Positions 1 to 64,000 of a DNA stretch of 64,000 nucleotides are shown here, one piece after another; within the stretch, counting starts at the first letter, position 1; each line of letters starts with the position of its first letter. Below the pieces are notes generated by a model. It made no database searches. It saw only the letters and a program-made list of their open reading frames with translations, and was not told the origin of the DNA. Both the position numbers and the translations under genes were made by a program. Origin of the DNA: Nocardia carnea (GTDB lineage: Bacteria; Actinomycetota; Actinomycetes; Mycobacteriales; Mycobacteriaceae); assembly GCF_029868855.1 (NCBI RefSeq), contig NZ_JARWOV010000298.1, positions 1 to 64,000 of the forward strand, read 5' to 3'.

Positions 1-33
1 GGTGGGGCGGTCGTCAAAGGCTACGGAGTCCAA
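1..33 (-). CDS. Conservon GTPase CvnD, N-terminal fragment
   Basis: Only 11 codons lie inside the window. They read LDSVAFDDRPT from a TTG at 33 that overlaps the end of the DUF742 gene in another frame; an in-frame TAG just upstream leaves TTG as the only nearby start. In conservons the DUF742 gene is followed by a Ras-like GTP-binding protein whose start overlaps in this way. The assignment rests on operon position and start overlap, because no GTPase motif is inside the window. Confidence 0.45.
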   Translation of the reverse strand, partial: MDSVAFDDRPT

Positions 34-373
34 CTAGCACCTTCTCGAGCATGTCGATATCGAATGTGTCGCAGTAGGGTCCCGTGGCGAGTTCGGGATG
101 GCGCACCGTGACTTTGCCGGTGTGCAGCAGATCCGCGACCAGAACCGTCGCGATGCCGATCGGCAGCCGCAGTTCGGCGGCGATCTCCACCACCGCGGTC
201 GGCTGCCGGCACATGGTCAGGATGGCCACGTGTTCGCGCTGCATCGCCGGTGCGGGCGCGCATTCACTGACCACCAGGGTGACCGGATCGAATTCTTCGG
301 TGGTGGGGGCGGCACGGCCGCCGGTGAGGGTGTAGAAACGGTCGGGTTCGTCATCGCGGCCGGGTCGGTTCAC
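14..373 (-). CDS. DUF742 family protein (conservon CvnC)
   Basis: A 119-residue DUF742 protein. The region from about residue 28 to the end matches the family, a winged-helix-like fold found in actinobacterial conservons; the segment PTAVVEIAAELRLPIGIATV is typical. The GTG start at 373 overlaps the TGA of the roadblock gene (GTGA), so translation is probably coupled. In conservons this protein works with a sensor ATPase, a roadblock protein and a GTPase in a membrane-associated complex resembling a G-protein-coupled system. The ligand and output of this copy are unknown. Confidence 0.88.
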   Translation of the reverse strand: MNRPGRDDEPDRFYTLTGGRAAPTTEEFDPVTLVVSECAPAPAMQREHVAILTMCRQPTAVVEIAAELRLPIGIATVLVADLLHTGKVTVRHPELATGPYCDTFDIDMLEKVLVGLRSL

Positions 374-789
374 AGCAGTCTCGCTCGGCTCCCCCGCGGC
401 GGCGCGGACAGATACTCCCCGACCTGTTCGATCAGCGCCGCCATCTGCGCGCCGACCAGGCCGGCGTCGGCGTCGTCGTCGGCGAGGACCGCGATCTGGG
501 CACCCGCACCGGCGCCGACGATGAACAGGATCCCGCCGTAGAACTCGGTCATCGACTGCCGTACCCCGCCGCGGCCGTTGCCGAATTCCGCGGAGGCGCT
601 ACCGGCCAGGGCTTGCACACCGGAGGCGATGGCGGCGAGCCGATCGGCCTGATCCATCGACAACCCGGCGGTATGGCACATCTGGATACCGTCCGCGGCG
701 AGCAGTACCGCGTGCCGGGCCCCGGGGGTTTCGCTCAGCAGCCGCTGTAGCAGCCAATCCAGTTGCGCTGGATCCGATGTCATCGTCAT
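370..789 (-). CDS. Roadblock/LC7 domain protein (conservon CvnB)
   Basis: A 139-residue roadblock/LC7 protein: LDWLLQRLLSETPGARHAVLLAADG at the N-terminus followed by the alternating helix-strand pattern of the fold. Such proteins act as GTPase-activating or scaffold partners of small Ras-like GTPases. The ATG at 789 overlaps the kinase stop codon (ATGA); a second in-frame ATG lies at 783. It sits between the sensor ATPase and DUF742 genes in classic conservon order. Its partner should be the GTPase whose first codons lie at the left edge. Confidence 0.9.
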   Translation of the reverse strand: MTMTSDPAQLDWLLQRLLSETPGARHAVLLAADGIQMCHTAGLSMDQADRLAAIASGVQALAGSASAEFGNGRGGVRQSMTEFYGGILFIVGAGAGAQIAVLADDDADAGLVGAQMAALIEQVGEYLSAPPRGSRARLL

Positions 790-2378
790 CGATCGTTCTC
801 CCAGTCGGTTGTCGTGGAATGACGCGCTGGGCGCGCGGCGCCGTTGCCGGGCGACCCGATCGGTCCGCCGAAGGGCTGGGAGTCCTCCTCCGCCCGACCG
901 GTGACCGCGCGTTGGAACGCTCCCATGGCCGAAGCCGTCGATCGGTGTTTCGCGGTGGTGTCCTCCTGTGCGGAACCGTCGAAGAGATCGGGCCGGTCGG
1001 GCAGGCCTTCGGGGTGGGCCGCGGCCAGAGTGCTGCCCCGGCGTCGTTTCGGCAGGACCGTCGTGGTGGTCGCCGAGCTCTCCGATATCGCGGCGGGGAA
1101 CTGTCCCGACGTGTACTGCGTGACCTGATGCCGCCCCGATGTGTACGGGGACTGCGCCGGATAGCCGGTGTCGCGGTCCGCGCCGGTCTCCAGGGCGCCG
1201 TCGGCGGCCGCGGGAACGGTCCGATAGCGGGAGCCGGTATCGGCGGCGGGTCCGAACGGGCCGGTGCCGGTGGATACCCCCGGCGGCAAACCGGGCTGCG
1301 CCGCCGAATGCCCGGCGGGCAGTGCCGGCGTGGCCGGTGGTTCGATGCGGGCGGTGAGGTCACGGGGGATCATCACCACCGCCGCGGTACCGCCGATGGC
1401 CGACGGCCGGTAGCTGACGGTGAGGCCGTGTTTGCGGGCGAGCCGGCCGACGACCGCCAGCCCGAACCGGGTGCCGTTGAGCGACGAGAGCCCCTCCGCC
1501 GCCTCGTCGGTCCCGGAAACCGTGAGCTGCGCGCGGCGCAGCGAGGTTTCGCTCATCACCAGCCCGCTGTCCTCGATCGTCACCACCACACCCGCCGGGA
1601 TCTCCGCGGCGTAGATATGTACCTCGGTGGTGGGCGGCGAGAACCGGCAGGCATTGTCGACCAGTTCGGACAGGGCGTGGATCACGCCTTCGGCCGCATG
1701 CCCGGCGATCGCGATCTCGGCGATCGCCCGCATCCGCACCCGCTGATAGCCGCCGACCCGGCCGATGGCCGCGCGCAATACCCGCTCCATCACGATCGGT
1801 TTGGCCCAGCGCCGGCCGGTGCGCGCACCGCTGAGGATCGCGATACTGTCCGCAAGGCGACCGGCCTGGGCGGTGGCGTGATCGAGTTTCAGCAGATCGG
1901 CGAGAACGGCCTGGTCGGCGTATCGATGTTCCAGGTCCTGCAGTTCGGCCAGCATACTGGTGGTCATGGCCTGCATCCGGCCGGAGGCGTTCGCCAGCGC
2001 GGCGATGGCCGCCGAGCGGCGCCGCTCACTGGCCGCGGTGGCTTCCTTCTCCGCGGCAACGGCCTGTTCGGCGGCCGCCACCCGGGCCTCCGCCCGGGCC
2101 AGGAGATGTGCCGTTTCCGCCCGGCGCCGCTGTTCGGCCACGAACAGGCCGCGCACGTACACCGCGGTGGTGATCGCGGTGCACGCGGCGACGACGGCGA
2201 CGGAAATCCATACGGCCGTGAGCATCCGGTCGGCCGGGGTCACCGAGAACATGGCGCCGGCCACCAGGCCGATACCGGCAGTTACCGAGAGGGTCAGTGT
2301 CAGTGCCGGAGCCACCCACTGCCGCCGGGTCGTGGATCCGGGCTCGTTCGAGGGGCCCGCTGCCGTCGATTCGTACAT
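786..2378 (-). CDS. Conservon sensor histidine-kinase-like ATPase (CvnA)
   Basis: About 530 residues. Two adjacent membrane segments near the N-terminus (VAPALTLTLSVTAGIGLVAG and the stretch around AVWISVAVVAACTAITTAVY) are followed by a coiled coil rich in Ala and Glu and then a GHKL ATPase domain with the N-box HALSELVDNACRFSPP and a G-box around LNGTRFGLAVVGRLA. The last ~150 residues are Pro/Gly/Thr-rich and probably disordered. The ORF stays open for 22 codons upstream, but ATG 2378 (MYESTAAG) starts cleanly before the membrane segments. A phospho-accepting HisKA motif is not obvious, as usual for CvnA proteins. Confidence 0.88.
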   Translation of the reverse strand: MYESTAAGPSNEPGSTTRRQWVAPALTLTLSVTAGIGLVAGAMFSVTPADRMLTAVWISVAVVAACTAITTAVYVRGLFVAEQRRRAETAHLLARAEARVAAAEQAVAAEKEATAASERRRSAAIAALANASGRMQAMTTSMLAELQDLEHRYADQAVLADLLKLDHATAQAGRLADSIAILSGARTGRRWAKPIVMERVLRAAIGRVGGYQRVRMRAIAEIAIAGHAAEGVIHALSELVDNACRFSPPTTEVHIYAAEIPAGVVVTIEDSGLVMSETSLRRAQLTVSGTDEAAEGLSSLNGTRFGLAVVGRLARKHGLTVSYRPSAIGGTAAVVMIPRDLTARIEPPATPALPAGHSAAQPGLPPGVSTGTGPFGPAADTGSRYRTVPAAADGALETGADRDTGYPAQSPYTSGRHQVTQYTSGQFPAAISESSATTTTVLPKRRRGSTLAAAHPEGLPDRPDLFDGSAQEDTTAKHRSTASAMGAFQRAVTGRAEEDSQPFGGPIGSPGNGAARPARHSTTTDWENDR

Positions 2379-2603
2379 AAGCCGGGTCCCCCCGCTCGCG
2401 CCAAGTCCTGCCGACTCGACATCGAGCCCGCTTCGCCACCCCAATGTGACCGTTACCGAATCGCCGGATGAAAAGTGGTTTCACCCCGGTTGTTTCGGGT
2501 ACTGGGGCCGAAGCATATCGGCCTAGTCCAACCAGCGCTACCCGAGTAAGCCAAACCTCAGCCAACACTCAGTTTCCAGCGGATGTCGGCCGGGCTCCCA
2601 CCC

Positions 2604-3518
2604 TTAGAAGCCGAGTTTGCCCAGCTGTTTGGGGTCGCGCTGCCAATCCTTCGCGATCTTCACGTGCAGATGCAGGTAGATGCGGGTGCCGAGAATATGC
2701 TCGATCTGCTTGCGCGCGTTGGTGCCGACCTCTTTCAGGCGCGCGCCGCCTTTTCCGATGATGATCGCCTTCTGGCTCGGCCGCTCCACATACAGCAACG
2801 CGTGCACATCGAGCATGTCCTCGCGTTCCTCGCGCGGCAGCACCTCTTCGATCACCACCGCCAGCGAATGCGGCAGCTCGTCGCGGACCCCCTCCAGCGC
2901 GGCCTCCCGGATGAGCTCGGCCATCAGGGTTTCCTCGGGTTCGTCGGTGAGTTCACCGTCGGGATAGAACGCCGGGCCGGGCGGCATCTGCGACGCGATC
3001 AGATCGATCAGCAGCTCGACCTGCTCCCCCTTGACGGCCGAGACCGGGATCACCTCTGACTCCGGGCCGAGCAGTTCGGAGACGGCCAGCAGTTGCTTGG
3101 CGATCTGGTCCCGGCCGACCTTGTCGATCTTGGTGACCACACCGAGCAGGGTGGTCTTCGGCGCCATCTGCCGCACCTGCTGCACGATCCAGCGGTCCCC
3201 CGGGCCGATCTTCTCGTCCGCCGGGATGCACAGCGCGATCACATCGACCTCGGAATAGGTATCGCGCACGAGATCGTTGAGTCGCTGCCCCAGCAGCGTG
3301 CGGGGCCGGTGCAGGCCGGGAGTGTCCACCAGGATCAGCTGGGTGTGTTCCCGGTGCACGATCCCGCGGATGGTGTGGCGGGTGGTCTGCGGCCGCGAAC
3401 TGGTGATCGCGATCTTCGCTCCCACCAGCGCGTTGGTCAGCGTCGATTTACCCGTATTCGGGCGGCCGACGAAACAGACGAAACCGGACCGGAATTCCCG
3501 CTCACCGGATTCAGGCAT
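2604..3518 (-). CDS. era: GTPase Era
   Basis: A 304-residue Era GTPase, which binds 16S rRNA near its 3' end and helps assemble the 30S subunit. The GTPase domain has G1 GRPNTGKST, G2 in the TTRHTIRG region, G3 DTPG and G4 TKID. A C-terminal KH domain includes IIIGKGGARLKEVG. Length and architecture are normal. The start overlaps the stop of the upstream cytidine-deaminase-like gene by 8 bp, in an operon with ybeY and phoH that also serves ribosome maturation. Confidence 0.97.
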   Translation of the reverse strand: MPESGEREFRSGFVCFVGRPNTGKSTLTNALVGAKIAITSSRPQTTRHTIRGIVHREHTQLILVDTPGLHRPRTLLGQRLNDLVRDTYSEVDVIALCIPADEKIGPGDRWIVQQVRQMAPKTTLLGVVTKIDKVGRDQIAKQLLAVSELLGPESEVIPVSAVKGEQVELLIDLIASQMPPGPAFYPDGELTDEPEETLMAELIREAALEGVRDELPHSLAVVIEEVLPREEREDMLDVHALLYVERPSQKAIIIGKGGARLKEVGTNARKQIEHILGTRIYLHLHVKIAKDWQRDPKQLGKLGF

Positions 3519-3861
3519 CGGTGGCCTCGTAACCCTCGGCGATATCGAAAACCGCTCCCGAGGTGTCGGCGAAGATTATCCGTGCCCCCGCGGATACCTC
3601 ACGTACCGCCGATACGCCCGCGTCGGCGAATTTCCCGCCCACGACGACCGCCGCCTCGAAACCCTCCGCGCCGCTGGAGATCGCCGCCGCGACCGCCGAC
3701 TGCAACGCCGTGAGCCGCAGCGCCTGCAATCCCACCTCACCGGCGGCGTAGGTGCGGCCGTCGGCATCGCGGATCGCCGCTCCCGCGGCCCCACCCGTCC
3801 GGCCCAGCGCTCCCCGCGCCAATACCAGCAGCTTGTTGTCCTCGGCGTCCAGTTCAGTCAT
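3511..3861 (-). CDS. Cytidine deaminase-like small protein (Rv2365c-like)
   Basis: A 116-residue protein starting [20 protein letters not shown] at ATG 3861. The ORF runs further upstream, but this start overlaps the end of the CBS gene, as expected in the operon. It resembles the cytidine deaminase fold ([25 protein letters not shown] then [15 protein letters not shown]), yet the canonical zinc-binding HAE and PCxxC motifs are absent, so it is probably not a working deaminase. The gene sits between the CBS membrane protein and era, the position of Rv2365c in mycobacteria. Function unknown. Confidence 0.85.
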
Positions 3862-5185
3862 GGCCTGCTCCCTCGTCGGTTCGGGCGGACGGGCGGTCCC
3901 GGTCCGGCTCCGCATCGGTTTCCGTAGTCTGCTCCGGTGCCCGGGCCACCACCACGGTGTGCACCCGGACCCGGCCGCGGGCGTCCGCACCGCCCTCACC
4001 GCGTAGCTCCAGCCCGTGCGCGACCACCTCCGCGCCCGGTAGCGGTACCCGCCCCAATTCGTGTGCGAGCAAACCGCCGACGGTGTCCACCTCTTCCTCG
4101 TCGATCGGCAGCCCGTACAACTCCCCCAGGTCGGCGACCGGAAGTCGCGCCGACACCCGGTAGCGGCCCGGTTCCAGCTCCTCGATCGGCGGGGTCTCGT
4201 CGGTGTCGTACTCGTCGGCGATCTCGCCCACGATTTCCTCGAGCACGTCCTCGATGGTCACCAGGCCGGCGATCCCGCCGTATTCGTCCACCAGCAGGGC
4301 CATATGGTTGCGTCGGCGCTGCATCTCGTCGAGCAGATCGTCGAGCGGTTTGGAATCGGGCATGAACACCGCGTCACGCATCACCTCACGCACCCGCACA
4401 CTGCGCCCGCGGTCGGCATAGGGCACCAGATCCTTCAGATACACCACACCGAGGATGTCGTCGACGTTCTCGCCCATCACCGGAATCCGGGAATGCCCGC
4501 TGCGCACCGCCAGCGACATCGCCTGCGCCACCGATTTATCGGCTTCGATCCACACCATCTCGGTGCGCGGCACCATGACCGCCCGAGCCGCGGTATCACC
4601 GAGTTCGAACACCGACTGGATCATCCGGCGTTCGTCGTCGGCGACCACCCCGCGTTCGCGCGCCATATCGACCACTTCGCGTAGTTCGATCTCGGAGGCG
4701 AACGGACCGTTCCGGAAACCCTTACCGGGAGTGATGGCATTACCGAGGAGAATCAGCAACCGGCTCAGCGGGCCCAGCAGCGCGCCGATGAACTGCAGCG
4801 GCAGTCCCGCGGTGAGGGCGATCGAATACGCGTGCTGGCGGCCCAGGGTGCGCGGGCCGACCCCGATCACCACATAGGAGACCAGCACCATCACCACGGC
4901 AGTGACCAGCAGCGCCCAGGCACTGTCGAGGAAGTGGGTCAGTGCCGCGGCCAGCAGCACCGTCGCGGTGATCTCGCACAGGATGCGCAGCAGCACCATG
5001 AGGTTCACATAGCGCGGCCGGTCGTCCACGATCCGGCTCAACCGCACCGCCCCGGGCCGGTCACCGCGCGCCATATCGTCGAGACGGGCCGCCGACAATG
5101 TGTTCAACGCCGAATCCACGGCGGCGAAGACCCCACCCACCGCAGCGAGCAACACAGCGAGCAGTAAGAGGATCATCTCGTTCAC
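3854..5185 (-). CDS. CNNM/CorC-like membrane protein with CBS pair
   Basis: A 443-residue HlyC/CorC (CNNM, UPF0053) family protein. An N-terminal DUF21 membrane domain of about four segments (residues 1-150) is followed by two CBS domains (around [16 protein letters not shown] and [19 protein letters not shown], residues ~200-320) and a CorC_HlyC domain. The tail is acidic. The family is linked to magnesium or cobalt efflux and ion-dependent stress tolerance; despite old hemolysin labels no toxin role is implied. The GTG start at 5185 overlaps the ybeY stop codon (GTGA), so the genes are probably co-translated. Confidence 0.92.
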
Positions 5186-5751
5186 GCGTGCGCGTCACCC
5201 GGCCGCGCTCGGCCCTCTTCCGGTGCCACGAAACCCGTTTTGTCCAGCAGCCGGGCATCGCGTGCGGCGAGCTCGGCACGGCGCTGCTCCTCGCGCAGCT
5301 CCTCGTACCACTGCTCCAGCAACTGGCCCTGCAGGGTGAACATCTCCTTCTCCTCGGCCGGTTCGGCATGGTCGTAACCGAGCAGGTGCAATACCCCGTG
5401 CACCGTGAGGAGGGCGAGTTCGTGGTCGAGCGAATGCCCGGCCTTGGCGGCCTGATCCAGCGCGAACTCGGGGCACAGCACGATATCGCCGAGCATGGAG
5501 GGTCCGGGTTCCGGACTGTCGGGACGACCACCCGGCTCGAGTTCGTCCATCGGGAACGACATCACATCGGTGGGGCCCGGTAGATCCATCCAGCGCATAT
5601 GCAGGTCGGCCATGGTGTCGAGATCGACCAGCACCATCGACAGCTCGGCCGCCGGGTGCACGTCCATCCGGCCGATCACGAAGCGGGCGACACCGACAAG
5701 GTCTTCCTCGGGCACGTCCATACCCGACTCGTTGGCGATCTCGATACTCAC
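5182..5751 (-). CDS. ybeY: Endoribonuclease YbeY, 16S rRNA maturation
   Basis: A 189-residue YbeY metalloprotein. The zinc motif [11 protein letters not shown] (His118, His122, His128) and the upstream segment [10 protein letters not shown] are family signatures. YbeY takes part in 16S rRNA 3'-end maturation and 70S quality control. The C-terminal extension is charged and Glu/Arg-rich, as in other actinobacterial copies. The start is GTG at 5751. The gene lies between phoH and the CBS membrane protein, the standard actinobacterial arrangement. Confidence 0.95.
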
Positions 5752-5809
5752 CTGGTCAGCCTAATGGGTAGCGCCTGCCGGACCGCATCCGACGCCCGCG
5801 CGCGAGGCG

Positions 5810-6910
5810 CTACTGCCGTGCCGCGCGGCCCGCCGCCCGCCGTTGCGCCCGATTCCCGGACATATGCGGCGGCCCGACCGGCGGACGCGTTTCGGCCTCG
5901 AATTTCTCGTAGGCGTCGACGATGTCGGAGACCAGCCGGTGCCGCACGACATCGCTGCTGGTGAGTTCGGCGAAATGAATATCTTCGATCCGGGTCAGGA
6001 TCTCGCTGGCCGCCCGCAATCCCGACCGCGCCCCGTGCGGCAGGTCGACCTGCGTCACATCGCCGGTCACCACGATCTTCGATCCGAAACCGAGCCGCGT
6101 CAGGAACATTTTCATCTGTTCGGCGGTCGTATTCTGCGCCTCGTCCAGAATGATGAACGAATCGTTCAGGGTTCGGCCCCGCATATATGCCAGGGGCGCG
6201 ACCTCGATAACGCCGGCCGCCATCAATTTCGGGATCGCTTCCGGATCCATCATGTCGTGCAGGGCGTCGTACAGCGGGCGCAGGTACGGGTCGATCTTCT
6301 CGTTCAGCGTGCCCGGGAGAAAGCCCAGACGTTCCCCGGCCTCGACGGCCGGGCGAGTGAGAATTATGCGATTGACCTGCTTGGACTGCAGGGCCTGTAC
6401 GGCCTTCGCCATCGCCAGATATGTCTTACCGGTACCGGCCGGGCCGATGCCGAACACGATCGTGTTCTCGTCGATCGCATCCACATAGCGTTTCTGGTTC
6501 AACGTCTTCGGGCGGATGGTCTTCCCGCGCCGTGACAGGATATCCAGGCTCAGCACCTCGGCCGGCGATTCGGCACTGCCGTCGGTGAGCATGGTGACGG
6601 TATGCCGCACGGCTTCGGGGGTGATGGCCCGGTTACGGCCGGTCAGCGCCACCAATTGTTCGACGACCCGTTCGGCCAGCGCCACCTCGGCGGCCGGACC
6701 GGTGAGCGTGACGAGATTGCCGCGGACATGGATATCGGCGGACAACAGGTTCTCGAGTTCACGCAGATTCGCATCGGCCGAACCCAGGAAAGGAAACACC
6801 GACTCCGGCGCGAGTTCGATACTGGAACGGACAGTACGAGCCGCGGACCCGGAGGCGCCGTTCTCGGCCGCGGAGGAATTCTGATCGCCGATATCGCCTT
6901 GTGATCGCAC
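5810..6910 (-). CDS. phoH: PhoH-family ATPase
   Basis: A PhoH/PhoH1 ATPase of about 366 residues from GTG 6910 (VRSQGDIGDQ). The ORF is open up to 7045, but the upstream 45 codons are unlike the family and extend into the gap before rsmE. An N-terminal KH-like region (NLRELENLLSADIHVRG) precedes a P-loop with Walker A GIGPAGTGKT and Walker B around FIILDEAQN. PhoH proteins are predicted RNA-linked ATPases; partnership with YbeY is inferred from this very common gene neighbourhood. The C-terminus is basic. Confidence 0.92.
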   Translation of the reverse strand: MRSQGDIGDQNSSAAENGASGSAARTVRSSIELAPESVFPFLGSADANLRELENLLSADIHVRGNLVTLTGPAAEVALAERVVEQLVALTGRNRAITPEAVRHTVTMLTDGSAESPAEVLSLDILSRRGKTIRPKTLNQKRYVDAIDENTIVFGIGPAGTGKTYLAMAKAVQALQSKQVNRIILTRPAVEAGERLGFLPGTLNEKIDPYLRPLYDALHDMMDPEAIPKLMAAGVIEVAPLAYMRGRTLNDSFIILDEAQNTTAEQMKMFLTRLGFGSKIVVTGDVTQVDLPHGARSGLRAASEILTRIEDIHFAELTSSDVVRHRLVSDIVDAYEKFEAETRPPVGPPHMSGNRAQRRAAGRAARQ

Positions 6911-7084
6911 GTAGTGGCTATGGCCTGCTTTCCGGTCTCGACAGGCGCGGTGAGGCGCACTGTTTGCTCTGCTCGCGAACGGTATCGCTGCCCCCGAGTC
7001 TAACTCCCGGGCCCGACAGGTCCCACCCGAATTACTGCGGTCCACACCCGATGAACCCGGAGGTACGCGGCGTTCACCCGAAGG

Positions 7085-7828
7085 TCACCAACGGGCCGTG
7101 AGCGCACCGAGCGCACCCAGCGCGACCGCGGCCGCGGTGGACGTGCGTAGCACGGTGGGCCCCAGCCGCACCACATCGGCACCGGCGGTGGACAGTGCCG
7201 TCAACTCGGCATCGTCGAGGCCGCCCTCGGGGCCGACGATCAGCATGACCGCGGGCGCCGCGGCCCACGGCAGGCCGGTGAAGCTACCGGTACCCGATTC
7301 GTGCAGCGCGGCGACCACCGCACCCTGCGCTTTCGCCACGCGTACCGCATCGACCACCTCGGGCGTGCGATGCAGGGCGGTCACCTCGGGGATATAGGCG
7401 CGGCGCGACTGCCGGGCCGCGCCCCTGGCGGCCACCCGCCATTTCGCCACGCCCTTGTCGGCTTTGGCCTCCCAGTTCGAGACGCAGCGGGCCGCCTGCC
7501 ACGGGATGACGACATCGGCACCGGCCTCGGTCATCAACTCGACCGCCAGTTCCGAACGTTCGGATTTCGGCAGCGCCTGGACCACCGTCACCGCCGGGGA
7601 CACCGGCTCGGCTCGACCCCGGTCACGCACCAGGAGTTCGAGCCGGTCCTTCTGCGCGGCAACGACTTCCGTCTCCGCGACCACGCCGCGGCCGTCGGAG
7701 AGGCTGATCGCCTCGCCGATCCGGATCCGGCGCACAGTCGCGGCGTGCCGGCCCTCCGGGCCGTCCAGTACCGCGATACCGCCCGGCTCCGGGATCTCGT
7801 CGAGATAGAAGACGGTCGGGGCGGCCAT
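7085..7828 (-). CDS. rsmE: 16S rRNA m3U1498 methyltransferase RsmE
   Basis: A 247-residue RsmE-type SPOUT methyltransferase that would methylate N3 of U1498 in 16S rRNA. The N-terminal PUA-like domain (FYLDEIPEPGGIAVLDGPEGRH) is followed by the trefoil-knot SAM-binding end containing LIVGPEGGLDDAELTAL and RLGPTVLRTSTAAAVAL, both typical of the family. The ATG at 7828 lies 4 bp after the dnaJ stop, so the gene is co-transcribed with dnaJ. Confidence 0.95.
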   Translation of the reverse strand: MAAPTVFYLDEIPEPGGIAVLDGPEGRHAATVRRIRIGEAISLSDGRGVVAETEVVAAQKDRLELLVRDRGRAEPVSPAVTVVQALPKSERSELAVELMTEAGADVVIPWQAARCVSNWEAKADKGVAKWRVAARGAARQSRRAYIPEVTALHRTPEVVDAVRVAKAQGAVVAALHESGTGSFTGLPWAAAPAVMLIVGPEGGLDDAELTALSTAGADVVRLGPTVLRTSTAAAVALGALGALTARW

Positions 7829-7832
7829 CGGG

Positions 7833-8990
7833 TCAGCGTCCGCTGAAGGAGGCGCGCAACCGGGCGAACAGACCGCTGTTGTGCTCGGACTGGGCCGACA
7901 TCACCTCGGCCTTGTCCCGGCCCCGCAGGCCTTTGTACTTGCGCAGCAGATCGGCCTGCTTACTGTCCAGTTTGGTGGGCACGACGATATCCAGATGCGC
8001 CATCAGATCACCCCGGGCGCCGGACCGCAGCCGCGGCATACCGTGCCCGCGCAGCACCGAGATCTCACCCGGCTGGGTCCCGGGCGCGATGGTGAGCTCG
8101 GTGGGGCCGTCCAGAATGGTGTCGATCACCACGGTGGTGCCGAGGGCGGCATCCACCATGGGAACCCGGACGGTGCAGTGCAGATCGTCGCCGTCGCGGA
8201 CGAAGACATCGTGCGGCTGTTCCACGATCTCGACGTACAGGTCACCGGCATGACCGCCGCCCGGGCCGACCTCGCCCTGCGCGGCCAGCCGCACCCGCAT
8301 CCCGTTGGCCACACCGGCCGGGATCGGGGCCGCGATCTCGCGGCGGGCCCGGACACGGCCGTCGCCACCACATTTGTGGCAGGGGTCGGGAATGGTTTCC
8401 CCGGCGCCCCGGCAGGTCGGGCAGGGGCGCGACGTCAGCACCTGGCCGAGGAAAGAGCGCTGTACCGACTGGACCTCACCGGCACCGCCACAGGTTTCGC
8501 AGCGCACCGGTTTGGAGTTGCCGTTGGTACCCGCGCCCTTGCAGAGGTCACAGAGAATAGCGGTGTCGACGGTGAGATGTTTGGTCACCCCGACCGCGCA
8601 TTCGGCGAGGCTCAGCCGGGTACGCACCAGCGAATCGGCACCGGGCTGCACCCGGCCCCGGGCCTTGCGCGCGCCGCCGCCGGCGCCGCCGCTCATCCCG
8701 CCGAAGAACGCCTCGAATACATCGCCCAGGCCACCGAACCCGGCACCGCTGAAACCACCGGCTCCGCCGCCGGCCTCCAGCGGATCGCCGCCCATATCGA
8801 CGATGCGGCGTTTCTCCGGATCCGACAGCACCTCGTACGCCGCGGAGACTTCTTTGAACCGAGCCTGCGCGGCCTCGTCGGGGTTCACGTCGGGATGCAG
8901 TTCGCGAGCCAGTTTCCGGTACGCGCGTTTGAGCTCTTGGTCGGAGGCGTCCTTGCCGACACCGAGCAGTCCGTAGTAATCCCGTGCCAC
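7833..8990 (-). CDS. dnaJ: Chaperone DnaJ (DnaJ2 type)
   Basis: A type I DnaJ of 385 residues from GTG 8990 ([11 protein letters not shown]). The J domain has the HPD motif in [13 protein letters not shown], followed by a Gly-rich linker, four CxxCxGxG zinc repeats ([32 protein letters not shown]) and the C-terminal substrate-binding domain. It stimulates DnaK ATPase. Placement after hrcA and before rsmE matches mycobacterial dnaJ2. A 180-bp gap separates it from hrcA, so it may also have its own promoter. Confidence 0.96.
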
Positions 8991-9170
8991 TTGAGTTCTC
9001 TTAGTCCTTGGTCGCTGTCCACGGCCCCGGCCACATCCGGCCGGCCGCATGACTCCTGTTGGATGTAGCCGCCCGGCCGTGATCTAAGTCGGGTCGACTC
9101 AACTTTAGCCGTCTGAATATCCGAGCGTAACAGTGCCTGTCGGCGCCGTTCCGGCACCGCGGCACAACCC

Positions 9171-10202
9171 TCACCGTTCGGCGAGGACCTCACCTATATA
9201 GCGGGCAACGGCCGCGACGGAAGCGATGGTTCCCGGATAGTCCATCCGGGTGGGGCCGAGCACCCCCATACCGCCGAGGACCGCGCCCGCGGCGCCGTAG
9301 CCGGTGGTGACGACCGAGGTTCCGCGCATCTCCTCGACCTGGGTTTCCTCCCCGATCCGCACCGTCACCGTACCGGGCTGCTGGGCGGCGGCCAGTAGTT
9401 TGAGAACCACGACCTGCTCCTCGAGCGCTTCCAGCACCGTGCGCAGCGAGCCGTGCAGACCGAAATCGCCGGCGTTGCGGGTGAGGTTGGCGGTACCGCC
9501 GAGCACGAGCCGCTCCTCGGGATGCTCGACCAGGGTTTCCACCAGCACCGTCGACACCTTGATCAGCACATCCCGCAGCTGCGGCGGCGCCTGCTCCGGT
9601 AGTTCGGCCACCGCGGCGGAGGCGGAGGCGAGCCGTTTACCGTCCATGGCCGCACCGAGCATGCCGCGCAGCGCGGCCAGATCCTCGTCGTCGACGACGG
9701 TGCCGAGTTCCACGATGCGCTGATCGACCCGGCCGGTATCGGTGATCACCACCAGCAGCAACCGCGCGGGATTGAGCGCCACCACCTCCAGGTGGCGAAC
9801 CGTCGACGCCGACACCGTCGGGTACTGGACAACGGCCACCTGGCGGGTGAGCTGGGCCAGTAACCGGACCCCGCGGCGCAGTACATCGTCGAGGTCCACG
9901 CCCGATTCCAGGAACTGCATGATGGCCTTGCGCTCGGCGGCCGACAGCGGCTTCACCTCGGCAATGCGGTCCACGAACTGCCGGTAGCCCTTGTCGGTGG
10001 GAATCCGCCCCGAGCTGGTGTGCGGCTGGGCGATATATCCCTCGGCCTCCAGGACGGCCATATCGTTGCGTACGGTCGCACTGGAAACACCGAGGTTGTG
10101 CCGTTCCACCAGGGTTTTCGAGCCGATGGGCTCCTTGGTGGCGACGTAGTCGGCGACAATCGCCCGCAGGACCTCGAAGCGCCGATCTTCGGTGCTCGAC
10201 AT
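9171..10202 (-). CDS. hrcA: Heat-inducible transcription repressor HrcA
   Basis: A 343-residue HrcA repressor from ATG 10202 ([16 protein letters not shown]), chosen because a good GGAGG ribosome site precedes it; the frame is open to 10283. The N-terminal winged helix ([21 protein letters not shown]) binds CIRCE elements at chaperone operons, and the rest is the GAF-like HrcA domain ending around [20 protein letters not shown]-like sequence. No CIRCE element was seen in this window, so its targets should lie elsewhere. It is upstream of dnaJ on the same strand. Confidence 0.95.
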
Positions 10203-10362
10203 CGACCCCACCTCCTCGCTGTGCTGTACGCCGCCGTTGCCGGCCGGCGGCGCACCGGCTTCCTCCGAGCCCAGCTCGGACACCCGGGCTCGCTACCCAG
10301 TCTAAGTCCGCCGGGCGCCCGTCCACCCGCGCACAGTTACCCGGGCATGCTGATCGCGGTGT

Positions 10363-11568
10363 TCACCCGAGCAGGTCCAAGACCACACCGTCGGCGAGCA
10401 ACCGGCCGCGGTCGGTGAGTATCAGCCGGTCGTCGCGGATCGAAACGAGGCCGTCCGCGGCGACCCGCTGCGCGGCGGCCGCACCGGCGGCATCGAGATC
10501 GGACAGCGGGAGCCCGGTGCGCAGGCGCAGGGCGAGCATGACCCGCTCCAGGTAGCGATCCTCTTCGGTGGGAGCTTCCCAGCCCGCGGCGGGAAATCCG
10601 CCGTTCGCGGTGCGGTCGGCGTAGCGGGCCGGGTGCTTGACATTCCACCAGCGCACTCCCCCGACGTGGCTGTGCGCACCAGGGCCCGCGCCCAGCCAGT
10701 CGCCGCCGTCCCAGTAGCCGAGGTTGTGGCGGCAGCGGGCGGCGTCGTCGGCCGCCCAGTTCGAGACCTCGTACCAGGTGAGACCGGCGGCGGTGAGGCG
10801 AGCGTCGATGCGCTCGTAACGGGCGGCCAGGACGTCGTCGTCGGGCGCGGGGAGTTCGCCGCGGCGAACGCGGCGGGCCAGCGCGGTACCGTCCTCGACG
10901 ATCAGCGAATAGGCCGACACGTGGTCCACACCCGCGTCCAGTACGGCGTCCAGGCTCGCGTCGAGGTCGCTGTCACGTTCACCGGGAGTGCCGTAGATCA
11001 GGTCGAGATTGACATGGTCGAAACCGGCTGCGCGCGCCTCCCGGGCGGCGGCCACCGCGCGACCGGGAGTGTGGGTGCGGTCCAGCACGGCCAGCACGTG
11101 CGCCGCCGCCGACTGCATCCCGAGCGAGACCCGGGTGAACCCGGCCGCCCGGATACGTTCGAAGAATTCCGGGGACGTCGATTCCGGATTCGATTCGGTG
11201 GTCACCTCGGCGTCCGGGGCCAGGTCGAATTCGGACCGGACCGCATCGAGCACACCTGCCAGACCGTCCGCGCCGAGCAGCGACGGTGTACCGCCGCCGA
11301 CGAACACGGTCGCGACCGGCGGGGTGGCGCTGGGCAGCGCCGCGAACCGGCCGGCCGCGGCCGCGAGTTCCCGGCGCAGCGCGTCCGACCAGGATTCCGG
11401 GGAGGCGGAGGTACCCAGTTCACCGGCGGTGTAGGTGTTGAAATCGCAGTATCCGCAGCGGGTCGCGCAGAACGGTACGTGTATGTAGATGCCGAAGGGC
11501 CCGCCACCGAAATCGCGCAGCACCGGAATGGTGTCGCTGTGCGGGGTCACGGTGGCGGGCGAAGTCAT
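10363..11568 (-). CDS. hemW: Radical SAM heme chaperone HemW
   Basis: A 401-residue HemW. The radical SAM motif CATRCGYC (Cys34, Cys38, Cys41) lies in HVPFCATRCGYCDF, where the extra residues around CxxxCxxC distinguish HemW from true HemN oxidases. The SAM-binding stretch FVGGGTPSLL and a C-terminal HemN_C winged helix follow. The protein inserts heme into target proteins and was often called oxygen-independent coproporphyrinogen oxidase. The gene is monocistronic-looking, between hrcA and a SnoaL-like gene. Confidence 0.94.
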   Translation of the reverse strand: MTSPATVTPHSDTIPVLRDFGGGPFGIYIHVPFCATRCGYCDFNTYTAGELGTSASPESWSDALRRELAAAAGRFAALPSATPPVATVFVGGGTPSLLGADGLAGVLDAVRSEFDLAPDAEVTTESNPESTSPEFFERIRAAGFTRVSLGMQSAAAHVLAVLDRTHTPGRAVAAAREARAAGFDHVNLDLIYGTPGERDSDLDASLDAVLDAGVDHVSAYSLIVEDGTALARRVRRGELPAPDDDVLAARYERIDARLTAAGLTWYEVSNWAADDAARCRHNLGYWDGGDWLGAGPGAHSHVGGVRWWNVKHPARYADRTANGGFPAAGWEAPTEEDRYLERVMLALRLRTGLPLSDLDAAGAAAAQRVAADGLVSIRDDRLILTDRGRLLADGVVLDLLG

Positions 11569-11592
11569 CGTTCCAGTGTGCCGGGCCGCGGC

Positions 11593-12021
11593 TCAGCCTG
11601 CGATAACCGGGGTGTTCTGGTTAGCGGTGAGCATCCAGCGCCCGTTCTCCTTGGTCATCACGTACAGCGGGGCACCTTCGCTGTCCACGTCGCCGGCGTC
11701 GGTGTAGTAGCGCTGCCGCACCTTGACCGCCGCCACATCGGGCCGGAGGAACAAGATGTGCTCGACGTCGTAGGTGACCCGGTCTTTCAAGGCGGAACCC
11801 GGCAGTACTTGTGCTGTGAACTCCGCGATCGCGGGCTGCCCGTACAGCCGCTTGCCATGTCCGGTCGTCCACAGGGCGTCCGCGCGGAACAACGCGGCGA
11901 ACCGGTCGACGTCCTCGTTCGCCTGCGCCTGCGCGACGGCGGCGACCACAGCGTGGATCGCGGCGATCTCGATATCGGTATCGGCCGGTGCGTGGGCCGG
12001 CCCGTCTGTTTCGGTACTCAT
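11593..12021 (-). CDS. SgcJ/EcaC family (SnoaL-like) protein
   Basis: A 142-residue SnoaL-like NTF2-fold protein of the SgcJ/EcaC type: helix-rich start (IAAIHAVVAAVAQAQANEDVDRFAALF), then ADALWTTGHGKRLYGQPAIAEF and the closing strand MLTANQNTPVIAG. Family members are called oxidoreductases, but catalysis is unproven for most. The ATG at 12021 is chosen because a MerR-type promoter at 12028-12058 places the transcription start at this codon, making the mRNA leaderless. The same promoter design drives the methyltransferase at 30568. Confidence 0.85.
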   Translation of the reverse strand: MSTETDGPAHAPADTDIEIAAIHAVVAAVAQAQANEDVDRFAALFRADALWTTGHGKRLYGQPAIAEFTAQVLPGSALKDRVTYDVEHILFLRPDVAAVKVRQRYYTDAGDVDSEGAPLYVMTKENGRWMLTANQNTPVIAG

Positions 12022-12027
12022 ACCGCC

Positions 12028-12058
12028 AGACTGCAACCTCGAGTTATCTCGAGGTCAA
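12028..12058 (-). promoter_or_regulatory. MerR/SoxR-type promoter with 20-bp palindrome
   Basis: On the minus strand: -35 TTGACC (12058-12053), a 19-bp spacer, and -10 CAGTCT (12033-12028). A perfect inverted repeat, ACCTCGAG-N4-CTCGAGGT (12036-12055), fills the spacer. Six bases separate the -10 from ATG 12021, so the transcript should be leaderless. Over-long spacers containing the operator are the hallmark of MerR-family activation; the half-site differs from the SoxR box CCTCAAG by one base. No MerR gene is in the window. Confidence 0.8.
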
Positions 12059-12195
12059 CCCCTTCTTTCCTGCCGGCCCCGATGCCGGTCAAGAAAATAT
12101 GACGACCGTCACAAATAGCCGGACAGAACCAGGCGATTTCCCGGGAGTTCACGGGAAATACTGGTAGGGCGGTCGGAATGCGCGTCACGGCATGG

Positions 12196-12208
12196 CACAA
12201 TGGGTCGC
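12196..12208 (+). promoter_or_regulatory. Putative -10 element for the leaderless leader peptide
   Basis: CACAAT at 12196-12201 is followed by 7 bases and then the ATG of the Cys-containing leader peptide. The spacing fits a leaderless transcript starting at the ATG, as described for cysteine-attenuator leaders in mycobacteria. The -35 region is not recognisable. Confidence 0.4.
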
Positions 12209-12301
12209 ATGCGCGCATCCGGAGTTCGACTTGTGGCCCGCCGCCACGTCGACTACAAGCGCGTCTGCAGCGCCTGTTGTCTGCCCGGTTCCGCCCGGTA
12301 G
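12209..12301 (+). CDS. Cysteine-containing leader peptide (attenuator uORF)
   Basis: A 30-codon ORF, too short for normal gene finders: MRASGVRLVARRHVDYKRVC followed by SACCLPGSAR and TAG. The LVARRHVD core and a Cys cluster near the end (VCSACC) match the leader peptides found upstream of sulfite reductase operons in actinobacteria. In mycobacteria, polycysteine uORFs act as cysteine-responsive attenuators: ribosome stalling at Cys codons when cysteine is short changes downstream folding and raises operon expression. Here it ends 134 bp before sir. Function in this organism is inferred. Confidence 0.8.
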   Translation: MRASGVRLVARRHVDYKRVCSACCLPGSAR

Positions 12302-12357
12302 CTCAGCTGCGCCCTGTCCCGGTTCTTCCGGCGATATCTCCGATTCCAGGATTTCGG

Positions 12358-12396
12358 CCCGCTGACACCGCGGGTGCGAGTCAGCCCCTCGCGCCC
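12358..12396 (+). promoter_or_regulatory. Mutually exclusive hairpins between leader peptide and sir
   Basis: Two stems compete for the GGG at 12372-12374. Stem A pairs CCCGC (12358-12362) with GCGGG (12370-12374). Stem B pairs GGGTGCGAG (12372-12380) with CTCGCGCCC (12388-12396), nine pairs including one G-U, with loop TCAGCCC. This fits an attenuator switch controlled by ribosome stalling on the leader peptide, but neither stem has a clear U-tract, so the mechanism (Rho access or translation) is open. Confidence 0.4.
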
Positions 12397-12435
12397 TCAG
12401 CACGGACGTAAGCCACACCCAGCAGGAGCGATTTC

Positions 12436-14184
12436 ATGACGTCGAGCACCGACGCCGCCACCCCCGCGCAGGCCGAGACCCCGGCAAAAGGCGAGGCCCC
12501 CGCCCGCCCCACTCGCGCCCGCACCGGTAAACCGGTGCGGCGTCGCGCCGAGGGCCAGTGGGCGCTCGGCTACCGGGAACCGCTCAACCCGAACGAGCAG
12601 TCCAAGAAGGACGACAACCCGCTCAATGTCCGCACCCGGATCGAGAACATCTACTCGAAGAACGGGTTCGACAGTATCGACAAGGGCGATCTGCGCGGAC
12701 GTTTCCGATGGTGGGGCCTCTACACCCAGCGTGAGCAGGGTTACGACGGCACCTGGACCGGCGACGAGAACATCGATCTACTCGAAGCCCAGTACTTCAT
12801 GATGCGGATCCGCTGCGACGGTGGCGCCCTCACCGCCGCGCAGTTGCGCACCCTCGGCGAGATCTCCACCGAATTCGCCCGCGATACCGCCGATATCTCC
12901 GACCGGGAGAACGTCCAGTACCACTGGATCGAAATCGAGAACGTCCCCGAGATCTGGCGGCGGATCGAATCGGTGGGCCTGCAGACCACGGAGGCGTGCG
13001 GCGACTGCCCCCGCGTGGTACTCGGCTCCCCGCTGGCCGGTGAATCGCTGGACGAGATCATCGACCCCACGCCCGCGATCGAGGAGATCGTGCGCCGCTA
13101 TATCGGCAAGCCGGAGTACTCCAACCTGCCGCGCAAGTTCAAAACCGCGATCTCGGGCCAGCAGGATGTGGTGCACGAGATCAACGATGTGGCGTTCATC
13201 GGCGTGAACCATCCCGAGCACGGGCCGGGCCTGGACCTGTGGGTCGGCGGCGGCCTGTCCACCAACCCGATGCTGGCGCAGCGGGTCGGCGCGTGGGTAC
13301 CGCTGGACGAGGTACCCGAGGTGTGGGAAGGCGTCGTGAGCCTGTTCCGCGATTACGGCTACCGCCGGCTGCGCACCAAGGCACGGCTGAAGTTCCTGAT
13401 CAAGGACTGGGGTATCGAGAAGTTCCGGCAGGTGCTCGAGGACGAGTACCTGAAGCGGAAGCTGATCGACGGTCCGGCGCCGGAGCAGCCGAGCCGGCCG
13501 ATCGACCATGTCGGTGTACAGAAACTGCGCAACGGGCTGAATGCCGTGGGCTTCTCCCCCATCGCCGGGCGGGTCTCCGGGACGATCCTCACGAAGGTTG
13601 CCGAGGCGGTCGAACGTGCCGGTTCCGACCGGATCCGCTTCACTCCGTACCAGAAGATCGTGGTGCTGGATATCGCCGACGACAAGGTCGAACAGCTCAT
13701 CGCCGAACTCGAGCCGCTGGGTCTGCAGGCGCGGCCGTCGGTGTGGCGGCGCAACCTGCTGGCGTGCAGCGGTATCGAGTTCTGCAAACTGTCGTTCGTC
13801 GAGACCCGCAAGCGGTCGCAGGTGCTGGCACCGGAGCTCGAACAGCGGCTGGCCGATATCAACGCCGAACTCGATGTGCCGATCACCATCAATATCAACG
13901 GCTGCCCGAATTCCTGTGGCCGTTCCCAGATCGCCGATATCGGGTTCAAGGGCCAACTGGTGGACGACGGTGACGGAAATCAGGTCGAGGGCTACCAGGT
14001 TCACCTGGGTGGCAGCCTCGGCCTGGACAGCGCTTTCGGCCGCAAACTCCGCCAGCACAAGGTGACCAGCACCGAACTCGGCGATTACATCGAGCGCGTG
14101 GTGCGCAACTTCGTCAAACTCCGCGAGGACGGTGAACGGTTCGCGCAGTGGGCTGTTCGCGCCGACGAAGCCGATCTGCGATGA
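12436..14184 (+). CDS. sir: Ferredoxin-dependent sulfite reductase
   Basis: A 582-residue assimilatory sulfite reductase (NirA/SirA of mycobacteria) reducing sulfite to sulfide with six electrons from ferredoxin. The siroheme/4Fe-4S ligands are visible as CSGIEFC (Cys444, Cys450) and CPNSC (Cys490, Cys494). It has the repeated ferrodoxin-like half-domains of the family and a charged, Pro-rich N-terminus. It is the first enzyme gene of the sulfate reduction operon, and a good AGGAG site precedes ATG 12436. The nearby chelatase supplies siroheme. Nitrite reductase activity is less likely given cysH, cysD and cysN downstream. Confidence 0.94.
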   Translation: MTSSTDAATPAQAETPAKGEAPARPTRARTGKPVRRRAEGQWALGYREPLNPNEQSKKDDNPLNVRTRIENIYSKNGFDSIDKGDLRGRFRWWGLYTQREQGYDGTWTGDENIDLLEAQYFMMRIRCDGGALTAAQLRTLGEISTEFARDTADISDRENVQYHWIEIENVPEIWRRIESVGLQTTEACGDCPRVVLGSPLAGESLDEIIDPTPAIEEIVRRYIGKPEYSNLPRKFKTAISGQQDVVHEINDVAFIGVNHPEHGPGLDLWVGGGLSTNPMLAQRVGAWVPLDEVPEVWEGVVSLFRDYGYRRLRTKARLKFLIKDWGIEKFRQVLEDEYLKRKLIDGPAPEQPSRPIDHVGVQKLRNGLNAVGFSPIAGRVSGTILTKVAEAVERAGSDRIRFTPYQKIVVLDIADDKVEQLIAELEPLGLQARPSVWRRNLLACSGIEFCKLSFVETRKRSQVLAPELEQRLADINAELDVPITININGCPNSCGRSQIADIGFKGQLVDDGDGNQVEGYQVHLGGSLGLDSAFGRKLRQHKVTSTELGDYIERVVRNFVKLREDGERFAQWAVRADEADLR

Positions 14185-14216
14185 AACCCGCAAGCGTGGT
14201 GACGGGAGAACCCACT

Positions 14217-14945
14217 GTGACAACCGAGCAGAAACAATTGCCGGCCAAACTGAGCGCCGACGAGCTCCGGGCACTGGCCGAACGCGGGGCCGCCGAACTC
14301 GGCCCGGACGCCTCGGCCGAGGAGCTGCTGCGCTGGACCGACGAGAACTTCGGTAGCGGCTATATCGTCGCATCCAATATGCAGGACGGGGTGCTGGTGC
14401 AGCTGGCGGCCCAGGTGCGGCCGGGTGTGGACGTGCTGTTCCTCGACACCGGCTACCACTTCGCCGAAACCATCGGCACCCGTGACGCCGTGGAAGCGGT
14501 GTACGGGGTGAACGTGGTGAACGTTCGCCCGGAACACACTGTCGACGAGCAGGACGCATTGCTGGGTAAGGACCTGTTCGCCCGGGACGCGGGTGAATGC
14601 TGCCGGCTGCGCAAAGTGGTGCCGCTGCGTAATTCGCTGACCCCCTACAACGCGTGGGTCACCGGTATCCGCCGGGTGGAGGCCCCCACCCGCGCGAACG
14701 CTCCGCTCATCTCCTTCGACGAGGGGTTCGGGCTGGTGAAGATCAACCCGATCGCGCCGTGGTCCGACGACGAGATGCAGGACTACATCGAAAAGCATTC
14801 GATTCTCGTCAATCCCCTGGTGGAGGAAGGGTTTCCGTCCATCGGCTGCGCTCCGTGCACACGGAAGCCGGAGCCGGGTTCCGATCCGCGAAGCGGCCGC
14901 TGGGCCGGGCTCGCCAAGACCGAATGTGGGTTGCACGCATCATGA
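14217..14945 (+). CDS. cysH: APS reductase (CysH), 4Fe-4S type
   Basis: A 242-residue CysH-family reductase. Paired cysteine motifs ECCRLRK and GCAPC mark the 4Fe-4S form that reduces adenylyl sulfate rather than PAPS, and ECGLH near the C-terminus carries the catalytic Cys. This agrees with the lack of an APS kinase domain in CysN. GTG 14217 is preceded by GGGAGA at a 7-base spacing and is preferred. ATG 14181, which overlaps the sir stop as ATGA, would add 12 residues. The end overlaps cysD by 4 bp. Confidence 0.93.
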   Translation: MTTEQKQLPAKLSADELRALAERGAAELGPDASAEELLRWTDENFGSGYIVASNMQDGVLVQLAAQVRPGVDVLFLDTGYHFAETIGTRDAVEAVYGVNVVNVRPEHTVDEQDALLGKDLFARDAGECCRLRKVVPLRNSLTPYNAWVTGIRRVEAPTRANAPLISFDEGFGLVKINPIAPWSDDEMQDYIEKHSILVNPLVEEGFPSIGCAPCTRKPEPGSDPRSGRWAGLAKTECGLHAS

Positions 14946-15871
14946 CCGACGTAATCACCGAACGCTCTGTCGGCCTCTCGGATTTCGACACCCTGGCCGC
15001 GCTGGAATCGGAGGCCATCCATATCTTCCGCGAGGTCGCGGGCGAGTTCGAACGGCCCGTGATCCTGTTTTCCGGCGGTAAGGACTCCACGGTCCTGCTG
15101 CATCTGGCATTGAAGGCCTTCTGGCCGGCCCCGCTGCCGTTCGCCCTGCTGCACGTGGACACCGGGCACAACCTGCCCGAGGTGCTCGAGTTCCGCGATC
15201 AGGTGGTGGAGAAGTACGGTCTGCGGCTGCACGTGGCCAGTGTCGAGGACTATCTGGCCGACGGCCGGCTCACCGAGCGGCCGGACGGTATCCGCAACCC
15301 GCTGCAGACCGTGCCGCTGCTGGACGCCATCGGCGAGAACCGGTTCGACGCCGTATTCGGCGGCGGCCGCCGCGACGAGGAACGGTCCCGCGCCAAGGAG
15401 CGGATCTTCTCGCTGCGCAACGCCTTCGGCCAGTGGGATCCGAAGCGGCAGCGCCCCGAACTGTGGAACCTGTACAACGGGCGGCACGCGCCGGGTGAAC
15501 ACGTCCGGGTGTTCCCGCTGTCGAACTGGACCGAACTCGATATCTGGCGCTATATCGCCCGCGAGAACGTCGAACTGGCCACCATCTACTACGCGCATCA
15601 GCGGCCGGTGTACCAGCGCGACGGTATGTGGATGACCCCCGGCAGCTGGGGCGGCCCGCGCGACGGCGAGGTCCTCGAGACCCGTTCGGTGCGGTATCGC
15701 ACCGTCGGCGACGGTTCCACCACCGGCGCCATCTTGTCCGACGCCGCCGACAACCAGGCCATTCTGGCCGAGGTCGCCGCATCCCGGCTGACCGAACGCG
15801 GCGCCACCCGTGGCGACGACCGGGTCTCCGAAGCCGCCATGGAAGACCGTAAACGAGAGGGTTATTTCTGA
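14942..15871 (+). CDS. cysD: Sulfate adenylyltransferase subunit CysD
   Basis: A 309-residue ATP-sulfurylase small subunit, with the PP-loop SGGKDSTVLLHL near residue 45 and the GGGRRDEERSRAKERIFS segment typical of CysD. With the GTPase CysN it adenylates sulfate to APS. ATG 14942 overlaps the cysH stop (ATGA). The frame is open 96 codons upstream within cysH, but that part is an overlapping-frame artefact. Confidence 0.97.
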   Translation: MTDVITERSVGLSDFDTLAALESEAIHIFREVAGEFERPVILFSGGKDSTVLLHLALKAFWPAPLPFALLHVDTGHNLPEVLEFRDQVVEKYGLRLHVASVEDYLADGRLTERPDGIRNPLQTVPLLDAIGENRFDAVFGGGRRDEERSRAKERIFSLRNAFGQWDPKRQRPELWNLYNGRHAPGEHVRVFPLSNWTELDIWRYIARENVELATIYYAHQRPVYQRDGMWMTPGSWGGPRDGEVLETRSVRYRTVGDGSTTGAILSDAADNQAILAEVAASRLTERGATRGDDRVSEAAMEDRKREGYF

Positions 15872-15872
15872 T

Positions 15873-17201
15873 ATGTCCGACCTATTGAGGCTGGCCACCG
15901 CCGGTTCTGTCGACGACGGCAAGTCCACTCTGGTCGGACGTCTGCTCTACGACACCAAGTCCGTACTCGCCGACCAGATCGACGCGGTCACCCGGGCTTC
16001 GGTGGACAAGGGTCTGTCCACCCCCGACCTCTCGCTGCTGGTGGACGGTCTGCGGGCCGAGCGCGAACAGGGCATCACCATCGATGTCGCCTACCGGTAT
16101 TTCGCGACACCGAAACGCTCCTTCGTCCTGGCCGACACCCCCGGGCACGTCCAGTACACCCGCAACACCGTGTCCGGCGCGTCCACCGCGCAACTGGTGA
16201 TCCTGCTGGTGGACGCCCGCAAAGGCGTGATCGAGCAAACCCGCCGCCACGCCGCGGTGCTGGCGCTGCTCGGTGTGCCGAAACTGGTGCTGGCCGTCAA
16301 CAAGATCGATCTCATCGGTGGCGACGAGCCCAGCGAGCAGGCCCAGCAGGCCGCGGCCGCCAAGGTGTTCGCCGAGATCTCCGCCGAGTTCTCCCACCTC
16401 ACCCGCACTCTCGGCTGGGCGGACGAGGATGTGCTGGAGGTTCCGGTCTCCGCGCTGCACGGCGACAATATCGCCACCCGCTCGGACAAGACCCCGTACT
16501 ACAGCGGCCCCTCGCTGATCGAGCATCTGGAATCGGTCCCGGTGGACGCCGACAATTCCGGAACCCACGCGGTGGGCCTGCGGTTCCCGGTGCAGTACGT
16601 GATCCGGCCGCGCACCCCCGACTACCCGGACTACCGCGGGTATGCGGGCCAGATCGCGGCGGGCTCGGTGGCGCCGGGTGATGAAGTGGTGGTGCTGCCC
16701 TCCGGTATCCGCACCACCGTGGAGCGGATCGACACCCCCGACGGGGAACTCGCGGTCGCGCAGGCCGGGCGCAGTGTCACACTGATCCTGACCGACGAGG
16801 TCGATATCTCCCGCGGCGACACCATCGCTTCCCCCGGCGACGCCCCGGAACCGGTCGACACCTTCGACGCCACCGTCTGCTGGCTCGGCGACAAACCACT
16901 GCGCCCTGGTGCCCGGCTGCTGCTCAAACACGGCACCCGCACCACGCAGGCCATCGTAGGCGCGCTCACCGAACGTTTCGACGAACAGCGCCTCATCGCG
17001 GATCCGAACCCGGAATCGCTGGCGCTCAACGATATCGGCCGTATCTCGGTACGCGTCGCCGAACCGATCGCGACCGACGACTACCGCACCAACCGGCACA
17101 CCGGCAGCTTCCTGCTGATCGACCCCGCGGGCGGCAACACCCTCGCGGCCGGGCTGGTCGGCGATGTGCTCAGTGCGGTAGAGGTCGGAACCGAGGCCTG
17201 A
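15873..17201 (+). CDS. cysN: Sulfate adenylyltransferase GTPase subunit CysN
   Basis: A 442-residue EF-Tu-like GTPase that drives APS synthesis by CysD. G1 is GSVDDGKSTLVGRLLYD, G3 DTPGHVQYTRN and G4 NKID, followed by the beta-barrel domains. It ends after the EF-Tu-like domains, so the C-terminal APS kinase (CysC) seen in mycobacterial CysNC is absent; APS is therefore the likely substrate for the downstream step. The start at 15873 is 1 bp past the cysD stop. Confidence 0.96.
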   Translation: MSDLLRLATAGSVDDGKSTLVGRLLYDTKSVLADQIDAVTRASVDKGLSTPDLSLLVDGLRAEREQGITIDVAYRYFATPKRSFVLADTPGHVQYTRNTVSGASTAQLVILLVDARKGVIEQTRRHAAVLALLGVPKLVLAVNKIDLIGGDEPSEQAQQAAAAKVFAEISAEFSHLTRTLGWADEDVLEVPVSALHGDNIATRSDKTPYYSGPSLIEHLESVPVDADNSGTHAVGLRFPVQYVIRPRTPDYPDYRGYAGQIAAGSVAPGDEVVVLPSGIRTTVERIDTPDGELAVAQAGRSVTLILTDEVDISRGDTIASPGDAPEPVDTFDATVCWLGDKPLRPGARLLLKHGTRTTQAIVGALTERFDEQRLIADPNPESLALNDIGRISVRVAEPIATDDYRTNRHTGSFLLIDPAGGNTLAAGLVGDVLSAVEVGTEA

Positions 17202-17947
17202 TGCCGGCGCCCACGCTGGTCGCGGTGGCGCACGGCAGCCGGGACCCCCGGTCTGCCGCCACCGTCGCCGCGATCGTGGACCACGTCCGCGCGGCCCGCC
17301 CGGACGTGCCCGTGCATCTGGCGTTCCTGGACCTGAACGCACCCTCGGTAGGGCAGGTCCTGGACGCGGTGGCCGCATCCGGGGAATCCCGTGCCGTGGT
17401 GGTTCCGCTGTTGCTCGGTAGCGCTTTCCACGCCCGGATCGATCTCCCCGGACTGCTCGCGGCGGCCGCGGCCCGTAATCCGCGACTACAGGTGACGCAG
17501 GCCGACGTTTTCGGTGCCGATCCGCGCCTGATCTCGGTGCTGCGCAACCGGGTCGACGCCGTGCGCACAGCCCACGGCTGGAACGGCCCGGACGACCGGG
17601 TGGGTATCGCCCTGGCCGCGGTCGGATCGTCGTCGCCTGCCGCGAACCGCAACACCGCTCGCCTGGCCCGCCGATTCGCGGCGCGAACCGGCTACCCCAC
17701 CGAAGTATGTTTCGCCACCGCCCAGCCGTCATTACCACAGGCGGTGCAGCGGTTGCGTATACGCGGCGCCGAGAACCTGATGGTGGCCCCGTGGTTCCTG
17801 GCCCCGGGACTGCTCACCGACCGGCTACTCGAGCAGGAACGCACCCTTCCGCACGCCGCGGTGCTGGGTGCCGACCCGGCCGTCGCCGAGATCGTATGGC
17901 ACCGCTACGACGCCGAAACCCGCCGTGCGCTGCCGCTATCGGCCTGA
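17201..17947 (+). CDS. Sirohydrochlorin ferrochelatase (CbiX/SirB-like)
   Basis: A 248-residue chelatase of the CbiX/SirB family with two repeated halves; the metal-binding His is in VAVAHGSRDPRSAATVA near the N-terminus and the second half starts around VGIALAAVGSSSPAANRN. It should insert iron into sirohydrochlorin to make the siroheme used by the sulfite reductase at the start of the operon. The ATG overlaps the cysN stop by one base (TGATG). Its homologue sits in the same place in mycobacteria (Rv2393). Confidence 0.9.
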   Translation: MPAPTLVAVAHGSRDPRSAATVAAIVDHVRAARPDVPVHLAFLDLNAPSVGQVLDAVAASGESRAVVVPLLLGSAFHARIDLPGLLAAAAARNPRLQVTQADVFGADPRLISVLRNRVDAVRTAHGWNGPDDRVGIALAAVGSSSPAANRNTARLARRFAARTGYPTEVCFATAQPSLPQAVQRLRIRGAENLMVAPWFLAPGLLTDRLLEQERTLPHAAVLGADPAVAEIVWHRYDAETRRALPLSA

Positions 17948-18000
17948 GTCGTATCTTCTCGCCCACGGCCCACCCGGATACAGGTGGCAGACTGTGATCT

Positions 18001-19569
18001 ATGACCGATGCCCCGGTTCCCACCATCACCTGCGGTGGACGTGTTCGGGTACAGCCCGAGGCACACGACCGGGCGGGGAGGCTCGCTGCCGCACTCGCCG
18101 ACTCGGGTATCGGGCGCGGTGACCGGGTAGCGGTCATGGCACGGAACGACATCGAATTCCTGGAGATCTCGCTCGCGATCGCCACGTGCGGCGGTAATCC
18201 GGTTCCGATCAACACCCGCTGGCGGGCGGCGGAGGTCGCCCATGTACTCGGCGACAGCGGTGCAGACCTGGTTCTCGCGCACACCGAGTTCGTGCCCGTT
18301 GTCGAGGCTGCCCGCGAGCAGCTCGGGAACGATATGCGGCTGCTCGAGGTGGCCATGCCCGAGGAGCTGATAGCCGAGGCGAAACTGGACCGGTCGCTGG
18401 TGCGGCCGACCGGTCGCCACCCGTTGCTCGAGCAGTGGATCGACGCGCAACCCGAGCCACTCGGATACGTCGAGGGCGCAATCGCCGACTCGATGGGGCT
18501 GATCTACACCTCGGGTACCACCGGCGCCCCCAAAGGAGTATTCCGGGAGCGGATGAGCCCGCAGCAACTACTGTCCGTTGCCGGCGGCACTGCGCAGCGG
18601 ATGGGCCTGGCCTCCGGCGGTCGGATGCTCGTCGCCGGCCCGCTGTACCACACCAGCCCGAACGCCGTCGCCGTGCTGGGACTGCGCATGGGCACCGATA
18701 TCACGATCATGCCCCGCTGGAACTCCGAGAGGTTTCTCCAGCATATCGACCGTGGCCGTATCCAGCAGGCCAAGGTGGTGCCCACCATGCTGTCGCGGCT
18801 GCTGTCACTACCGGCGGACGTCCGGGCGAGCTACGACGTGTCGAGCCTGACGCACCTCATCCATTCCGCCGCCCCGTGCCCCCCGGCGGTGAAGCGGGCC
18901 GCGATCGACTGGTTCGGTGAAGCCCTGTGGGAGTTCTACGGCAACACCGAGACGGGAACAGTCACCTGGATCTCGGCATCGGAGTGGCTGGAGCATCCGG
19001 GATCGGTCGGCCGGCCCGTAGATGGTTCGGCCGTGCTGATTGCCGACGAGCACGGCAACCCATTACCCTCCGGTGCCACCGGTCGCGTCTACGTGCGCAG
19101 CGCCGACTACTGGCCGCGGTTCACCTACCTCGACAAGGGGGCTCCCGAAAGCCCGGTCGAGGACATGGTCTGGGTGGGCGATCTCGGCCACGTCGACGAG
19201 GACGGCTGGTTGTACCTGGCGGGCCGCTCCAGCGAGGTCATCATCCGCGGCGGTGTGAACGTCTACCCCGCCGAGATCGAGAACGCGATCATGGCGCTGG
19301 CGGGCGTGGAAGACGTCGCGGTCCTCGGCCTGCCCGATAGCGGTGACCTCGGCGAGGCCGTCACCGCCTACATACTTGCCCGGCCCGGCGCCGCCCTCGA
19401 TCCCGGCGGTATACGCGCAGCACTCCGGGACCGGATCGCGGACTACAAGGTGCCCACCGCGGTACATCTCGTCGACGAACTCCCCCGCGATGATTCCGGC
19501 AAGGTCTACAAGCGGCGCCTCCGCGATCGTGCGGCCGAACCGGCGTCCGAGCCGCCGGCGCCGTCCTGA
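18001..19569 (+). CDS. Class I adenylate-forming acyl-CoA synthetase
   Basis: A 522-residue AMP-binding enzyme. Signature motifs are LIYTSGTTGAPKG (A3), YGNTETG (A5), the hinge region LAGRSSEVIIRGGVNVYPAE and a catalytic Lys in DDSGKVYKRRL. The N-terminus is short, lacking about 30 residues found in many FadD proteins. It would activate a carboxylic acid via an acyl-adenylate and load it on CoA; the substrate cannot be told from sequence. It stands alone after the sulfate operon (53-bp gap) and converges on a HAD gene, and is not part of the conserved backbone. Confidence 0.88.
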   Translation: MTDAPVPTITCGGRVRVQPEAHDRAGRLAAALADSGIGRGDRVAVMARNDIEFLEISLAIATCGGNPVPINTRWRAAEVAHVLGDSGADLVLAHTEFVPVVEAAREQLGNDMRLLEVAMPEELIAEAKLDRSLVRPTGRHPLLEQWIDAQPEPLGYVEGAIADSMGLIYTSGTTGAPKGVFRERMSPQQLLSVAGGTAQRMGLASGGRMLVAGPLYHTSPNAVAVLGLRMGTDITIMPRWNSERFLQHIDRGRIQQAKVVPTMLSRLLSLPADVRASYDVSSLTHLIHSAAPCPPAVKRAAIDWFGEALWEFYGNTETGTVTWISASEWLEHPGSVGRPVDGSAVLIADEHGNPLPSGATGRVYVRSADYWPRFTYLDKGAPESPVEDMVWVGDLGHVDEDGWLYLAGRSSEVIIRGGVNVYPAEIENAIMALAGVEDVAVLGLPDSGDLGEAVTAYILARPGAALDPGGIRAALRDRIADYKVPTAVHLVDELPRDDSGKVYKRRLRDRAAEPASEPPAPS

Positions 19570-19605
19570 TCCGCTGCCGCACCGGACCACCCCGAGACCT
19601 ACTGC

Positions 19606-19623
19606 TCGCGGCCCGAGCCGCGA
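19606..19623. terminator. Hairpin between convergent genes
   Basis: TCGCGGC-CCGA-GCCGCGA forms a perfect 7-bp stem with a 4-base loop in the 86-bp gap between the convergent acyl-CoA synthetase and HAD genes. There is no U-tract on either side, so its role as a bidirectional terminator is inferred from position. Confidence 0.4.
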
Positions 19624-19655
19624 TGCCCGCAGCGGCGCACGGCCGGCGAACCTGT

Positions 19656-20453
19656 TCAGAACCAGCGTTCCAGGACGGCGGCCACGCCGTCGGCGGTGAC
19701 ATCGGCGGTCACCTCGTCGACGATGCCGTGCAGTTCGACGGGCGCGTTCGCCATGGCGACCGAATGCCCGGCCCAGGCGAACATTTCGCGGTCGTTGAAT
19801 CCGTCCCCGATGGCCAGGGTGGCCTCGCGCGGGATGTCCAGTTCCCGGCGCAGCCGCTCCAATGCCCAGCCTTTGGACACCCCTGCCCGGGAAATCGTGA
19901 GCCACGGCCCGAACTCACCGTGAACCCAGCTGATCCCCGGAACGGCCAGCGTTTCCAGCAGTCGGCGCATCTCGGTGACAGAACCCTCGGGCCACCAGCA
20001 GTTCAGCCTCGGGGTGGGCACACTACAGAGGGTGTGGTGATCGACCACCAGGTATTCCCCGCCGGCGTAGTACTCGCCGGGACTCGTACCGGTCGCCCAG
20101 AAACCCGATCCCACCTGCTCCGCGGTGAAAATCATATCCGGAAACATTTCCCACAGCGCCGTCACCGCCGGCCGCGGATCGAAGGTGTGCACCGCGGTCG
20201 GCTCGACGGCTTCGATATCGATGTGCACCGCCCCGTTCGAGCAGATGGCGTGCCCGCGCACGAGACCCAGTTCGGCGAGCACCGGACGCGTGGTGACCAC
20301 GGTCCGCCCGGTACTCACCACTACATGCGCTCCCGCCGCAACCGCCGACCGAACGGTTGCCGCTACCCGATCGGTAACCGGCGCACCGGTTTTCAGCAAG
20401 GTACCGTCCACATCCAACGCGATCAGCCGCGGTGGGCCCCCGTCTACGTCCAC
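19656..20453 (-). CDS. HAD-family (Cof-type) phosphatase
   Basis: A 265-residue class IIB HAD hydrolase. Motif I is ALDVDGTLLK with the nucleophile Asp, motif II is VVSTGR, and motifs III/IV appear as SKGWALERL and AIGDGFNDREMFAWAG. The Cof subgroup dephosphorylates sugar phosphates or flavin-type substrates. GTG 20453 has a GGGAGAA site 8 bases upstream. Nothing next to it fixes the substrate. Confidence 0.9.
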   Translation of the reverse strand: MDVDGGPPRLIALDVDGTLLKTGAPVTDRVAATVRSAVAAGAHVVVSTGRTVVTTRPVLAELGLVRGHAICSNGAVHIDIEAVEPTAVHTFDPRPAVTALWEMFPDMIFTAEQVGSGFWATGTSPGEYYAGGEYLVVDHHTLCSVPTPRLNCWWPEGSVTEMRRLLETLAVPGISWVHGEFGPWLTISRAGVSKGWALERLRRELDIPREATLAIGDGFNDREMFAWAGHSVAMANAPVELHGIVDEVTADVTADGVAAVLERWF

Positions 20454-20741
20454 CCGTCGATTCTCCCGCGAACCCGCCGCCCGGGCACCGGATTTTCCGG
20501 ATCCACCCTGCCGCCCGCTGTCCGGCCCGCCGGATGGATCCCGAACTCTCGAACTCGGCGCAGGTACGCACGCCGGTCATCGATGGACCGATCTGTGCGG
20601 TCCGCACACCTCGTCGAGCGCCGAGCACGATTTTCAGCTGAACCGTAGTCCGAATCCGCCCGGAGTGAGCTCGGGCACCGGCCGGCCGCTGCGCCGGGTT
20701 ACGGCCCTCGCCAACAGTGCCTCGGCAAGATGGGTACGAGG

Positions 20742-22940
20742 TCAGTTATCGGAACCTCCGCCCGAGGATTTCCCGCGCGAGCCCTTGCCCCGAGAGGAAG
20801 CGCCGTCACTGCCGGAGGAACTGGAGCCGCCCGAATCGGAGCCCCGGGATTTCGAGCCCTTCGACGAATCGGAGCCGCTGGAATCCGAGTCACCGGCACT
20901 CGAGCGACTGCCGCCGAAACCACCGAAGCCGCCGGAATTACTGTTCGAGCCGCCGGACGAGTCGGATCCTCCGGAGGAAATCCCGCCCGGGCCGATGTCC
21001 GAGCCGCCGAAACCGCCCCCTCCGAAACCACCCGAATCGCCTGCGCCGGAGCCACCGGAACCGAAACCACCCGAGTCACCCATGCCGTAACCGCCCGAAT
21101 CGCCTGTTCCGTAACCGCCCGGAACACCCGTGCCGTAGCCACCGGGGTTTCCCGTGCCGACGCCGCCTGGGTCTCCCGCTCCGGAACCGTCCGAAGTGCC
21201 CGCACCGGATCCGTCGTCCCCGGACCCCGGCTCCGGGGTGTCACCCGGGCCTCCCGGCGCCGACCATCCGCCGCCCGGCTCCGACCCCTCGCTACCCGGT
21301 GCCGACCAGTTGCCTCCCGGCGATTCACCGCCACCGGACCAGCTCCCACCCGGTACTTCCGGCACTCCCGGGTTACCGGTATCCGGTACTTCCGGCGCTC
21401 CCGGGTTACCGATATCCGGCAGTACCGGGACCGAGCCGGCTCCGTTGTCCGAACCGGGTTCCGGCTCATCGGTTTCCCCACCGGGCTGTTCACCGGGCGG
21501 ATCGACAACGGGCGTATCGTCCGGATCGGGGCTACCGGGAAGTTCGCCGCCGGGAGCCTCCGGTTCCGCGGGGCCCGGATCGGGCCGCGCCGGGATACCG
21601 GGCCGTTCGAAGGGGATCGGATTCCGGAATCTCGCCGGATCGCTGTAGCGGGATTCGTTGTCCGCGTGCCGGTCGCGGGGTGAGGTGTGCGAATCCGCCC
21701 GGTCGCCATCGTGACCCGGTGCCGGCTTCGCCGGTGCGGCCGCGGCCCCGGGCATGGGTGGCCCGTACGGACGCGACACCCCCGCGGGCACGATACGCGG
21801 CCCGGTGTTCAGCGGCGCGTAGGAAACACTCCATCCGGTGCCGGAGCGTTCCACCTGTGCCTCGCCGTGAATTTCGTACAGCACCGCGCCCGGCGTCTGT
21901 AGCGGCATCCGGTCCTGGTCGGGCACCACGGTATCGGCGGCACCATTACCCAGGATGGTGGCCGCGGACATGGCGACCGCCGAGAATACGGCGGCGCCGG
22001 AGAAGATCGGGGCGTGTCTGCCCCGGGAGGAGGCGGCCAGCGGAACGCTCTCCGCGGCCATGGCGGCGGCGCCGAGTGCCACACAGTGCGCCGAATCGGC
22101 GGCGATCGTCACCGGCAAGCCCAGTTCGGCGAGAGTTTCGGCGACCTGCGGGGGGCGGGCGGCGCCGCCGACCACCAGGATGCGGCCGATATCGGACAGC
22201 GCGACCCCGGCCGAGCGCACCGCGCCGCGCACCACCTCGAGCGAATCCCGGATATGTTCGCGGCGCAGGCCTTCGGGGTCGACGAAGGACATCAGCGAAA
22301 CAGCGCCGGTTCCGGGCTCGGCCGGGCCGATGGCCCGGTCACCCGCGCAGCGGGCGATCATCGCCCCCAGCGGCCGGCCACCGAATTCGTAGGAGCGCAC
22401 CGGCTTTCCGACCACCGGATGATCCGGCCAGTCCAGCCCGGTGCGCACCACCGCGACGTCGAGGCTGTTCCCGCCCAAGTCGTAGACCAGGACGAACCCC
22501 GTGTCCAGCGGTCCGTGTTCGGTATCGAGCCAATGCGCGGCGGCCACCGGTTCCGGAACCAGCTGGACATGCCCGGCACCCGCGAGGTCGAGGCTCTGCC
22601 GGAGCAGGTCGAGTTGTTTGGCGCTGTACCCGGCCGGATGGGTGGCGACCACTCCGGCCGCCGGTTCGGCGGCGACCAGGCCCTGTACCACCGAGGCGAA
22701 GATGGTGGTCGGCGACCAGATCCGGCCGTCGACGTAGACCGATTCAGGGTCGCGGCCCAGGTCGGCGAATTCGCTTACCGCCGTGGAGAATCGGGTGATT
22801 CCGCCGAGGCGCGCACTCCCGCGGTCGTCGAATCCGACCGCCGTTCGCCGTGTCCGCACGATCGGCCGGGCGTCGTACTCGCCGACCCGTGCCGAGACCA
22901 CGTTCACAGTGCCGATGCTGATACCCAGCCCAGAAGTCAT
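20742..22940 (-). CDS. Hsp70-like protein with long Gly/Pro/Ser-rich tail
   Basis: 732 residues from ATG 22940, preceded by GGGATGG. The N-terminal ~320 residues are an actin/Hsp70 ATPase fold: GLGISIGTVNVVSARVG, phosphate-2 loop VYDLGGNSLDVAVV and adenosine loop ILVVGGAARPP. There is no Hsp70 peptide-binding domain. A hydrophobic stretch (FSGAAVFSAVAMSAATILG) could be a membrane anchor. The last ~330 residues are low-complexity, first Pro-rich and then Gly/Ser-rich with GGYGTGDSGG-like repeats, and probably disordered outside the membrane. Cell-envelope function is inference only. Confidence 0.82.
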   Translation of the reverse strand: MTSGLGISIGTVNVVSARVGEYDARPIVRTRRTAVGFDDRGSARLGGITRFSTAVSEFADLGRDPESVYVDGRIWSPTTIFASVVQGLVAAEPAAGVVATHPAGYSAKQLDLLRQSLDLAGAGHVQLVPEPVAAAHWLDTEHGPLDTGFVLVYDLGGNSLDVAVVRTGLDWPDHPVVGKPVRSYEFGGRPLGAMIARCAGDRAIGPAEPGTGAVSLMSFVDPEGLRREHIRDSLEVVRGAVRSAGVALSDIGRILVVGGAARPPQVAETLAELGLPVTIAADSAHCVALGAAAMAAESVPLAASSRGRHAPIFSGAAVFSAVAMSAATILGNGAADTVVPDQDRMPLQTPGAVLYEIHGEAQVERSGTGWSVSYAPLNTGPRIVPAGVSRPYGPPMPGAAAAPAKPAPGHDGDRADSHTSPRDRHADNESRYSDPARFRNPIPFERPGIPARPDPGPAEPEAPGGELPGSPDPDDTPVVDPPGEQPGGETDEPEPGSDNGAGSVPVLPDIGNPGAPEVPDTGNPGVPEVPGGSWSGGGESPGGNWSAPGSEGSEPGGGWSAPGGPGDTPEPGSGDDGSGAGTSDGSGAGDPGGVGTGNPGGYGTGVPGGYGTGDSGGYGMGDSGGFGSGGSGAGDSGGFGGGGFGGSDIGPGGISSGGSDSSGGSNSNSGGFGGFGGSRSSAGDSDSSGSDSSKGSKSRGSDSGGSSSSGSDGASSRGKGSRGKSSGGGSDN
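21351..21416 (-). repeat. Two tandem 33-bp copies in the Hsp70-like tail
   Basis: Positions 21351-21383 and 21384-21416 are direct repeats differing at two bases. They encode two copies of an 11-residue unit, (D)(T/I)GNPG(A/V)PEVP, in the Pro-rich part of the Hsp70-like protein. Such in-frame tandem repeats can change copy number by slippage. Confidence 0.75.
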
Positions 22941-23306
22941 TTGCCATCCCGTCAACGCACCGAGACCACGTCCTGCGAAAAAGCCATGGGCGCGGTCGTT
23001 TTCCAAACAGCGACCACAGGTTAGCTGCACGGACCCTGATTAATCGAATAATCGGCGATGAAAGTTGAAGTTACGGAACAACTCCCCGAATATCGGCAGT
23101 AAAACAAACCGGCAGTCCAATTGCGAGTAACCCACAAAATCGGTTCTGAACTGGCATTTTCACAGAAATGGACAGTGATACATCATCGTCCACTGAGGTG
23201 GCCGCACGTAACCCCTACTGACGCCGACACATGCGTCCGGGTACGACTACCCAGCGGTAACCAATCAATTGCTACCCCGGCGGAATTCGCACCGCGCAAA
23301 CGCAGA
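22941..23306. other. Intergenic region upstream of the Hsp70-like gene
   Basis: A gap of about 370 bases, clearly more AT-rich than its surroundings between roughly 23030 and 23200. It contains an imperfect palindrome GATTAATCGAATAATC (23038-23053) and a TAACCT -10-like element for the minus strand near 23018-23023. No ORF with coding character or RNA gene was recognised. Confidence 0.5.
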
Positions 23307-23337
23307 CCGCCCGCCCGGTGCGATACCGGACGGGCGG
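23307..23337 (-). terminator. Hairpin terminator after the FprB-like gene
   Basis: CCGCCCG-c-CCGGT and ACCGG-a-CGGGCGG form a 12-bp stem with one C/A mismatch and a 5-base loop, starting 18 bp after the stop of the minus-strand ferredoxin reductase gene. No long U-tract follows, as is common in actinobacteria. Confidence 0.55.
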
Positions 23338-23354
23338 GAAACTGGAAGGTTGCC

Positions 23355-24944
23355 TCAGGCGCGAGCGAACAGGCGGCGCGCCGGCTTGGCGGTACGGGTC
23401 ACCGCGCCCGCGGCCCGGACCTGCGGCCGGCGCTGCCGCAACAGCCGGTCGAACGCCTCCGGGCCACCCGCGGGCTCGGCCAACCGGCCGGCGTTGAAAT
23501 CGTCGGCGAGTTGCTGCACGGTTTCCTGGGCACAGGATTTGTTGGTGCCGATGAACCCGGTGGGACCGCGCTTGATCCAGCCGGTCACATACGCGCCCGC
23601 GAGCACCTCGCCCTCCGGACGCACCAGCACCCGGCCGGCCCGGTTCGGGATGATCCCGCGCTGTTCGTCGAACGGCAGACCCGGTGTGGGTACACCGCGG
23701 TAGCCGACCGAGGTGAGCACCAGCCCCGTCTCGAGCAGATCGGTATCGCCCGTGGCAACCGCACGGACCCGGCCGTCGTCCCCCGGAACCAGCGCGGTCC
23801 GGTCCACCTCGATACCGGTGACGACATCCGGTCCGAAGATCCGGCTCGGCGCGCTCTGGTAACGGAATACGATCCGGCGGCGCTGCCCGAACGGCCGCTC
23901 GGCGACCCGGTGCAACAGTTTCAGCTTCTGCTCCACCTGATACGGCAGGTCGCCGGTGAGCGGCGGCAGGTCGCCCTCGATGGCGATATCCACATCGGCA
24001 CCCAGCAACCCGACGAACTCCGGGACGGTGAAGGCCGATTCGGCCGGACCACGCCGCCCCAGCACCACGACCTCGCGTACTTCGCTGCGCCGCAGGGCCT
24101 CGAGGGCGATAGGCGAGATATCGCTACCGGCCAGAGTTTCCGGATCGGTGGTGAGAATCCGGGCCACGTCCAGCGCGACATTCCCGTTGCCGACCACGAC
24201 GACCCGGCGCTGGGACAGATCGAAATCATGCTCGGCATGGTCGGGATGCCCGTTGTACCAGGCGACGAAATCGGTGGCCGAGACGTTTCCGGCCAGACCT
24301 TCACCGGGGATGCCGAGCTTACGGTCGGCGGAGGCACCGACCGCGTACACGACCGCATGATGGTAGGCGAGCAGCTCTTCGTGCGAGATATGTTTGCCGA
24401 TCTCGATATCGAAGTACGAACCGAATCCGGGCTGCCGCGACATCACGTCGAACAGATCGGCGACCTTGCGGGTCTTCCCGTGATCCGGTGCCACACCGTA
24501 GCGAGCCAGGCCGTAGGGAACCGGCAGCCGGTCGAACACCGTCACCCGCACATCCGGCTGGGTGAGCAGTTCGTCGGCGGCGTACATGGCCGAGGGCCCG
24601 GAGCCGACCACCGCGACCCGCAGCGGGCCGCGGCCGGCGGTATCGATCGGCGGCGCCGGTACCGGTTTGGCGAGAATCGGGCGCGGTCGCGACTGCCGGT
24701 AGAAGTCGGCGTTGATCTCGATGAACGGCTTCTGCTCGTCGGTCAGCTTCTTCGACGAGGTGATGGCGTCCACCGGGCAGGCCGAGGCGCAGGCGCCGCA
24801 GTCCACGCAGGAAGCCGGGTCGACGTAGAGCATTTCCGCGGTCCGGAAATCCGGTTCGTCCGGGGTCGGATGGATGCAGTTGACCGGGCAGGCGTAGACG
24901 CAGGAGGCGTCGCTACAGCACGACTGGGTGACGACGTAGGGCAT
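23355..24944 (-). CDS. FprB-like ferredoxin-NADP reductase with fused ferredoxin
   Basis: 529 residues. The N-terminal ~75 residues form a ferredoxin domain with two cluster motifs (CVYACPVNCIHP and CVDCGACASACPVDAI). The rest is an adrenodoxin-reductase-like flavoprotein with FAD motif VAVVGSGPSAMYAADELL and NADP motif VVVVGNGNVALDVARIL. It would pass electrons from NADPH to its own clusters and on to an acceptor. The gene directly follows (16 bp) an AurF-like diiron oxygenase, the same pairing as fprB and Rv0885 in M. tuberculosis as I recall, so the oxygenase is a likely electron acceptor. Confidence 0.92.
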   Translation of the reverse strand: MPYVVTQSCCSDASCVYACPVNCIHPTPDEPDFRTAEMLYVDPASCVDCGACASACPVDAITSSKKLTDEQKPFIEINADFYRQSRPRPILAKPVPAPPIDTAGRGPLRVAVVGSGPSAMYAADELLTQPDVRVTVFDRLPVPYGLARYGVAPDHGKTRKVADLFDVMSRQPGFGSYFDIEIGKHISHEELLAYHHAVVYAVGASADRKLGIPGEGLAGNVSATDFVAWYNGHPDHAEHDFDLSQRRVVVVGNGNVALDVARILTTDPETLAGSDISPIALEALRRSEVREVVVLGRRGPAESAFTVPEFVGLLGADVDIAIEGDLPPLTGDLPYQVEQKLKLLHRVAERPFGQRRRIVFRYQSAPSRIFGPDVVTGIEVDRTALVPGDDGRVRAVATGDTDLLETGLVLTSVGYRGVPTPGLPFDEQRGIIPNRAGRVLVRPEGEVLAGAYVTGWIKRGPTGFIGTNKSCAQETVQQLADDFNAGRLAEPAGGPEAFDRLLRQRRPQVRAAGAVTRTAKPARRLFARA

Positions 24945-24960
24945 CGAGTGGACCCGTCGC

Positions 24961-25980
24961 TCAGGCGGCCGCGCCGGACACGGCGCGCAGCGGTTCGGAA
25001 CGGTACCGGGTGGTGTGCCCGGCGATACCCAGCACCTTCCAGACCCGCTTGGCGATCGGGTTCATCAGGCCGATGTCCTCGGCCAGGGCGCGCACATCAC
25101 CGAAGTAGTCGCTGAAGGTCTGCTTGGCCTCGGCGGAACCGTAGAACAGTTCCTTGCGCACGCTCTTCGGGATATCGAATTCCTCGAAGAAGGTCTTGGG
25201 CGGGGTCGCGATGGCGCGGCCCAGGATCCACATGATCACCGGCATGGCCAGCGACAGCACGAATTTGTTGCGCCGCGAGGATTCCGGTACGTGCTGCTTG
25301 AGGAATTCGTGCGCGAAGGAGATGTGGCGGGCTTCCTCGGCCACGTGGATGGCCATCACACCGCGCATGATCGGGTGCACTTCCTCGCCGGAGCGCAGGA
25401 TGTCCTTCTGGATGTGGTCGATCGGCTCTTCGCCGGCCAGTACGGCCATGAAGAACAGGTTCGGGAAGGCGACCGCGACCGGTACCGCGAGGTGGCGCAG
25501 CTGCCGGACCAGCGGGCCCATCCCGGGTACGTCGACGCCGATCCGGTTCACCATCTCCTGGAACATCAGGGTGTGGTTGTGCTCCTCGATCATCTCGTGG
25601 GAGCAGTAGCGGAACTCCGGGTCACCGTTGGGCAGCCCGAAGACGTGCTGCATCATGCCGCTGATCAGGATGGCCTCGAACTGCAGCCCGACCTTGGCGA
25701 CATTGGCCTGGCGGTACTTGCCGAGTTCGATCTTCTGTTCCTGCGACAGCGCCTGATACCAGGGGTGCCGGCCGAGGGTGTCGGCGGAAACGGGCAGGAT
25801 CCAGCGTTCCGGCCGCGCGTTCACGTCGAAGTCCGGGTGGTCCCAGTCGATATCTTCGAACGGGTCGAAATGCCGGTTGACCGAGCCTTCCGACAGCAGC
25901 AGCAGCTTTTCCGCGTACTCCTGGGCCTGCGCGACCAGCTGGTCGTCGGAGACCGTGGTGGCTGAAGACGTCATCGTCAT
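24961..25980 (-). CDS. AurF-like diiron oxygenase
   Basis: 339 residues, in the AurF/p-aminobenzoate N-oxygenase (ferritin-like) family. Carboxylate/His ligands are visible in EMIEEHNHTLMFQEM and VAEEARHISFAHEFL. Two hydrophobic helices (VPVAVAFPNLFFMAVLAG and VLSLAMPVIMWILG) fit the core or peripheral membrane contact. ATG 25980 is favoured by GAGAGG upstream; a second ATG lies at 25974. It precedes the FprB-like reductase in a two-gene unit. The family oxidises amines or does other O2 chemistry; the substrate here is unknown. Confidence 0.86.
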   Translation of the reverse strand: MTMTSSATTVSDDQLVAQAQEYAEKLLLLSEGSVNRHFDPFEDIDWDHPDFDVNARPERWILPVSADTLGRHPWYQALSQEQKIELGKYRQANVAKVGLQFEAILISGMMQHVFGLPNGDPEFRYCSHEMIEEHNHTLMFQEMVNRIGVDVPGMGPLVRQLRHLAVPVAVAFPNLFFMAVLAGEEPIDHIQKDILRSGEEVHPIMRGVMAIHVAEEARHISFAHEFLKQHVPESSRRNKFVLSLAMPVIMWILGRAIATPPKTFFEEFDIPKSVRKELFYGSAEAKQTFSDYFGDVRALAEDIGLMNPIAKRVWKVLGIAGHTTRYRSEPLRAVSGAAA

Positions 25981-26015
25981 GCCTCTCGTCAATGATTCCG
26001 GCTTAACTGTTTCCC

Positions 26016-26044
26016 ATAGTTACAGCTAAGGCGGGGTACGTCAA
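26016..26044 (-). promoter_or_regulatory. Putative promoter of the AurF-like/FprB-like pair
   Basis: On the minus strand TTGACG (26044-26039) is followed, 17 bases on, by AACTAT (26021-26016), close to primary-sigma consensus. The transcript would have a short leader with a GAGAGG ribosome site before ATG 25980. The adjoining TAACT-N9-AGTTA inverted repeat (about 26004-26022) overlaps the -10 and could be an operator. Confidence 0.5.
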
Positions 26045-26299
26045 CACGACGGTCCGCGCAACGGGATCACAGTCGACAACCGAAAGACATCACCGCAGCT
26101 CAACGCCGATATCGAGGGACATATCGACCTGCTGGGAGCTACCACTGCCGCAGGCCCGGGACCTACGACCCCACTCGCTCCCCGGGCTCTCCGGTCACAG
26201 CTACTTGCCGATTCGCCGGATGAACCGTGCAGCTCACGACGCAACCGGACCTGCTACGACCCATCGCCCGGCCGTGCAGGTCCGATCAGCACAGCTGCG
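26045..26299. other. Intergenic stretch downstream of cysA
   Basis: About 255 bases between the AurF-like promoter and the cysA stop. No ORF, RNA gene or convincing terminator was recognised. Confidence 0.5.
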
Positions 26300-27295
26300 T
26301 CACCCGACCGGCAGGTCCGGGATCCGGGTCGCGCGGGCATACACGGTCTCCCCTTCGGTCAGCCGCAGTGCCTCGGCATCACCGCGGGTCACCTGCGCGA
26401 CGAACAGATCCCCGGTGGCGGCATTGCGCATTTCCACGCGGACCTCGAACCCGAGCCGCACCACCCGTTCGATGGTCGCCCGCGTGACCCCCGCGGATTC
26501 CGCCGTCCCCTCGTAGGCGGCCAGCGCCATACTCGGATCCCGGCCGACCCGGATATCGTGCGGCCGCACCAGATGGCCGTTCAACCGCGCCACCGCCCCG
26601 AGGAAGGTCATGACGAATTCGCTGGCCGGCCGGTCGTAGACGTCTTCGGGACTGCCGACCTGCTCGATCCGCCCGGCGTTCATCACCGCGATCCGGTCCG
26701 CGACGTCGAGCGCTTCCTCCTGGTCGTGGGTCACCAGCACGGTGGTCACATGCACTTCTTCGTGCAGGCGGCGCAGCCAGGTGCGCAGATCCGCCCGTAC
26801 CTTGGCGTCCAGCGCGCCGAACGGTTCGTCCAGCAGCAGGACCTGCGGGTCCACGGCCAGCGCACGGGCCAGCGCCATCCGCTGGCGCTGGCCACCGGAG
26901 AGCTGCGCCGGATAGCGGTGCTGGAATCCGTCGAGCCCGACGATGCCCAGCAGTTCGTCCACCCGTTTCGCGATCTCGTTCTTGGGGCGTTTGCGGATGG
27001 TCAGGCCGAAGGCGACATTGTCGCGGACCGTCATATGTTTGAAGGCCGCGTAGTGCTGGAAGACGAATCCGATATCGCGTTTCTGCGGCGGTACCCGGGT
27101 GACATCGCGACCGCTGATGGTCACCACGCCCGAATCGAGGTTCTCCAGCCCGGCGATCGACCGCAGCAGGGTCGATTTACCGGAACCGGAGGGGCCGAGC
27201 AGCGCGGTCAGCTCGCCGGAGGGAATCTCCAGACTGACATCGTCGAGGGCGGCGAAAGAACCGTAGTTCTTGCGCGCGTTGGTCACGGTGATCAT
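26300..27295 (-). CDS. cysA: Sulfate/thiosulfate ABC transporter ATPase CysA
   Basis: A 331-residue ABC ATPase. Walker A is [15 protein letters not shown], the signature [15 protein letters not shown], Walker [13 protein letters not shown] and the switch His is in [11 protein letters not shown]-terminal TOBE-like regulatory domain follows. As the last gene of the sulfate operon it lies 22 bp after cysW and powers uptake of sulfate for the APS pathway encoded at 12436-17947. Confidence 0.95.
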
Positions 27296-27317
27296 GGGCG
27301 GCCTCCGGCGTGCACGG

Positions 27318-28124
27318 TCATGACACGTCCCGCTTACGTTCCAGGAGCGTCATCAACAGCAGGGTGATGAGCGCGAGACCCATCAGCAGGACTGCGGCGC
27401 AGTAGGCGCCGAAATCGTTGTGATCGTTGATATAGCGTTCGTGCACCAGCAGGGTGAGCGTCTGCGAGACACCGGGGAAACCGGAGGACACCATGATCAC
27501 CGCACCGAATTCGCCGAGCGCGCGGGCGACGGTGAGCACCACACCGTAGGTGAGGCCCCAGCGGATGGCGGGGACCGTGATCCGCCAGAAGGTCTGCCAG
27601 CGGGACGCGCCGAGGGTCGCGGCCGCCTGTTCCTGATCGTCACCGATCTCGTGCAGTACCGGTTCCACCTCGCGCACCACGAACGGCATGGTCACGAAGA
27701 CGGTCGCCAGCACCATCCCGGGCAGCGCGAAGATCACCCGGAAACCCCATTCGGTGACCACCCCGAACCAGCCGCCGACACCCCACAGCATGATCAGCGC
27801 GACACCGACCACCACCGGCGAGACCGCGAACGGCAGATCCACCACGCCCTGCAGCAGCCGCCGGCCCGGGAAGTTGCCGCGTACCAGGGCCAACGCGATC
27901 ACCACCCCCAGGATCACGTTCACCGGCACCACGATGATCAGGATGATCATGGACAGGTTGAAGGCCGAGATGGCGGCCGGCGTGCTGATCTGGTCGACGA
28001 ACGCGCCGATACCGTGCTCGAACGCCCGGTACAGGATGATCCCCAGCGGCAGTACCAGCAGCACGAACAGATAGCCGAGCGCCAGCACCCGCAGGGTCAC
28101 CCGGCTGGATGCGGACAGTTTCAT
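27318..28124 (-). CDS. cysW: Sulfate ABC transporter permease CysW
   Basis: A 268-residue permease with about six membrane segments and the EAA-type cytoplasmic loop around [20 protein letters not shown]. It forms the translocation channel with CysT. Its ATG at 28124 overlaps the cysT stop (ATGA), and cysA follows. Confidence 0.95.
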
Positions 28125-29008
28125 CGAGCCTCGCGTTCCTTCCGCGCCGTCCGTTCGGCGAACACCCGCAGCACCAGCAGGGCGGCGAACGCGATCACCA
28201 GCAGCGCCACCGATACCGCTGCCGCGTTCACCGGCCGGTCGATTTCGATCTGCTGCTGGATGTACTGCGACGCAACCTGTGTCTCCCGCGGAATGTTGCC
28301 GCCGATCAGCACCACCGACCCGAACTCACCGATCGCCCGGGCAAAGGCCAGCCCGCCGCCGCTGATGATCGCGGGTGCCAGCGTGGGCAGCACGATCCGC
28401 CGGAATGTCGTCCAATTGTCCGCGCCCAGCGACAGCGCCGCCTGCTCGACTTCGCGGTCCGCCTCGATCAGCACCGGCTGCACCGAACGCACCACGAACG
28501 GCAGGGTGACGAAGGCCAGCGCGACCACCAACCCCGGCTGGGTGGCGTTCAGATGGATATCGATCGGGCTCTTGGGCCCGTACAGTGCGAGCAGCACGAT
28601 ACTGGCGACGATCGTCGGCAGCGCGAACGGCAGATCGATCAGGGCATTGACCAAGCCCTTGCCGGGGAAGTCGTCACGCACCAGCACCCAGGCGATCAGC
28701 GTGCCCATGACGACATTGACCAACGCCACCACTACCGATACGAGCACCGTCACCCGCAGCGAGGCCAGCGCCAGCGGGTCGGTGATCGCGCCCCAGAACC
28801 CGGACCAGCCGTCGTCGAAGGCACTGAAGGTCAGCGCGGCCAGCGGTAGCAGCACGATCACGCTCAGCCACAGCATCGCGGTGGCGATACCGAGTGGGCC
28901 CACCGAACCGGTGAACCGCAACCAGGAGCCCAGCGGGCGGCGGGCGGGTTCGTCGCGCACCGCGGCCGCGGCGGGCGCGGGTTCGGTGCCGGGGCTGTGT
29001 TCGGTCAC
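28121..29008 (-). CDS. cysT: Sulfate ABC transporter permease CysT
   Basis: A 295-residue permease with about six membrane helices and the coupling loop around VEQAALSLGADNWTTFRRIV. An N-terminal Ala/Pro-rich cytoplasmic stretch of about 30 residues precedes the first helix. It starts at GTG 29008, 36 bp after the sulfate-binding protein gene, and overlaps cysW by 4 bp. Confidence 0.95.
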   Translation of the reverse strand: MTEHSPGTEPAPAAAAVRDEPARRPLGSWLRFTGSVGPLGIATAMLWLSVIVLLPLAALTFSAFDDGWSGFWGAITDPLALASLRVTVLVSVVVALVNVVMGTLIAWVLVRDDFPGKGLVNALIDLPFALPTIVASIVLLALYGPKSPIDIHLNATQPGLVVALAFVTLPFVVRSVQPVLIEADREVEQAALSLGADNWTTFRRIVLPTLAPAIISGGGLAFARAIGEFGSVVLIGGNIPRETQVASQYIQQQIEIDRPVNAAAVSVALLVIAFAALLVLRVFAERTARKEREAR

Positions 29009-29044
29009 GAGTATCGAGTATCGCGTGTGGTCCGAGTCACCTGG

Positions 29045-30079
29045 CTACTCGGTCGCGTTGTCGTAGGCGACGGCGATGGCGCCGGAGTCGGGAGCGAACA
29101 GATCCGCCTCCACCGTCTCCCACCCGCCGAGGTCGGCGATGGTGTACAGCGTGGCCGGTTCCGGGAACGCCTCGGCGAATTCGGCGGCGACCCCGGGGTC
29201 GACCGGGCGGAAGCCGGCCTCGGCCCAGGCCCGCTGCGCGGCCGGGGTATAGAGGAAATCCCGGAACGCCAGTGCCTTCTCCGGATGCTGTGCGTGTTCG
29301 AGCACCGCGACCGGATTCTCGATCCGGAACGTGGCCTCCGGCACGATATGTACCACCGGGTCCCCGTGCCGTTCGGCGAAGATCGCCTCGTTCTCGTAGC
29401 TGATCAGGACGTCACCGGTGCCCTGCAGGAAGGTCTCGGTGGCTTCCCGGCCGGATTTCGGCTGCACCCGCACCCGGGTGAGCATCTGATTCAGGTAGTC
29501 GATTCCCGCCTGCTGATCGCGACCCCCGTCGCTGGCCGCGGCATAGGGCGCCAGCAGATTCCATTTCGCGGAACCGGAGCTGAACGGGTTCGGGGTGACC
29601 ACCTCGACGTCCGGGCGCAGCAGATCGTCCCAGCCGCGGATGTTCTTCGGATTACCGGCCCGCACCACCAGGCTGACCACCGAACCGAACGGGATACCGC
29701 GGGTGGCGTCGGCGTTCCAGTCCGGATCCACCAGCCCGGCGTCCACCAGCCGCGTGATATCGGGTTCGAGGGAGAAGCTGACGATATCGGCGGGGGCCCC
29801 GCGGGCGATCTTGCGGGACTGGTCGGCGGAGGCGCCGTAGGACTGGCGTACCTCGACCCCTTCGCCCGCTTCGGTCTCGTTGAAGGCCGGCACGACCTTG
29901 TCGTAGCCGGGTTTGGGGATCGCGTACGCGTACAGGTCGACCGTGCCGCCGCTGCCGTCGGCGCCGCCGCCCCCGACCTCGTCACTGGAACCGCCCGCGC
30001 ACGCGCTCAGCAATACGGGCAACGTCACCAGCGCGGCGAACAGCCGGCGCCGCCGTGCCGGACGACCGGTACGCGACAT
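29045..30079 (-). CDS. subI: Sulfate-binding lipoprotein of the ABC transporter
   Basis: A 344-residue extracellular sulfate-binding protein. The N-terminus has a basic stretch, a hydrophobic core and a lipobox LLSACAGG, so it is a lipid-anchored receptor. The mature part contains family segments such as PNPFSSGSAKWNLLAPYAA and GDVLISYENEAIFA. ATG 30079 sits 6-7 bases after GGAAAGG; the adjacent ATG 30082 is too close. The long open frame upstream to 30505 is not coding for this protein. It feeds sulfate to CysTW. Confidence 0.93.
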   Translation of the reverse strand: MSRTGRPARRRRLFAALVTLPVLLSACAGGSSDEVGGGGADGSGGTVDLYAYAIPKPGYDKVVPAFNETEAGEGVEVRQSYGASADQSRKIARGAPADIVSFSLEPDITRLVDAGLVDPDWNADATRGIPFGSVVSLVVRAGNPKNIRGWDDLLRPDVEVVTPNPFSSGSAKWNLLAPYAAASDGGRDQQAGIDYLNQMLTRVRVQPKSGREATETFLQGTGDVLISYENEAIFAERHGDPVVHIVPEATFRIENPVAVLEHAQHPEKALAFRDFLYTPAAQRAWAEAGFRPVDPGVAAEFAEAFPEPATLYTIADLGGWETVEADLFAPDSGAIAVAYDNATE

Positions 30080-30141
30080 CATGGACCTTTCCGCGCCGAA
30101 TCCGCGCCGAGCTCGTGCGGATCCGCGGCCACCGGCGCGGA

Positions 30142-30219
30142 TCACAGGGTGAACAGCCAGGCGATGACCACCAGCACCAGCAGCGCGGCCAGTGCGAGCT
30201 GTACTCGCGAGCGCGGCAT
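30142..30219 (-). CDS. 25-residue single-pass membrane micropeptide
   Basis: A 25-codon ORF, MPRSRVQLALAALLVLVVIA then WLFTL, that is almost entirely one membrane helix with a basic N-terminus. Its ATG overlaps the stop of the preceding 69-aa gene by one base (TGATG), which argues for real, coupled translation. It lies 62 bp ahead of the sulfate-binding protein gene. A small conserved membrane protein is annotated in the same neighbourhood in M. tuberculosis (Rv2401A, from memory). Function unknown; an accessory of the sulfate transporter is a guess. Confidence 0.6.
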   Translation of the reverse strand: MPRSRVQLALAALLVLVVIAWLFTL

Positions 30220-30428
30220 CAGCCCACCTCGCTTCCGGTCTCGCGGTCTCCATCGGTTTCGTCGTGGCCCAATACTCCGGCGGCCAGGCGCACGGCCCGG
30301 TCGATGAGATAGGCGATACCGAAGCTGATCGGCACCATGCCCACCAGCACCACGAGGAACTGCGGGATGAACGGCAACCCCGCCACCCACAGTTCGAACC
30401 CGTCCCACCAGCCGGCAATACGCTCCAC
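30219..30428 (-). CDS. Small membrane protein heading the sulfate transport operon
   Basis: 69 residues from GTG 30428: VERIAGWWDGFELWVAGLPF then a strong hydrophobic helix (IPQFLVVLVGMVPISFGIAYL) and a charged tail (HDETDGDRETGSEVG). The start is supported by a TACGCT -10 element 7 bases upstream, so the mRNA would be leaderless. The frame is open upstream to 30581 but without family-like sequence. It is the first gene of the minus-strand unit leading into the sulfate ABC genes. Function unknown. Confidence 0.72.
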   Translation of the reverse strand: MERIAGWWDGFELWVAGLPFIPQFLVVLVGMVPISFGIAYLIDRAVRLAAGVLGHDETDGDRETGSEVG

Positions 30429-30435
30429 GGCGACC

Positions 30436-30441
30436 AGCGTA
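30436..30441 (-). promoter_or_regulatory. -10 element for a leaderless start at 30428
   Basis: TACGCT on the minus strand lies 7 bases upstream of GTG 30428. This fits the TANNNT plus 6-7 base spacing of leaderless actinobacterial transcripts and would be the promoter of the sulfate transport unit. Confidence 0.5.
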
Positions 30442-30530
30442 GAACACCGGGTTCCGGGCCCTGCCCACCCGGCATGACAGGACCCGCGTCCCGGCGCACC
30501 GCCACCGCGGCCGGCGCATTCGCTCACGCC

Positions 30531-30561
30531 TTGACCTCGAGCGCGCTCGAGGTTGCAGGCT
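30531..30561 (+). promoter_or_regulatory. Second MerR/SoxR-type promoter, near-identical to that at 12028
   Basis: -35 TTGACC (30531-30536), 19-bp spacer, -10 CAGGCT (30556-30561), with the perfect palindrome ACCTCGAG-CGCG-CTCGAGGT at 30534-30553. Six bases separate the -10 from ATG 30568, so it is leaderless. Apart from the four central bases and one -10 base it equals the promoter of the SnoaL-like gene, so both should answer to the same MerR-type regulator. Confidence 0.8.
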
Positions 30562-30567
30562 GAAGTC

Positions 30568-31230
30568 ATGACACAGGCCACCGAGGTATGGAACTCCGCC
30601 TACGACAACGACACCGCACCGTGGATCATCGGCCAACCGCAACCCGCCATCGTCGCCCTGGAACGCTCCGGCCGGATACAGGGCCGGATCCTGGATCCGG
30701 GGACCGGTGCCGGTGAGCACACCATCGCGCTCACCGCCGCGGGCTACGACGTCCTCGGTGTCGACCTCTCCCCCAGCGCCGTCGCCTACGCACGGCGCAA
30801 CGCCGCGGCAAAGGGCGTGCCCGCAGCCCGGTTCGAAGTGGTCGATATGGTCGCGCTCGCGGATTCGCCCGCCAACCCGCTCGGCACCTTCGACACGATC
30901 GTCGACAGCGCCCTGTTCCACGTGTTCATGGACGACCCGGCGGCCCGTGCCGCGTACGTCCGAACGCTGCACAGGCTGTGCGAACCCGGCGGATACGTGC
31001 ACGTCCTGGCGCTCTCCGATGCCGAACCGGGTTTCGGGCCCCGTATCGGGGCAGACCTCATCCGCGACTCCTTCAGCGGACCGGGCTGGGAGCTCGAGGA
31101 CCTGCGGCCGGACCACTACTACGGGCGCGTCACCGAATCCAATGCCGGCCAGATCGGCGACCTGACGGTCGACGCCGAGGGCAAGGTAGAACTCGCGGCC
31201 TGGCTCGCCCGGATCCGGCGCACCGGATAA
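30568..31230 (+). CDS. Class I SAM-dependent methyltransferase
   Basis: 220 residues. Motif I ILDPGTGAGEHTIAL and the acidic loop VLGVDLSPSAVAYARRNA define the Rossmann SAM fold; a VDSALFHVFMDDPAAR segment recalls small-molecule methyltransferases of the TehB/thiopurine type. ATG 30568 coincides with the predicted start of a leaderless transcript from a MerR-type promoter, and that promoter matches the one upstream of the SnoaL-like gene. The substrate is unknown; a role in handling a toxic or redox-active compound would suit a SoxR-like control. Confidence 0.85.
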   Translation: MTQATEVWNSAYDNDTAPWIIGQPQPAIVALERSGRIQGRILDPGTGAGEHTIALTAAGYDVLGVDLSPSAVAYARRNAAAKGVPAARFEVVDMVALADSPANPLGTFDTIVDSALFHVFMDDPAARAAYVRTLHRLCEPGGYVHVLALSDAEPGFGPRIGADLIRDSFSGPGWELEDLRPDHYYGRVTESNAGQIGDLTVDAEGKVELAAWLARIRRTG

Positions 31231-31264
31231 CCGATGGTGGCGACTCGGGGCTCGGCAACACATC

Positions 31265-33289
31265 ATGGGTGGTATGCCGAGTCCCGAGCACGTACCACCG
31301 GCGAGCGGACTGCCGGGCACCCACCCGGCCGCGCCGCGTCGCGAGGACAGTTTCCCGGCCATCGACGACTACGCATTCCTCTCCGACTGCGAAACCACCT
31401 GCCTGATCGCCGGCAGCGGCGCGGTGGAGTGGATGTGCATACCCCGCCCCGACTCACCGAGTGTGTTCGGTGCCCTGCTCGATCGCAGCGCCGGCCATTT
31501 CCGGCTGGGACCGTACGGGCATTCGGTTCCCGCGGCCCGCCGCTATCTACCGGGCGGGATGATCCTGGAAACCACCTGGCAGACCGCGACCGGCTGGTTG
31601 ATCGTGCGCGACGCACTGGTCCTCGGCCCGTGGCACAGCACCGAGCAGCGCAGCCGCACCCACCGGCGCACCCCGACCGACTGGGATGCCGCGCATATGC
31701 TCCTGCGCACGGTCAAGTGTGTGAGCGGCACCGTCGAACTCGAGCTGAGTTGCGAACCGTCCTTCGACTACCACCGGGCCACGGCCTCCTGGGAGTACAC
31801 CGGCAAGGTGTACGAGGAGGCGACCGCGGTCTGCACCGCCGATGCGACCGCCGGACCGAACCTGGTACTCACCACCGATCTGCGGCTGGGCCTCGAGGGC
31901 CGGGAAGCCCGCGCCCGCACCCGGATGACCGAAGGCGACTGCGCCTACGTCGCGCTGACCTGGTCCGAACTGCCCGCCCCGCGCACGTTCGACGAGGCCG
32001 CCGACCAGATGTGGACCACGGTCGAATGCTGGCGGCAATGGATAACCATGGGTGATTTCCCCGACCATCCATGGCGCCGCTATCTACAGCGCAGCGCCCT
32101 CACTCTGAAGGGTCTCACCTACGCACCGACCGGTGCACTGATGGCGGCAGGCACCACCTCGCTACCGGAAACCCCCGGCGGGGAACGTAACTGGGACTAC
32201 CGCTACTCGTGGGTGCGCGATTCCAGTTTCGCCCTCTGGGGTCTCTACACCCTCGGCCTGGACCGCGAGGCCGACGATTTCTTCGCATTTCTGCACGACG
32301 CCACCACCGACCCCGACGGCGAACCGGTACCACTGCAGGTCCTGTACGGAATCGGCGGCGAACGGCACCTGCCCGAATCCACCCTGGACCATCTCACCGG
32401 CTACGGTCACGCCCAGCCGGTGCGAATCGGCAACGGCGCGTTCGACCAGGAACAGCACGATATCTGGGGCACCATGCTGGACGCGGTGTACCTGCACGTG
32501 AAATCGCGCAAGCATGTCCCGGAAACGCTGTGGCCCATGCTCAAACGCCAGGTCGACGCCGCCATCGCGAACTGGCGTGCCCCCGACCGCAGCCTGTGGG
32601 AAGTACGCGGCGAGCCACAGCATTTCACCTCCTCGAAAGTGATGTGCTGGGTCGCGCTGGACCGCGGCGCCCGCCTCGCCGAACTGCACGGCCAGGCGGC
32701 GATCGCCCGGAAGTGGCATGAGATCGCGGCGGAGATCCGGGCCGATATCCTGGCCCACGGAGTGGACGAACGCGGCCGGTTCACCCAGGTCTACGGCGGT
32801 ACCACCTTGGACGCCTCGTTACTGCTCGTGGTACTGACCAGGTTCCTCCCCGCCGACGACCCACGGATACGCGCCACCGTTCTGGGCATCGCCGACGAGC
32901 TCACCGTGAACGGCCTGGTTCTGCGTTACCGCACCGAATCCACCGACGACGGAATGTCGGGCGCCGAAGGCACCTTCACCATCTGTTCGTTCTGGCTGGT
33001 GTCGGCGCTGGTGGAAATCGGTGAAATCGACCGCGCCCGCGTCCTGTGCGAGCGACTGCTCAGCCATTCCAGCCCGCTCAAGCTCTACGCCGAGGAAATC
33101 GACCCCTACACCGGCCGCCAGCTCGGCAACTTCCCGCAGGCCTTCACCCATCTCGCGCTGATCAACGCCGTCACCCACCTGATCCGGGCCGAAGGCGCGG
33201 AACAGGCGGGCACGTTCCGTCCCGCGCACGACAGGACCGGCGGGACCCCGTGGCGCAGCCGGCCCCGCGATATCGGCCGTATGCGCTGA
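31265..33289 (+). CDS. GH15 glucoamylase/trehalase-like hydrolase
   Basis: A 674-residue glycoside hydrolase family 15 enzyme, related to the mycobacterial trehalase Rv2402. An N-terminal beta domain (TCLIAGSGAVEWMCIPRPDS) precedes an (alpha/alpha)6 barrel with WDYRYSWVRDSSFALWGLY and, later, GAEGTFTICSFWLVSALVEIGE holding a probable catalytic Glu. It would split alpha,alpha-trehalose or another alpha-glucoside in the cytoplasm; no signal peptide is seen. A second ATG at 31274 is possible. It converges on the dynamin-like gene, with only 9 bp between them. Confidence 0.9.
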   Translation: MGGMPSPEHVPPASGLPGTHPAAPRREDSFPAIDDYAFLSDCETTCLIAGSGAVEWMCIPRPDSPSVFGALLDRSAGHFRLGPYGHSVPAARRYLPGGMILETTWQTATGWLIVRDALVLGPWHSTEQRSRTHRRTPTDWDAAHMLLRTVKCVSGTVELELSCEPSFDYHRATASWEYTGKVYEEATAVCTADATAGPNLVLTTDLRLGLEGREARARTRMTEGDCAYVALTWSELPAPRTFDEAADQMWTTVECWRQWITMGDFPDHPWRRYLQRSALTLKGLTYAPTGALMAAGTTSLPETPGGERNWDYRYSWVRDSSFALWGLYTLGLDREADDFFAFLHDATTDPDGEPVPLQVLYGIGGERHLPESTLDHLTGYGHAQPVRIGNGAFDQEQHDIWGTMLDAVYLHVKSRKHVPETLWPMLKRQVDAAIANWRAPDRSLWEVRGEPQHFTSSKVMCWVALDRGARLAELHGQAAIARKWHEIAAEIRADILAHGVDERGRFTQVYGGTTLDASLLLVVLTRFLPADDPRIRATVLGIADELTVNGLVLRYRTESTDDGMSGAEGTFTICSFWLVSALVEIGEIDRARVLCERLLSHSSPLKLYAEEIDPYTGRQLGNFPQAFTHLALINAVTHLIRAEGAEQAGTFRPAHDRTGGTPWRSRPRDIGRMR

Positions 33290-33298
33290 CGATCATCG

Positions 33299-35104
33299 TC
33301 AGGCGGCGGCGATACTGTCCGCCTGCTGCCGGAGATCGCGCAGCTTGCCCATATCGGTATCGAGCCGGGCGAGGCGTTCCGCGCCCCGATCGCCGTACTG
33401 CGCGCCGGCCTCCTCGGCCACGCGCAACGCCTCGTCCGCCGCACGCAGCGCATCGGTCGCGATATCGGTGAAATGGTCCCGCAGCACCCGTTGCACCTCC
33501 CGTAGCCGGGTCCGCGATTCCTTACCGACCTGGAAGACCACATCGTCCATCAGCCGCGAAACCGCGGCTTTCGCCTCGGCCTGCCGCCGCAACCGGCGCG
33601 CCCTGCGGTCCTCCCACAGGGCATGCAGGCCGAGCAGGATACCCGCCCCGGCCGAATACCAGTTCACCAGCGACATCCCGAGGAGGCTGGTGGCCAGGCC
33701 CACCATCAGGATGCCGCCGTAGGACCCGCGCAGCGCGGACAGGAACTGTTCGGTGACACCGGCTTTCGCACTCTGCAGCGGTTCCAGCGGCGCGACGTCC
33801 GCGAGCAGATCCGACGCGTACCGGGGGCGGATATCGGGTAGCTCCGGGCGGCGGTGCTCGGCGGGAAACCGCGCCGCGACCTGCTCGCCGAGCTCCTCGG
33901 CACGGTAGTTCGCGGTTTCGAAGTTCTCCGCGATCGCCTCGGCGATCCGGCCCTCCAATTCGGTGCCGAACCGCTTCCACCGAGTGGCCGGATCTATTCC
34001 GGAGATCTCGGTTTCGGCGTCGCGCATCAGGCCCCGCAGCCGGTGCCGCAGATCGTGCTCGATATCGGCCATCAGTTCGGTACTGCCGTCGGCGAGCGTG
34101 ATCTGCCAGGTCGCGGTGCGCTGGCGCAGCTGGTCGGCCTGGTCCCGGGCGGTGGCCAGCTGCTGGGTGACATGGGCGCGGCGCCGCGGATCGCGCAGCG
34201 CGTCGGCTTCGGTGCGCAGCACCACACCGAGATGATCGCCTACGAGCTGGATATCGCGGACCGCGGATTTCACGGCCATGGCATCGGCGTGGGCCACCAC
34301 ATAGTCGCGCAGATGCTCGATCAGCTGCGGTACCCCGGATTCGATCGCCCGCTGCTGGTTACCGGACCGCTGCGCCTGGTGGTGCAGTTGCGCCGAAACC
34401 GGCGCCACCGCAAAGCCCAGTCCGGCCTCGTCGAGCAGTTCCCGGTTGAGCTCCTGCACCTGCGCCCAGTGCGGATTCCGGTCGATCTTGTTGAGCACGC
34501 AGATCACCGTCGGGCAGATCTGCCCGATTCGCCGCAGATGCGCGATCTGATCCCGGTTGTACGCGGTATCGGCATCGCTCACGTACAGCACCGCATCGGC
34601 GGCCGCGATCATCGACCACGTGGTGCTGTCCTGCACCGCGGCACCGGGCGCGTCCATCAGCACGATTCCCTCGGCCAGCAGCGCACTGGGGTGGGTGAAA
34701 TCGGCGCGGATCACGCCCTTGGCCGTCAGCGCCGGGGCCGGGTTCAACGGGTCCACGGGCTGTCGCCGGACCCGGCCGCCGCCCTCCCGCCGGACCAGGG
34801 TGGCTGTGGCCTCGGGGCCGTACTCCACGATCGCCGGAACACTGATCGGGCTGTCGGTGGCGCTGACCGGCGCGCCCGCCAGCGCGTTCACCAGGGTGCT
34901 CATCCCACTCTTCGGCGGGCCGACCACCACCAGCCGCACCCGGGTATCGGCGACCCGGGCGCGGACCATACCGAGCCGGCCCCGGAGATCGTTACGGCTG
35001 GCGGTGCGGGAAACATCCCGCAACTCGTCGATGATCTGGATGAGCGGGGCCATCACATCCGGATTCTTCACCGTGGCGGCCTGCGGTCCGGCTACGGCAG
35101 ACAA
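33299..35104 (-). CDS. Dynamin-like GTPase (IniA/IniC-like)
   Basis: A 601-residue bacterial dynamin-like protein. The GTPase domain has G1 VGPPKSGMSTLVNAL, G3 DAPG and G4 NKID. A helical stalk is interrupted near residue 460 by two hydrophobic segments (GGILMVGLATSLLGMSLVNW and the one after it), the usual membrane paddle. The start is probably TTG 35104, since GAAGGAG lies 8 bases upstream; GTG 35071 and ATG 35053 are alternatives. It follows the 837-aa low-complexity gene after 102 bp. A membrane remodelling role under envelope stress, as proposed for IniA/IniC, is inference. Confidence 0.85.
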   Translation of the reverse strand: MSAVAGPQAATVKNPDVMAPLIQIIDELRDVSRTASRNDLRGRLGMVRARVADTRVRLVVVGPPKSGMSTLVNALAGAPVSATDSPISVPAIVEYGPEATATLVRREGGGRVRRQPVDPLNPAPALTAKGVIRADFTHPSALLAEGIVLMDAPGAAVQDSTTWSMIAAADAVLYVSDADTAYNRDQIAHLRRIGQICPTVICVLNKIDRNPHWAQVQELNRELLDEAGLGFAVAPVSAQLHHQAQRSGNQQRAIESGVPQLIEHLRDYVVAHADAMAVKSAVRDIQLVGDHLGVVLRTEADALRDPRRRAHVTQQLATARDQADQLRQRTATWQITLADGSTELMADIEHDLRHRLRGLMRDAETEISGIDPATRWKRFGTELEGRIAEAIAENFETANYRAEELGEQVAARFPAEHRRPELPDIRPRYASDLLADVAPLEPLQSAKAGVTEQFLSALRGSYGGILMVGLATSLLGMSLVNWYSAGAGILLGLHALWEDRRARRLRRQAEAKAAVSRLMDDVVFQVGKESRTRLREVQRVLRDHFTDIATDALRAADEALRVAEEAGAQYGDRGAERLARLDTDMGKLRDLRQQADSIAAA

Positions 35105-35206
35105 GCCCTGCTCCTTCGCTCTCGGTCACAACACGTCCTGCGGCCACGATCGGCCGTTCACCCCCGCCCACCCGACCGGATCGAATCCGGGATCGGCCGT
35201 GAACCG

Positions 35207-37720
35207 TCAGAAATATACCCAGAACGCGGGGTCGGGAACCGCGTCTTCGGCCAGTGCCACAGTATGCGGCAGCAATCCCGCCGACAGATCACCCGTCAGC
35301 TCGCCACCGGCGAGCCCCAGCACCGTGTGATCGGTGTAGGGCGTGGCGGTGGCGACCCCGTGCACATCGTACGGAACGACCGCGACGCCGTGATCGGCGA
35401 TCGGCTTCACCTGTGGTGCGGGCATCGGTGTGGGCATCGGCTGCGGCATCGTCGGCAGTTGCGCATCGGGCAGACTCGGCTGCTGGCTGGGCATGCTGAC
35501 GGTCGGCACCTGCGGCTGTTCCACGGTCGGCACCTGCGGCGCAGGCTGATCCGCGGTCGGTATCTGCTGAGTGGGCAGATCGACGGTGGACGGAGTGGCG
35601 CCCTGGTCCCCGGTACTCGGCGCGCCGGTACCGGTACCACCACCGACGGGTTCGGTGGTGGTACCGGCGTCACCGGTCGACGAGCCGGGCGCGGTGGTGG
35701 TCACACCGCCGGATTCGCCGGTGGTCGAGGACCCCTCGGTGGCGGTGCTCGACTCCCCGGAGCTACTCGTCGGCGACGAGCCACCGGTCTCGGTGGTATC
35801 GGTGACGTCCGAGGGGGTGGTCGAGCCGTCCGGCGATGTGGTGCTGCCCTGCGGCGACGTCGTACTGCCCTGCGGTGATGTCGTGATCCCGGGCAGCAGT
35901 GTCGTACTGCCGCCGACCGACGTCGTGCTGCCGTCGGTGGTGGTGGTTCCGCTCGGTCCGGTGGTCGTCGAGCCGTCCGGGCCGGTCGTCGTGGTATCCG
36001 GTGTCGTGGTGACACTGTCGGAGGTCGTCACGGGCGCCGTGATGGTCGGCAGCACCGTCGTGGAATCACCGGGCAATGTCGGCTCGGTGGGCAGGTCCGG
36101 TGGCACCGGCTGCGGCAGCCGGTGGAAGAGGTCCGGCAGCTGGGCCGCGGGCGCGGTCAACGGCGACTGTCCCGTCGGCGGCTGGAAAACATGCGCGACC
36201 GGGCTGGTCGCGACATCGGGCTGCACCGTCGTCTGCAACGGGGTAGCTGCGACCGGCTGTACCGCAGGAGCTACGGCCGCCGGCGCCACCGGGGGTGGAA
36301 CCGGCACCGCGACAACCGGAGCGGGCGCCACCGGCGCCATCGGGGCGACCGCCACCGGCGCGGGCGGCGCCACCGGCGCGACGGCCATCGGCGCGGGAGC
36401 GCTCGGCAGCGGGGCCGGGGCGGCGGCCGGCGTCACCGACATACCGGAGGTCGCCGGAGCGGCCGTGCCCGGTACGCCCGCCGCGTTCTGTACGGAGGCC
36501 GCACCCGTTCCGGTTCCGGTGGTGCCGCCCACCGCGATCCCGGCGTCGTCGCGCTGAACCGGCGCATCGATATCCGGCCCGCGGCCGGGGTCCGGAACAT
36601 TCGGCTGCGCGCCACCGGCCGCCGGTTCCGTAGTGCCGGCACCGGCCTGCATCCAACCGGTGTATTGATCGAGCTGATCGTCGAGCGAGAAGGCATCATC
36701 GGCCGTGATCCCGAAATCCCAGTCGCCGTCGACCCGGACACCGCCGGGGCCCACCGAGATATCGACGTCCATATCCGAATCGACCTGCACCGACCCGCCG
36801 GCTCCGCCGAGCGCCAGCCCGGCGAACCCGCTGCCGTCGGCGTCCAGGGAGAACTCGAACCAGGCGCCGTCGTCGCCCGGGCCGCCCTCTCCCGCGGTCA
36901 TCCGCGCGCCGCCCAGCAGATCGGCGAAGCCGAGATCCCAGTCCGAGAGCCCGGAATCGGCGGACTGTGCCACCGACTTCGGCTGACCGGCCGGATTCAG
37001 GCCGAACCCGGGCAGGTCGAAGATATCGGTTTTGAAGGCATCACCGGGCGCCGGCAGTTCGAAACCTCCGGGCGCACCGGGCCCTTCGTTGCCCGCACCG
37101 GGAAAATCCCCGCCCAGCCCCGGAATATCGCCGCCGAGGCCGGGAATATCGTCGAGCCCCGGTATCCCCCCGGAGGCCTCCGGGCGGCCGAACTCGGGCA
37201 GGCCCGGGATATTGGATTCGGGCACACCCGTTCCCGGCGTCCCCGGTACGTAGCCGGCCCCGGGAGCATCGCCGTCCGGACCCCCGGGGATCAGCTCCAA
37301 CCCTGGAACCTGGTCCATATACGGCGCACCGTAGGAATCCAGATCGTCGAAGCCGAACTCCCCCGGACGACCGACCTGGATATCGAAGGTTCCGTGCGGC
37401 AGTGGCATCGTGACGCTCGCGTCACCCGGCGAGCCGAACGGCATATCCTGCGGCGCAACCGGTTCCGGATCCGGGAAGGTGACCACCGGGCTGGGCACAT
37501 CGGGATCCGGATCGACATTGTGGGCCCACCCGGTATTGCGGCTGTCCAGTTCACCGGGCGACGCGGGCACCCCGCCGCCGTTGGCGGCAATCAGCGCGCC
37601 ACCGGTCACATACGCGCCGCCACGGGCAACTCGCGCGGTGGCGCTGGCAATACGATAGGCGGCGTCACCGCCCCGTTCGGCGACTTCTTCTTCGCCGTCG
37701 AACGGCAGATCACTCGCCAT
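35207..37720 (-). CDS. 837-residue Pro/Gly/Thr-rich protein, function unknown
   Basis: No family was recognised. The N-terminal ~100 residues have normal composition and no signal peptide. Next comes a Gly/Pro/Asp-rich part with IPGLGGDIPGLGGDFPG repeats (~190-210), a more structured acidic segment (AWFEFSLDADGSGFAGLALG and DMDVDISVGPGGVRVDGDW, ~290-350), an Ala/Pro/Val tract, a Thr/Ser part with GSTTSPQ repeats, and a conserved-looking C-terminus (GVATATPYTDHTVLGLAGGE). It shares strand and probably transcript with the dynamin-like gene, recalling iniB next to iniA/iniC, though sequence similarity to IniB is not evident. Confidence 0.72.
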   Translation of the reverse strand: MASDLPFDGEEEVAERGGDAAYRIASATARVARGGAYVTGGALIAANGGGVPASPGELDSRNTGWAHNVDPDPDVPSPVVTFPDPEPVAPQDMPFGSPGDASVTMPLPHGTFDIQVGRPGEFGFDDLDSYGAPYMDQVPGLELIPGGPDGDAPGAGYVPGTPGTGVPESNIPGLPEFGRPEASGGIPGLDDIPGLGGDIPGLGGDFPGAGNEGPGAPGGFELPAPGDAFKTDIFDLPGFGLNPAGQPKSVAQSADSGLSDWDLGFADLLGGARMTAGEGGPGDDGAWFEFSLDADGSGFAGLALGGAGGSVQVDSDMDVDISVGPGGVRVDGDWDFGITADDAFSLDDQLDQYTGWMQAGAGTTEPAAGGAQPNVPDPGRGPDIDAPVQRDDAGIAVGGTTGTGTGAASVQNAAGVPGTAAPATSGMSVTPAAAPAPLPSAPAPMAVAPVAPPAPVAVAPMAPVAPAPVVAVPVPPPVAPAAVAPAVQPVAATPLQTTVQPDVATSPVAHVFQPPTGQSPLTAPAAQLPDLFHRLPQPVPPDLPTEPTLPGDSTTVLPTITAPVTTSDSVTTTPDTTTTGPDGSTTTGPSGTTTTDGSTTSVGGSTTLLPGITTSPQGSTTSPQGSTTSPDGSTTPSDVTDTTETGGSSPTSSSGESSTATEGSSTTGESGGVTTTAPGSSTGDAGTTTEPVGGGTGTGAPSTGDQGATPSTVDLPTQQIPTADQPAPQVPTVEQPQVPTVSMPSQQPSLPDAQLPTMPQPMPTPMPAPQVKPIADHGVAVVPYDVHGVATATPYTDHTVLGLAGGELTGDLSAGLLPHTVALAEDAVPDPAFWVYF

Positions 37721-37869
37721 TCCATAACTCCACTCTCGCGTGCACCGGCGACCGCACCGCCGTCGATCCGGCGCGGATCCGCCACCAGCCTATTGTCGAC
37801 ATCTACGGCTGTCACATTTTCGTTATCAGCGGATATCCAGGCGGGGCGAGGGGCAGCGGAAACCGGCAG

Positions 37870-39747
37870 CTATTTCTTGTCCTTCGGCTTGTCGGACTGG
37901 GCGTCGGAGGACAGCGCGGCCACGAACGCTTCCTGCGGAACGTCCACCCGGCCGATGGTCTTCATCCGCTTCTTGCCTTCCTTCTGCTTCTCCAGCAGTT
38001 TGCGTTTACGGCTGATATCGCCGCCGTAGCATTTGGCCAGCACATCCTTGCGGATGGCGCGGATGTTCTCGCGGGCGATGATCTTCGAGCCGATGGCCGC
38101 CTGGATCGGCACCTCGAACTGCTGGCGCGGGATCAGCTCCCGCAGTTTCGTGGTCATCTTGTGCCCGTAGGCCTGCGCGGCGTCGCGGTGCACGATGGCG
38201 CTGAACGCGTCCACCGCCTCGCCCTGCAGCAGGATATCGACCTTCACCAGCTGCGATTCCCGCTCACCGGCTTCCTCGTAGTCCAGCGAGGCGTACCCGC
38301 GGGTGCGCGATTTCAGCGAATCGAAGAAGTCGAAGATGATCTCAGCCAGCGGCAGGGTGTAGCGCAGCTCCACGCGGGTCTCGGACAGGTAGTCCATCCC
38401 GCCGAGGTCACCGCGCCGCGACTGGCACAATTCCATGATCGCGCCGATGAATTCGCTGGGCGCGATGATCGTGACCTTCACCACCGGTTCGAAGACCTGG
38501 CGCACCTTGCCTTCCGGCCAGAACGAGGGGTTGGTCACGGTGTGTTCCGCACCGTCCTCCATCACCACCCGGTACACCACGTTCGGCGCGGTGGAGATCA
38601 GGTCGAGCCCGAATTCGCGCTGCAGCCGCTCCCGGGTGATCTCCATGTGCAACAGACCCAGGAAGCCGCAGCGGAAACCGAAACCGAGGGCCACCGAGGT
38701 CTCCGGCTCGTAGGTGAGCGCGGCGTCGTTGAGCTGGAGTTTGTCCAGCGCGTCCCGGAGATCCGGATAGTCGGAGCCGTCCACCGGATACAGCCCGGAG
38801 TACACCATGGGCCGCGGTTCGCGATACCCGGTGAGCGGTTCGGTGGCGCCGTTGCGTGCGGAGGTGACGGTATCGCCGACCTTCGACTGCCGCACATCCT
38901 TCACACCGGTGATCAGGTAACCGACCTCGCCGACCCCCAGCCCCTGTGTGGGTTTGGGTTCGGGGGAGACGATCCCGATCTCCAGCAGCTCGTGCGTGGC
39001 GCCGGTGGACATCATCTTGATCTTCTCGCGCGGGGTCAGCTTGCCGTCCACCACCCGGACATAGGTGACCACACCGCGGTAGGTGTCGTAGACCGAGTCG
39101 AAGATCATCGCCCGGGCCGGTGCGTCGGCGTCGCCCACCGGTGCCGGTACCCGCTCGATCACCCGGTCCAGCAGTTCGGTCACACCTACCCCGGTCTTGC
39201 CGGATACCCGCAGCACATCCTCGGGCTCGCAGCCGACGATATGGGCGAGCTCGGCGGCGTAACGCTCCGGGTCGGCGGCCGGTAGGTCGATCTTGTTGAG
39301 AACCGGGATGATCTCCAGATCCTTGTCCAGCGCCAGGTACAGGTTCGCCAGCGTCTGCGCCTCGATCCCCTGCGCGGCGTCCACCAGCAGGATCGCGCCC
39401 TCGCACGCCTCCAGTGCCCGGGACACCTCATAGGTGAAGTCGACGTGGCCCGGGGTGTCGATCAGATGCAGGACGAAATCCTCGCCCGCGTGCTCACCGG
39501 TTCCCGGCGTCCACGGCAACCGCACGTTCTGGGCTTTGATGGTGATACCGCGTTCGCGTTCGATATCCATCCGGTCGAGGTACTGCGCGCGCATCTGCCG
39601 TTCCTCGACGACCCCGGTGAGCTGCAGCATCCGATCGGCCAGCGTCGATTTGCCGTGATCGATATGCGCGATGATGCAGAAGTTCCGGATCCGCGACGGA
39701 TCGGTGAACGTCGTATCGGCGAAGCTGGCGGGCACTCCACTCCTCAT
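37870..39747 (-). CDS. lepA: Elongation factor 4 (LepA)
   Basis: A 625-residue translational GTPase that back-translocates or remodels ribosomes. G1 [14 protein letters not shown]2 [11 protein letters not shown]3 [12 protein letters not shown] and G4 NKIDL are intact. The LepA-specific C-terminal domain ends [20 protein letters not shown]. The frame is open to 40059, but ATG 39747 ([14 protein letters not shown]) fits the family; GTG 39735 is an alternative with AGGAG just upstream of it. It is divergent from the PemK-like gene. Confidence 0.96.
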
Positions 39748-40101
39748 GGGTATCGGGCGTACTGCCGACCATCGTCCCATGGTGGCCCGGCCCTCGGCTT
39801 CCCGGTCCCCGCCCGGCCGACCACCTCGCCACCGGACGCTCGCCACGATCTCCCGGCCCGGCCCGCCGCAGGAACCTCCGGCGAGGAACCGGACGGACCC
39901 AGCGGCAATACTCCGCGTCGCCACCCGAGCCACGTCCGGACGCGACCATCCGCGATACCGCCGAGGCCGATGCGACGGCGCCGCCCGCCGAGATTCCGAC
40001 CGGCGGCGTGGCCGCAACACCGAGCGGGCCGACCGGAGCAACCGCTGACGGACCGCCATCGCGGCACCGCACAGCGATACACCGCCCTACCGGTGTGCCG
40101 T
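39748..40101. other. Divergent intergenic region between lepA and the PemK-like gene
   Basis: About 350 bases. Open frames run through it because of high GC, but none has a start signal or family-like sequence. Apart from the -10 of the plus-strand gene at 40102 no promoter, operator or RNA structure was recognised. Confidence 0.45.
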
Positions 40102-40107
40102 TATCCT
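40102..40107 (+). promoter_or_regulatory. -10 element for a leaderless start at 40114
   Basis: TATCCT is followed by 6 bases and ATG 40114, with no ribosome-binding site between, which indicates a leaderless transcript and fixes the start codon of the PemK-like gene. Confidence 0.5.
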
Positions 40108-40113
40108 CCTGGG

Positions 40114-40695
40114 ATGCCCCGCAGTTGGAACAGTCTCGGCAAGCAACTCACCGCGATCGCGATACAACAGGGGCCGAAGCTCGTCCGGCGACAGGCACCG
40201 AGACTGGTGGAAGCACTGCTGGTCCGCGGCAGCACCCGGGCCACCCGCCGCACACCGCGCGCGGTTGCCGGCCCCAAGGGGGTCCCCGTCCGTCCGGCGG
40301 CCTCCACCCCGGTACCGACCGCACAGCGCGCCCGGCGGGTGGTCTACGCCCCCCAACTCGACGGTCGCGCCGACCCCGGCGAAATCGTCTGGACCTGGGT
40401 GCCCTTCGAGGAGGATCCGGACAACGGTAAGGACCGGCCGGTACTGGTGGTCGGCCGCGACGGGCACACCCTGCTGGGCCTGATGCTCAGCTCGAACCCG
40501 GACCGCGACCACGATCCCGAATGGGTCGGGATCGGCGCCGGCACCTGGGACCACCAGAACCGGGCCAGCTGGGTCCGGCTGGACCGGGTACTCGACGTAC
40601 CCGAGGACGGGATCCGCCGGGAGGGGGCCATCCTGCCGCGCAAACTGTTCGACCGGGTGGCACACCGCCTGGTCCGGGAATACCACTGGAGCTGA
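40114..40695 (+). CDS. PemK/MazF-fold protein (Rv2405-like)
   Basis: 193 residues from ATG 40114. After a basic, Arg/Pro-rich N-terminal ~75 residues comes a PemK/MazF-like beta barrel: GEIVWTWVPFEEDPDNGKDRP and VLVVGRDGHTLLGLMLSSNP, then WVRLDRVLDVPEDGI. No antitoxin gene lies next to it, and the same solitary gene sits after lepA in M. tuberculosis (Rv2405), so a housekeeping role is more likely than an active toxin-antitoxin pair. RNase activity would need testing. Confidence 0.82.
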   Translation: MPRSWNSLGKQLTAIAIQQGPKLVRRQAPRLVEALLVRGSTRATRRTPRAVAGPKGVPVRPAASTPVPTAQRARRVVYAPQLDGRADPGEIVWTWVPFEEDPDNGKDRPVLVVGRDGHTLLGLMLSSNPDRDHDPEWVGIGAGTWDHQNRASWVRLDRVLDVPEDGIRREGAILPRKLFDRVAHRLVREYHWS

Positions 40696-40715
40696 GCAGT
40701 CCCGGCGCCGCCGAA

Positions 40716-41510
40716 TCAGGCCTCCAGTTCCCGGGACCGCCCGAACAGCAGTCCGTACAGCAGTGCGCCGAGCACACCACCGATCAACGGGAACACGATG
40801 AACGCCCACAACTGCCCCATCGCCCCGTCCTGATAGGGCGCCACCGCGAGACTGCGGGCCGGGTTCACCGAGGTGTTGTCGACCGGAATGGAGATCAGGT
40901 GGATGAGCGCGAGGGTGAAACCGATGGCCATCCCGGCCTGCGGTATCTCCGAAATCCGATCGGTCGCGGCCAGCACCACGAAAACGAGGAGCGCGGTCAG
41001 CATCACCTCGACGATGATCATCGCGGCCATCCCGTACCCCTCCTGGATCACCACCTCACCGGCCGGACCGGTGACCGCCGACGGACTGTGCTCACCCCAG
41101 CCGTTGGCGCCCAGCCCCGAGGACGCGCGGTCGTAGGAGGGCAGGTTCTTGGCAATCGCGAACAACACCAGGCCGGCGAGCAGACCACCCACCACCTGGG
41201 AAACGATGTAACCCACCGCACTCATCGGTGACAGCCTGCCCATCATGAGCTGCCCCACGGTCACCGCAGGGTTGACGTGACAGCCGGAGACCGGCCCGAT
41301 CGCGTAGACCAATACGAGCAGAGACAGGCCGAATGCCAGCGCCACACCCAGCGGCCCGACCTTCTCACCGGCCAGCACGGCGGTCCCGACACCCCCCATC
41401 ACCAGAACGAATGTGCCGAGCGCCTCGGCCATCCACTTTCTCGTATCGGAGATATCCGCGGGCTCGACACCTTCGAGTACAGCTTCTCGTTCCTGCGCAG
41501 TGGGAGACAT
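40716..41510 (-). CDS. Aquaporin Z-like channel
   Basis: A 264-residue MIP family channel with six membrane segments and both half-helix motifs, NPAVTVGQ and NPARSLAV. The sequence before the second motif, [15 protein letters not shown], is AqpZ-like and points to water rather than glycerol. A long, variable loop ([18 protein letters not shown]) lies between helices 3 and 4. ATG 41510 has GGAAGG upstream. The N-terminal ~25 residues are acidic. It stands alone, converging on the PemK-like gene. Confidence 0.92.
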
Positions 41511-41680
41511 GAACACCGCCTTCCGAGAGGATCACCGCCCCGCCGGATACCGGGGCGCGCACTGGGAAACCTGGGTCCTGCTGCGAAACCAATGGGCCGA
41601 ACTCCTCGGCACCTTACGCCGCACGAACGATCTTCACAACGACATATGTCCAGGTCACGGAGTTGCAACGCACCCGCGAT
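41511..41680. other. Intergenic region between aquaporin and rpsT genes
   Basis: Together with the promoter below, this spans the 315-bp divergent gap. It holds the aquaporin ribosome-binding site at its left edge and AT-richer sequence around 41625-41650. No ORF or RNA gene was seen. Confidence 0.45.
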
Positions 41681-41709
41681 TTCGCGGTGCCGCCCACTGC
41701 TGGTAACCT
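41681..41709 (+). promoter_or_regulatory. Probable rpsT promoter
   Basis: TTCGCG (41681-41686) and TAACCT (41704-41709), with TGG before the -10, are separated by 17 bases. The transcript would have a leader of about 110 bases before rpsT. The -35 matches consensus only partly. Confidence 0.4.
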
Positions 41710-41825
41710 GGCCACTCGGCATTGCCGTACCCCGTGCCCGGAGAAATCCGAGCCGGCCGTATTCAGGGTTGGTACGCGCAGACAGACTTTCCGACCGAAC
41801 CAGACAGGAACCAGAGGATACCGGC

Positions 41826-42086
41826 GTGGCCAATATCAAATCCCAGATCAAGCGGATCCGCACCAACGAGGCGGCCCGTCAGCGCAATCAGTCGGTGAAA
41901 TCCGAACTGCGCACCCATATCCGCGCCTTCCGGGCGGCCGCCGCGGCCGGTGACAAGGAGACCGCCGCCGCGCGCCTCCAGTTCGTGAGCCGCAAGCTCG
42001 ACAAGGCAGCCTCCAAGGGTGTCATCCACGCGAACCAGGCCGCCAACAAGAAGTCGGCCATGGCGCTCGCGCTGAACAAGCTCTGA
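41826..42086 (+). CDS. rpsT: 30S ribosomal protein S20
   Basis: An 86-residue S20 protein, [20 protein letters not shown] at the start, highly basic and helical as usual; it binds 16S rRNA early in 30S assembly. GTG 41826 follows AGAGGA. The frame is open back to 41277 without meaning. A strong terminator follows at 42108. Confidence 0.97.
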
Positions 42087-42107
42087 TCGTTCGATCTCTG
42101 TAGACAT

Positions 42108-42142
42108 AAGCCGCCGTGGCGTCGATGACCACGGCGGCTTTT
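42108..42142 (+). terminator. Intrinsic terminator of rpsT
   Basis: AAGCCGCCGTGG pairs perfectly with CCACGGCGGCTT around a 9-base loop, and the 3' arm runs into TTTT. It lies 21 bp after the rpsT stop codon. Confidence 0.9.
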
Positions 42143-42219
42143 GGCATGCCTGGCTCGGTCAGCGCATGTTTTCCGAGGCAGTACCGGATGGCGGGCACCC
42201 AGAGGTCGGGCGTCTGTCG

Positions 42220-42225
42220 TAGCAT
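42220..42225 (+). promoter_or_regulatory. -10 element for a leaderless start at 42232
   Basis: TAGCAT, 6 bases, then ATG 42232 without a ribosome-binding site. The element lies beyond the rpsT terminator, so the small gene has its own promoter. Confidence 0.5.
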
Positions 42226-42231
42226 GCGGCA

Positions 42232-42477
42232 ATGGTCATGTTGTATGCGAACCAGTCGGTCGTCCAAGCCGAGGACCTGCCCGGCGTCATTCGCGCCGCC
42301 GAGGTACTCGGTATCGGTGTGAAAATCGAGAATGTGCTGGTACCCGCCGACGACGACGGCAGCCAGGTCGTCGTCTGGATGGTCACCCGCGACGAGGAGA
42401 CCCCCGTCTACGAGGAGTGGGAGGGGCGCTTCGAGGAAGTCGCGGAGGAAGCCCTGGAGCTCAGCGCGGTCGATTGA
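42232..42477 (+). CDS. Small acidic protein, function unknown
   Basis: 81 residues beginning MVMLYANQSVVQAEDLPGVI. It is strongly acidic at the C-terminus (EEWEGRFEEVAEEALELSAVD) and has alternating hydrophobic residues in the first half, suggesting a small alpha/beta fold. No family was recognised. It is transcribed independently between rpsT and holA, with a leaderless start. The codon use matches neighbouring genes. Confidence 0.72.
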   Translation: MVMLYANQSVVQAEDLPGVIRAAEVLGIGVKIENVLVPADDDGSQVVVWMVTRDEETPVYEEWEGRFEEVAEEALELSAVD

Positions 42478-42573
42478 GCCCGGCCCCGACCACACAACAC
42501 CACCTCGACCACCTCCCCCGCAGTTCCGGCCCCGCGGCCTGCACTCATATCCCGGCAGGCACCGGCGCGGCCC

Positions 42574-43542
42574 TCAGCCACGTCCCTGTAGCGCCAGCAG
42601 CTTCAGGACGGCGTCTTCGAGGGCGAACCCGGAATCCGCGGCCCCGCCTTTGACATCAGCGTTCAGTGTCGCCACGACCTGTAGCGCGGAGCCGATCGCG
42701 GCCGGTGACCAACCACGCGCCTGGGCCTGGGCTTTCTTCACCTTCCACGGCGGCAAACCCAGCGGTCCGGCCAGTTTGAACGGATCACCGCGCCCCGCCG
42801 ACCCGACCTTCGCGATCGTGTGGACGGAATCGGCCAGGGCATCCGCCAGCACCACATGCGGAACCCCGCGGTCCTGCGCCCAGCGCAGCGCTTCCACCGC
42901 CCCGGCCCTGTTTCCCGCGACGGTCAGGTCCGCGACCTCGAAACCCGATACTTCGGCCTTGCCGGAGTAGTACCGCCGCACGGCCGCGAGGTCGATCTTC
43001 CCGCCGGTATCGGCGACCAGCTGAGAGCACGCGGCCGCCAGCTCCCGCAGCTCCGACCCCACCGCTTCCAGCACCGCCTGCACGACGTCGCCGGAGACCC
43101 GCGCCCCCGCTGCCCGGAATTCGGCCCGAATGAACTCGGCACGCTCCGCGGCCTTGGTGAGCTTGGCGCATTCGTGGACCTCCGCCCCCGCCTTCCGCAA
43201 AGCCGGCACCAAAGCTTTGGCGCGCCCGCCGCCGGAATGCACCACCATGAGCACCACCCCCTCGGGCGGGGCCATCACGGCCTCGGTGATCACGGCCACG
43301 GCATCCTTGCCGGCCTGGTCCGCCGATTCGAGAATGATCACCCGGTCCTCGGCGAACAGCGAAGGACTCAGCAGCTCGGCCAGTTCCGCACTACTGGCAT
43401 CACCCGCCCGCAACCGGTCGACCGGAACCGAGTCCGGGTCGGGGGCGACCGCCCGCACCTGCGCCGTCACCCCCGCAATGGCCCGCTGGATCAGCAGTTC
43501 TTCTTCCCCCAGTACCAGGTGCACCGCCGCTCGCTCGCTCAC
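42574..43542 (-). CDS. holA: DNA polymerase III subunit delta
   Basis: A 322-residue clamp-loader delta subunit: VHLVLGEEELLIQRAI at the N-terminus, a helical C-terminal collar and the family stretch FEVADLTVAGNRAGAVEALRWA. It opens the beta clamp during loading. GTG 43542 is preferred because TACGAT lies 7 bases upstream as a leaderless -10; ATG 43572 would add 10 residues. Monocistronic, downstream of the regulator gene on the same strand. Confidence 0.92.
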   Translation of the reverse strand: MSERAAVHLVLGEEELLIQRAIAGVTAQVRAVAPDPDSVPVDRLRAGDASSAELAELLSPSLFAEDRVIILESADQAGKDAVAVITEAVMAPPEGVVLMVVHSGGGRAKALVPALRKAGAEVHECAKLTKAAERAEFIRAEFRAAGARVSGDVVQAVLEAVGSELRELAAACSQLVADTGGKIDLAAVRRYYSGKAEVSGFEVADLTVAGNRAGAVEALRWAQDRGVPHVVLADALADSVHTIAKVGSAGRGDPFKLAGPLGLPPWKVKKAQAQARGWSPAAIGSALQVVATLNADVKGGAADSGFALEDAVLKLLALQGRG

Positions 43543-43549
43543 GGCTCCG

Positions 43550-43555
43550 ATCGTA
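43550..43555 (-). promoter_or_regulatory. -10 element for a leaderless holA start
   Basis: TACGAT on the minus strand lies 7 bases upstream of GTG 43542 and supports this as the holA start. Confidence 0.45.
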
Positions 43556-43664
43556 CGGGCGCGTCCCGACATTCCCCCGGATCGGCCTCACCGGCGCCCG
43601 GCGCCCCGCACTGTCGGGCCCATACCGCAGTACGTTGCGCCACGTTCACGCGCCGGACTTCGGG

Positions 43665-44543
43665 TCAACGTAGCGATCTCGGCCTGTCGAGCACGACCGT
43701 CAGTCCGTCGAGCAACCGTTCGAGACCGAAGGCGAACAGCGATTCCAGATCCACTTCCGCACTCGGATGGGTGAGCTGCGTGACCAACGGCCCGTCGAAC
43801 GGAAGCCGCGCCCTGGCCCATTCCGTGTTGGTCATCCCCGTGTCCAGGAGAGCGCCGGCTTCGGTTTCGATATTCACCGCCGTCCCGCGTACGTAATTGA
43901 CCAGCGTCGCGTACACGTGCAGCCGGGTATCCGGATCCAGGTCCAGGCCGTCGAGCGCGCTCAGGGTCCACAGCCCGTACGCCAGCATCCCCGGCAGCGG
44001 GACCGGGCGGGTGATGGAAACGAGCCGCGGCAGCCAGGGGTGGCGCTGGTAGGCCGCCCATTGCAGTTGGGCCGCCACCCTGAGATGAGACCGCCATCCG
44101 GGTGGCGGCTCGGGATAGTCGATCTCGGCGAAGGCGGCGTCGGCGATCAGCTGGGTGAGTTCGGACTTGTCCTCGAGATGCCGGTACAGGGTCATGGTGG
44201 CTATCCCGAGCTCGGCGGCGACCGCCCGCATCGATAGTGACTGCAGGCCACCGGCGTCGGCGATCCGCACGGCCGCGCGGACCACCCGATCGCGTTCCAC
44301 ACCGGCCACCTGCCGCGCCGGCTTCCGGACCGCGACCACCGCGCCGACCCGTGCCCGTGACTCGATGAATCCCTCCTGTTTGAGCGTCGCCAGCGCCTTC
44401 GTGGCGGTCGCCATCGCGACTCCCCAATCGCGCATGATCGCCCTGGTGGTGGGAACCGGGTCACCGGGGTGGAGTTCGCCGTCGGTGATCCTCCGCTGGA
44501 TATCGGCGACGATCCGGCGATATGGCGGCTGTCCGGCGTTCAC
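43665..44543 (-). CDS. GntR-TetR fusion transcriptional regulator
   Basis: 292 residues with two DNA-binding domains. Residues ~5-72 are a GntR winged helix (YRRIVADIQRRITDGELHPG, then TTRAIMRDWGVAMATATKAL). Residues ~85-130 are a TetR helix-turn-helix (GGLQSLSMRAVAAELGIATM), followed by a TetR_C_1 ligand-binding domain. It lies 19 bp after the carotenoid oxygenase in the same transcript, so it probably controls that gene, perhaps through the TCTGCAC sites at 45856-45895. Such fusions occur in actinobacteria, but their operators are poorly described. Confidence 0.88.
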   Translation of the reverse strand: MNAGQPPYRRIVADIQRRITDGELHPGDPVPTTRAIMRDWGVAMATATKALATLKQEGFIESRARVGAVVAVRKPARQVAGVERDRVVRAAVRIADAGGLQSLSMRAVAAELGIATMTLYRHLEDKSELTQLIADAAFAEIDYPEPPPGWRSHLRVAAQLQWAAYQRHPWLPRLVSITRPVPLPGMLAYGLWTLSALDGLDLDPDTRLHVYATLVNYVRGTAVNIETEAGALLDTGMTNTEWARARLPFDGPLVTQLTHPSAEVDLESLFAFGLERLLDGLTVVLDRPRSLR

Positions 44544-44562
44544 CGCACCATGCTGCCACGCG

Positions 44563-45822
44563 TCACCGGTCGGGCAACCAGTTGCCGTGCAGACCCAGCG
44601 GCACCCGGCCCGGCAGGTGCACCCGCGCCACCGGATCGCCCGTGAAATCCTGCGCGGCGAGGATCACCAGGTCGGCGGCATCTCGCTGTGGATTGTGGAC
44701 ATAGGTCAGCAGATAGCCTTCGTCCTCCTCGGAGCCCGAAGCGACGAATACGGCCTCGCCCACCGCCTCCTCCGCGCCGAACCCGTGCACCTCGGCCGTG
44801 CCACCCACCAGATCGTGTTTCACCAGGGCATTACTGAACGCACCGTCCGGTGTCACACCGTCCGGTACGAACGGAACCCCGTAGAGCGCGGACGCCGCCG
44901 AATAGCCGTACCGATACGGGCGGCTGGTGTACGCCTCGTTCACCCGCGGGAAGTCCTGCGGCCGATCATCGATGCGCCGCTGGTGGATTCGGTCCGCGGT
45001 GAGGGTCCAGCGGTCCAGTACGGGCCGGATCCCGCCGGGATCGGCGGGGTCGAAAGGTTCCTCCGCCGTTACCAGGTCGAGCACGATCGAATCGCCGTCG
45101 TCGTAGGCGTTCAGTGTGTGACTGACATGCACCGGGCCGATTTCCAGCCAGCGCACGTCACCGCCGCTGCGCGACATCACCCCGACACGTGTCGGATGTT
45201 GCGGCAGCCATCGGCAGTCGAAACCGTCGAATCCCAGCGGGGTGTCCCACAGCACCACATGGTCGCGGGTCAGCGCGAAATCGTGCAGGAACGGCGTCCG
45301 CGGCATCGGGATGGTGGTGGCACGCACGATTTCCCCCGCCGCCCCGGTGACGATGTGCTGAACGAAATCCCGGCCCGGCATATACGACAGTGAGTGGAGT
45401 TCACCGGTTACCGGGTCGTGCTTGGCATGGGCTCCGGCGGTGAACCCCTCGGGTGTACAGCCCAGGTCACCGAGCCCGACCGTGTTGAGCTCATCGTCCA
45501 GCTCGGCGGGCGGCAGACCACCCTCCGCCATCGCGAAAACGCGCCCGGCGTGCTCGAGTACATGCACCATCGGGGCGAAGCCCGGTGTACGCACGAAACG
45601 ATTCCGGTACCACTGCGCGCGGCCCTCGCGCAGCCGTATCCCGTGGACCATGCCCTGTCCCATACCCCAGATATGGGCCGCGGGGTCCTCCACCCCCAGC
45701 GGATTCGGTCCGTTGCGCAGGTAGCGGCCGTTCAGCTCGTCCGGGATACGCCCCGTGACAGCAAGATCGAAGGCAGTGATCTCTTCGGCGACAGGAGCGA
45801 AATGGTTGTCCAGATACTTCAT
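44563..45822 (-). CDS. Carotenoid oxygenase family protein
   Basis: A 419-residue carotenoid cleavage oxygenase of seven-bladed propeller type: NGRYLRNGPNPLG near the start, GMGQGMVHGIRLREG, HAKHDPVTGELHSLSY, FLHDFALTRDHVVLWDTP and a C-terminal HGNWL, which together hold the four iron-binding His residues. It would cleave a conjugated polyene or stilbene-type double bond with O2; lignostilbene and apocarotenal substrates are both possible. ATG 45822 coincides with a leaderless start 6 bases after TACGTT. It is followed by its probable regulator. Confidence 0.9.
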   Translation of the reverse strand: MKYLDNHFAPVAEEITAFDLAVTGRIPDELNGRYLRNGPNPLGVEDPAAHIWGMGQGMVHGIRLREGRAQWYRNRFVRTPGFAPMVHVLEHAGRVFAMAEGGLPPAELDDELNTVGLGDLGCTPEGFTAGAHAKHDPVTGELHSLSYMPGRDFVQHIVTGAAGEIVRATTIPMPRTPFLHDFALTRDHVVLWDTPLGFDGFDCRWLPQHPTRVGVMSRSGGDVRWLEIGPVHVSHTLNAYDDGDSIVLDLVTAEEPFDPADPGGIRPVLDRWTLTADRIHQRRIDDRPQDFPRVNEAYTSRPYRYGYSAASALYGVPFVPDGVTPDGAFSNALVKHDLVGGTAEVHGFGAEEAVGEAVFVASGSEEDEGYLLTYVHNPQRDAADLVILAAQDFTGDPVARVHLPGRVPLGLHGNWLPDR

Positions 45823-45828
45823 GTGGAC

Positions 45829-45834
45829 AACGTA
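45829..45834 (-). promoter_or_regulatory. -10 element for a leaderless carotenoid oxygenase start
   Basis: TACGTT on the minus strand, 6 bases before ATG 45822. The TCTGCAC operator-like repeats begin 22 bp upstream of it. Confidence 0.5.
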
Positions 45835-45855
45835 TGCAGTCGACTCGAAAAACCC

Positions 45856-45895
45856 TCTGCACGAGGAAAAATACCGCTCTCTGCACTAGTGCAGA
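45856..45895. promoter_or_regulatory. TCTGCAC repeat cluster, putative operator
   Basis: The half-site TCTGCAC occurs at 45856-45862 and again at 45880-45886, where with its inverted copy GTGCAGA (45889-45895) it makes a perfect 16-bp palindrome. The cluster lies just upstream of the carotenoid oxygenase promoter, and may also face the plus-strand gene at 46165. The GntR-TetR regulator encoded in the same operon is the natural candidate to bind it. Confidence 0.55.
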
Positions 45896-46164
45896 AGACA
45901 ATCCGCACTGCCCGGAACCGGCCCCCGGATCGGCCGCGCCGTCGAGTGCCGCCCAGCGGTATCCGGCAACACGCGCCGAGCGGCGTCGGCGCCGTTCCCG
46001 GCGGTGCGGAATATCGAGGCGACATAGCCGGTCGCGCCTTGATACTGTCCGAGCGCCGGCCGCGGGACTCCGGCGCGACTTCCGGACGTTGACTCTGAAT
46101 CAGCCAATTCGCTGTTCGCGCCCCTATACCCCGGCCGGCGCCCATCGATCGACCAGGACAAGTC
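45896..46164. other. Intergenic region upstream of the VWA/ARPP pair
   Basis: About 270 bases. It has TTGACT at 46089-46094 and TATACC at 46125-46130, too far apart to form one promoter. A CAGGACA ribosome-binding site precedes ATG 46165. A search by eye for a Y-RNA-like or tRNA-like element, because of the Ro-like gene downstream, found none. Confidence 0.4.
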
Positions 46165-47586
46165 ATGAGTGTGCGCAGCGACCAGATCGCGACCGAGGAT
46201 GTGCTGCTCTTCGCCAACGCTTCGATCACCGCGACCGGTCAGCGTGAATTCCATTCCGGACAGCGCCGCCAGCAACTCTCCCTGGATTTTCTGCACGACT
46301 ACATGCTCGGCAACTATCGCGAGCTGTACACCGCGATCCTGGCGCTCGACATCAACGACCACAACGCGGCGGCGATGATCCTGCGGCTGCTGGCGACCGC
46401 GGGTGAGGCGAGCCCCGAGCAGCGCCGCACAGAAGGGCTGATGATCGCCCGGCGGCTCGAATTGCTCCCCGCGCAGCGGGTCTACCGGCTGCTGCGGCGG
46501 ATACGCGAGGCGGGCATCAACAACCGGCGCACCCGGGCCATCATCCGCGATTGGCTCGTGACCCGCCCGGATCCGGACCTCGACGCGGTGAAGTATCGGG
46601 GTGCGCTCGCGACAACACTGCGGCACACCCATCTTCCACCGCAGCACACGGAACTGGGCGACTTCCTGTTCGCACCGCACCGCCGTACGCGGTACACCAC
46701 ACCGTTGCTCGAGGCGTGGCGCGCGGCGCATTACGCGAAGAGTGGACTCTACGACCTTCCGTACACGGTCGCCGAGGGATTCGCCGCCCGGCGTCACATC
46801 GACCGAGAGGAATTCCTGTCGGGTATCGCGCCGCGGATGACCCGGCTGGAACGATTGCGCCTGCAGGAATCCGCCCGCAGGCACGGTGCCTCGGCGGTGC
46901 AGGCAGACCTGAACGGAATGCCGTTGACCCGCTTGGCCTCCTATGTGCTCGCGCTGCCACTCGACGACCGGGTACAGCGGCGCGCAGAGCTCACCGCGGC
47001 CTTGTACTCGGCGGCCGGCCGTGCTGCCGGCGCCGAGCGGGGACGCTGGGGGAAGGTGGCCGCGGTGCTGGACGACAGCTTCTCCAGCACCGGCTCCACC
47101 GTGAAGCGGCGACGCCCGCTCGCGGTGGCACTGGCCTGCCATTATCTTCTCGAGGTCCTCGCCGCCGAGTATGTTCCGCTGTGGACATCCGGGCGCGACG
47201 ATGCTCTGCTCGGCTATCCGTACGGAGCGACCCCACTCGGGCACCGCATCATCGATGCACTCGATACCGCACCCGATCGCGTCGTCATCGTGTCCGACGG
47301 CTGGGACAACGCTCCACCCGGCCTCGCCGCCGAGGTGCTTCGCGTCTGGTATTCCCAGCTGGATCCGGACGGCCGTGTCGATATCGTGCACCTCAACCCG
47401 GTCTACGATTCCGGTGATTTCGATGTCCGCCGGATCGCAACCACCGTACCGACCGCCGGAATCCGCACCGCCGAGGATCTTCCCGCCCTCGTCGAGCTCG
47501 CCCATTTCTCCAACGGTCGTACCGAGTTGGCCGATCTGACGGCCTATCTCGCCGTGCGGACCAGGCGATTCCTGGAGGCAGGATGA
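46165..47586 (+). CDS. Ro/TROVE-like helical repeat plus VWA protein
   Basis: 473 residues. Residues ~35-290 are helical repeats resembling the HEAT-like ring of Ro60/TROVE proteins (LHDYMLGNYRELYTAILALD, HNAAAMILRLLATAG). Residues ~297-470 look like a von Willebrand A domain with a MIDAS: DDSFS (Asp303, Ser305, Ser307), Thr356 and Asp378 in VIVSDGWDN. Ro proteins bind misfolded or small structured RNAs. The next gene overlaps by 4 bp. The TROVE link is by architecture only and could be wrong; the VWA part is firmer. Confidence 0.68.
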   Translation: MSVRSDQIATEDVLLFANASITATGQREFHSGQRRQQLSLDFLHDYMLGNYRELYTAILALDINDHNAAAMILRLLATAGEASPEQRRTEGLMIARRLELLPAQRVYRLLRRIREAGINNRRTRAIIRDWLVTRPDPDLDAVKYRGALATTLRHTHLPPQHTELGDFLFAPHRRTRYTTPLLEAWRAAHYAKSGLYDLPYTVAEGFAARRHIDREEFLSGIAPRMTRLERLRLQESARRHGASAVQADLNGMPLTRLASYVLALPLDDRVQRRAELTAALYSAAGRAAGAERGRWGKVAAVLDDSFSSTGSTVKRRRPLAVALACHYLLEVLAAEYVPLWTSGRDDALLGYPYGATPLGHRIIDALDTAPDRVVIVSDGWDNAPPGLAAEVLRVWYSQLDPDGRVDIVHLNPVYDSGDFDVRRIATTVPTAGIRTAEDLPALVELAHFSNGRTELADLTAYLAVRTRRFLEAG

Positions 47587-48722
47587 CCGCGCTGGACCTC
47601 ACCGGTCTGACCACCGGACCCGCGCAGGTCTGGGGCGGTGTGCGGCTGGTACCGCTACTGCGCGCGGAGCCGGTCACCGACCTGCGGCTGCACACCGACC
47701 TGTACGACGCCGATATCGGTGTGGTCGACCTCGGCCGCAGCTACTACACCTCTTATATTCCACACGCTTTCGTGGCCGACTGGGGTGGTGACGGCAGCCC
47801 GGCGGCCACCTACGGCACGCAGCTGACCAATCGCCGTCCCGACGACCGTATGCGGTTGCATTTCCAGCATCGGATGGTCAAGCGGCAGAACAAGGCCCGG
47901 CTCCGCTTTCTGCCACTGCATCTGGCGCTGGAGGGCTACCTGGCCCTGCACTTCGGCGGCCCGGTATTCGCCTGGGAAGAATGGTCGCGGCGGGCGCTGC
48001 GCAACGGCCTGTCGCCCCGGGCCGAGCAGGTCTACGTGGGCGCGGAAGTGAGCGGGCTGACCGACGCCCTGCGCGTCTTCGAGATCCACCCGAACCAAAG
48101 CGGCGTGCTGGTGTACATCGCCGACGTACTGGCCTCGGCCTTCGTGGTACCGCATCCCGACGACTATCGGTCACTTCATCCGAGTCTTGTCCACGATCTG
48201 TACGGCGAACTGATCTATCAGTATTCGTATCTGCCGCCGGTGACGGAGTACCGGGTACGTCTACCGGATAGCGGCATCCGTTCGGTGGCCGACCTGAGGC
48301 TCTTCGCCGGACGAGCGGAAACCGAGTGGTCGCGATTCCATGACGCCACCATGGCCGCCGGGCTGCTCGACGATACCTACGCCTGGGAACGGGTCTACCG
48401 GATGGGCCGGTTCACGCTGTCACGGTTCCTCCCATCGTTCCGGTTGAAGCATGAGAACCACATCGGCGAGACGATCACCGATGCGAAGGGCAGGGTCCTG
48501 TATCTGAAGACGTTCCGGCTCGCCGAGAACCAGGTGCGGCGTGGCTACCTGCTGTCCCAGCTGGCCATCGACGACTGGCGCCTGGCCGATACGGCCGCCC
48601 GGCTCGAGCTGAGCGAGGAACAGTTGGGTCTGCGCCTGGAGTCGGCCGGGTTCGGGTACCTTTTGCAGCAGCATGTACTCGACAGCTACCGCGCTCGGGC
48701 CCGTCGGAGGCAGCGCGGGTGA
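47583..48722 (+). CDS. ARPP-2-like domain protein
   Basis: 379 residues. I recognise the pattern of the ARPP (ADP-ribosylglycohydrolase/Rhodanese-Phosphatase-associated) family: LRLVPLLRAEPVTDLRLH-like start, SYYTSYIPHAFVADWG, LEGYLALHFGGPVFAWEEW, ALRVFEIHPNQSGVLVYIAD and VVPHPDDYRSLHPSLVHDLY. Several conserved His, Asp and Glu residues suggest a catalytic pocket. A helical C-terminal part from ~250 follows (ERVYRMGRFTLSRFLPSFRL). The start overlaps the VWA gene (ATGA), so the two products probably act together. Function is unproven; a role in RNA damage or NAD-linked conflict biology has been proposed for the family. Confidence 0.62.
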   Translation: MTALDLTGLTTGPAQVWGGVRLVPLLRAEPVTDLRLHTDLYDADIGVVDLGRSYYTSYIPHAFVADWGGDGSPAATYGTQLTNRRPDDRMRLHFQHRMVKRQNKARLRFLPLHLALEGYLALHFGGPVFAWEEWSRRALRNGLSPRAEQVYVGAEVSGLTDALRVFEIHPNQSGVLVYIADVLASAFVVPHPDDYRSLHPSLVHDLYGELIYQYSYLPPVTEYRVRLPDSGIRSVADLRLFAGRAETEWSRFHDATMAAGLLDDTYAWERVYRMGRFTLSRFLPSFRLKHENHIGETITDAKGRVLYLKTFRLAENQVRRGYLLSQLAIDDWRLADTAARLELSEEQLGLRLESAGFGYLLQQHVLDSYRARARRRQRG

Positions 48723-48783
48723 GCGGCGGCGGACACGCGAGCCGAACCGATATTTCTCGTACCGGCAGGCGGTGTTTGCCGTG

Positions 48784-50391
48784 TCAACCGTAAAGCCACA
48801 GGAGCAGGGGCAGGTAGGCAGTCGCAACGCCGAGTGCTGTGGCCGCCAGGTATCGCCGTAGCCGGGAACTACGGAGTGCCGCAACCACCGCTGTGACAAT
48901 GCAGGCGGCGAGCAGTCCGCCGGGGGTCCCGCCGGGCACGGTGAGCAGCGCGCCGGGTACGCCGGCCGCTTCGGTGGCCACGGTGAGCAGCCACCACAGC
49001 GGTGGGCCGGTGAGATACAGGATCAGCTCCGCGGGCCGGTACCAGCAGGTGGATACCACCGCGGCGGTCGCCCCGAGCACAGTGATCGGCGCGATCACCG
49101 GTGCCACGAGAATATTCGCGACCACCGCCACCACACTGAGCTTGCCGGACAAGGCGATGGTGATCGGTGTGGTGACGACGAAGGCCGCGGCGGCCACGGC
49201 GACCAGTTCGGCGGGCAACCGCCACCAGCCGCGGTCACGGAGATGGTCGGCCCAGCTCGGCGCCAACAGCAACAAGGCGCCGGTGGCCAGGACCGAAAGC
49301 GCGAAACCGGCCTGGACCGCGAGAGCGGGCCAGAGGGCGAGCAACCCGATCACCGCGGCGCACAGCGCGGGCAGCGCCTGTTTGCGGCGACCGGTCAGCA
49401 GGGCGAGCAAGGTGATCGCTCCCATGGCCGCGGCCCGCAGCACGCTGGGGTCGGGCCGGGCGATGACGACGAAGAAGACCAGCGCCGCCGCGGTCGCGCA
49501 GAAGGACAGTCGTGGACCGCAGGTCAGTACCCGGGCCAGTGCCAGCACCGCGGTCAGGAGCACCGAGAAGTTCGCGCCGCTCACCACACACAGATGTTGT
49601 AGTCCGGAGGCGACGAAATCCTCGTGAACGCGATCGGGCAAACCCGAGGTGTCCCCCACGACCAGCGCGGGAAGCAGCCCGGCCGCATCGGGTACGAGCG
49701 CGGACCGGGCGACGGCGGCCAGATCCGCGCGCACTCCCGCGGCCAGTGCCTGCCACCACGGCAGCGTCCCGGCCGCGGTCGGCGGACCGACCGGGTGCAG
49801 CGTGACGACGGTTAGATCGTGTTGCCGCGAGGGCGCGGTACGGGCCCGGAATTCGATCGGCTGCCCGGGCAGCAGTTCACCCCAGCGCGGACCGGCGGCC
49901 AGGACGACCACCGACCCTCCTGCCCGGACGACCTCGTCGCGGTAATGGAACTCACGCAGCGCGGCACGCACCACCCACAGCCTGCCCTCCCCGGACCCGC
50001 TGCTCCGCACGGGTTTCGGGTCGTCGGACGGCGTGACGACCACATGCACCGTCGCCTCGTCCGGTACCGCCCGCAGCGGATGCGCGTTCACTTGATGCTC
50101 GCGCCATGCACCCGCCAGCGCGAACCCCGCGCCGAGCACGCAGGCACCGGCCACCGTTATCGCGGCCACGCGGGAGCGCTCACTGCGGTGTGCTACCCCG
50201 ACCCACAGCAGGGCCCATGAGACGAGTGCCACCAGGATCAGCCCGACCGCCACTGCGATCCCGGCGACCCATCCCGCGGCGACGGCCGTAATCGTCACCG
50301 ACCAACAGGTCACGGCTGCCGGGAGGAGCCGGGCATCCAATACAGAACCCTCGGATTCACTGGCCGGTCTGTCATTCCCGTCCATGTTCAC
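48784..50391 (-). CDS. ComEC/Rec2-type membrane protein, channel part only
   Basis: 535 residues with a DUF4131-like N-terminal domain, two early membrane helices, and a competence domain of about eight helices starting LLPALVVGDTSGLPDRVHED and DFVASGLQHLCVVSGANFSVL. The protein ends after the membrane part; the C-terminal metallo-beta-lactamase nuclease domain of full ComEC is missing, as in mycobacterial copies. It lies 66 bp after the comEA-like gene. Transport of single-stranded DNA across the membrane is the family role, but natural competence here is unproven. Confidence 0.88.
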   Translation of the reverse strand: MNMDGNDRPASESEGSVLDARLLPAAVTCWSVTITAVAAGWVAGIAVAVGLILVALVSWALLWVGVAHRSERSRVAAITVAGACVLGAGFALAGAWREHQVNAHPLRAVPDEATVHVVVTPSDDPKPVRSSGSGEGRLWVVRAALREFHYRDEVVRAGGSVVVLAAGPRWGELLPGQPIEFRARTAPSRQHDLTVVTLHPVGPPTAAGTLPWWQALAAGVRADLAAVARSALVPDAAGLLPALVVGDTSGLPDRVHEDFVASGLQHLCVVSGANFSVLLTAVLALARVLTCGPRLSFCATAAALVFFVVIARPDPSVLRAAAMGAITLLALLTGRRKQALPALCAAVIGLLALWPALAVQAGFALSVLATGALLLLAPSWADHLRDRGWWRLPAELVAVAAAAFVVTTPITIALSGKLSVVAVVANILVAPVIAPITVLGATAAVVSTCWYRPAELILYLTGPPLWWLLTVATEAAGVPGALLTVPGGTPGGLLAACIVTAVVAALRSSRLRRYLAATALGVATAYLPLLLWLYG

Positions 50392-50457
50392 CGGTGACCG
50401 TCCGAACCGCTCACCGGTGGAACCGGGCGAGCGTCGGCTCGATACTTCCCGCCTCGG

Positions 50458-51351
50458 TCATACCGCCACCAGTTCGCGCAGCCGCGCGAGCCGGGCCGGG
50501 CCGATCCCGTCGACCTCGGCCAGTTGTTCCACATCGGTGAAGCGTCCGTTCGTCTCCCGCCAGGCGATGATCGCCTTCGCAGTGACCGGGCCGACACCGG
50601 GCAGCGCGTCGAGATCCGACTCGGTGGCAGAGTTCAGGTCGACCGGGGTCCCTGTGTCGGGGGCCGCGCCCTCGGCCTCCGGGACTGCTGCCACTGTTTT
50701 TCCTCCACTCACGGTGGCGCTGCCGGGCGGCGGGGTTGCGGTATCGGCGGGACCGACCCGGACCTGATCGCCGTCGGCGAGGCGCTGGGCCAGATTGAGC
50801 CCGGTCAGGTCGGCGCCGGACAATGCGCCACCGGCGGCGTCGAGTGCGTCGGCTACCCGGGCACCGGGTGGTAACCGAACCAGACCGGTCTTGTGCACCA
50901 GCCCGACCACGCTCACCACCAGCTCGTCCGGCGGCGGGCCCGGTGCGGTTCCGGGTACGGCGGGCGTGGTCACCGAAACCGGTACCGCCGCGGATAGCGC
51001 TGCGGGATGGGCGGCCGGTAGCGGGGGTACGGGTTGCGCGACAGGGCGTTCCCAGAACACCACCACCAGCGTGACCAGACAGGCGAGCAACCCGACCCCC
51101 GCCATGGTCGCCACACCGCGGCGGCCCGGGTCCAGTCGCGCACCACGGAATCGTGGCGGGATCAGGCGCTCCCGCCAGGTGCGGGCGTCGGGCTCGGCGT
51201 CGAGCCAGCGCGGGGTGCGGACACCATCGTCATCGTCGGTGAGGGCGGTATTCGGGTGCGGGGGATCGATCCCCGAATCGTCGCGCCGGCCGCCGCCGAG
51301 GTATCCGCCCAGCTGCCGGTGTACCCGTTCCCGCTCGTCTTGTCGTGCCAT
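50458..51351 (-). CDS. ComEA-like helix-hairpin-helix protein
   Basis: 297 residues. An Arg-rich cytoplasmic N-terminus, one membrane helix (VATMAGVGLLACLVTLVVVF), a Pro/Ala linker, an SLBB domain (VSVVGLVHKTGLVRLPPGAR) and a C-terminal ComEA domain with two helix-hairpin-helix motifs (ESDLDALPGVGPVTAKAIIA and VDGIGPARLARLREL). It would bind double-stranded DNA outside the membrane for ComEC. ATG 51351 is supported by TAGCGT 7 bases upstream; the frame is open to 51423. Confidence 0.9.
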   Translation of the reverse strand: MARQDERERVHRQLGGYLGGGRRDDSGIDPPHPNTALTDDDDGVRTPRWLDAEPDARTWRERLIPPRFRGARLDPGRRGVATMAGVGLLACLVTLVVVFWERPVAQPVPPLPAAHPAALSAAVPVSVTTPAVPGTAPGPPPDELVVSVVGLVHKTGLVRLPPGARVADALDAAGGALSGADLTGLNLAQRLADGDQVRVGPADTATPPPGSATVSGGKTVAAVPEAEGAAPDTGTPVDLNSATESDLDALPGVGPVTAKAIIAWRETNGRFTDVEQLAEVDGIGPARLARLRELVAV

Positions 51352-51358
51352 GCTCGCG

Positions 51359-51364
51359 ACGCTA
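51359..51364 (-). promoter_or_regulatory. -10 element for a leaderless comEA start
   Basis: TAGCGT on the minus strand, 7 bases before ATG 51351; supports this start and a comEA-comEC transcript. Confidence 0.45.
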
Positions 51365-51469
51365 GGCCGACAGTGGTACCCGACCTCCGGCTCGACCAGG
51401 CACTTCGACAAACCTGTGGACAACCTGGTTCTGTAGACAACCAGCTCCCCGGCCGACGGAAAAGCGGGC

Positions 51470-52312
51470 TCAGCCCCACCCGCCGGGCAGGACCAGCACC
51501 CCGACCGCTCCGACCCCGAGATGTACCCCGAGCGCGGGACCGAATTCCGCCGTCAGGATCTCCCGAACCTGCGGAAGGCGTTCACGCAACTGGGCGATCA
51601 CCGTCTCCGCCGCATCGGCCGCATCCAAATGCTGTACTCCCAGAACGGCTTCCCCCGATCCGGCCGCGGCCGCCGCTGCCGCCACCAGTTTCACGACCGC
51701 CTTCGACCGGGTGCGTACTTTCTCCCGCAACTCCAGCCGACCCTGCACCAGCTGCAGGATCGGTTTGCTCACCAATTCACTGGCGAAGAATCCGGCCGCG
51801 GTACTGAGTCGTCCACCGCGACGGAGTTGTTCGGTGCGATTCACCAGGATGAAGGTGTGCGAATTCTCCGCCGCCGTGACAGCGGTCCGGTGCACCGCGG
51901 CCAGCGGGGCCCCGGCCGCGGCCGACCGGGCGGCGGCCCGCGCCGGCAGTCCCGTTGCCAGGCCGGCCCCGAGCGAATCCACCAATCGCACCGATTCTTC
52001 GGCGCCCATATCCCGCACCGCCTGCCGCCCGGACTCCCAGGTGGCGGACAGCTGCCGGGACAGATGCACCGCGACCACCCCGTCACCACCGCTACGCGCC
52101 AGGGCCGCGGTGTACGCGTGCCGGAGCTCACCCGGGGACGGTGCGGAGGTGCTGACCGAATCCGCGGTGTAATCGATATCGAGGTCGTCGACACCTTCGC
52201 GGATCGTTGTGTCCCCCACCAGGACATGCAGGGGCACGATATCGATACCCAGCTCACCGATGAGGTCCGCGGGCAGACTGGCGGACGAATCGGTGACCAC
52301 CACGACCGCCAC
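51470..52312 (-). CDS. DegV family fatty-acid-binding protein
   Basis: 280 residues, DegV fold: VVVTDSSASLPADLIGELGI at the start, the TSAPSPGELRHAYTAAL segment and VVAVHLSRQLSATWESGRQA. DegV proteins bind single fatty acids and in firmicutes serve fatty-acid kinase; no FakA gene is visible here. GTG 52312 lies 3 bp past the octT stop, so it is the last gene of the gpgP-octT unit. Confidence 0.92.
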   Translation of the reverse strand: MAVVVVTDSSASLPADLIGELGIDIVPLHVLVGDTTIREGVDDLDIDYTADSVSTSAPSPGELRHAYTAALARSGGDGVVAVHLSRQLSATWESGRQAVRDMGAEESVRLVDSLGAGLATGLPARAAARSAAAGAPLAAVHRTAVTAAENSHTFILVNRTEQLRRGGRLSTAAGFFASELVSKPILQLVQGRLELREKVRTRSKAVVKLVAAAAAAAGSGEAVLGVQHLDAADAAETVIAQLRERLPQVREILTAEFGPALGVHLGVGAVGVLVLPGGWG

Positions 52313-52315
52313 GGC

Positions 52316-53185
52316 TCACCCCACCTCGCGCAGTGTTTTCACCATCGATTTGGCAACCTCGGAATGCCCGTCCCACCCCCAGTGGATACCGTCGGGGTTG
52401 GCGTCACCGGAGAAGATGTTGTCGTGCACGGCGGCCTTCAGATCGACCAGCGGTACACCGGTACGCGCCGACCAGCTCTCGAGTGCCCGCACCGCCGGTT
52501 CCCGGCCGCGGTGCACCCGCCCGTACGCATCGCAGTCGTGCACCGACGGCAATACCGCCACCATCGGCAGATCGGGCCGCAGCTGGGCCAGTGCCGTACG
52601 GCACTGCTCCAGGTAGTCCACGCTGATCTCCGGCGGCAAAGCTACCCGGCTGCCCAGTTTCGAGGCTCTGGGCTGGACCCACTGGTAGACCGAACGCACC
52701 ACCCGGCGCAGCCCCGGCGGCCGGACGTAGCGGATCAGTTCGCGTAGCGCGGTGGGCAGCGGCGAGGGCAGCGAATCCATCCCGCCCACCGCGAAAACCA
52801 CCGCACCCGCGTGCGGTACGGCCGCCCAGACCCGGGGGTCGCCGATCAGTGCCCAGTAGGCATCGCGGCAGGTCCATCCGATACGGGCGACCAGTTCGAC
52901 ATCCCAGTCGAGTTCGGACGCCACCAGATTCGGCCAGATCCGGGGATGGTCGGCGGGAAGACCGCCCTTGGGCCCGAAATAGGACAGCGAATCGGCGATC
53001 ACCAGCAGGACCGGCCGGCGACTCGCCGGATCCCCGGCCGCGGATTCGTCGAGTGGGAGGGCGGTGGGCGCGCCGTCGGTGTGATCCCCGGTCGAGCCGG
53101 TTCCCGGCACAGGCCGCCGATCGGCCGAACCCGCTACCGGCCCGGCCGATTCCGGCCGGTTCGTCTCCTCCGACCTGGCTGTCAC
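52316..53185 (-). CDS. octT: SGNH-fold acyltransferase, OctT-like
   Basis: 289 residues. After a disordered Pro/Thr-rich N-terminus comes an SGNH/GDSL domain: nucleophile block [11 protein letters not shown], a GGMDS block and the C-terminal [10 protein letters not shown] with the catalytic Asp-His. In mycobacteria the gene in this position (Rv2418c) encodes the octanoyltransferase acting on diglucosylglycerate in methylglucose lipopolysaccharide synthesis, and gpgP lies nearby here too. GTG 53185 follows AGGAGGG; the frame is open to 53290. Confidence 0.82.
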
Positions 53186-53204
53186 TGCGCGACCCTCCTG
53201 ATGA

Positions 53205-53372
53205 TCAGACTGCCTTACGCATATCGTCGCCGTCGGTGTTCTCGGCGTTTTCGTCCCGCTGCGGCTCGGTCGCCGGGCCGAACAGCGCATCGGGTAGCGC
53301 GCGTTCCGGTTTCGCGGAAACCCGCTGGAACAGTTCGTCGGGGATCTGCCGGTTCAGGTCTTCAGATGACAT
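53205..53372 (-). CDS. 55-residue ORF between gpgP and octT
   Basis: [20 protein letters not shown] is the start of a 55-codon frame that overlaps the end of gpgP by 11 bp and ends 19 bp before octT; the octT ribosome-binding site lies within that short gap. Composition is acidic and hydrophilic ([20 protein letters not shown] at the end) with no membrane segment. The tight fit into the otherwise empty 176-bp gap, and the absence of a separate octT promoter, support it. It resembles no family known to me. Confidence 0.55.
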
Positions 53373-54021
53373 CGGGTGCTACTTTCGCCGCTGCGTTCCA
53401 CACATCGAGACGCCAGCCGGGCTTCTCGATGCTCGGACCGTGGCTGCTGAGCTGCACCCAGCTGGCATTGGCAAGCCCACCGAGGGCCGGCCAGTTCTGA
53501 GGCGGCAGGTCGAGCAATGCGGCCGTGAGCGCGGCGATCAGCCCGCCGTGCGCCACGAGAATCATAGTGGCGCCGGGCCAATCCCGCCGCTCGGCGAACA
53601 ATTCCTGCACCACCGGCAGCGCCCGGGCGCCGACCTCGAGCTTCGATTCGCCGCCGGGCGGGGTAAAGGTGGCGTCCATCCGCCATTCCAGGCGCGCACC
53701 CGGGTAGAGGGAATCGACCTCCACATCGCCCATCCCCTGCCAGTCACCGAGATGGGTTTCGCGCAGCCGCGGCTCCCGGACCACCTCCAGGCCGGAATGC
53801 TCCGACAGTGCCTGCGCGGTCTCGTAGGCCCGCTTCAGATCGGACGAAACGAGGCCGATCGCCTTGTGCGATACGAGCTCCCGTGCGGCCTCCTTGGCCT
53901 GCCGCCGGCCCAGGTCGGTGAGATCGGTATCGATCTGTCCCTGCATCCGGTCGTTGGCGTTCCATTCGGTTTGCCCGTGCCGCAACAGGATCAGGGTGCG
54001 CACACCGGTTTTCTGTGTCAC
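53362..54021 (-). CDS. gpgP: Glucosyl-3-phosphoglycerate phosphatase, histidine phosphatase family
   Basis: A 219-residue histidine phosphatase. The phosphohistidine motif is LILLRHGQTEWNAN, with ETHLGDWQG and the second His in LVAHGGLIAALTAALLDLPP. In mycobacteria the gene at this position (Rv2419c) dephosphorylates glucosyl-3-phosphoglycerate, the first steps towards methylglucose lipopolysaccharides; octT downstream fits that pathway. The start overlaps rsfS by 4 bp. Confidence 0.9.
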   Translation of the reverse strand: MTQKTGVRTLILLRHGQTEWNANDRMQGQIDTDLTDLGRRQAKEAARELVSHKAIGLVSSDLKRAYETAQALSEHSGLEVVREPRLRETHLGDWQGMGDVEVDSLYPGARLEWRMDATFTPPGGESKLEVGARALPVVQELFAERRDWPGATMILVAHGGLIAALTAALLDLPPQNWPALGGLANASWVQLSSHGPSIEKPGWRLDVWNAAAKVAPDVI

Positions 54022-54422
54022 TCGGTTTCTCCAGCACTTTCTTCATCGGTGGCACCCGGCGCACCGATCCCCTCGACCGGAACGACGGGGCAGTCTTTCC
54101 ACAGCCGTTCCAGCGCATAGAAATTACGTTCGTCGTTGTGCTGGATATGCACCACCACATCGACATAGTCCAAGAGTGCCCAGCGGCCCTCGCGGGTCCC
54201 TTCCCGGCGAACCGGTTTGTGCCCGGCCGCGCGCAGTTTCTCTTCGACATTATCGACGATGGCGTTCACCTGGCGCTCGTTCGGCGCCGAAGCGATCACG
54301 AAGCAGTCGGTGATCACCAACTGCTCGGAGACATCGAGCACCACCACATCGGCGGCCAGTTTCTCGTCCGCGGCCAACGCGGCGACGGTCGCCATCTGCA
54401 CTGCCTCGGCTGTCGCAGTCAT
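54018..54422 (-). CDS. rsfS: Ribosomal silencing factor RsfS
   Basis: A 134-residue RsfS/DUF143 protein with [20 protein letters not shown], then [20 protein letters not shown] and [20 protein letters not shown]. It binds L14 on the 50S subunit and blocks subunit joining under starvation. Overlaps nadD upstream and gpgP downstream, each by 4 bp, a standard nadD-rsfS-gpgP arrangement. Confidence 0.95.
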
Positions 54423-55096
54423 GGTGTGGTTCCCCCTGGTCCTCGGTTCACGCTTCCATTACCTTCCGCTTGCGCCGGCACGTAGAGGTGCCGTTTCGAT
54501 ATGTATTGCACGACCCCGTCCGGCACCAGGTACCACACGGGCCGGCCCTCGGCCGCGCGCCGACGGCATTCACTCGACGAGATGGCCAGCGCGGGGACCT
54601 CGATCATGGTGACCGCGTCGTCGGGCATACCGCGCAGATGGTCGGCCAGATGATCGATATTCAGCTCGTACCCCGGCCGGCTGACGCCCACGAACTTCGC
54701 CAGCTCGAACAGTTCCGCCCAATCCTGCCAGGTGAGGATGCTGGCCAGCGCGTCCGCCCCGGTGATGAAGTAGAGCTCGGCGCCGGGGTACTGGGCGTGC
54801 AGGTCGCGCAGAGTATCGACCGTATAGGTCATCTTGCTGCGCTCCACATCGGCCCGGCTCACCGAGAACCGCGGGTTGGAGGCGGTGGCGATCACCGTCA
54901 TCAGGTAGCGGTCCTCGGCCGGGCTGACCCGCCGGCCCGATTTCTGCCAGGGCTGGCCGGTCGGGACGAAGATGACCTCGTCGAGGTCGAACCGGTGCGC
55001 GACCTCGCTGGCCGCGACCAGGTGCCCATGGTGGATGGGATCGAAGGTGCCACCCATCACCCCCAGCTTGGGTCCGCCCTGGCCTGTTCCACGCAT
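54419..55096 (-). CDS. nadD: Nicotinate-nucleotide adenylyltransferase
   Basis: A 225-residue NadD that makes deamido-NAD from nicotinate mononucleotide and ATP. The nucleotidyltransferase motif [15 protein letters not shown] and the C-terminal [13 protein letters not shown] are clear. A Gly/Pro-rich tail of ~20 residues follows the usual end. A TAAGCT element lies 8 bases before ATG 55096, so it may be leaderless and start the operon nadD-rsfS-gpgP. Confidence 0.96.
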
Positions 55097-55135
55097 GAGT
55101 GTCGAGCTTAACGGGGTGTTCCCGGCGGGTCCCGG

Positions 55136-56542
55136 TCAGACCGGCAGCAGCCGCGAGACCACGGCCGTGAGCTGGGACGCGGACCGGCATTCGTGCATTT
55201 CGATGACCTGCTGGTAGCGGTCGGCGGCCGAATCCCCGGACCCCCAGTTCTGGCGCGGCTCGGGGTTCAGCCAGTGGGCGTGCTTGGCGACGGCGACCAG
55301 CTCGGACAGTGTGGACAGTTCCGGATCGCGGTAGTTGGTGCGAGCGTCACCGAGGATCAGCAGCGAGCTGCGGCTGGTGACCGCATCGGCGAATCCGTCG
55401 GCGAAGCTGGTCAGTGCGCTGCCGTAGTCGGAGTGGCCGTTGAAGCCGACGATATCGGCCTCGGCGAAGATCCGCTGCATGGCCTCGTCGAGCTGGGTAT
55501 GGGGATCGAAGAACCGGGTCACCTCGTCGGTGTTGTCGACGAAGGCGAAGATACGCACCTTCGAGAACTGTTCACGCAGGGCGCTCACCAGCAACAAGGT
55601 GAAATTGCTGAATCCGGCGACCGAACCGGATACATCGCACAGCAGCACCAGCTCCGGGCGGCCGGGCCGCGGTTTGCGATTCACCAGGTCGATCGGTACC
55701 CCACCGGTCGACATGGATTTGCGCAGCGTTTTCCGCAGGTCGATCTCACCGCGCCGGGCATGCCGCCGCCGGACCGCCAGCCGGGAGGCCAGTATCCGCG
55801 CAAGCCGTTGGGTGCTGCGTTTCAGCTCGGCCAGTTCGTTCTGCGAGGCGCGCAGGAAATCCACGTCCTCGGCCTGCCGTGCGACCCCGTACGAAGCGAC
55901 CCGCTCCCGGCCGATCCGTTCGGCCACCCGCCGCCGCGTCTCGGCCTCCACCGTCCGGCGGAAGTTGTCGATCCGGCCGCGGGCCGCCCGGCGCGCGATC
56001 TCGGTTTCGAAATCGCTCATATCCGGTGTGGTCATCCCGGCCAGGATCTGCGCCAGCAGGGTCTGCGGCTGAATCTCCTTGAGCGCCTGATACGAGGAGA
56101 ACGACGCGCCGCGCGCCGACTGGTACTGCCCGAGCTGTTCCACCAGCTGCGCGGCCATCAGTGCCTGCGCGCCGGCGGAGTTCTCGTCGGCGAGCATTTC
56201 GGCCAGCATCTTGCGCAGCGCGGGAACGTCGAGCCGGCCGTCGTCACGGTACGGCAGTTCGATCTCCCCGGCGGCGTCGCGCTCACCGATGGCGATGGGG
56301 AACCACAGGTCGAACAGGCCGTCGTAGGTGGCGCGGTGGGTGGTGCGCCGCAGCAGGGCACAGGCCAGACCCTCCCGCACGGCTTCCCGGTCCAGGAGAT
56401 CGAGGACGGACAGCACGCGGCCCGCGTCCACCGTTTCCGAGGGCCCCACCGGGATCCCACGCGCCCGCAGTGCCTCCACGAACCCCACCAGATGCCCCGG
56501 CAGACCGTGCGGGGCCAGCGGCCGGTCCTCGGCGACCGCCAT
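55136..56542 (-). CDS. VWA domain protein, CoxE-like
   Basis: A 468-residue CoxE/VWA protein. The N-terminal two-thirds is helical (GLPGHLVGFVEALRARGIPV at the start), and the C-terminal VWA domain carries a MIDAS in LLCDVSGSVAGFSNF. The ATG lies 2 bp after the MoxR-type ATPase gene. MoxR-VWA pairs act as chaperones that insert metals or assemble complexes; the client here is unknown. The pair sits beside proA in mycobacteria (Rv2425c-Rv2427c), but here is separated from it by an insertion. Confidence 0.92.
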   Translation of the reverse strand: MAVAEDRPLAPHGLPGHLVGFVEALRARGIPVGPSETVDAGRVLSVLDLLDREAVREGLACALLRRTTHRATYDGLFDLWFPIAIGERDAAGEIELPYRDDGRLDVPALRKMLAEMLADENSAGAQALMAAQLVEQLGQYQSARGASFSSYQALKEIQPQTLLAQILAGMTTPDMSDFETEIARRAARGRIDNFRRTVEAETRRRVAERIGRERVASYGVARQAEDVDFLRASQNELAELKRSTQRLARILASRLAVRRRHARRGEIDLRKTLRKSMSTGGVPIDLVNRKPRPGRPELVLLCDVSGSVAGFSNFTLLLVSALREQFSKVRIFAFVDNTDEVTRFFDPHTQLDEAMQRIFAEADIVGFNGHSDYGSALTSFADGFADAVTSRSSLLILGDARTNYRDPELSTLSELVAVAKHAHWLNPEPRQNWGSGDSAADRYQQVIEMHECRSASQLTAVVSRLLPV

Positions 56543-56544
56543 GA

Positions 56545-57438
56545 TCAGACCGGCTTCAGCTCGGCCAGCGCGCGCTGGTGGTCGCTGCGGTGTTTCAGCA
56601 CGACCCCGAGGGTTTCGCGCACCGTCGTATCGTCGAGGTCGGTATGCCCGAGCGCGAGCAGGGTGCGCGCCCAGTCGATCGTTTCGGCGACCGACGGCAG
56701 TTTCTTCAACTGCATCCCGCGCAGTACGTGCACGATCCGCACCAGCTGCGCCGCCACGGCCTGCGGGAGTTCCGGTACCCGGCTGGCCAGGATGCGCCGC
56801 TCCAGGTCCTCGTCCGGGAAATCCAGGTGCAGGTACAGGCAGCGCCGTTTCAGCGCCTCCGACAGTTCCCGGGTGGCATTGGAGGTCAGGACCACGAACG
56901 GTTTGCGGTCGGCGGTGATGGTGCCGAGCTCCGGAACGGTGACCGCGAAATCGCTGAGCACCTCGAGCAGCAGCCCCTCGATCTCCACATCGGCTTTATC
57001 GGTTTCGTCGATGAGCAGTACCGTCGGGTCGGTCCGCCGGATGGCGGTGAGCAACGGCCGCGACAGCAGGAATTCCTCGGTGAACACATCGGCCTTGGTC
57101 TCGGCCCAATCGTTGTCACCGGCGGCCTGGATGCGCAGGATCTGCTTGGCGTGATTCCACTCGTAGAGCGCCCGCGCCTCGTCCACACCTTCGTAGCACT
57201 GCAACCGCACCAGTTCCGCGCCCGAAGTCTGCGCCACCGCACGCGCCAGCTCGGTTTTCCCGACACCCGCCGGACCCTCGATGAGCAGCGGCTTACCGAG
57301 ACGATCGGCGAGGAAGACCGAGGTCGCGGTTGCCTTGTCGGCCAGATACCCGGTTTCGGCAAGGCGGTGCTGTACGTCGTCGACCGACGCGAAGATCGGC
57401 TCCTGAACCGGCGGGATGGGGGAACTCGCGGGCTCCAT
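56545..57438 (-). CDS. MoxR-family AAA ATPase
   Basis: 297 residues from ATG 57438 (MEPASSPIPPVQ), with GGAAGGA upstream. Walker A LIEGPAGVGKTELARA, Walker B VLLIDETDKAD and sensor 1 VVLTSNATRELSEAL define a MoxR ATPase. It is paired with the VWA protein downstream. The first ~20 codons and the ribosome-binding site are duplicated at 60171-60265, next to proA, which suggests this gene once followed proA directly. Confidence 0.93.
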   Translation of the reverse strand: MEPASSPIPPVQEPIFASVDDVQHRLAETGYLADKATATSVFLADRLGKPLLIEGPAGVGKTELARAVAQTSGAELVRLQCYEGVDEARALYEWNHAKQILRIQAAGDNDWAETKADVFTEEFLLSRPLLTAIRRTDPTVLLIDETDKADVEIEGLLLEVLSDFAVTVPELGTITADRKPFVVLTSNATRELSEALKRRCLYLHLDFPDEDLERRILASRVPELPQAVAAQLVRIVHVLRGMQLKKLPSVAETIDWARTLLALGHTDLDDTTVRETLGVVLKHRSDHQRALAELKPV

Positions 57439-57473
57439 GGGCGTCCTTCCGTCGAACTCTGCCCACCCCACGC
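57377..57473. repeat. Direct repeat copy 1, 5' end of moxR
   Basis: These 97 bp (first 21 codons of moxR, its ribosome-binding site and ~35 bp upstream) recur at 60171-60265 in the same orientation with one substitution and a 2-bp deletion. The copies bracket the ~2.7-kb insertion. Confidence 0.9.
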
Positions 57474-57558
57474 TACCGGGAGCTTGCTCGACAGGCCTTG
57501 TCCCCCACGGCCGAGAGACCTGGGTCACGGCCGAGCCGACCGACCGCATACGCTCGTT

Positions 57559-57850
57559 TCATCCGAGGTACGCCCGTCGAGATTCGAACTGGCGCCGGAC
57601 CTCGCCATCGCTGTCGGCGATGACGGGGCGAGGGTCGGTGTAGATGCCTACGAGCCCAGCGATCTCGATATCGAGGCCGGTTTCCTCTTCGACTTCGCGC
57701 ACAGCGCAGCCGGGAAGACCGTCCGTCATCTCCATACCCCCCGGGCAGCGCCCACGGCCCGCTGTCGGCGCGCCGCTGAAGCAGTCGACGCGGCGCTACC
57801 CCGGCGGTCCCGAGCCGCCGAGGGGCTACCTGTGACCCAGTTCACAGTAC
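57559..57850 (-). pseudogene. NUDIX hydrolase remnant
   Basis: On the minus strand one frame reads APRRLLQRRADSGPWALPGG and the next frame, from 57735, reads MEMTDGLPGCAVREVEEETG and on to a TGA at 57559. Joined, they give the NUDIX box G-x5-E-x7-REVEEETG of a pyrophosphohydrolase. A frameshift at the GGGGGG run (about 57736-57743) breaks the gene, and the 3' half is missing after QFE. It lies at the moxR-side junction of the insertion, so it was probably cut by the event. Not functional as read. Confidence 0.75.
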
Positions 57851-57855
57851 ATGAC

Positions 57856-57882
57856 TGTCACGTCTACCCATCCTGCCCTGTC
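57856..57882 (+). promoter_or_regulatory. ECF41-like promoter upstream of the FAD oxidoreductase
   Basis: TGTCACG (57856-57862), 16 bases, TGTC (57879-57882). The published ECF41 consensus is TGTCACA near -35 and CGTC near -10, normally found upstream of the oxidoreductase-type gene beside the sigma gene. Each element here differs from it by one base. Confidence 0.5.
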
Positions 57883-57924
57883 CCATAGCCGACCCCTACG
57901 AACGAGCCGCACAGGGAGCACGAC

Positions 57925-59160
57925 ATGACCACCACCGCCCACGAGATCATCGTCCTCGGCGCCGGCTACGCCGGCCTGATCGCCACCGCCCGGCTGGCCC
58001 GCTACATCCGCAGGCTGAACACCCGGATCACGCTGGTGAACCCCTCGGCCCGCTTCGTCGAGCGGCTGCGCATGCACCAAGTCGCCGCGGGTCAGGAACT
58101 GACCGACTTCCAGATCCCGGACCTGCTGGCCGGCACCGAGGTGGAGTTCCACCAGGCCGCCGCCACCGCCATCGATCCCGCCGCCCGCACCGTCACCCTC
58201 GACGACGGCACGATCCTGCGGTACGACCGGCTGGTCTACGCGCTCGGCAGCACCACCGACACGAGCCGCGTTCCCGGCGCGGAAGACCACGCGTGGACCC
58301 TCGACGATCCACGGATGGCACACCACTTCGCGCAGCGATTGCCCGAGATCGCCGCTGCCGGGGGTGCGGTCACCGTATGTGGTGGCGGGCTCACCGGAAT
58401 CGAAGCGGCCGCCGAGATCGCCGAGGCGTATCCGGAACTGACCGTCACCCTGGTGAGCGCTTCCGAACCCGGGGCCATGATGGGTGCGAAGGCCCGCGGC
58501 TACCTGAACCGAGTACTGGACCGGCTCGGTGTGGTGCGCATGGCCGGGGTGAAGGCCACCAAGGTGCTGCCCGACGCGGTGCGGCTGGACACCGGCGAAC
58601 TTTTGACGTCGGATCTGACACTGTGGACCACCGGCGTGCGGGTGTCCCCGCTCGCCGCCGAGGCCGGCATCGAGACGGATGCGAACGGGCTCGTCGTCAC
58701 CGACCCGGCACTGCGTTCGGTATCGCACCCGGAAATCCACGCCATCGGCGACGCCGCGCTGGTCCAGCAGGCGTGGGGCCGACTGCACGGCACCTGCCAG
58801 AGCGGCGTGGTCACCGCCGACTACACCGCCACCGTCATCGCCCGGCAGCTGCGCCGGAAGAAGGTGAAGCCGTTGCGCTTCGGGTACTTCCACCAGCCGG
58901 TGAGCCTGGGCCGCAAGGACGCGGTTGTCCAGTTCACCGAGGCCGACGACACCCCGAACCGCTGGTACCTCAGGGGTAAGGTCGCAGCCATCTATAAGGA
59001 GCAGGTCAGCAGCACCCCGCCGGTGGCCGCGAAGATGACCCGATACGTGAAACTGCCGGTGCAGCTGTCCCAAGGTGGCCGAGCCACCCGCTCGACGCCC
59101 ATCATGACCCGAGTCGGAGCCGAGGGACCACCGGTCCCCCGGCTCAGCACAGGCCGGTAA
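57925..59160 (+). CDS. NAD(P)/FAD-dependent oxidoreductase, NDH-2-like
   Basis: A 411-residue flavoprotein of the type II NADH dehydrogenase group. FAD motif IIVLGAGYAGLIATARLARY, NAD motif VTVCGGGLTGIEAAAEIAE and the FAD-closing IHAIGDAALVQQ are clear. The C-terminal membrane-binding helix of true NDH-2 is not obvious, so it may be soluble. GGGAGC precedes ATG 57925. It is followed after 11 bp by an ECF41-type sigma factor gene and is the likely target of that factor. It lies inside the insertion. Confidence 0.9.
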   Translation: MTTTAHEIIVLGAGYAGLIATARLARYIRRLNTRITLVNPSARFVERLRMHQVAAGQELTDFQIPDLLAGTEVEFHQAAATAIDPAARTVTLDDGTILRYDRLVYALGSTTDTSRVPGAEDHAWTLDDPRMAHHFAQRLPEIAAAGGAVTVCGGGLTGIEAAAEIAEAYPELTVTLVSASEPGAMMGAKARGYLNRVLDRLGVVRMAGVKATKVLPDAVRLDTGELLTSDLTLWTTGVRVSPLAAEAGIETDANGLVVTDPALRSVSHPEIHAIGDAALVQQAWGRLHGTCQSGVVTADYTATVIARQLRRKKVKPLRFGYFHQPVSLGRKDAVVQFTEADDTPNRWYLRGKVAAIYKEQVSSTPPVAAKMTRYVKLPVQLSQGGRATRSTPIMTRVGAEGPPVPRLSTGR

Positions 59161-59171
59161 GGATCACAGCC

Positions 59172-59888
59172 ATGCAGGACCATTACCGTCAGCCGGCTAC
59201 AGCGCATGAGGCAAACGATGCCTCCGTCGACCCGTTCATCGAACATCGCCGGCTACTGTTCGGCACCGCCTACAACTTGCTGGGCAGTGTCGCCGACGCC
59301 GAGGACATCCTGCAGGAAACTTGGTTGAAATGGCATTCCGTGGACCATGATTCGGTAACCCACCCCAAGGCCTACCTGGTGCGCACGGTCACCAATCTCG
59401 CCCTCAACCGACTGACCTCCGCCCGGGCCACTCGCGAAACCTATATCGGCCCATGGCTTCCCGAACCACTCATCACCGCACCGAGCGCCGCCGAGGAGAC
59501 CGAGATGGCCGATACCGTATCGACGGCAATGCTCGTCGTGCTCGAAACCCTGAGCCCCACCGAACGAGCCGTATTCGTGTTGCGCGAGGTGTTCGGCTTC
59601 TCGCACGGCGATATCGGTGGTTTCCTCGACCGACCGGAGACCGCCGTCCGCCAGATCGCCCGCCGCGCCCGATCACATGTACAGGCACGCCGGCCCCGTT
59701 TCGACACCGACGAGGCAGCGCGCAGTGAGATCACCGAGAAGTTCATCTCGGGCTGCCACGGCGGCGACCTCAACGCCCTCATGACACTGCCAGCGCCCGA
59801 CGTGACCCTGTGGAACGACGGAGGCGGCATCGTCACCGCCGCCCGCTGTTCGGCCCCGACCAGGTGGCCCGATGGCTACTCGGTGTGA
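59172..59888 (+). CDS. ECF41-type sigma factor, frameshifted in its C-terminal domain
   Basis: As read, 238 residues. Sigma-2 spans ~25-85 (YNLLGSVADAEDILQETWLK), the ECF41 linker motif WLPEP is at 95-99, and sigma-4 spans ~118-165 (AVFVLREVFGFSHGDIGGFL). ECF41 factors carry a C-terminal SnoaL-like domain with a DGGG motif; it is present at 216-219 (WNDGGGIVTAAR), but the frame then leaves the family sequence and ends after GYSV. The remainder continues in the +2 frame to 60082. The sigma domains are intact, so a truncated but DNA-binding factor is possible. Confidence 0.85.
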   Translation: MQDHYRQPATAHEANDASVDPFIEHRRLLFGTAYNLLGSVADAEDILQETWLKWHSVDHDSVTHPKAYLVRTVTNLALNRLTSARATRETYIGPWLPEPLITAPSAAEETEMADTVSTAMLVVLETLSPTERAVFVLREVFGFSHGDIGGFLDRPETAVRQIARRARSHVQARRPRFDTDEAARSEITEKFISGCHGGDLNALMTLPAPDVTLWNDGGGIVTAARCSAPTRWPDGYSV

Positions 59889-60082
59889 TGGCCAAACCGA
59901 CCTCCGCCGGCATCCGCCTGGAATCCGCGATAGTGAACGGGGAAGCGAGCATCGTCGGTGTCATCGGCGGCTACCGGATCGGCGCGTTGACCTACGACAT
60001 TCACGACGGCCGCATCGAGAACATCCGATTCCAGGTCAACCCGGAAAAGCTGGGCGGAATCCAGGAATCAGGCGCCACCTGA
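59840..60082 (+). pseudogene. Out-of-frame SnoaL-like end of the ECF41 sigma gene
   Basis: From 59840 the +2 frame reads RPLFGPDQVARWLLGVMAKP and continues to GGIQESGAT and a TGA, the normal end of an ECF41 SnoaL-like domain. The break lies in a GCCGCCC-type run at about 59835-59848. Family sequence would need seven more bases (one more GCCGCCC unit), so loss of one 7-bp tandem copy is the simplest cause. Sequencing or assembly error cannot be excluded. Confidence 0.8.
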
Positions 60083-60170
60083 TCAAGATCGGAGCCTCGA
60101 GCTACCCGCTCCCCACCTCGGTGCCGATGGAATTCGCCGTCGCATACCCCCTGCGAAGGCGTCCCATTCA
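60083..60170. other. End of the insertion, no gene
   Basis: Short stretch between the sigma-gene end and repeat copy 2. Nothing recognisable; the proA-side junction is expected at its right edge. Confidence 0.4.
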
Positions 60171-60265
60171 TCGTCGACCGACGCGAAGATCGGCTCCTGA
60201 ACCGGCGGGATGGGAACTCGCGGGCTCCATGGGCGTCCTTCCGTCGAACTCCGCCCACCCCACGC
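60171..60265 (-). pseudogene. Direct repeat copy 2, truncated moxR start
   Basis: 95 bp matching 57377-57473 with one substitution and a 2-bp deletion in a G run. On the minus strand it keeps the GGAAGGA ribosome site and the ATG, then MEPASSHPAGSGADLRVGRR and a TGA: codons 6 onward are shifted by the deletion. It lies 48 bp downstream of proA, where moxR itself would be expected. It is a remnant of the original moxR 5' end or of the recombination that placed the insert. Confidence 0.85.
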
Positions 60266-60313
60266 CGAACACAGCTCCGAGGTGCGGAACCCGTCAGCGA
60301 GGGCGGAGCAGTT

Positions 60314-61579
60314 CTACGCCGGGCGGATCTGGCCCGATCCGCGGACCACCCACTTGGACGAGGTGAGTTCCGGCAGGCCCATGGGCCCGCGGGCGTGCAG
60401 TTTCTGGGTGGAAATACCGATCTCGGCGCCGAAGCCGAACTGCTCGCCGTCGGTGAAGGCGGTGGAGGCGTTGACCATGACCGCCGCGGCGTCCACCCGG
60501 CGGGAGAACTCGTCGGCCGCGGCGAGTTCGCCGGTGACGATGGCCTCGGTGTGGCCGGTGCCCCAGGTGTTGATGTGCTCGATCGCCGCGTCGAGATCGT
60601 CGACGATTTTCACCGCGATATCGAGGGTGAGGTACTCCTCGGCCCAATCCTTGTCCGTGGCCGGGACCATACCGTCGAGATCGCCGTGCAGGGTGACCCC
60701 CTTGTCGGTGAGAGCCTTGCCCAGCCGCGGCAGCGCGGTGTCGGCGATGGCGGCGTCTATCAGCACGGTTTCGGCGGCATTGCACACGCTGGGCCGGCGG
60801 GTTTTGGCGTTGATCAGGATCTCTTCGGCCATATCCAGGTCCGCGCCGGAATGTACATAGACGTGGCAGTTGCCGGTACCGGTCTCGATGGTCGGCACCT
60901 GGGCGTCGCGCACCACGGCGTTGATCAGGCCGGCGCCGCCGCGCGGGATCACCACGTCCACCAGACCGCGCGCCTGGATCAGGTGGGTGACGCTGGAACG
61001 GTCCTCGCTGGGCAGCAGTTGTACCGCGTCGGCCGGCAGACCAGCGTCGGTGAGCGCGGACCGCAGCACCTCGACCAAGGCCGCATTCGATCGGGCCGCC
61101 GACGACGACCCCCGCAGGAGCGCAGCGTTACCCGATTTCAACGCCAACCCGAAAGCGTCCACGGTGACATTCGGCCGGGCCTCGTAGACCATCCCGACCA
61201 CCCCGAGCGGCACCCGGACCTGCCGGATCTCCAGTCCGTTCGGCAGGGTCGACCCGCGTTCCACCACGCCCACCGGATCCGGCAGGGCCGCCACCTGGCG
61301 CAGACCCGAGGCGATCCCGTCGACCCGGTCCTTGGTGAGCCGCAGCCGGTCCAGCAGCGAATCCTCGGTTCCGGCCGCTTTCGCCGCCACCAGATCCTCG
61401 CCGTTGGCTTCCAGCACGGTATCCGCGGCGGCCAGCAGCGCGTCCGCCGCCGCGTGCAGCGCCTCGTTCTTCTGGGCCGTGGTGAGCTGGGCGAGCACCC
61501 GGGACGCTACCCGTGCCCGGCGGGCGGCCCCGTGCACGGCCTCGCGCATATCGAACTCAGCGGTGATCTCTGCCGTCAT
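60314..61579 (-). CDS. proA: Gamma-glutamyl phosphate reductase
   Basis: 421 residues, ProA of proline synthesis, reducing glutamyl-5-phosphate to the semialdehyde with NADPH. Family stretches [39 protein letters not shown], the Cys nucleophile region [15 protein letters not shown] and [20 protein letters not shown] are all present. Normal length. It is divergent from the ribokinase gene. In mycobacteria the moxR-like gene follows proA directly; here the insertion intervenes. Confidence 0.97.
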
Positions 61580-61631
61580 AGCTATATAGCCTACGCACCG
61601 GGAAAACCGGATTTCACCGGCGTTCGCGCGT

Positions 61632-61637
61632 TACGTT
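61632..61637 (+). promoter_or_regulatory. -10 element for a leaderless ribokinase start
   Basis: TACGTT lies 6 bases before GTG 61644. The same hexamer serves the carotenoid oxygenase gene. Confidence 0.5.
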
Positions 61638-61643
61638 CTCACT

Positions 61644-62507
61644 GTGACCACGCCTCTGATCGCCGTGCTCGGCAGCATCAACATGGACCTGGTGACTACC
61701 ACCGCGACCCGTCCCGCACCAGGTGAGACGGTGCTCGGCCGCGGTTTCACGATGGTGCCGGGCGGTAAGGGCGCCAACCAGGCTATCGCGGCGAGCCGCG
61801 CCGGTGGGCAGACCATGTTCCTGGGCGCGATCGGCACCGATGTATTCGCCCCGCGGCTGCGCGCAGTACTCACCGAATCCGGCGTGGACACCACGGGGCT
61901 GCGAGTGATCGACGGTCCGAGCGGTATCGCGACGATTGTGGTAGACGACGCCGGGGAGAACAGCATCATCGTGGTCGGCGGCGCCAATACCGCGGTAACA
62001 GACTTGACCACCGCGGACCGCACCGCCATCGCCGCCGCCGATATCCTCGTCTGCCAGCTCGAGATACCACTCGAGACCGTGACGGCCGCCGCCCGCCATG
62101 CGCGTGCCCACGACACCACCGTGATCCTCAACCCGTCTCCGGTCCAGCATCTTGCCGATGAGCTCTGGGAGCACGTGGACGTCGCCGTGGTGAACACCGG
62201 CGAGGCCGAACAGTCGGGTGGACTGCTCGACCGGGTGCCGCATGTGGTGGTCACGCTCGGCGCGCACGGCGCCCGGCACCGCGGACCCGACGGTGCGGAA
62301 ACCACCGCCACGGGACCTGCCGTCCAGGTCGTCGACACAACCGGCGCGGGCGACACGTTCACCGGAGCACTCGCCGTGCACTGGGCGCAGGGGCCGGCTG
62401 CCGCATTACGCTTCGCCTGCACCGCGGGTTCGCTGGCCACCACCGCGCTCGGCGCCAGTGCATCGATTCCGTGGCGCACCGAGATCGACGCTGCCCTCCC
62501 CGGCTGA
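61644..62507 (+). CDS. Ribokinase-type PfkB sugar kinase
   Basis: 287 residues. PfkB signatures: VLGSINMDLVTTTATRPAPG, GGKGANQAIAASRAGG and the C-terminal VDTTGAGDTFTGALAVHWA with the catalytic Asp. Closest to ribokinase RbsK (Rv2436 position), phosphorylating ribose at O5, although no ribose transporter is near. GTG 61644 fits a leaderless start. Confidence 0.9.
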   Translation: MTTPLIAVLGSINMDLVTTTATRPAPGETVLGRGFTMVPGGKGANQAIAASRAGGQTMFLGAIGTDVFAPRLRAVLTESGVDTTGLRVIDGPSGIATIVVDDAGENSIIVVGGANTAVTDLTTADRTAIAAADILVCQLEIPLETVTAAARHARAHDTTVILNPSPVQHLADELWEHVDVAVVNTGEAEQSGGLLDRVPHVVVTLGAHGARHRGPDGAETTATGPAVQVVDTTGAGDTFTGALAVHWAQGPAAALRFACTAGSLATTALGASASIPWRTEIDAALPG

Positions 62508-62561
62508 ATCCGTTCCACGGCCGGGAAGCCACCAGCCGTCCGATCACTTACGCCGGCCGAA

Positions 62562-62870
62562 ATGAGCGTGTACAACGGCCGGCTGCAGACGCTGGCCCAA
62601 CGGGCACATCAACTCATGGCCGATTCCGAAGAACTGGACGAATCGACATGGGATCTCGCCTACCTCATCGTTCTGGCCGCGCTTTTCGATTACGAGGTGA
62701 ACAACGGCGGCTTCGGACAGCTGATTTTCGATGTGGGCAATCAGGCGGAAGAAGCACCGACCGAGCTCGGCCAGGACCTGACAATGGTCAGTATCGAATA
62801 CCTCCGCGGTGACACCGGCTTCGCCGACGAGATCGCCGAGTTCCTCGACTACGCGGAAGCCCGGCTCTGA
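62562..62870 (+). CDS. DUF4375 (DMP19-like) family protein
   Basis: 102 residues. The central YEVNNGGFGQLIFDVGNQAEE is the DUF4375/DMP19-like signature, and the whole is acidic and helical. The function of the family is not settled; DMP19 proteins are DNA mimics that antagonise repressors, but most relatives are untested. It lies between the ribokinase gene and rtcB, with gaps of 54 and 162 bp. Confidence 0.8.
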   Translation: MSVYNGRLQTLAQRAHQLMADSEELDESTWDLAYLIVLAALFDYEVNNGGFGQLIFDVGNQAEEAPTELGQDLTMVSIEYLRGDTGFADEIAEFLDYAEARL

Positions 62871-63032
62871 CCGAGCTCGTTTCGCGCTCTGCGAGGCGGC
62901 CGTGACACCGGCCGCGGCCTGCCGATCCGGGTAGCCCGGCACCTCGAAAATCGGGTGCCACGCCTACGGCACACGGCCTACCGTGAAGTACGGCGCCGGA
63001 CAACGGTCCGTCGCATACGGAAGGACCGAGAA

Positions 63033-64000
63033 ATGTTTCCCGTCGAGCTGTCCGGTACCCGGGCACGGACGTTGATGTGGGCCCACGAGAGCGAGATCGA
63101 TGCGGCGGCGCTGCAACAGCTGCGCAATATCGCCCGGCTGGAATGGGTGCACGGCGTCCGGGTCATGCCGGATGTGCACCTCGGGAAGGGCGCCACGGTC
63201 GGTTCGGTGATCGCCATGCGTGATGCGGTCGCGCCGGCGGCGGTCGGGGTCGATATCGGCTGCGGTATGGAGAGCGTACGCACCGATCTGACCGCGGCCG
63301 ATCTGCCCGACGACCTGCGCGCTCTGCGCTCGGCGATCGAGGCGGCGGTACCGGTGGGCTTCGGTGCCCACAAGAATCCGGTGCCGGTGAACAAGCTGGC
63401 ACCGGGACCGTCCGGTGTCGCGACCTCGACTCTGCGTACCGGGTGGGACCGGTTCTGGTCGGCGTTCAACGACCTCGACGATGCCGTGGCACCGCGGGAG
63501 TCCAAGGCGCACAAGCAGATGGGTTCGCTGGGCGGCGGCAACCACTTCATAGAGGTTTGCCTGGACCAGGACGACCAGGTATGGATTCTGCTGCACTCCG
63601 GCAGCCGCAATATCGGCAAGGAAATCGCCGAGCGGCATATGGCGGTGGCCCGCAAGCTGCCGCACAACCAGAACCTGGTCGACCGTGATCTCGCGGTGTT
63701 CCTGGCGAACACCCCGGAAATGGCGGCCTACCGGCACGATCTGACCTGGGCGCAGGAGTACGCGGCCCGCAATCGCGCGGTCATGCTGGCGTTGGTGTCC
63801 GAGGCGGTGCGAAAGCAGTTCCCGACCCGGGAAGTCCGGTTCGATACACCGATCTCATGCCATCACAACTATGTGGCGGAGGAGAAGATCGACGGTGTCC
63901 CCATGCTGGTGACCCGTAAGGGTGCGGTACGCGCCGGGGCGGGCGATATGGCGCTCATCCCGGGCTCGATGGGAACACGGTCCTACGTGGTGCGCGGTAA
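63033..64000 (+). CDS. rtcB: RtcB family RNA ligase, 3' end outside the window
   Basis: 322 codons without a stop; ATG 63033 follows GGAAGGA. RtcB signatures are VHGVRVMPDVHLGKGATVGS, GVDIGCGM with the metal-binding Cys, GGGNHFIEVCLD, LLHSGSRNIGKEIA and SCHHNYVAEE with metal-binding His residues. It joins RNA 2',3'-cyclic phosphate or 3'-phosphate ends to 5'-OH ends using GTP and Mn. About 70-80 residues, including the guanylylated His, should lie beyond the right edge. No archease gene is inside the window. Confidence 0.93.
   Translation, partial: MFPVELSGTRARTLMWAHESEIDAAALQQLRNIARLEWVHGVRVMPDVHLGKGATVGSVIAMRDAVAPAAVGVDIGCGMESVRTDLTAADLPDDLRALRSAIEAAVPVGFGAHKNPVPVNKLAPGPSGVATSTLRTGWDRFWSAFNDLDDAVAPRESKAHKQMGSLGGGNHFIEVCLDQDDQVWILLHSGSRNIGKEIAERHMAVARKLPHNQNLVDRDLAVFLANTPEMAAYRHDLTWAQEYAARNRAVMLALVSEAVRKQFPTREVRFDTPISCHHNYVAEEKIDGVPMLVTRKGAVRAGAGDMALIPGSMGTRSYVVRG

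Follow-up and report, generated by a model that had tools for sequence, protein, structure and literature searches.

The proA-moxR junction in this 64,000-nucleotide stretch of Nocardia carnea DNA (the window) raises the question of how 2875 bp came to lie between the moxR start codon and the proA stop codon, with a copy of the moxR start at either end, and whether the DNA so bracketed is an excisable element or the trace of some other event. We approached it by comparing the window with itself and with related loci, comprising the 20 nearest relatives and 40 further Nocardia loci, plus 80 loci of named genomes that partly repeat the 60. The 60 loci come largely from the head of a similarity ranking, with a few skipped, and are not a random draw. 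The proA-moxR gap was measured in 141 loci, 7 of which had no proA match and were dropped.

The repeated moxR start and its flanks

Comparison of the window with itself by blastn (E <= 1e-6, at least 45 bp, at least 85% identity) gave the pair 57377-57473 and 60171-60265, both on the minus strand, as the sole dispersed repeat of its class. The two copies align as direct repeats in blocks of 44 nt at 100% and 54 nt at 98% identity, offset by 2794 and 2792. This bears out one substitution and one 2-bp indel between the copies, as an earlier note on this DNA had described. At the base composition of the window, chance would yield about 1e-15 exact 44-mer pairs and so does not explain this one. 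The same self-comparison of 60 other proA-moxR loci (540 kb) yielded two pairs: the nearest relative (G037) has a proA fragment, and G117 a tandem repeat. The locus contains the following features.

56545 to 57438, minus strand: moxR-type AAA ATPase gene, the working copy (Pfam AAA and AAA_5)
57377 to 57473, minus strand: copy 1 of the repeat, being the opening 62 bp of moxR plus 35 bp upstream, reaching the first bases of box A
57470 to 57480, minus strand: box A, ACGCTACCGGG on the plus strand, conserved upstream of moxR and straddling the repeat end
57500 to 57519, minus strand: box B, conserved upstream of moxR
57586 to 57784, minus strand: NUDIX relic, both ends missing relative to the G037 gene (201 bp at 81% identity)
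57925 to 59160, plus strand: FAD/NAD(P)-dependent oxidoreductase gene, open frame of 411 aa, apparently gained (Pyr_redox_2, E 2.8e-35)
59172 to 60082, plus strand: ECF41/SigJ-type sigma gene, apparently gained, frame broken near 59850 (Sigma70_r2, Sigma70_r4_2)
60118 to 60173, minus strand: DUF397-like 3' stub, cut off at the start of copy 2 (79-83% identity over 46-58 bp in 4 loci)
60171 to 60265, minus strand: copy 2 of the repeat, a dead moxR start with its own 2-bp deletion and substitution, ending inside box A
60266 to 60313, minus strand: 48-bp segment beside proA, resembling the proA side of relatives by shuffle test
60314 to 61579, minus strand: proA, glutamate-5-semialdehyde dehydrogenase (PRK00197, E 3.4e-177)

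With R and R' for copies 1 and 2, the order reads moxR-R-upstream-NUDIX relic-[FAD oxidoreductase-ECF41 sigma]-DUF397-like stub-R'-proA. Domain and family searches together with alignment confirmed the genes previously called here (moxR, the FAD oxidoreductase, a frame-broken ECF sigma gene and proA); the stub is newly seen. The moxR and VWA genes adjoin, with at most 204 bp between them, in 61/61 Nocardia loci measured. The best NCBIfam model for moxR was MadB_ATPase, with 307 bits for a cut-off of 475, and across 55136-57438 the moxR and VWA proteins both fall far under the MadB and MadC cut-offs (307/475 and 173/600 bits).

The repeated start appears to be peculiar to this genome. We searched 150 genomes of the genus, its own included, with the moxR 5' end, which was matched in 144 of them (own one counted). 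Among the matches listed, a second copy (at least 80% identity, at least 40 bp) was present only in the window's genome; five first-look candidates were scored per genome, so weak second copies elsewhere could escape.

Two conserved sequences distinguish the copies. Box A is found exactly, 30-33 bp from the moxR ATG, in 17/61 loci, namely the window and its 16 nearest relatives, and within one mismatch in none of the remaining 44. Box B, allowing 4 mismatches, is present in 14/61 loci, each among the 17 with box A, and in 0/44 others. Conservation and fixed distance suggest that the boxes form a predicted promoter. Both stand whole beside copy 1; copy 2 keeps only the first four bases of box A.

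Shuffle tests on the flanks point the same way. The 75 bp past copy 1 match the moxR upstream region of relatives, and in 13 of 17 none of 300 shuffles scored as high. Past copy 2, the 48 bp resemble instead the proA side in 3/17 relatives (5/300 shuffles in G037, 1/300 in G122 and 2/300 in G106); against the moxR upstream side of the 17 they gave no comparable match, the best being 16/300 in G037. This segment is probably left over, in part, from the ancestral spacer occupant. The flank comparison thus supports the earlier assignment of copy 1 as the working moxR start and copy 2 as a dead one. It also bears out the distance of 48 bp between the end of copy 2 and the proA stop. It contradicts the claim that copy 2 sits exactly where moxR does in relatives: in the 15 nearest (L109-L123) the moxR ATG and the proA stop are 119-2306 bp apart, and all 15 carry the box A that copy 2 lacks.

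Copy 1 is 88-98% identical to the equivalent site in those 15 relatives. The 2-bp deletion of copy 2 is found in 0/17 relatives, and its substitution is missing from 16/17. A separate two-base shortening is common to copy 1, copy 2 and G037 and is lacking in the 16 other aligned relatives. Because it is restricted to both copies and G037, copy 2 derives from the moxR of this lineage, which speaks against the earlier proposal that foreign DNA brought the repeat. On sequence grounds, copy 2 is a dead duplicate of this lineage's own moxR start, without function. The base left of the repeat is A at copy 2 and in 15/17 relatives and G at copy 1, which only hints that the duplication predates the change at this position in copy 1, since the base at copy 2 may belong to the stub.

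Older and apparently gained parts of the insert

The DNA between the copies is of more than one age. A longer NUDIX gene (Pfam NUDIX) occupies the same site in G037, so the relic in the window is an older occupant that was there before the insert. G055 and G122 carry remnants of the same NUDIX cassette. That the relic is older than the insert at this site is the simplest reading of these sequences. As acquired parts there remain only the FAD-sigma pair and the stub, which look gained. The view that the whole stretch is foreign therefore stands in part, in that the FAD-sigma pair looks gained in this lineage, and falls for the NUDIX relic.

FAD and sigma genes were found in the proA-moxR spacer of none of the 60 other Nocardia loci, where the sole trace was a 50-bp match at 78% identity in G106 (E 0.004). 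We accordingly rejected the idea that the whole insert is ancestral; nor, among these 60 loci, are repeat and insert ancestral in all relatives, an outcome that the earlier note had named as fatal to its own account. Homology of the pair to other Nocardia spans mostly ~57830 to 60080, beginning at 57793 in one genome, and in 10 loci compared around the pair the matches reach no further than the pair itself.

The pair is 79% identical to a pair that G037 carries at a different location, as against 91-92% for moxR and proA. Weak matches to it occur in five close relatives (G036, G038, G054, G055 and G122; E 3.6e-4 to 3.6e-40, two candidates scored per genome). We built a tree of the FAD gene that took in 26 of the 29 other pair loci, leaving out L152, L154 and L157. 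In it the window has a long end branch (0.12) and a path to G037 of ~0.29, and is weakly joined with G037 and G113 (88/86), apart from the in-clade G057, G094 and G100. From this weak join, the pair may be an older acquisition shared with G037 and G113. A plasmid search returned 73 matching records, one of them at 80-90% identity, and no close donor; the only record covering at least 80% of the query was a Streptomyces plasmid at 73.6% identity. No support emerged for the FAD gene being viral: a search that reaches close relatives only gave one unconfirmed pattern match in viral_contigs.

Sigma70 regions 2 and 4 with an adjacent oxidoreductase make up the pairing of an ECF41 sigma factor with COE, and DNA matches reveal the same pairing in other Nocardia. 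In PMC3426412, the oxidoreductase-first order in the same direction is counted 107 times (29%) for ECF41 with COE. As in the arrangement described there, the sigma gene of the window directly adjoins a Pyr_redox_2 oxidoreductase, with the oxidoreductase first and both in the same direction; unlike it, the sigma frame is broken. The gene shows a 7-column gap against 7 homologues, and the broken frame scores below the cut-offs of the SigX4 and SigJ models. As to a fused C-terminal regulatory domain, the 90-aa frame downstream of the break near 59850 gave no Pfam match. With its sigma frame broken, the window's pair probably escapes the usual mode of regulation.

The stub matches the ends of open reading frames in 4 loci, reading for example DEWDAFAKGVADGEF. 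Its DUF397-like identity is putative, and no Pfam match was obtained for it. Among 30 loci, the window included, a DUF397-like end stands beside a FAD-sigma pair only in the window, where the match is weak (E 0.095). At the join between stub and copy 2, at least TCG is common to both sides, extending to ATCG or CATCG if the lost parents had the sequence of the window or its relatives. The right-hand join, between copy 2 and the proA side, has no demonstrable microhomology.

Histories of the locus

Most likely, the insert is an ordinary scar left by the repair of a DNA break and not a neatly excisable mobile element. More specifically, we give a probability of about 0.5 to end-joining repair that captured foreign DNA together with a local 95-bp filler. 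An older accessory cassette (NUDIX and neighbours) would already have lain between proA and moxR in this clade when a break arose in the dispensable spacer in the window's lineage. The break would have been healed by illegitimate end joining, probably through Ku and LigD. The repair would have captured a fragment with the ECF41 sigma gene, its partner FAD oxidoreductase and the DUF397-like stub. As filler it would have taken in 95 bp from the moxR start close by, and these became copy 2. We infer that a single such event placed pair and filler, with end joining as the agent. Foreign DNA plus local filler yields the observed order in one step.

Several elements of this history rest on direct evidence: the order of the pieces, the copy that keeps the ancestral upstream region, the longer NUDIX gene of G037, the fact that the relatives examined have no second copy, and the presence of Ku (1 match in the genome) and of the LigD primase-polymerase (3 matches), all over the cut-off. 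A matching template for the filler, copy 1, lies intact 2.8 kb away. Repaired breaks in Streptomyces ambofaciens offer a precedent (PMC5869714): there, 1-6 nt of microhomology occur in half of the scars, and five scar inserts measure from 30 bp to 18.8 kb, including two (42 and 83 bp) that stem from a nearby region and one (30 bp) that matches the start of a transposase. The likeness lies in short pieces of nearby chromosome at a healed break in an actinobacterium with end joining. The difference is that the S. ambofaciens scars were induced in the laboratory, whereas the one in the window is natural, lies beside an acquired pair of ~2.25 kb and has a pathway that we deduce. Several points tell against a repair scar. 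The microhomology at the stub join is partly reconstructed, and no donor of the insert came to light; a 95-bp filler with an intact template requires copying or capture from a sister chromosome; and the proA-side identity of the 48 bp rests on only 3/17 relatives.

The same order would result from a tandem duplication spanning the moxR start through the DUF397-like gene, followed by deletion of most of the second unit so that 95 bp were left by proA. The stub/copy 2 boundary would then be the duplication join and the boundary of copy 2 with the proA side the deletion join. The nearest relative lends this some credit, since its proA fragment (55 bp, 91%) is of the kind that partly deleted tandem units would leave. 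Yet the scheme requires two events, and the full duplication was seen in 0/61 loci; moreover, a duplication older than the split from G037 would have given copy 2 more than two changes, given that the spacer differs by ~19-23% between the genomes. We regard this history as possible and on the whole rather unlikely. A false assembly join at the 95-bp repeat is hard to credit, although the genome is a draft in 347 contigs: two differences separate the copies, the stub matches nothing else in the genome at E <= 0.01 (6/36 first-look candidates scored), and the alternative pairing would strip box A from moxR, against 16/16 nearest relatives.

Mobile DNA and simple integration were set aside on the order of the ancestral flanks, whether as target-site duplication, Campbell integration or a site-specific element. 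Target duplication, or a crossover within the repeat, would produce moxR-R-insert-R-upstream-proA, unlike the order observed. A Campbell-like single crossover with a circle carrying the moxR start, one of the routes named in the earlier note, does account for acquired DNA bracketed by direct repeats of a resident gene end. It is disfavoured by the ancestral upstream region and NUDIX relic, which adjoin copy 1 and not copy 2; the circle would have had to carry both, with the resident ones then deleted up to box A, and we hold such a course to be very unlikely. Least probable of all is a transposon or integrative element that made a target-site duplication and could excise again. Direct repeats do bracket the insert, but they also enclose the host upstream region and the NUDIX relic, and the duplication does not abut the element on both sides. 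Target duplications are also usually shorter than 95 bp. The FAD and sigma frames and 10 further insert frames of at least 80 aa gave no Pfam match to a transposase or integrase (NCBIfam was applied in the insert to the FAD and sigma frames only), in keeping with the earlier remark that no recombinase was left behind.

The preferred reading, a break-repair scar, bears on what the repeats could do. Judged from the sequence, recombination between copies 1 and 2 would delete ~2.79 kb, and with it box B and what remains of box A beyond the repeat, leaving proA and moxR 83 bp apart without the conserved upstream sequence. Because the boxes would be lost, the ancestral junction would not be restored, contrary to the earlier expectation that precise excision returns it. 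A repeat-bracketed insert can therefore pass wrongly for an excisable element where the order of ancestral flanks argues otherwise. In an actinobacterium equipped with Ku and LigD, the locus is a naturally occurring example, at the level of sequence, of DNA gained along with a filler copied locally. The predicted effect of recombination between the repeats is the loss of the conserved boxes upstream of moxR.

The proA-moxR spacer across Nocardia

Comparison of the proA-moxR junction in relatives, a check that had been proposed for this locus, established that loci without the insert exist. The median distance from moxR to proA is 202 bp in the 20 nearest relatives, 62 bp in the 40 further Nocardia and, in other genera (56 loci), 13 bp. 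Spacers of at least 1 kb occur at 5/61 Nocardia loci: the window, G037 (2306 bp), G106 (2202 bp), G126 (1053 bp) and G135 (4591 bp). We examined the five longest frames per insert. The G037 insert encodes a NUDIX protein and a DUF5919 protein, that of G106 a 2OG-Fe(II) oxygenase, and the one frame tested in G135 had no Pfam match. A Fic/Doc-family protein is encoded in the spacer of G126 (L172), where a toxin-antitoxin-like gene may have landed.

The insert of the window is like accessory genes lodged between conserved neighbours, which at these 5/61 loci span 1-4.6 kb and have unlike contents. It differs from the other spacer inserts in its moxR-start copy, which is found only in the window, as a proA fragment is only in G037; flanking-gene fragments were sought in spacers >70 bp, present at 29/60 other Nocardia loci. 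The fragment in G037 (L109, 5763-5816 and 8029-8083 as fetched) is 55 bp at 91% identity to its own proA. Found at the moxR side of its cassette, it mirrors the moxR fragment in the window and fits filler repair and duplication-deletion alike.

A broader proposal is that the spacer of this clade is a break-prone slot, in which end joining repeatedly captures foreign cassettes and copies the ends of flanking genes to the far side, the moxR start in the window and the proA fragment in G037. We consider this unlikely. If true, the slot would document in nature how end joining in bacteria makes filler from a template. As a control, moxR-VWA gaps of at least 300 bp occur in 0/61 loci, and gaps of at least 1 kb between proA and putative rbsK matches in 20/56. 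The latter count tempers any claim of a hotspot: the proA-moxR slot is not unique, and the opposite side of proA varies too. Among top-ranked literature matches, judged by title and the opening of the abstract, no paper on this locus was found.

Some spacers carry repeats of their own. In G117 (L116, 8645-8888), a GC-rich repeat of ~120 bp stands in tandem at 97.5% identity. By eye, parts of a similar sequence can be made out in the proA-moxR spacers of G069 (L119) and G115 (L122), which gives the repeat the look of an interspersed family. The moxR-proA spacer of G054 (L111) contains short tandem repeats with units CGGCCACT.
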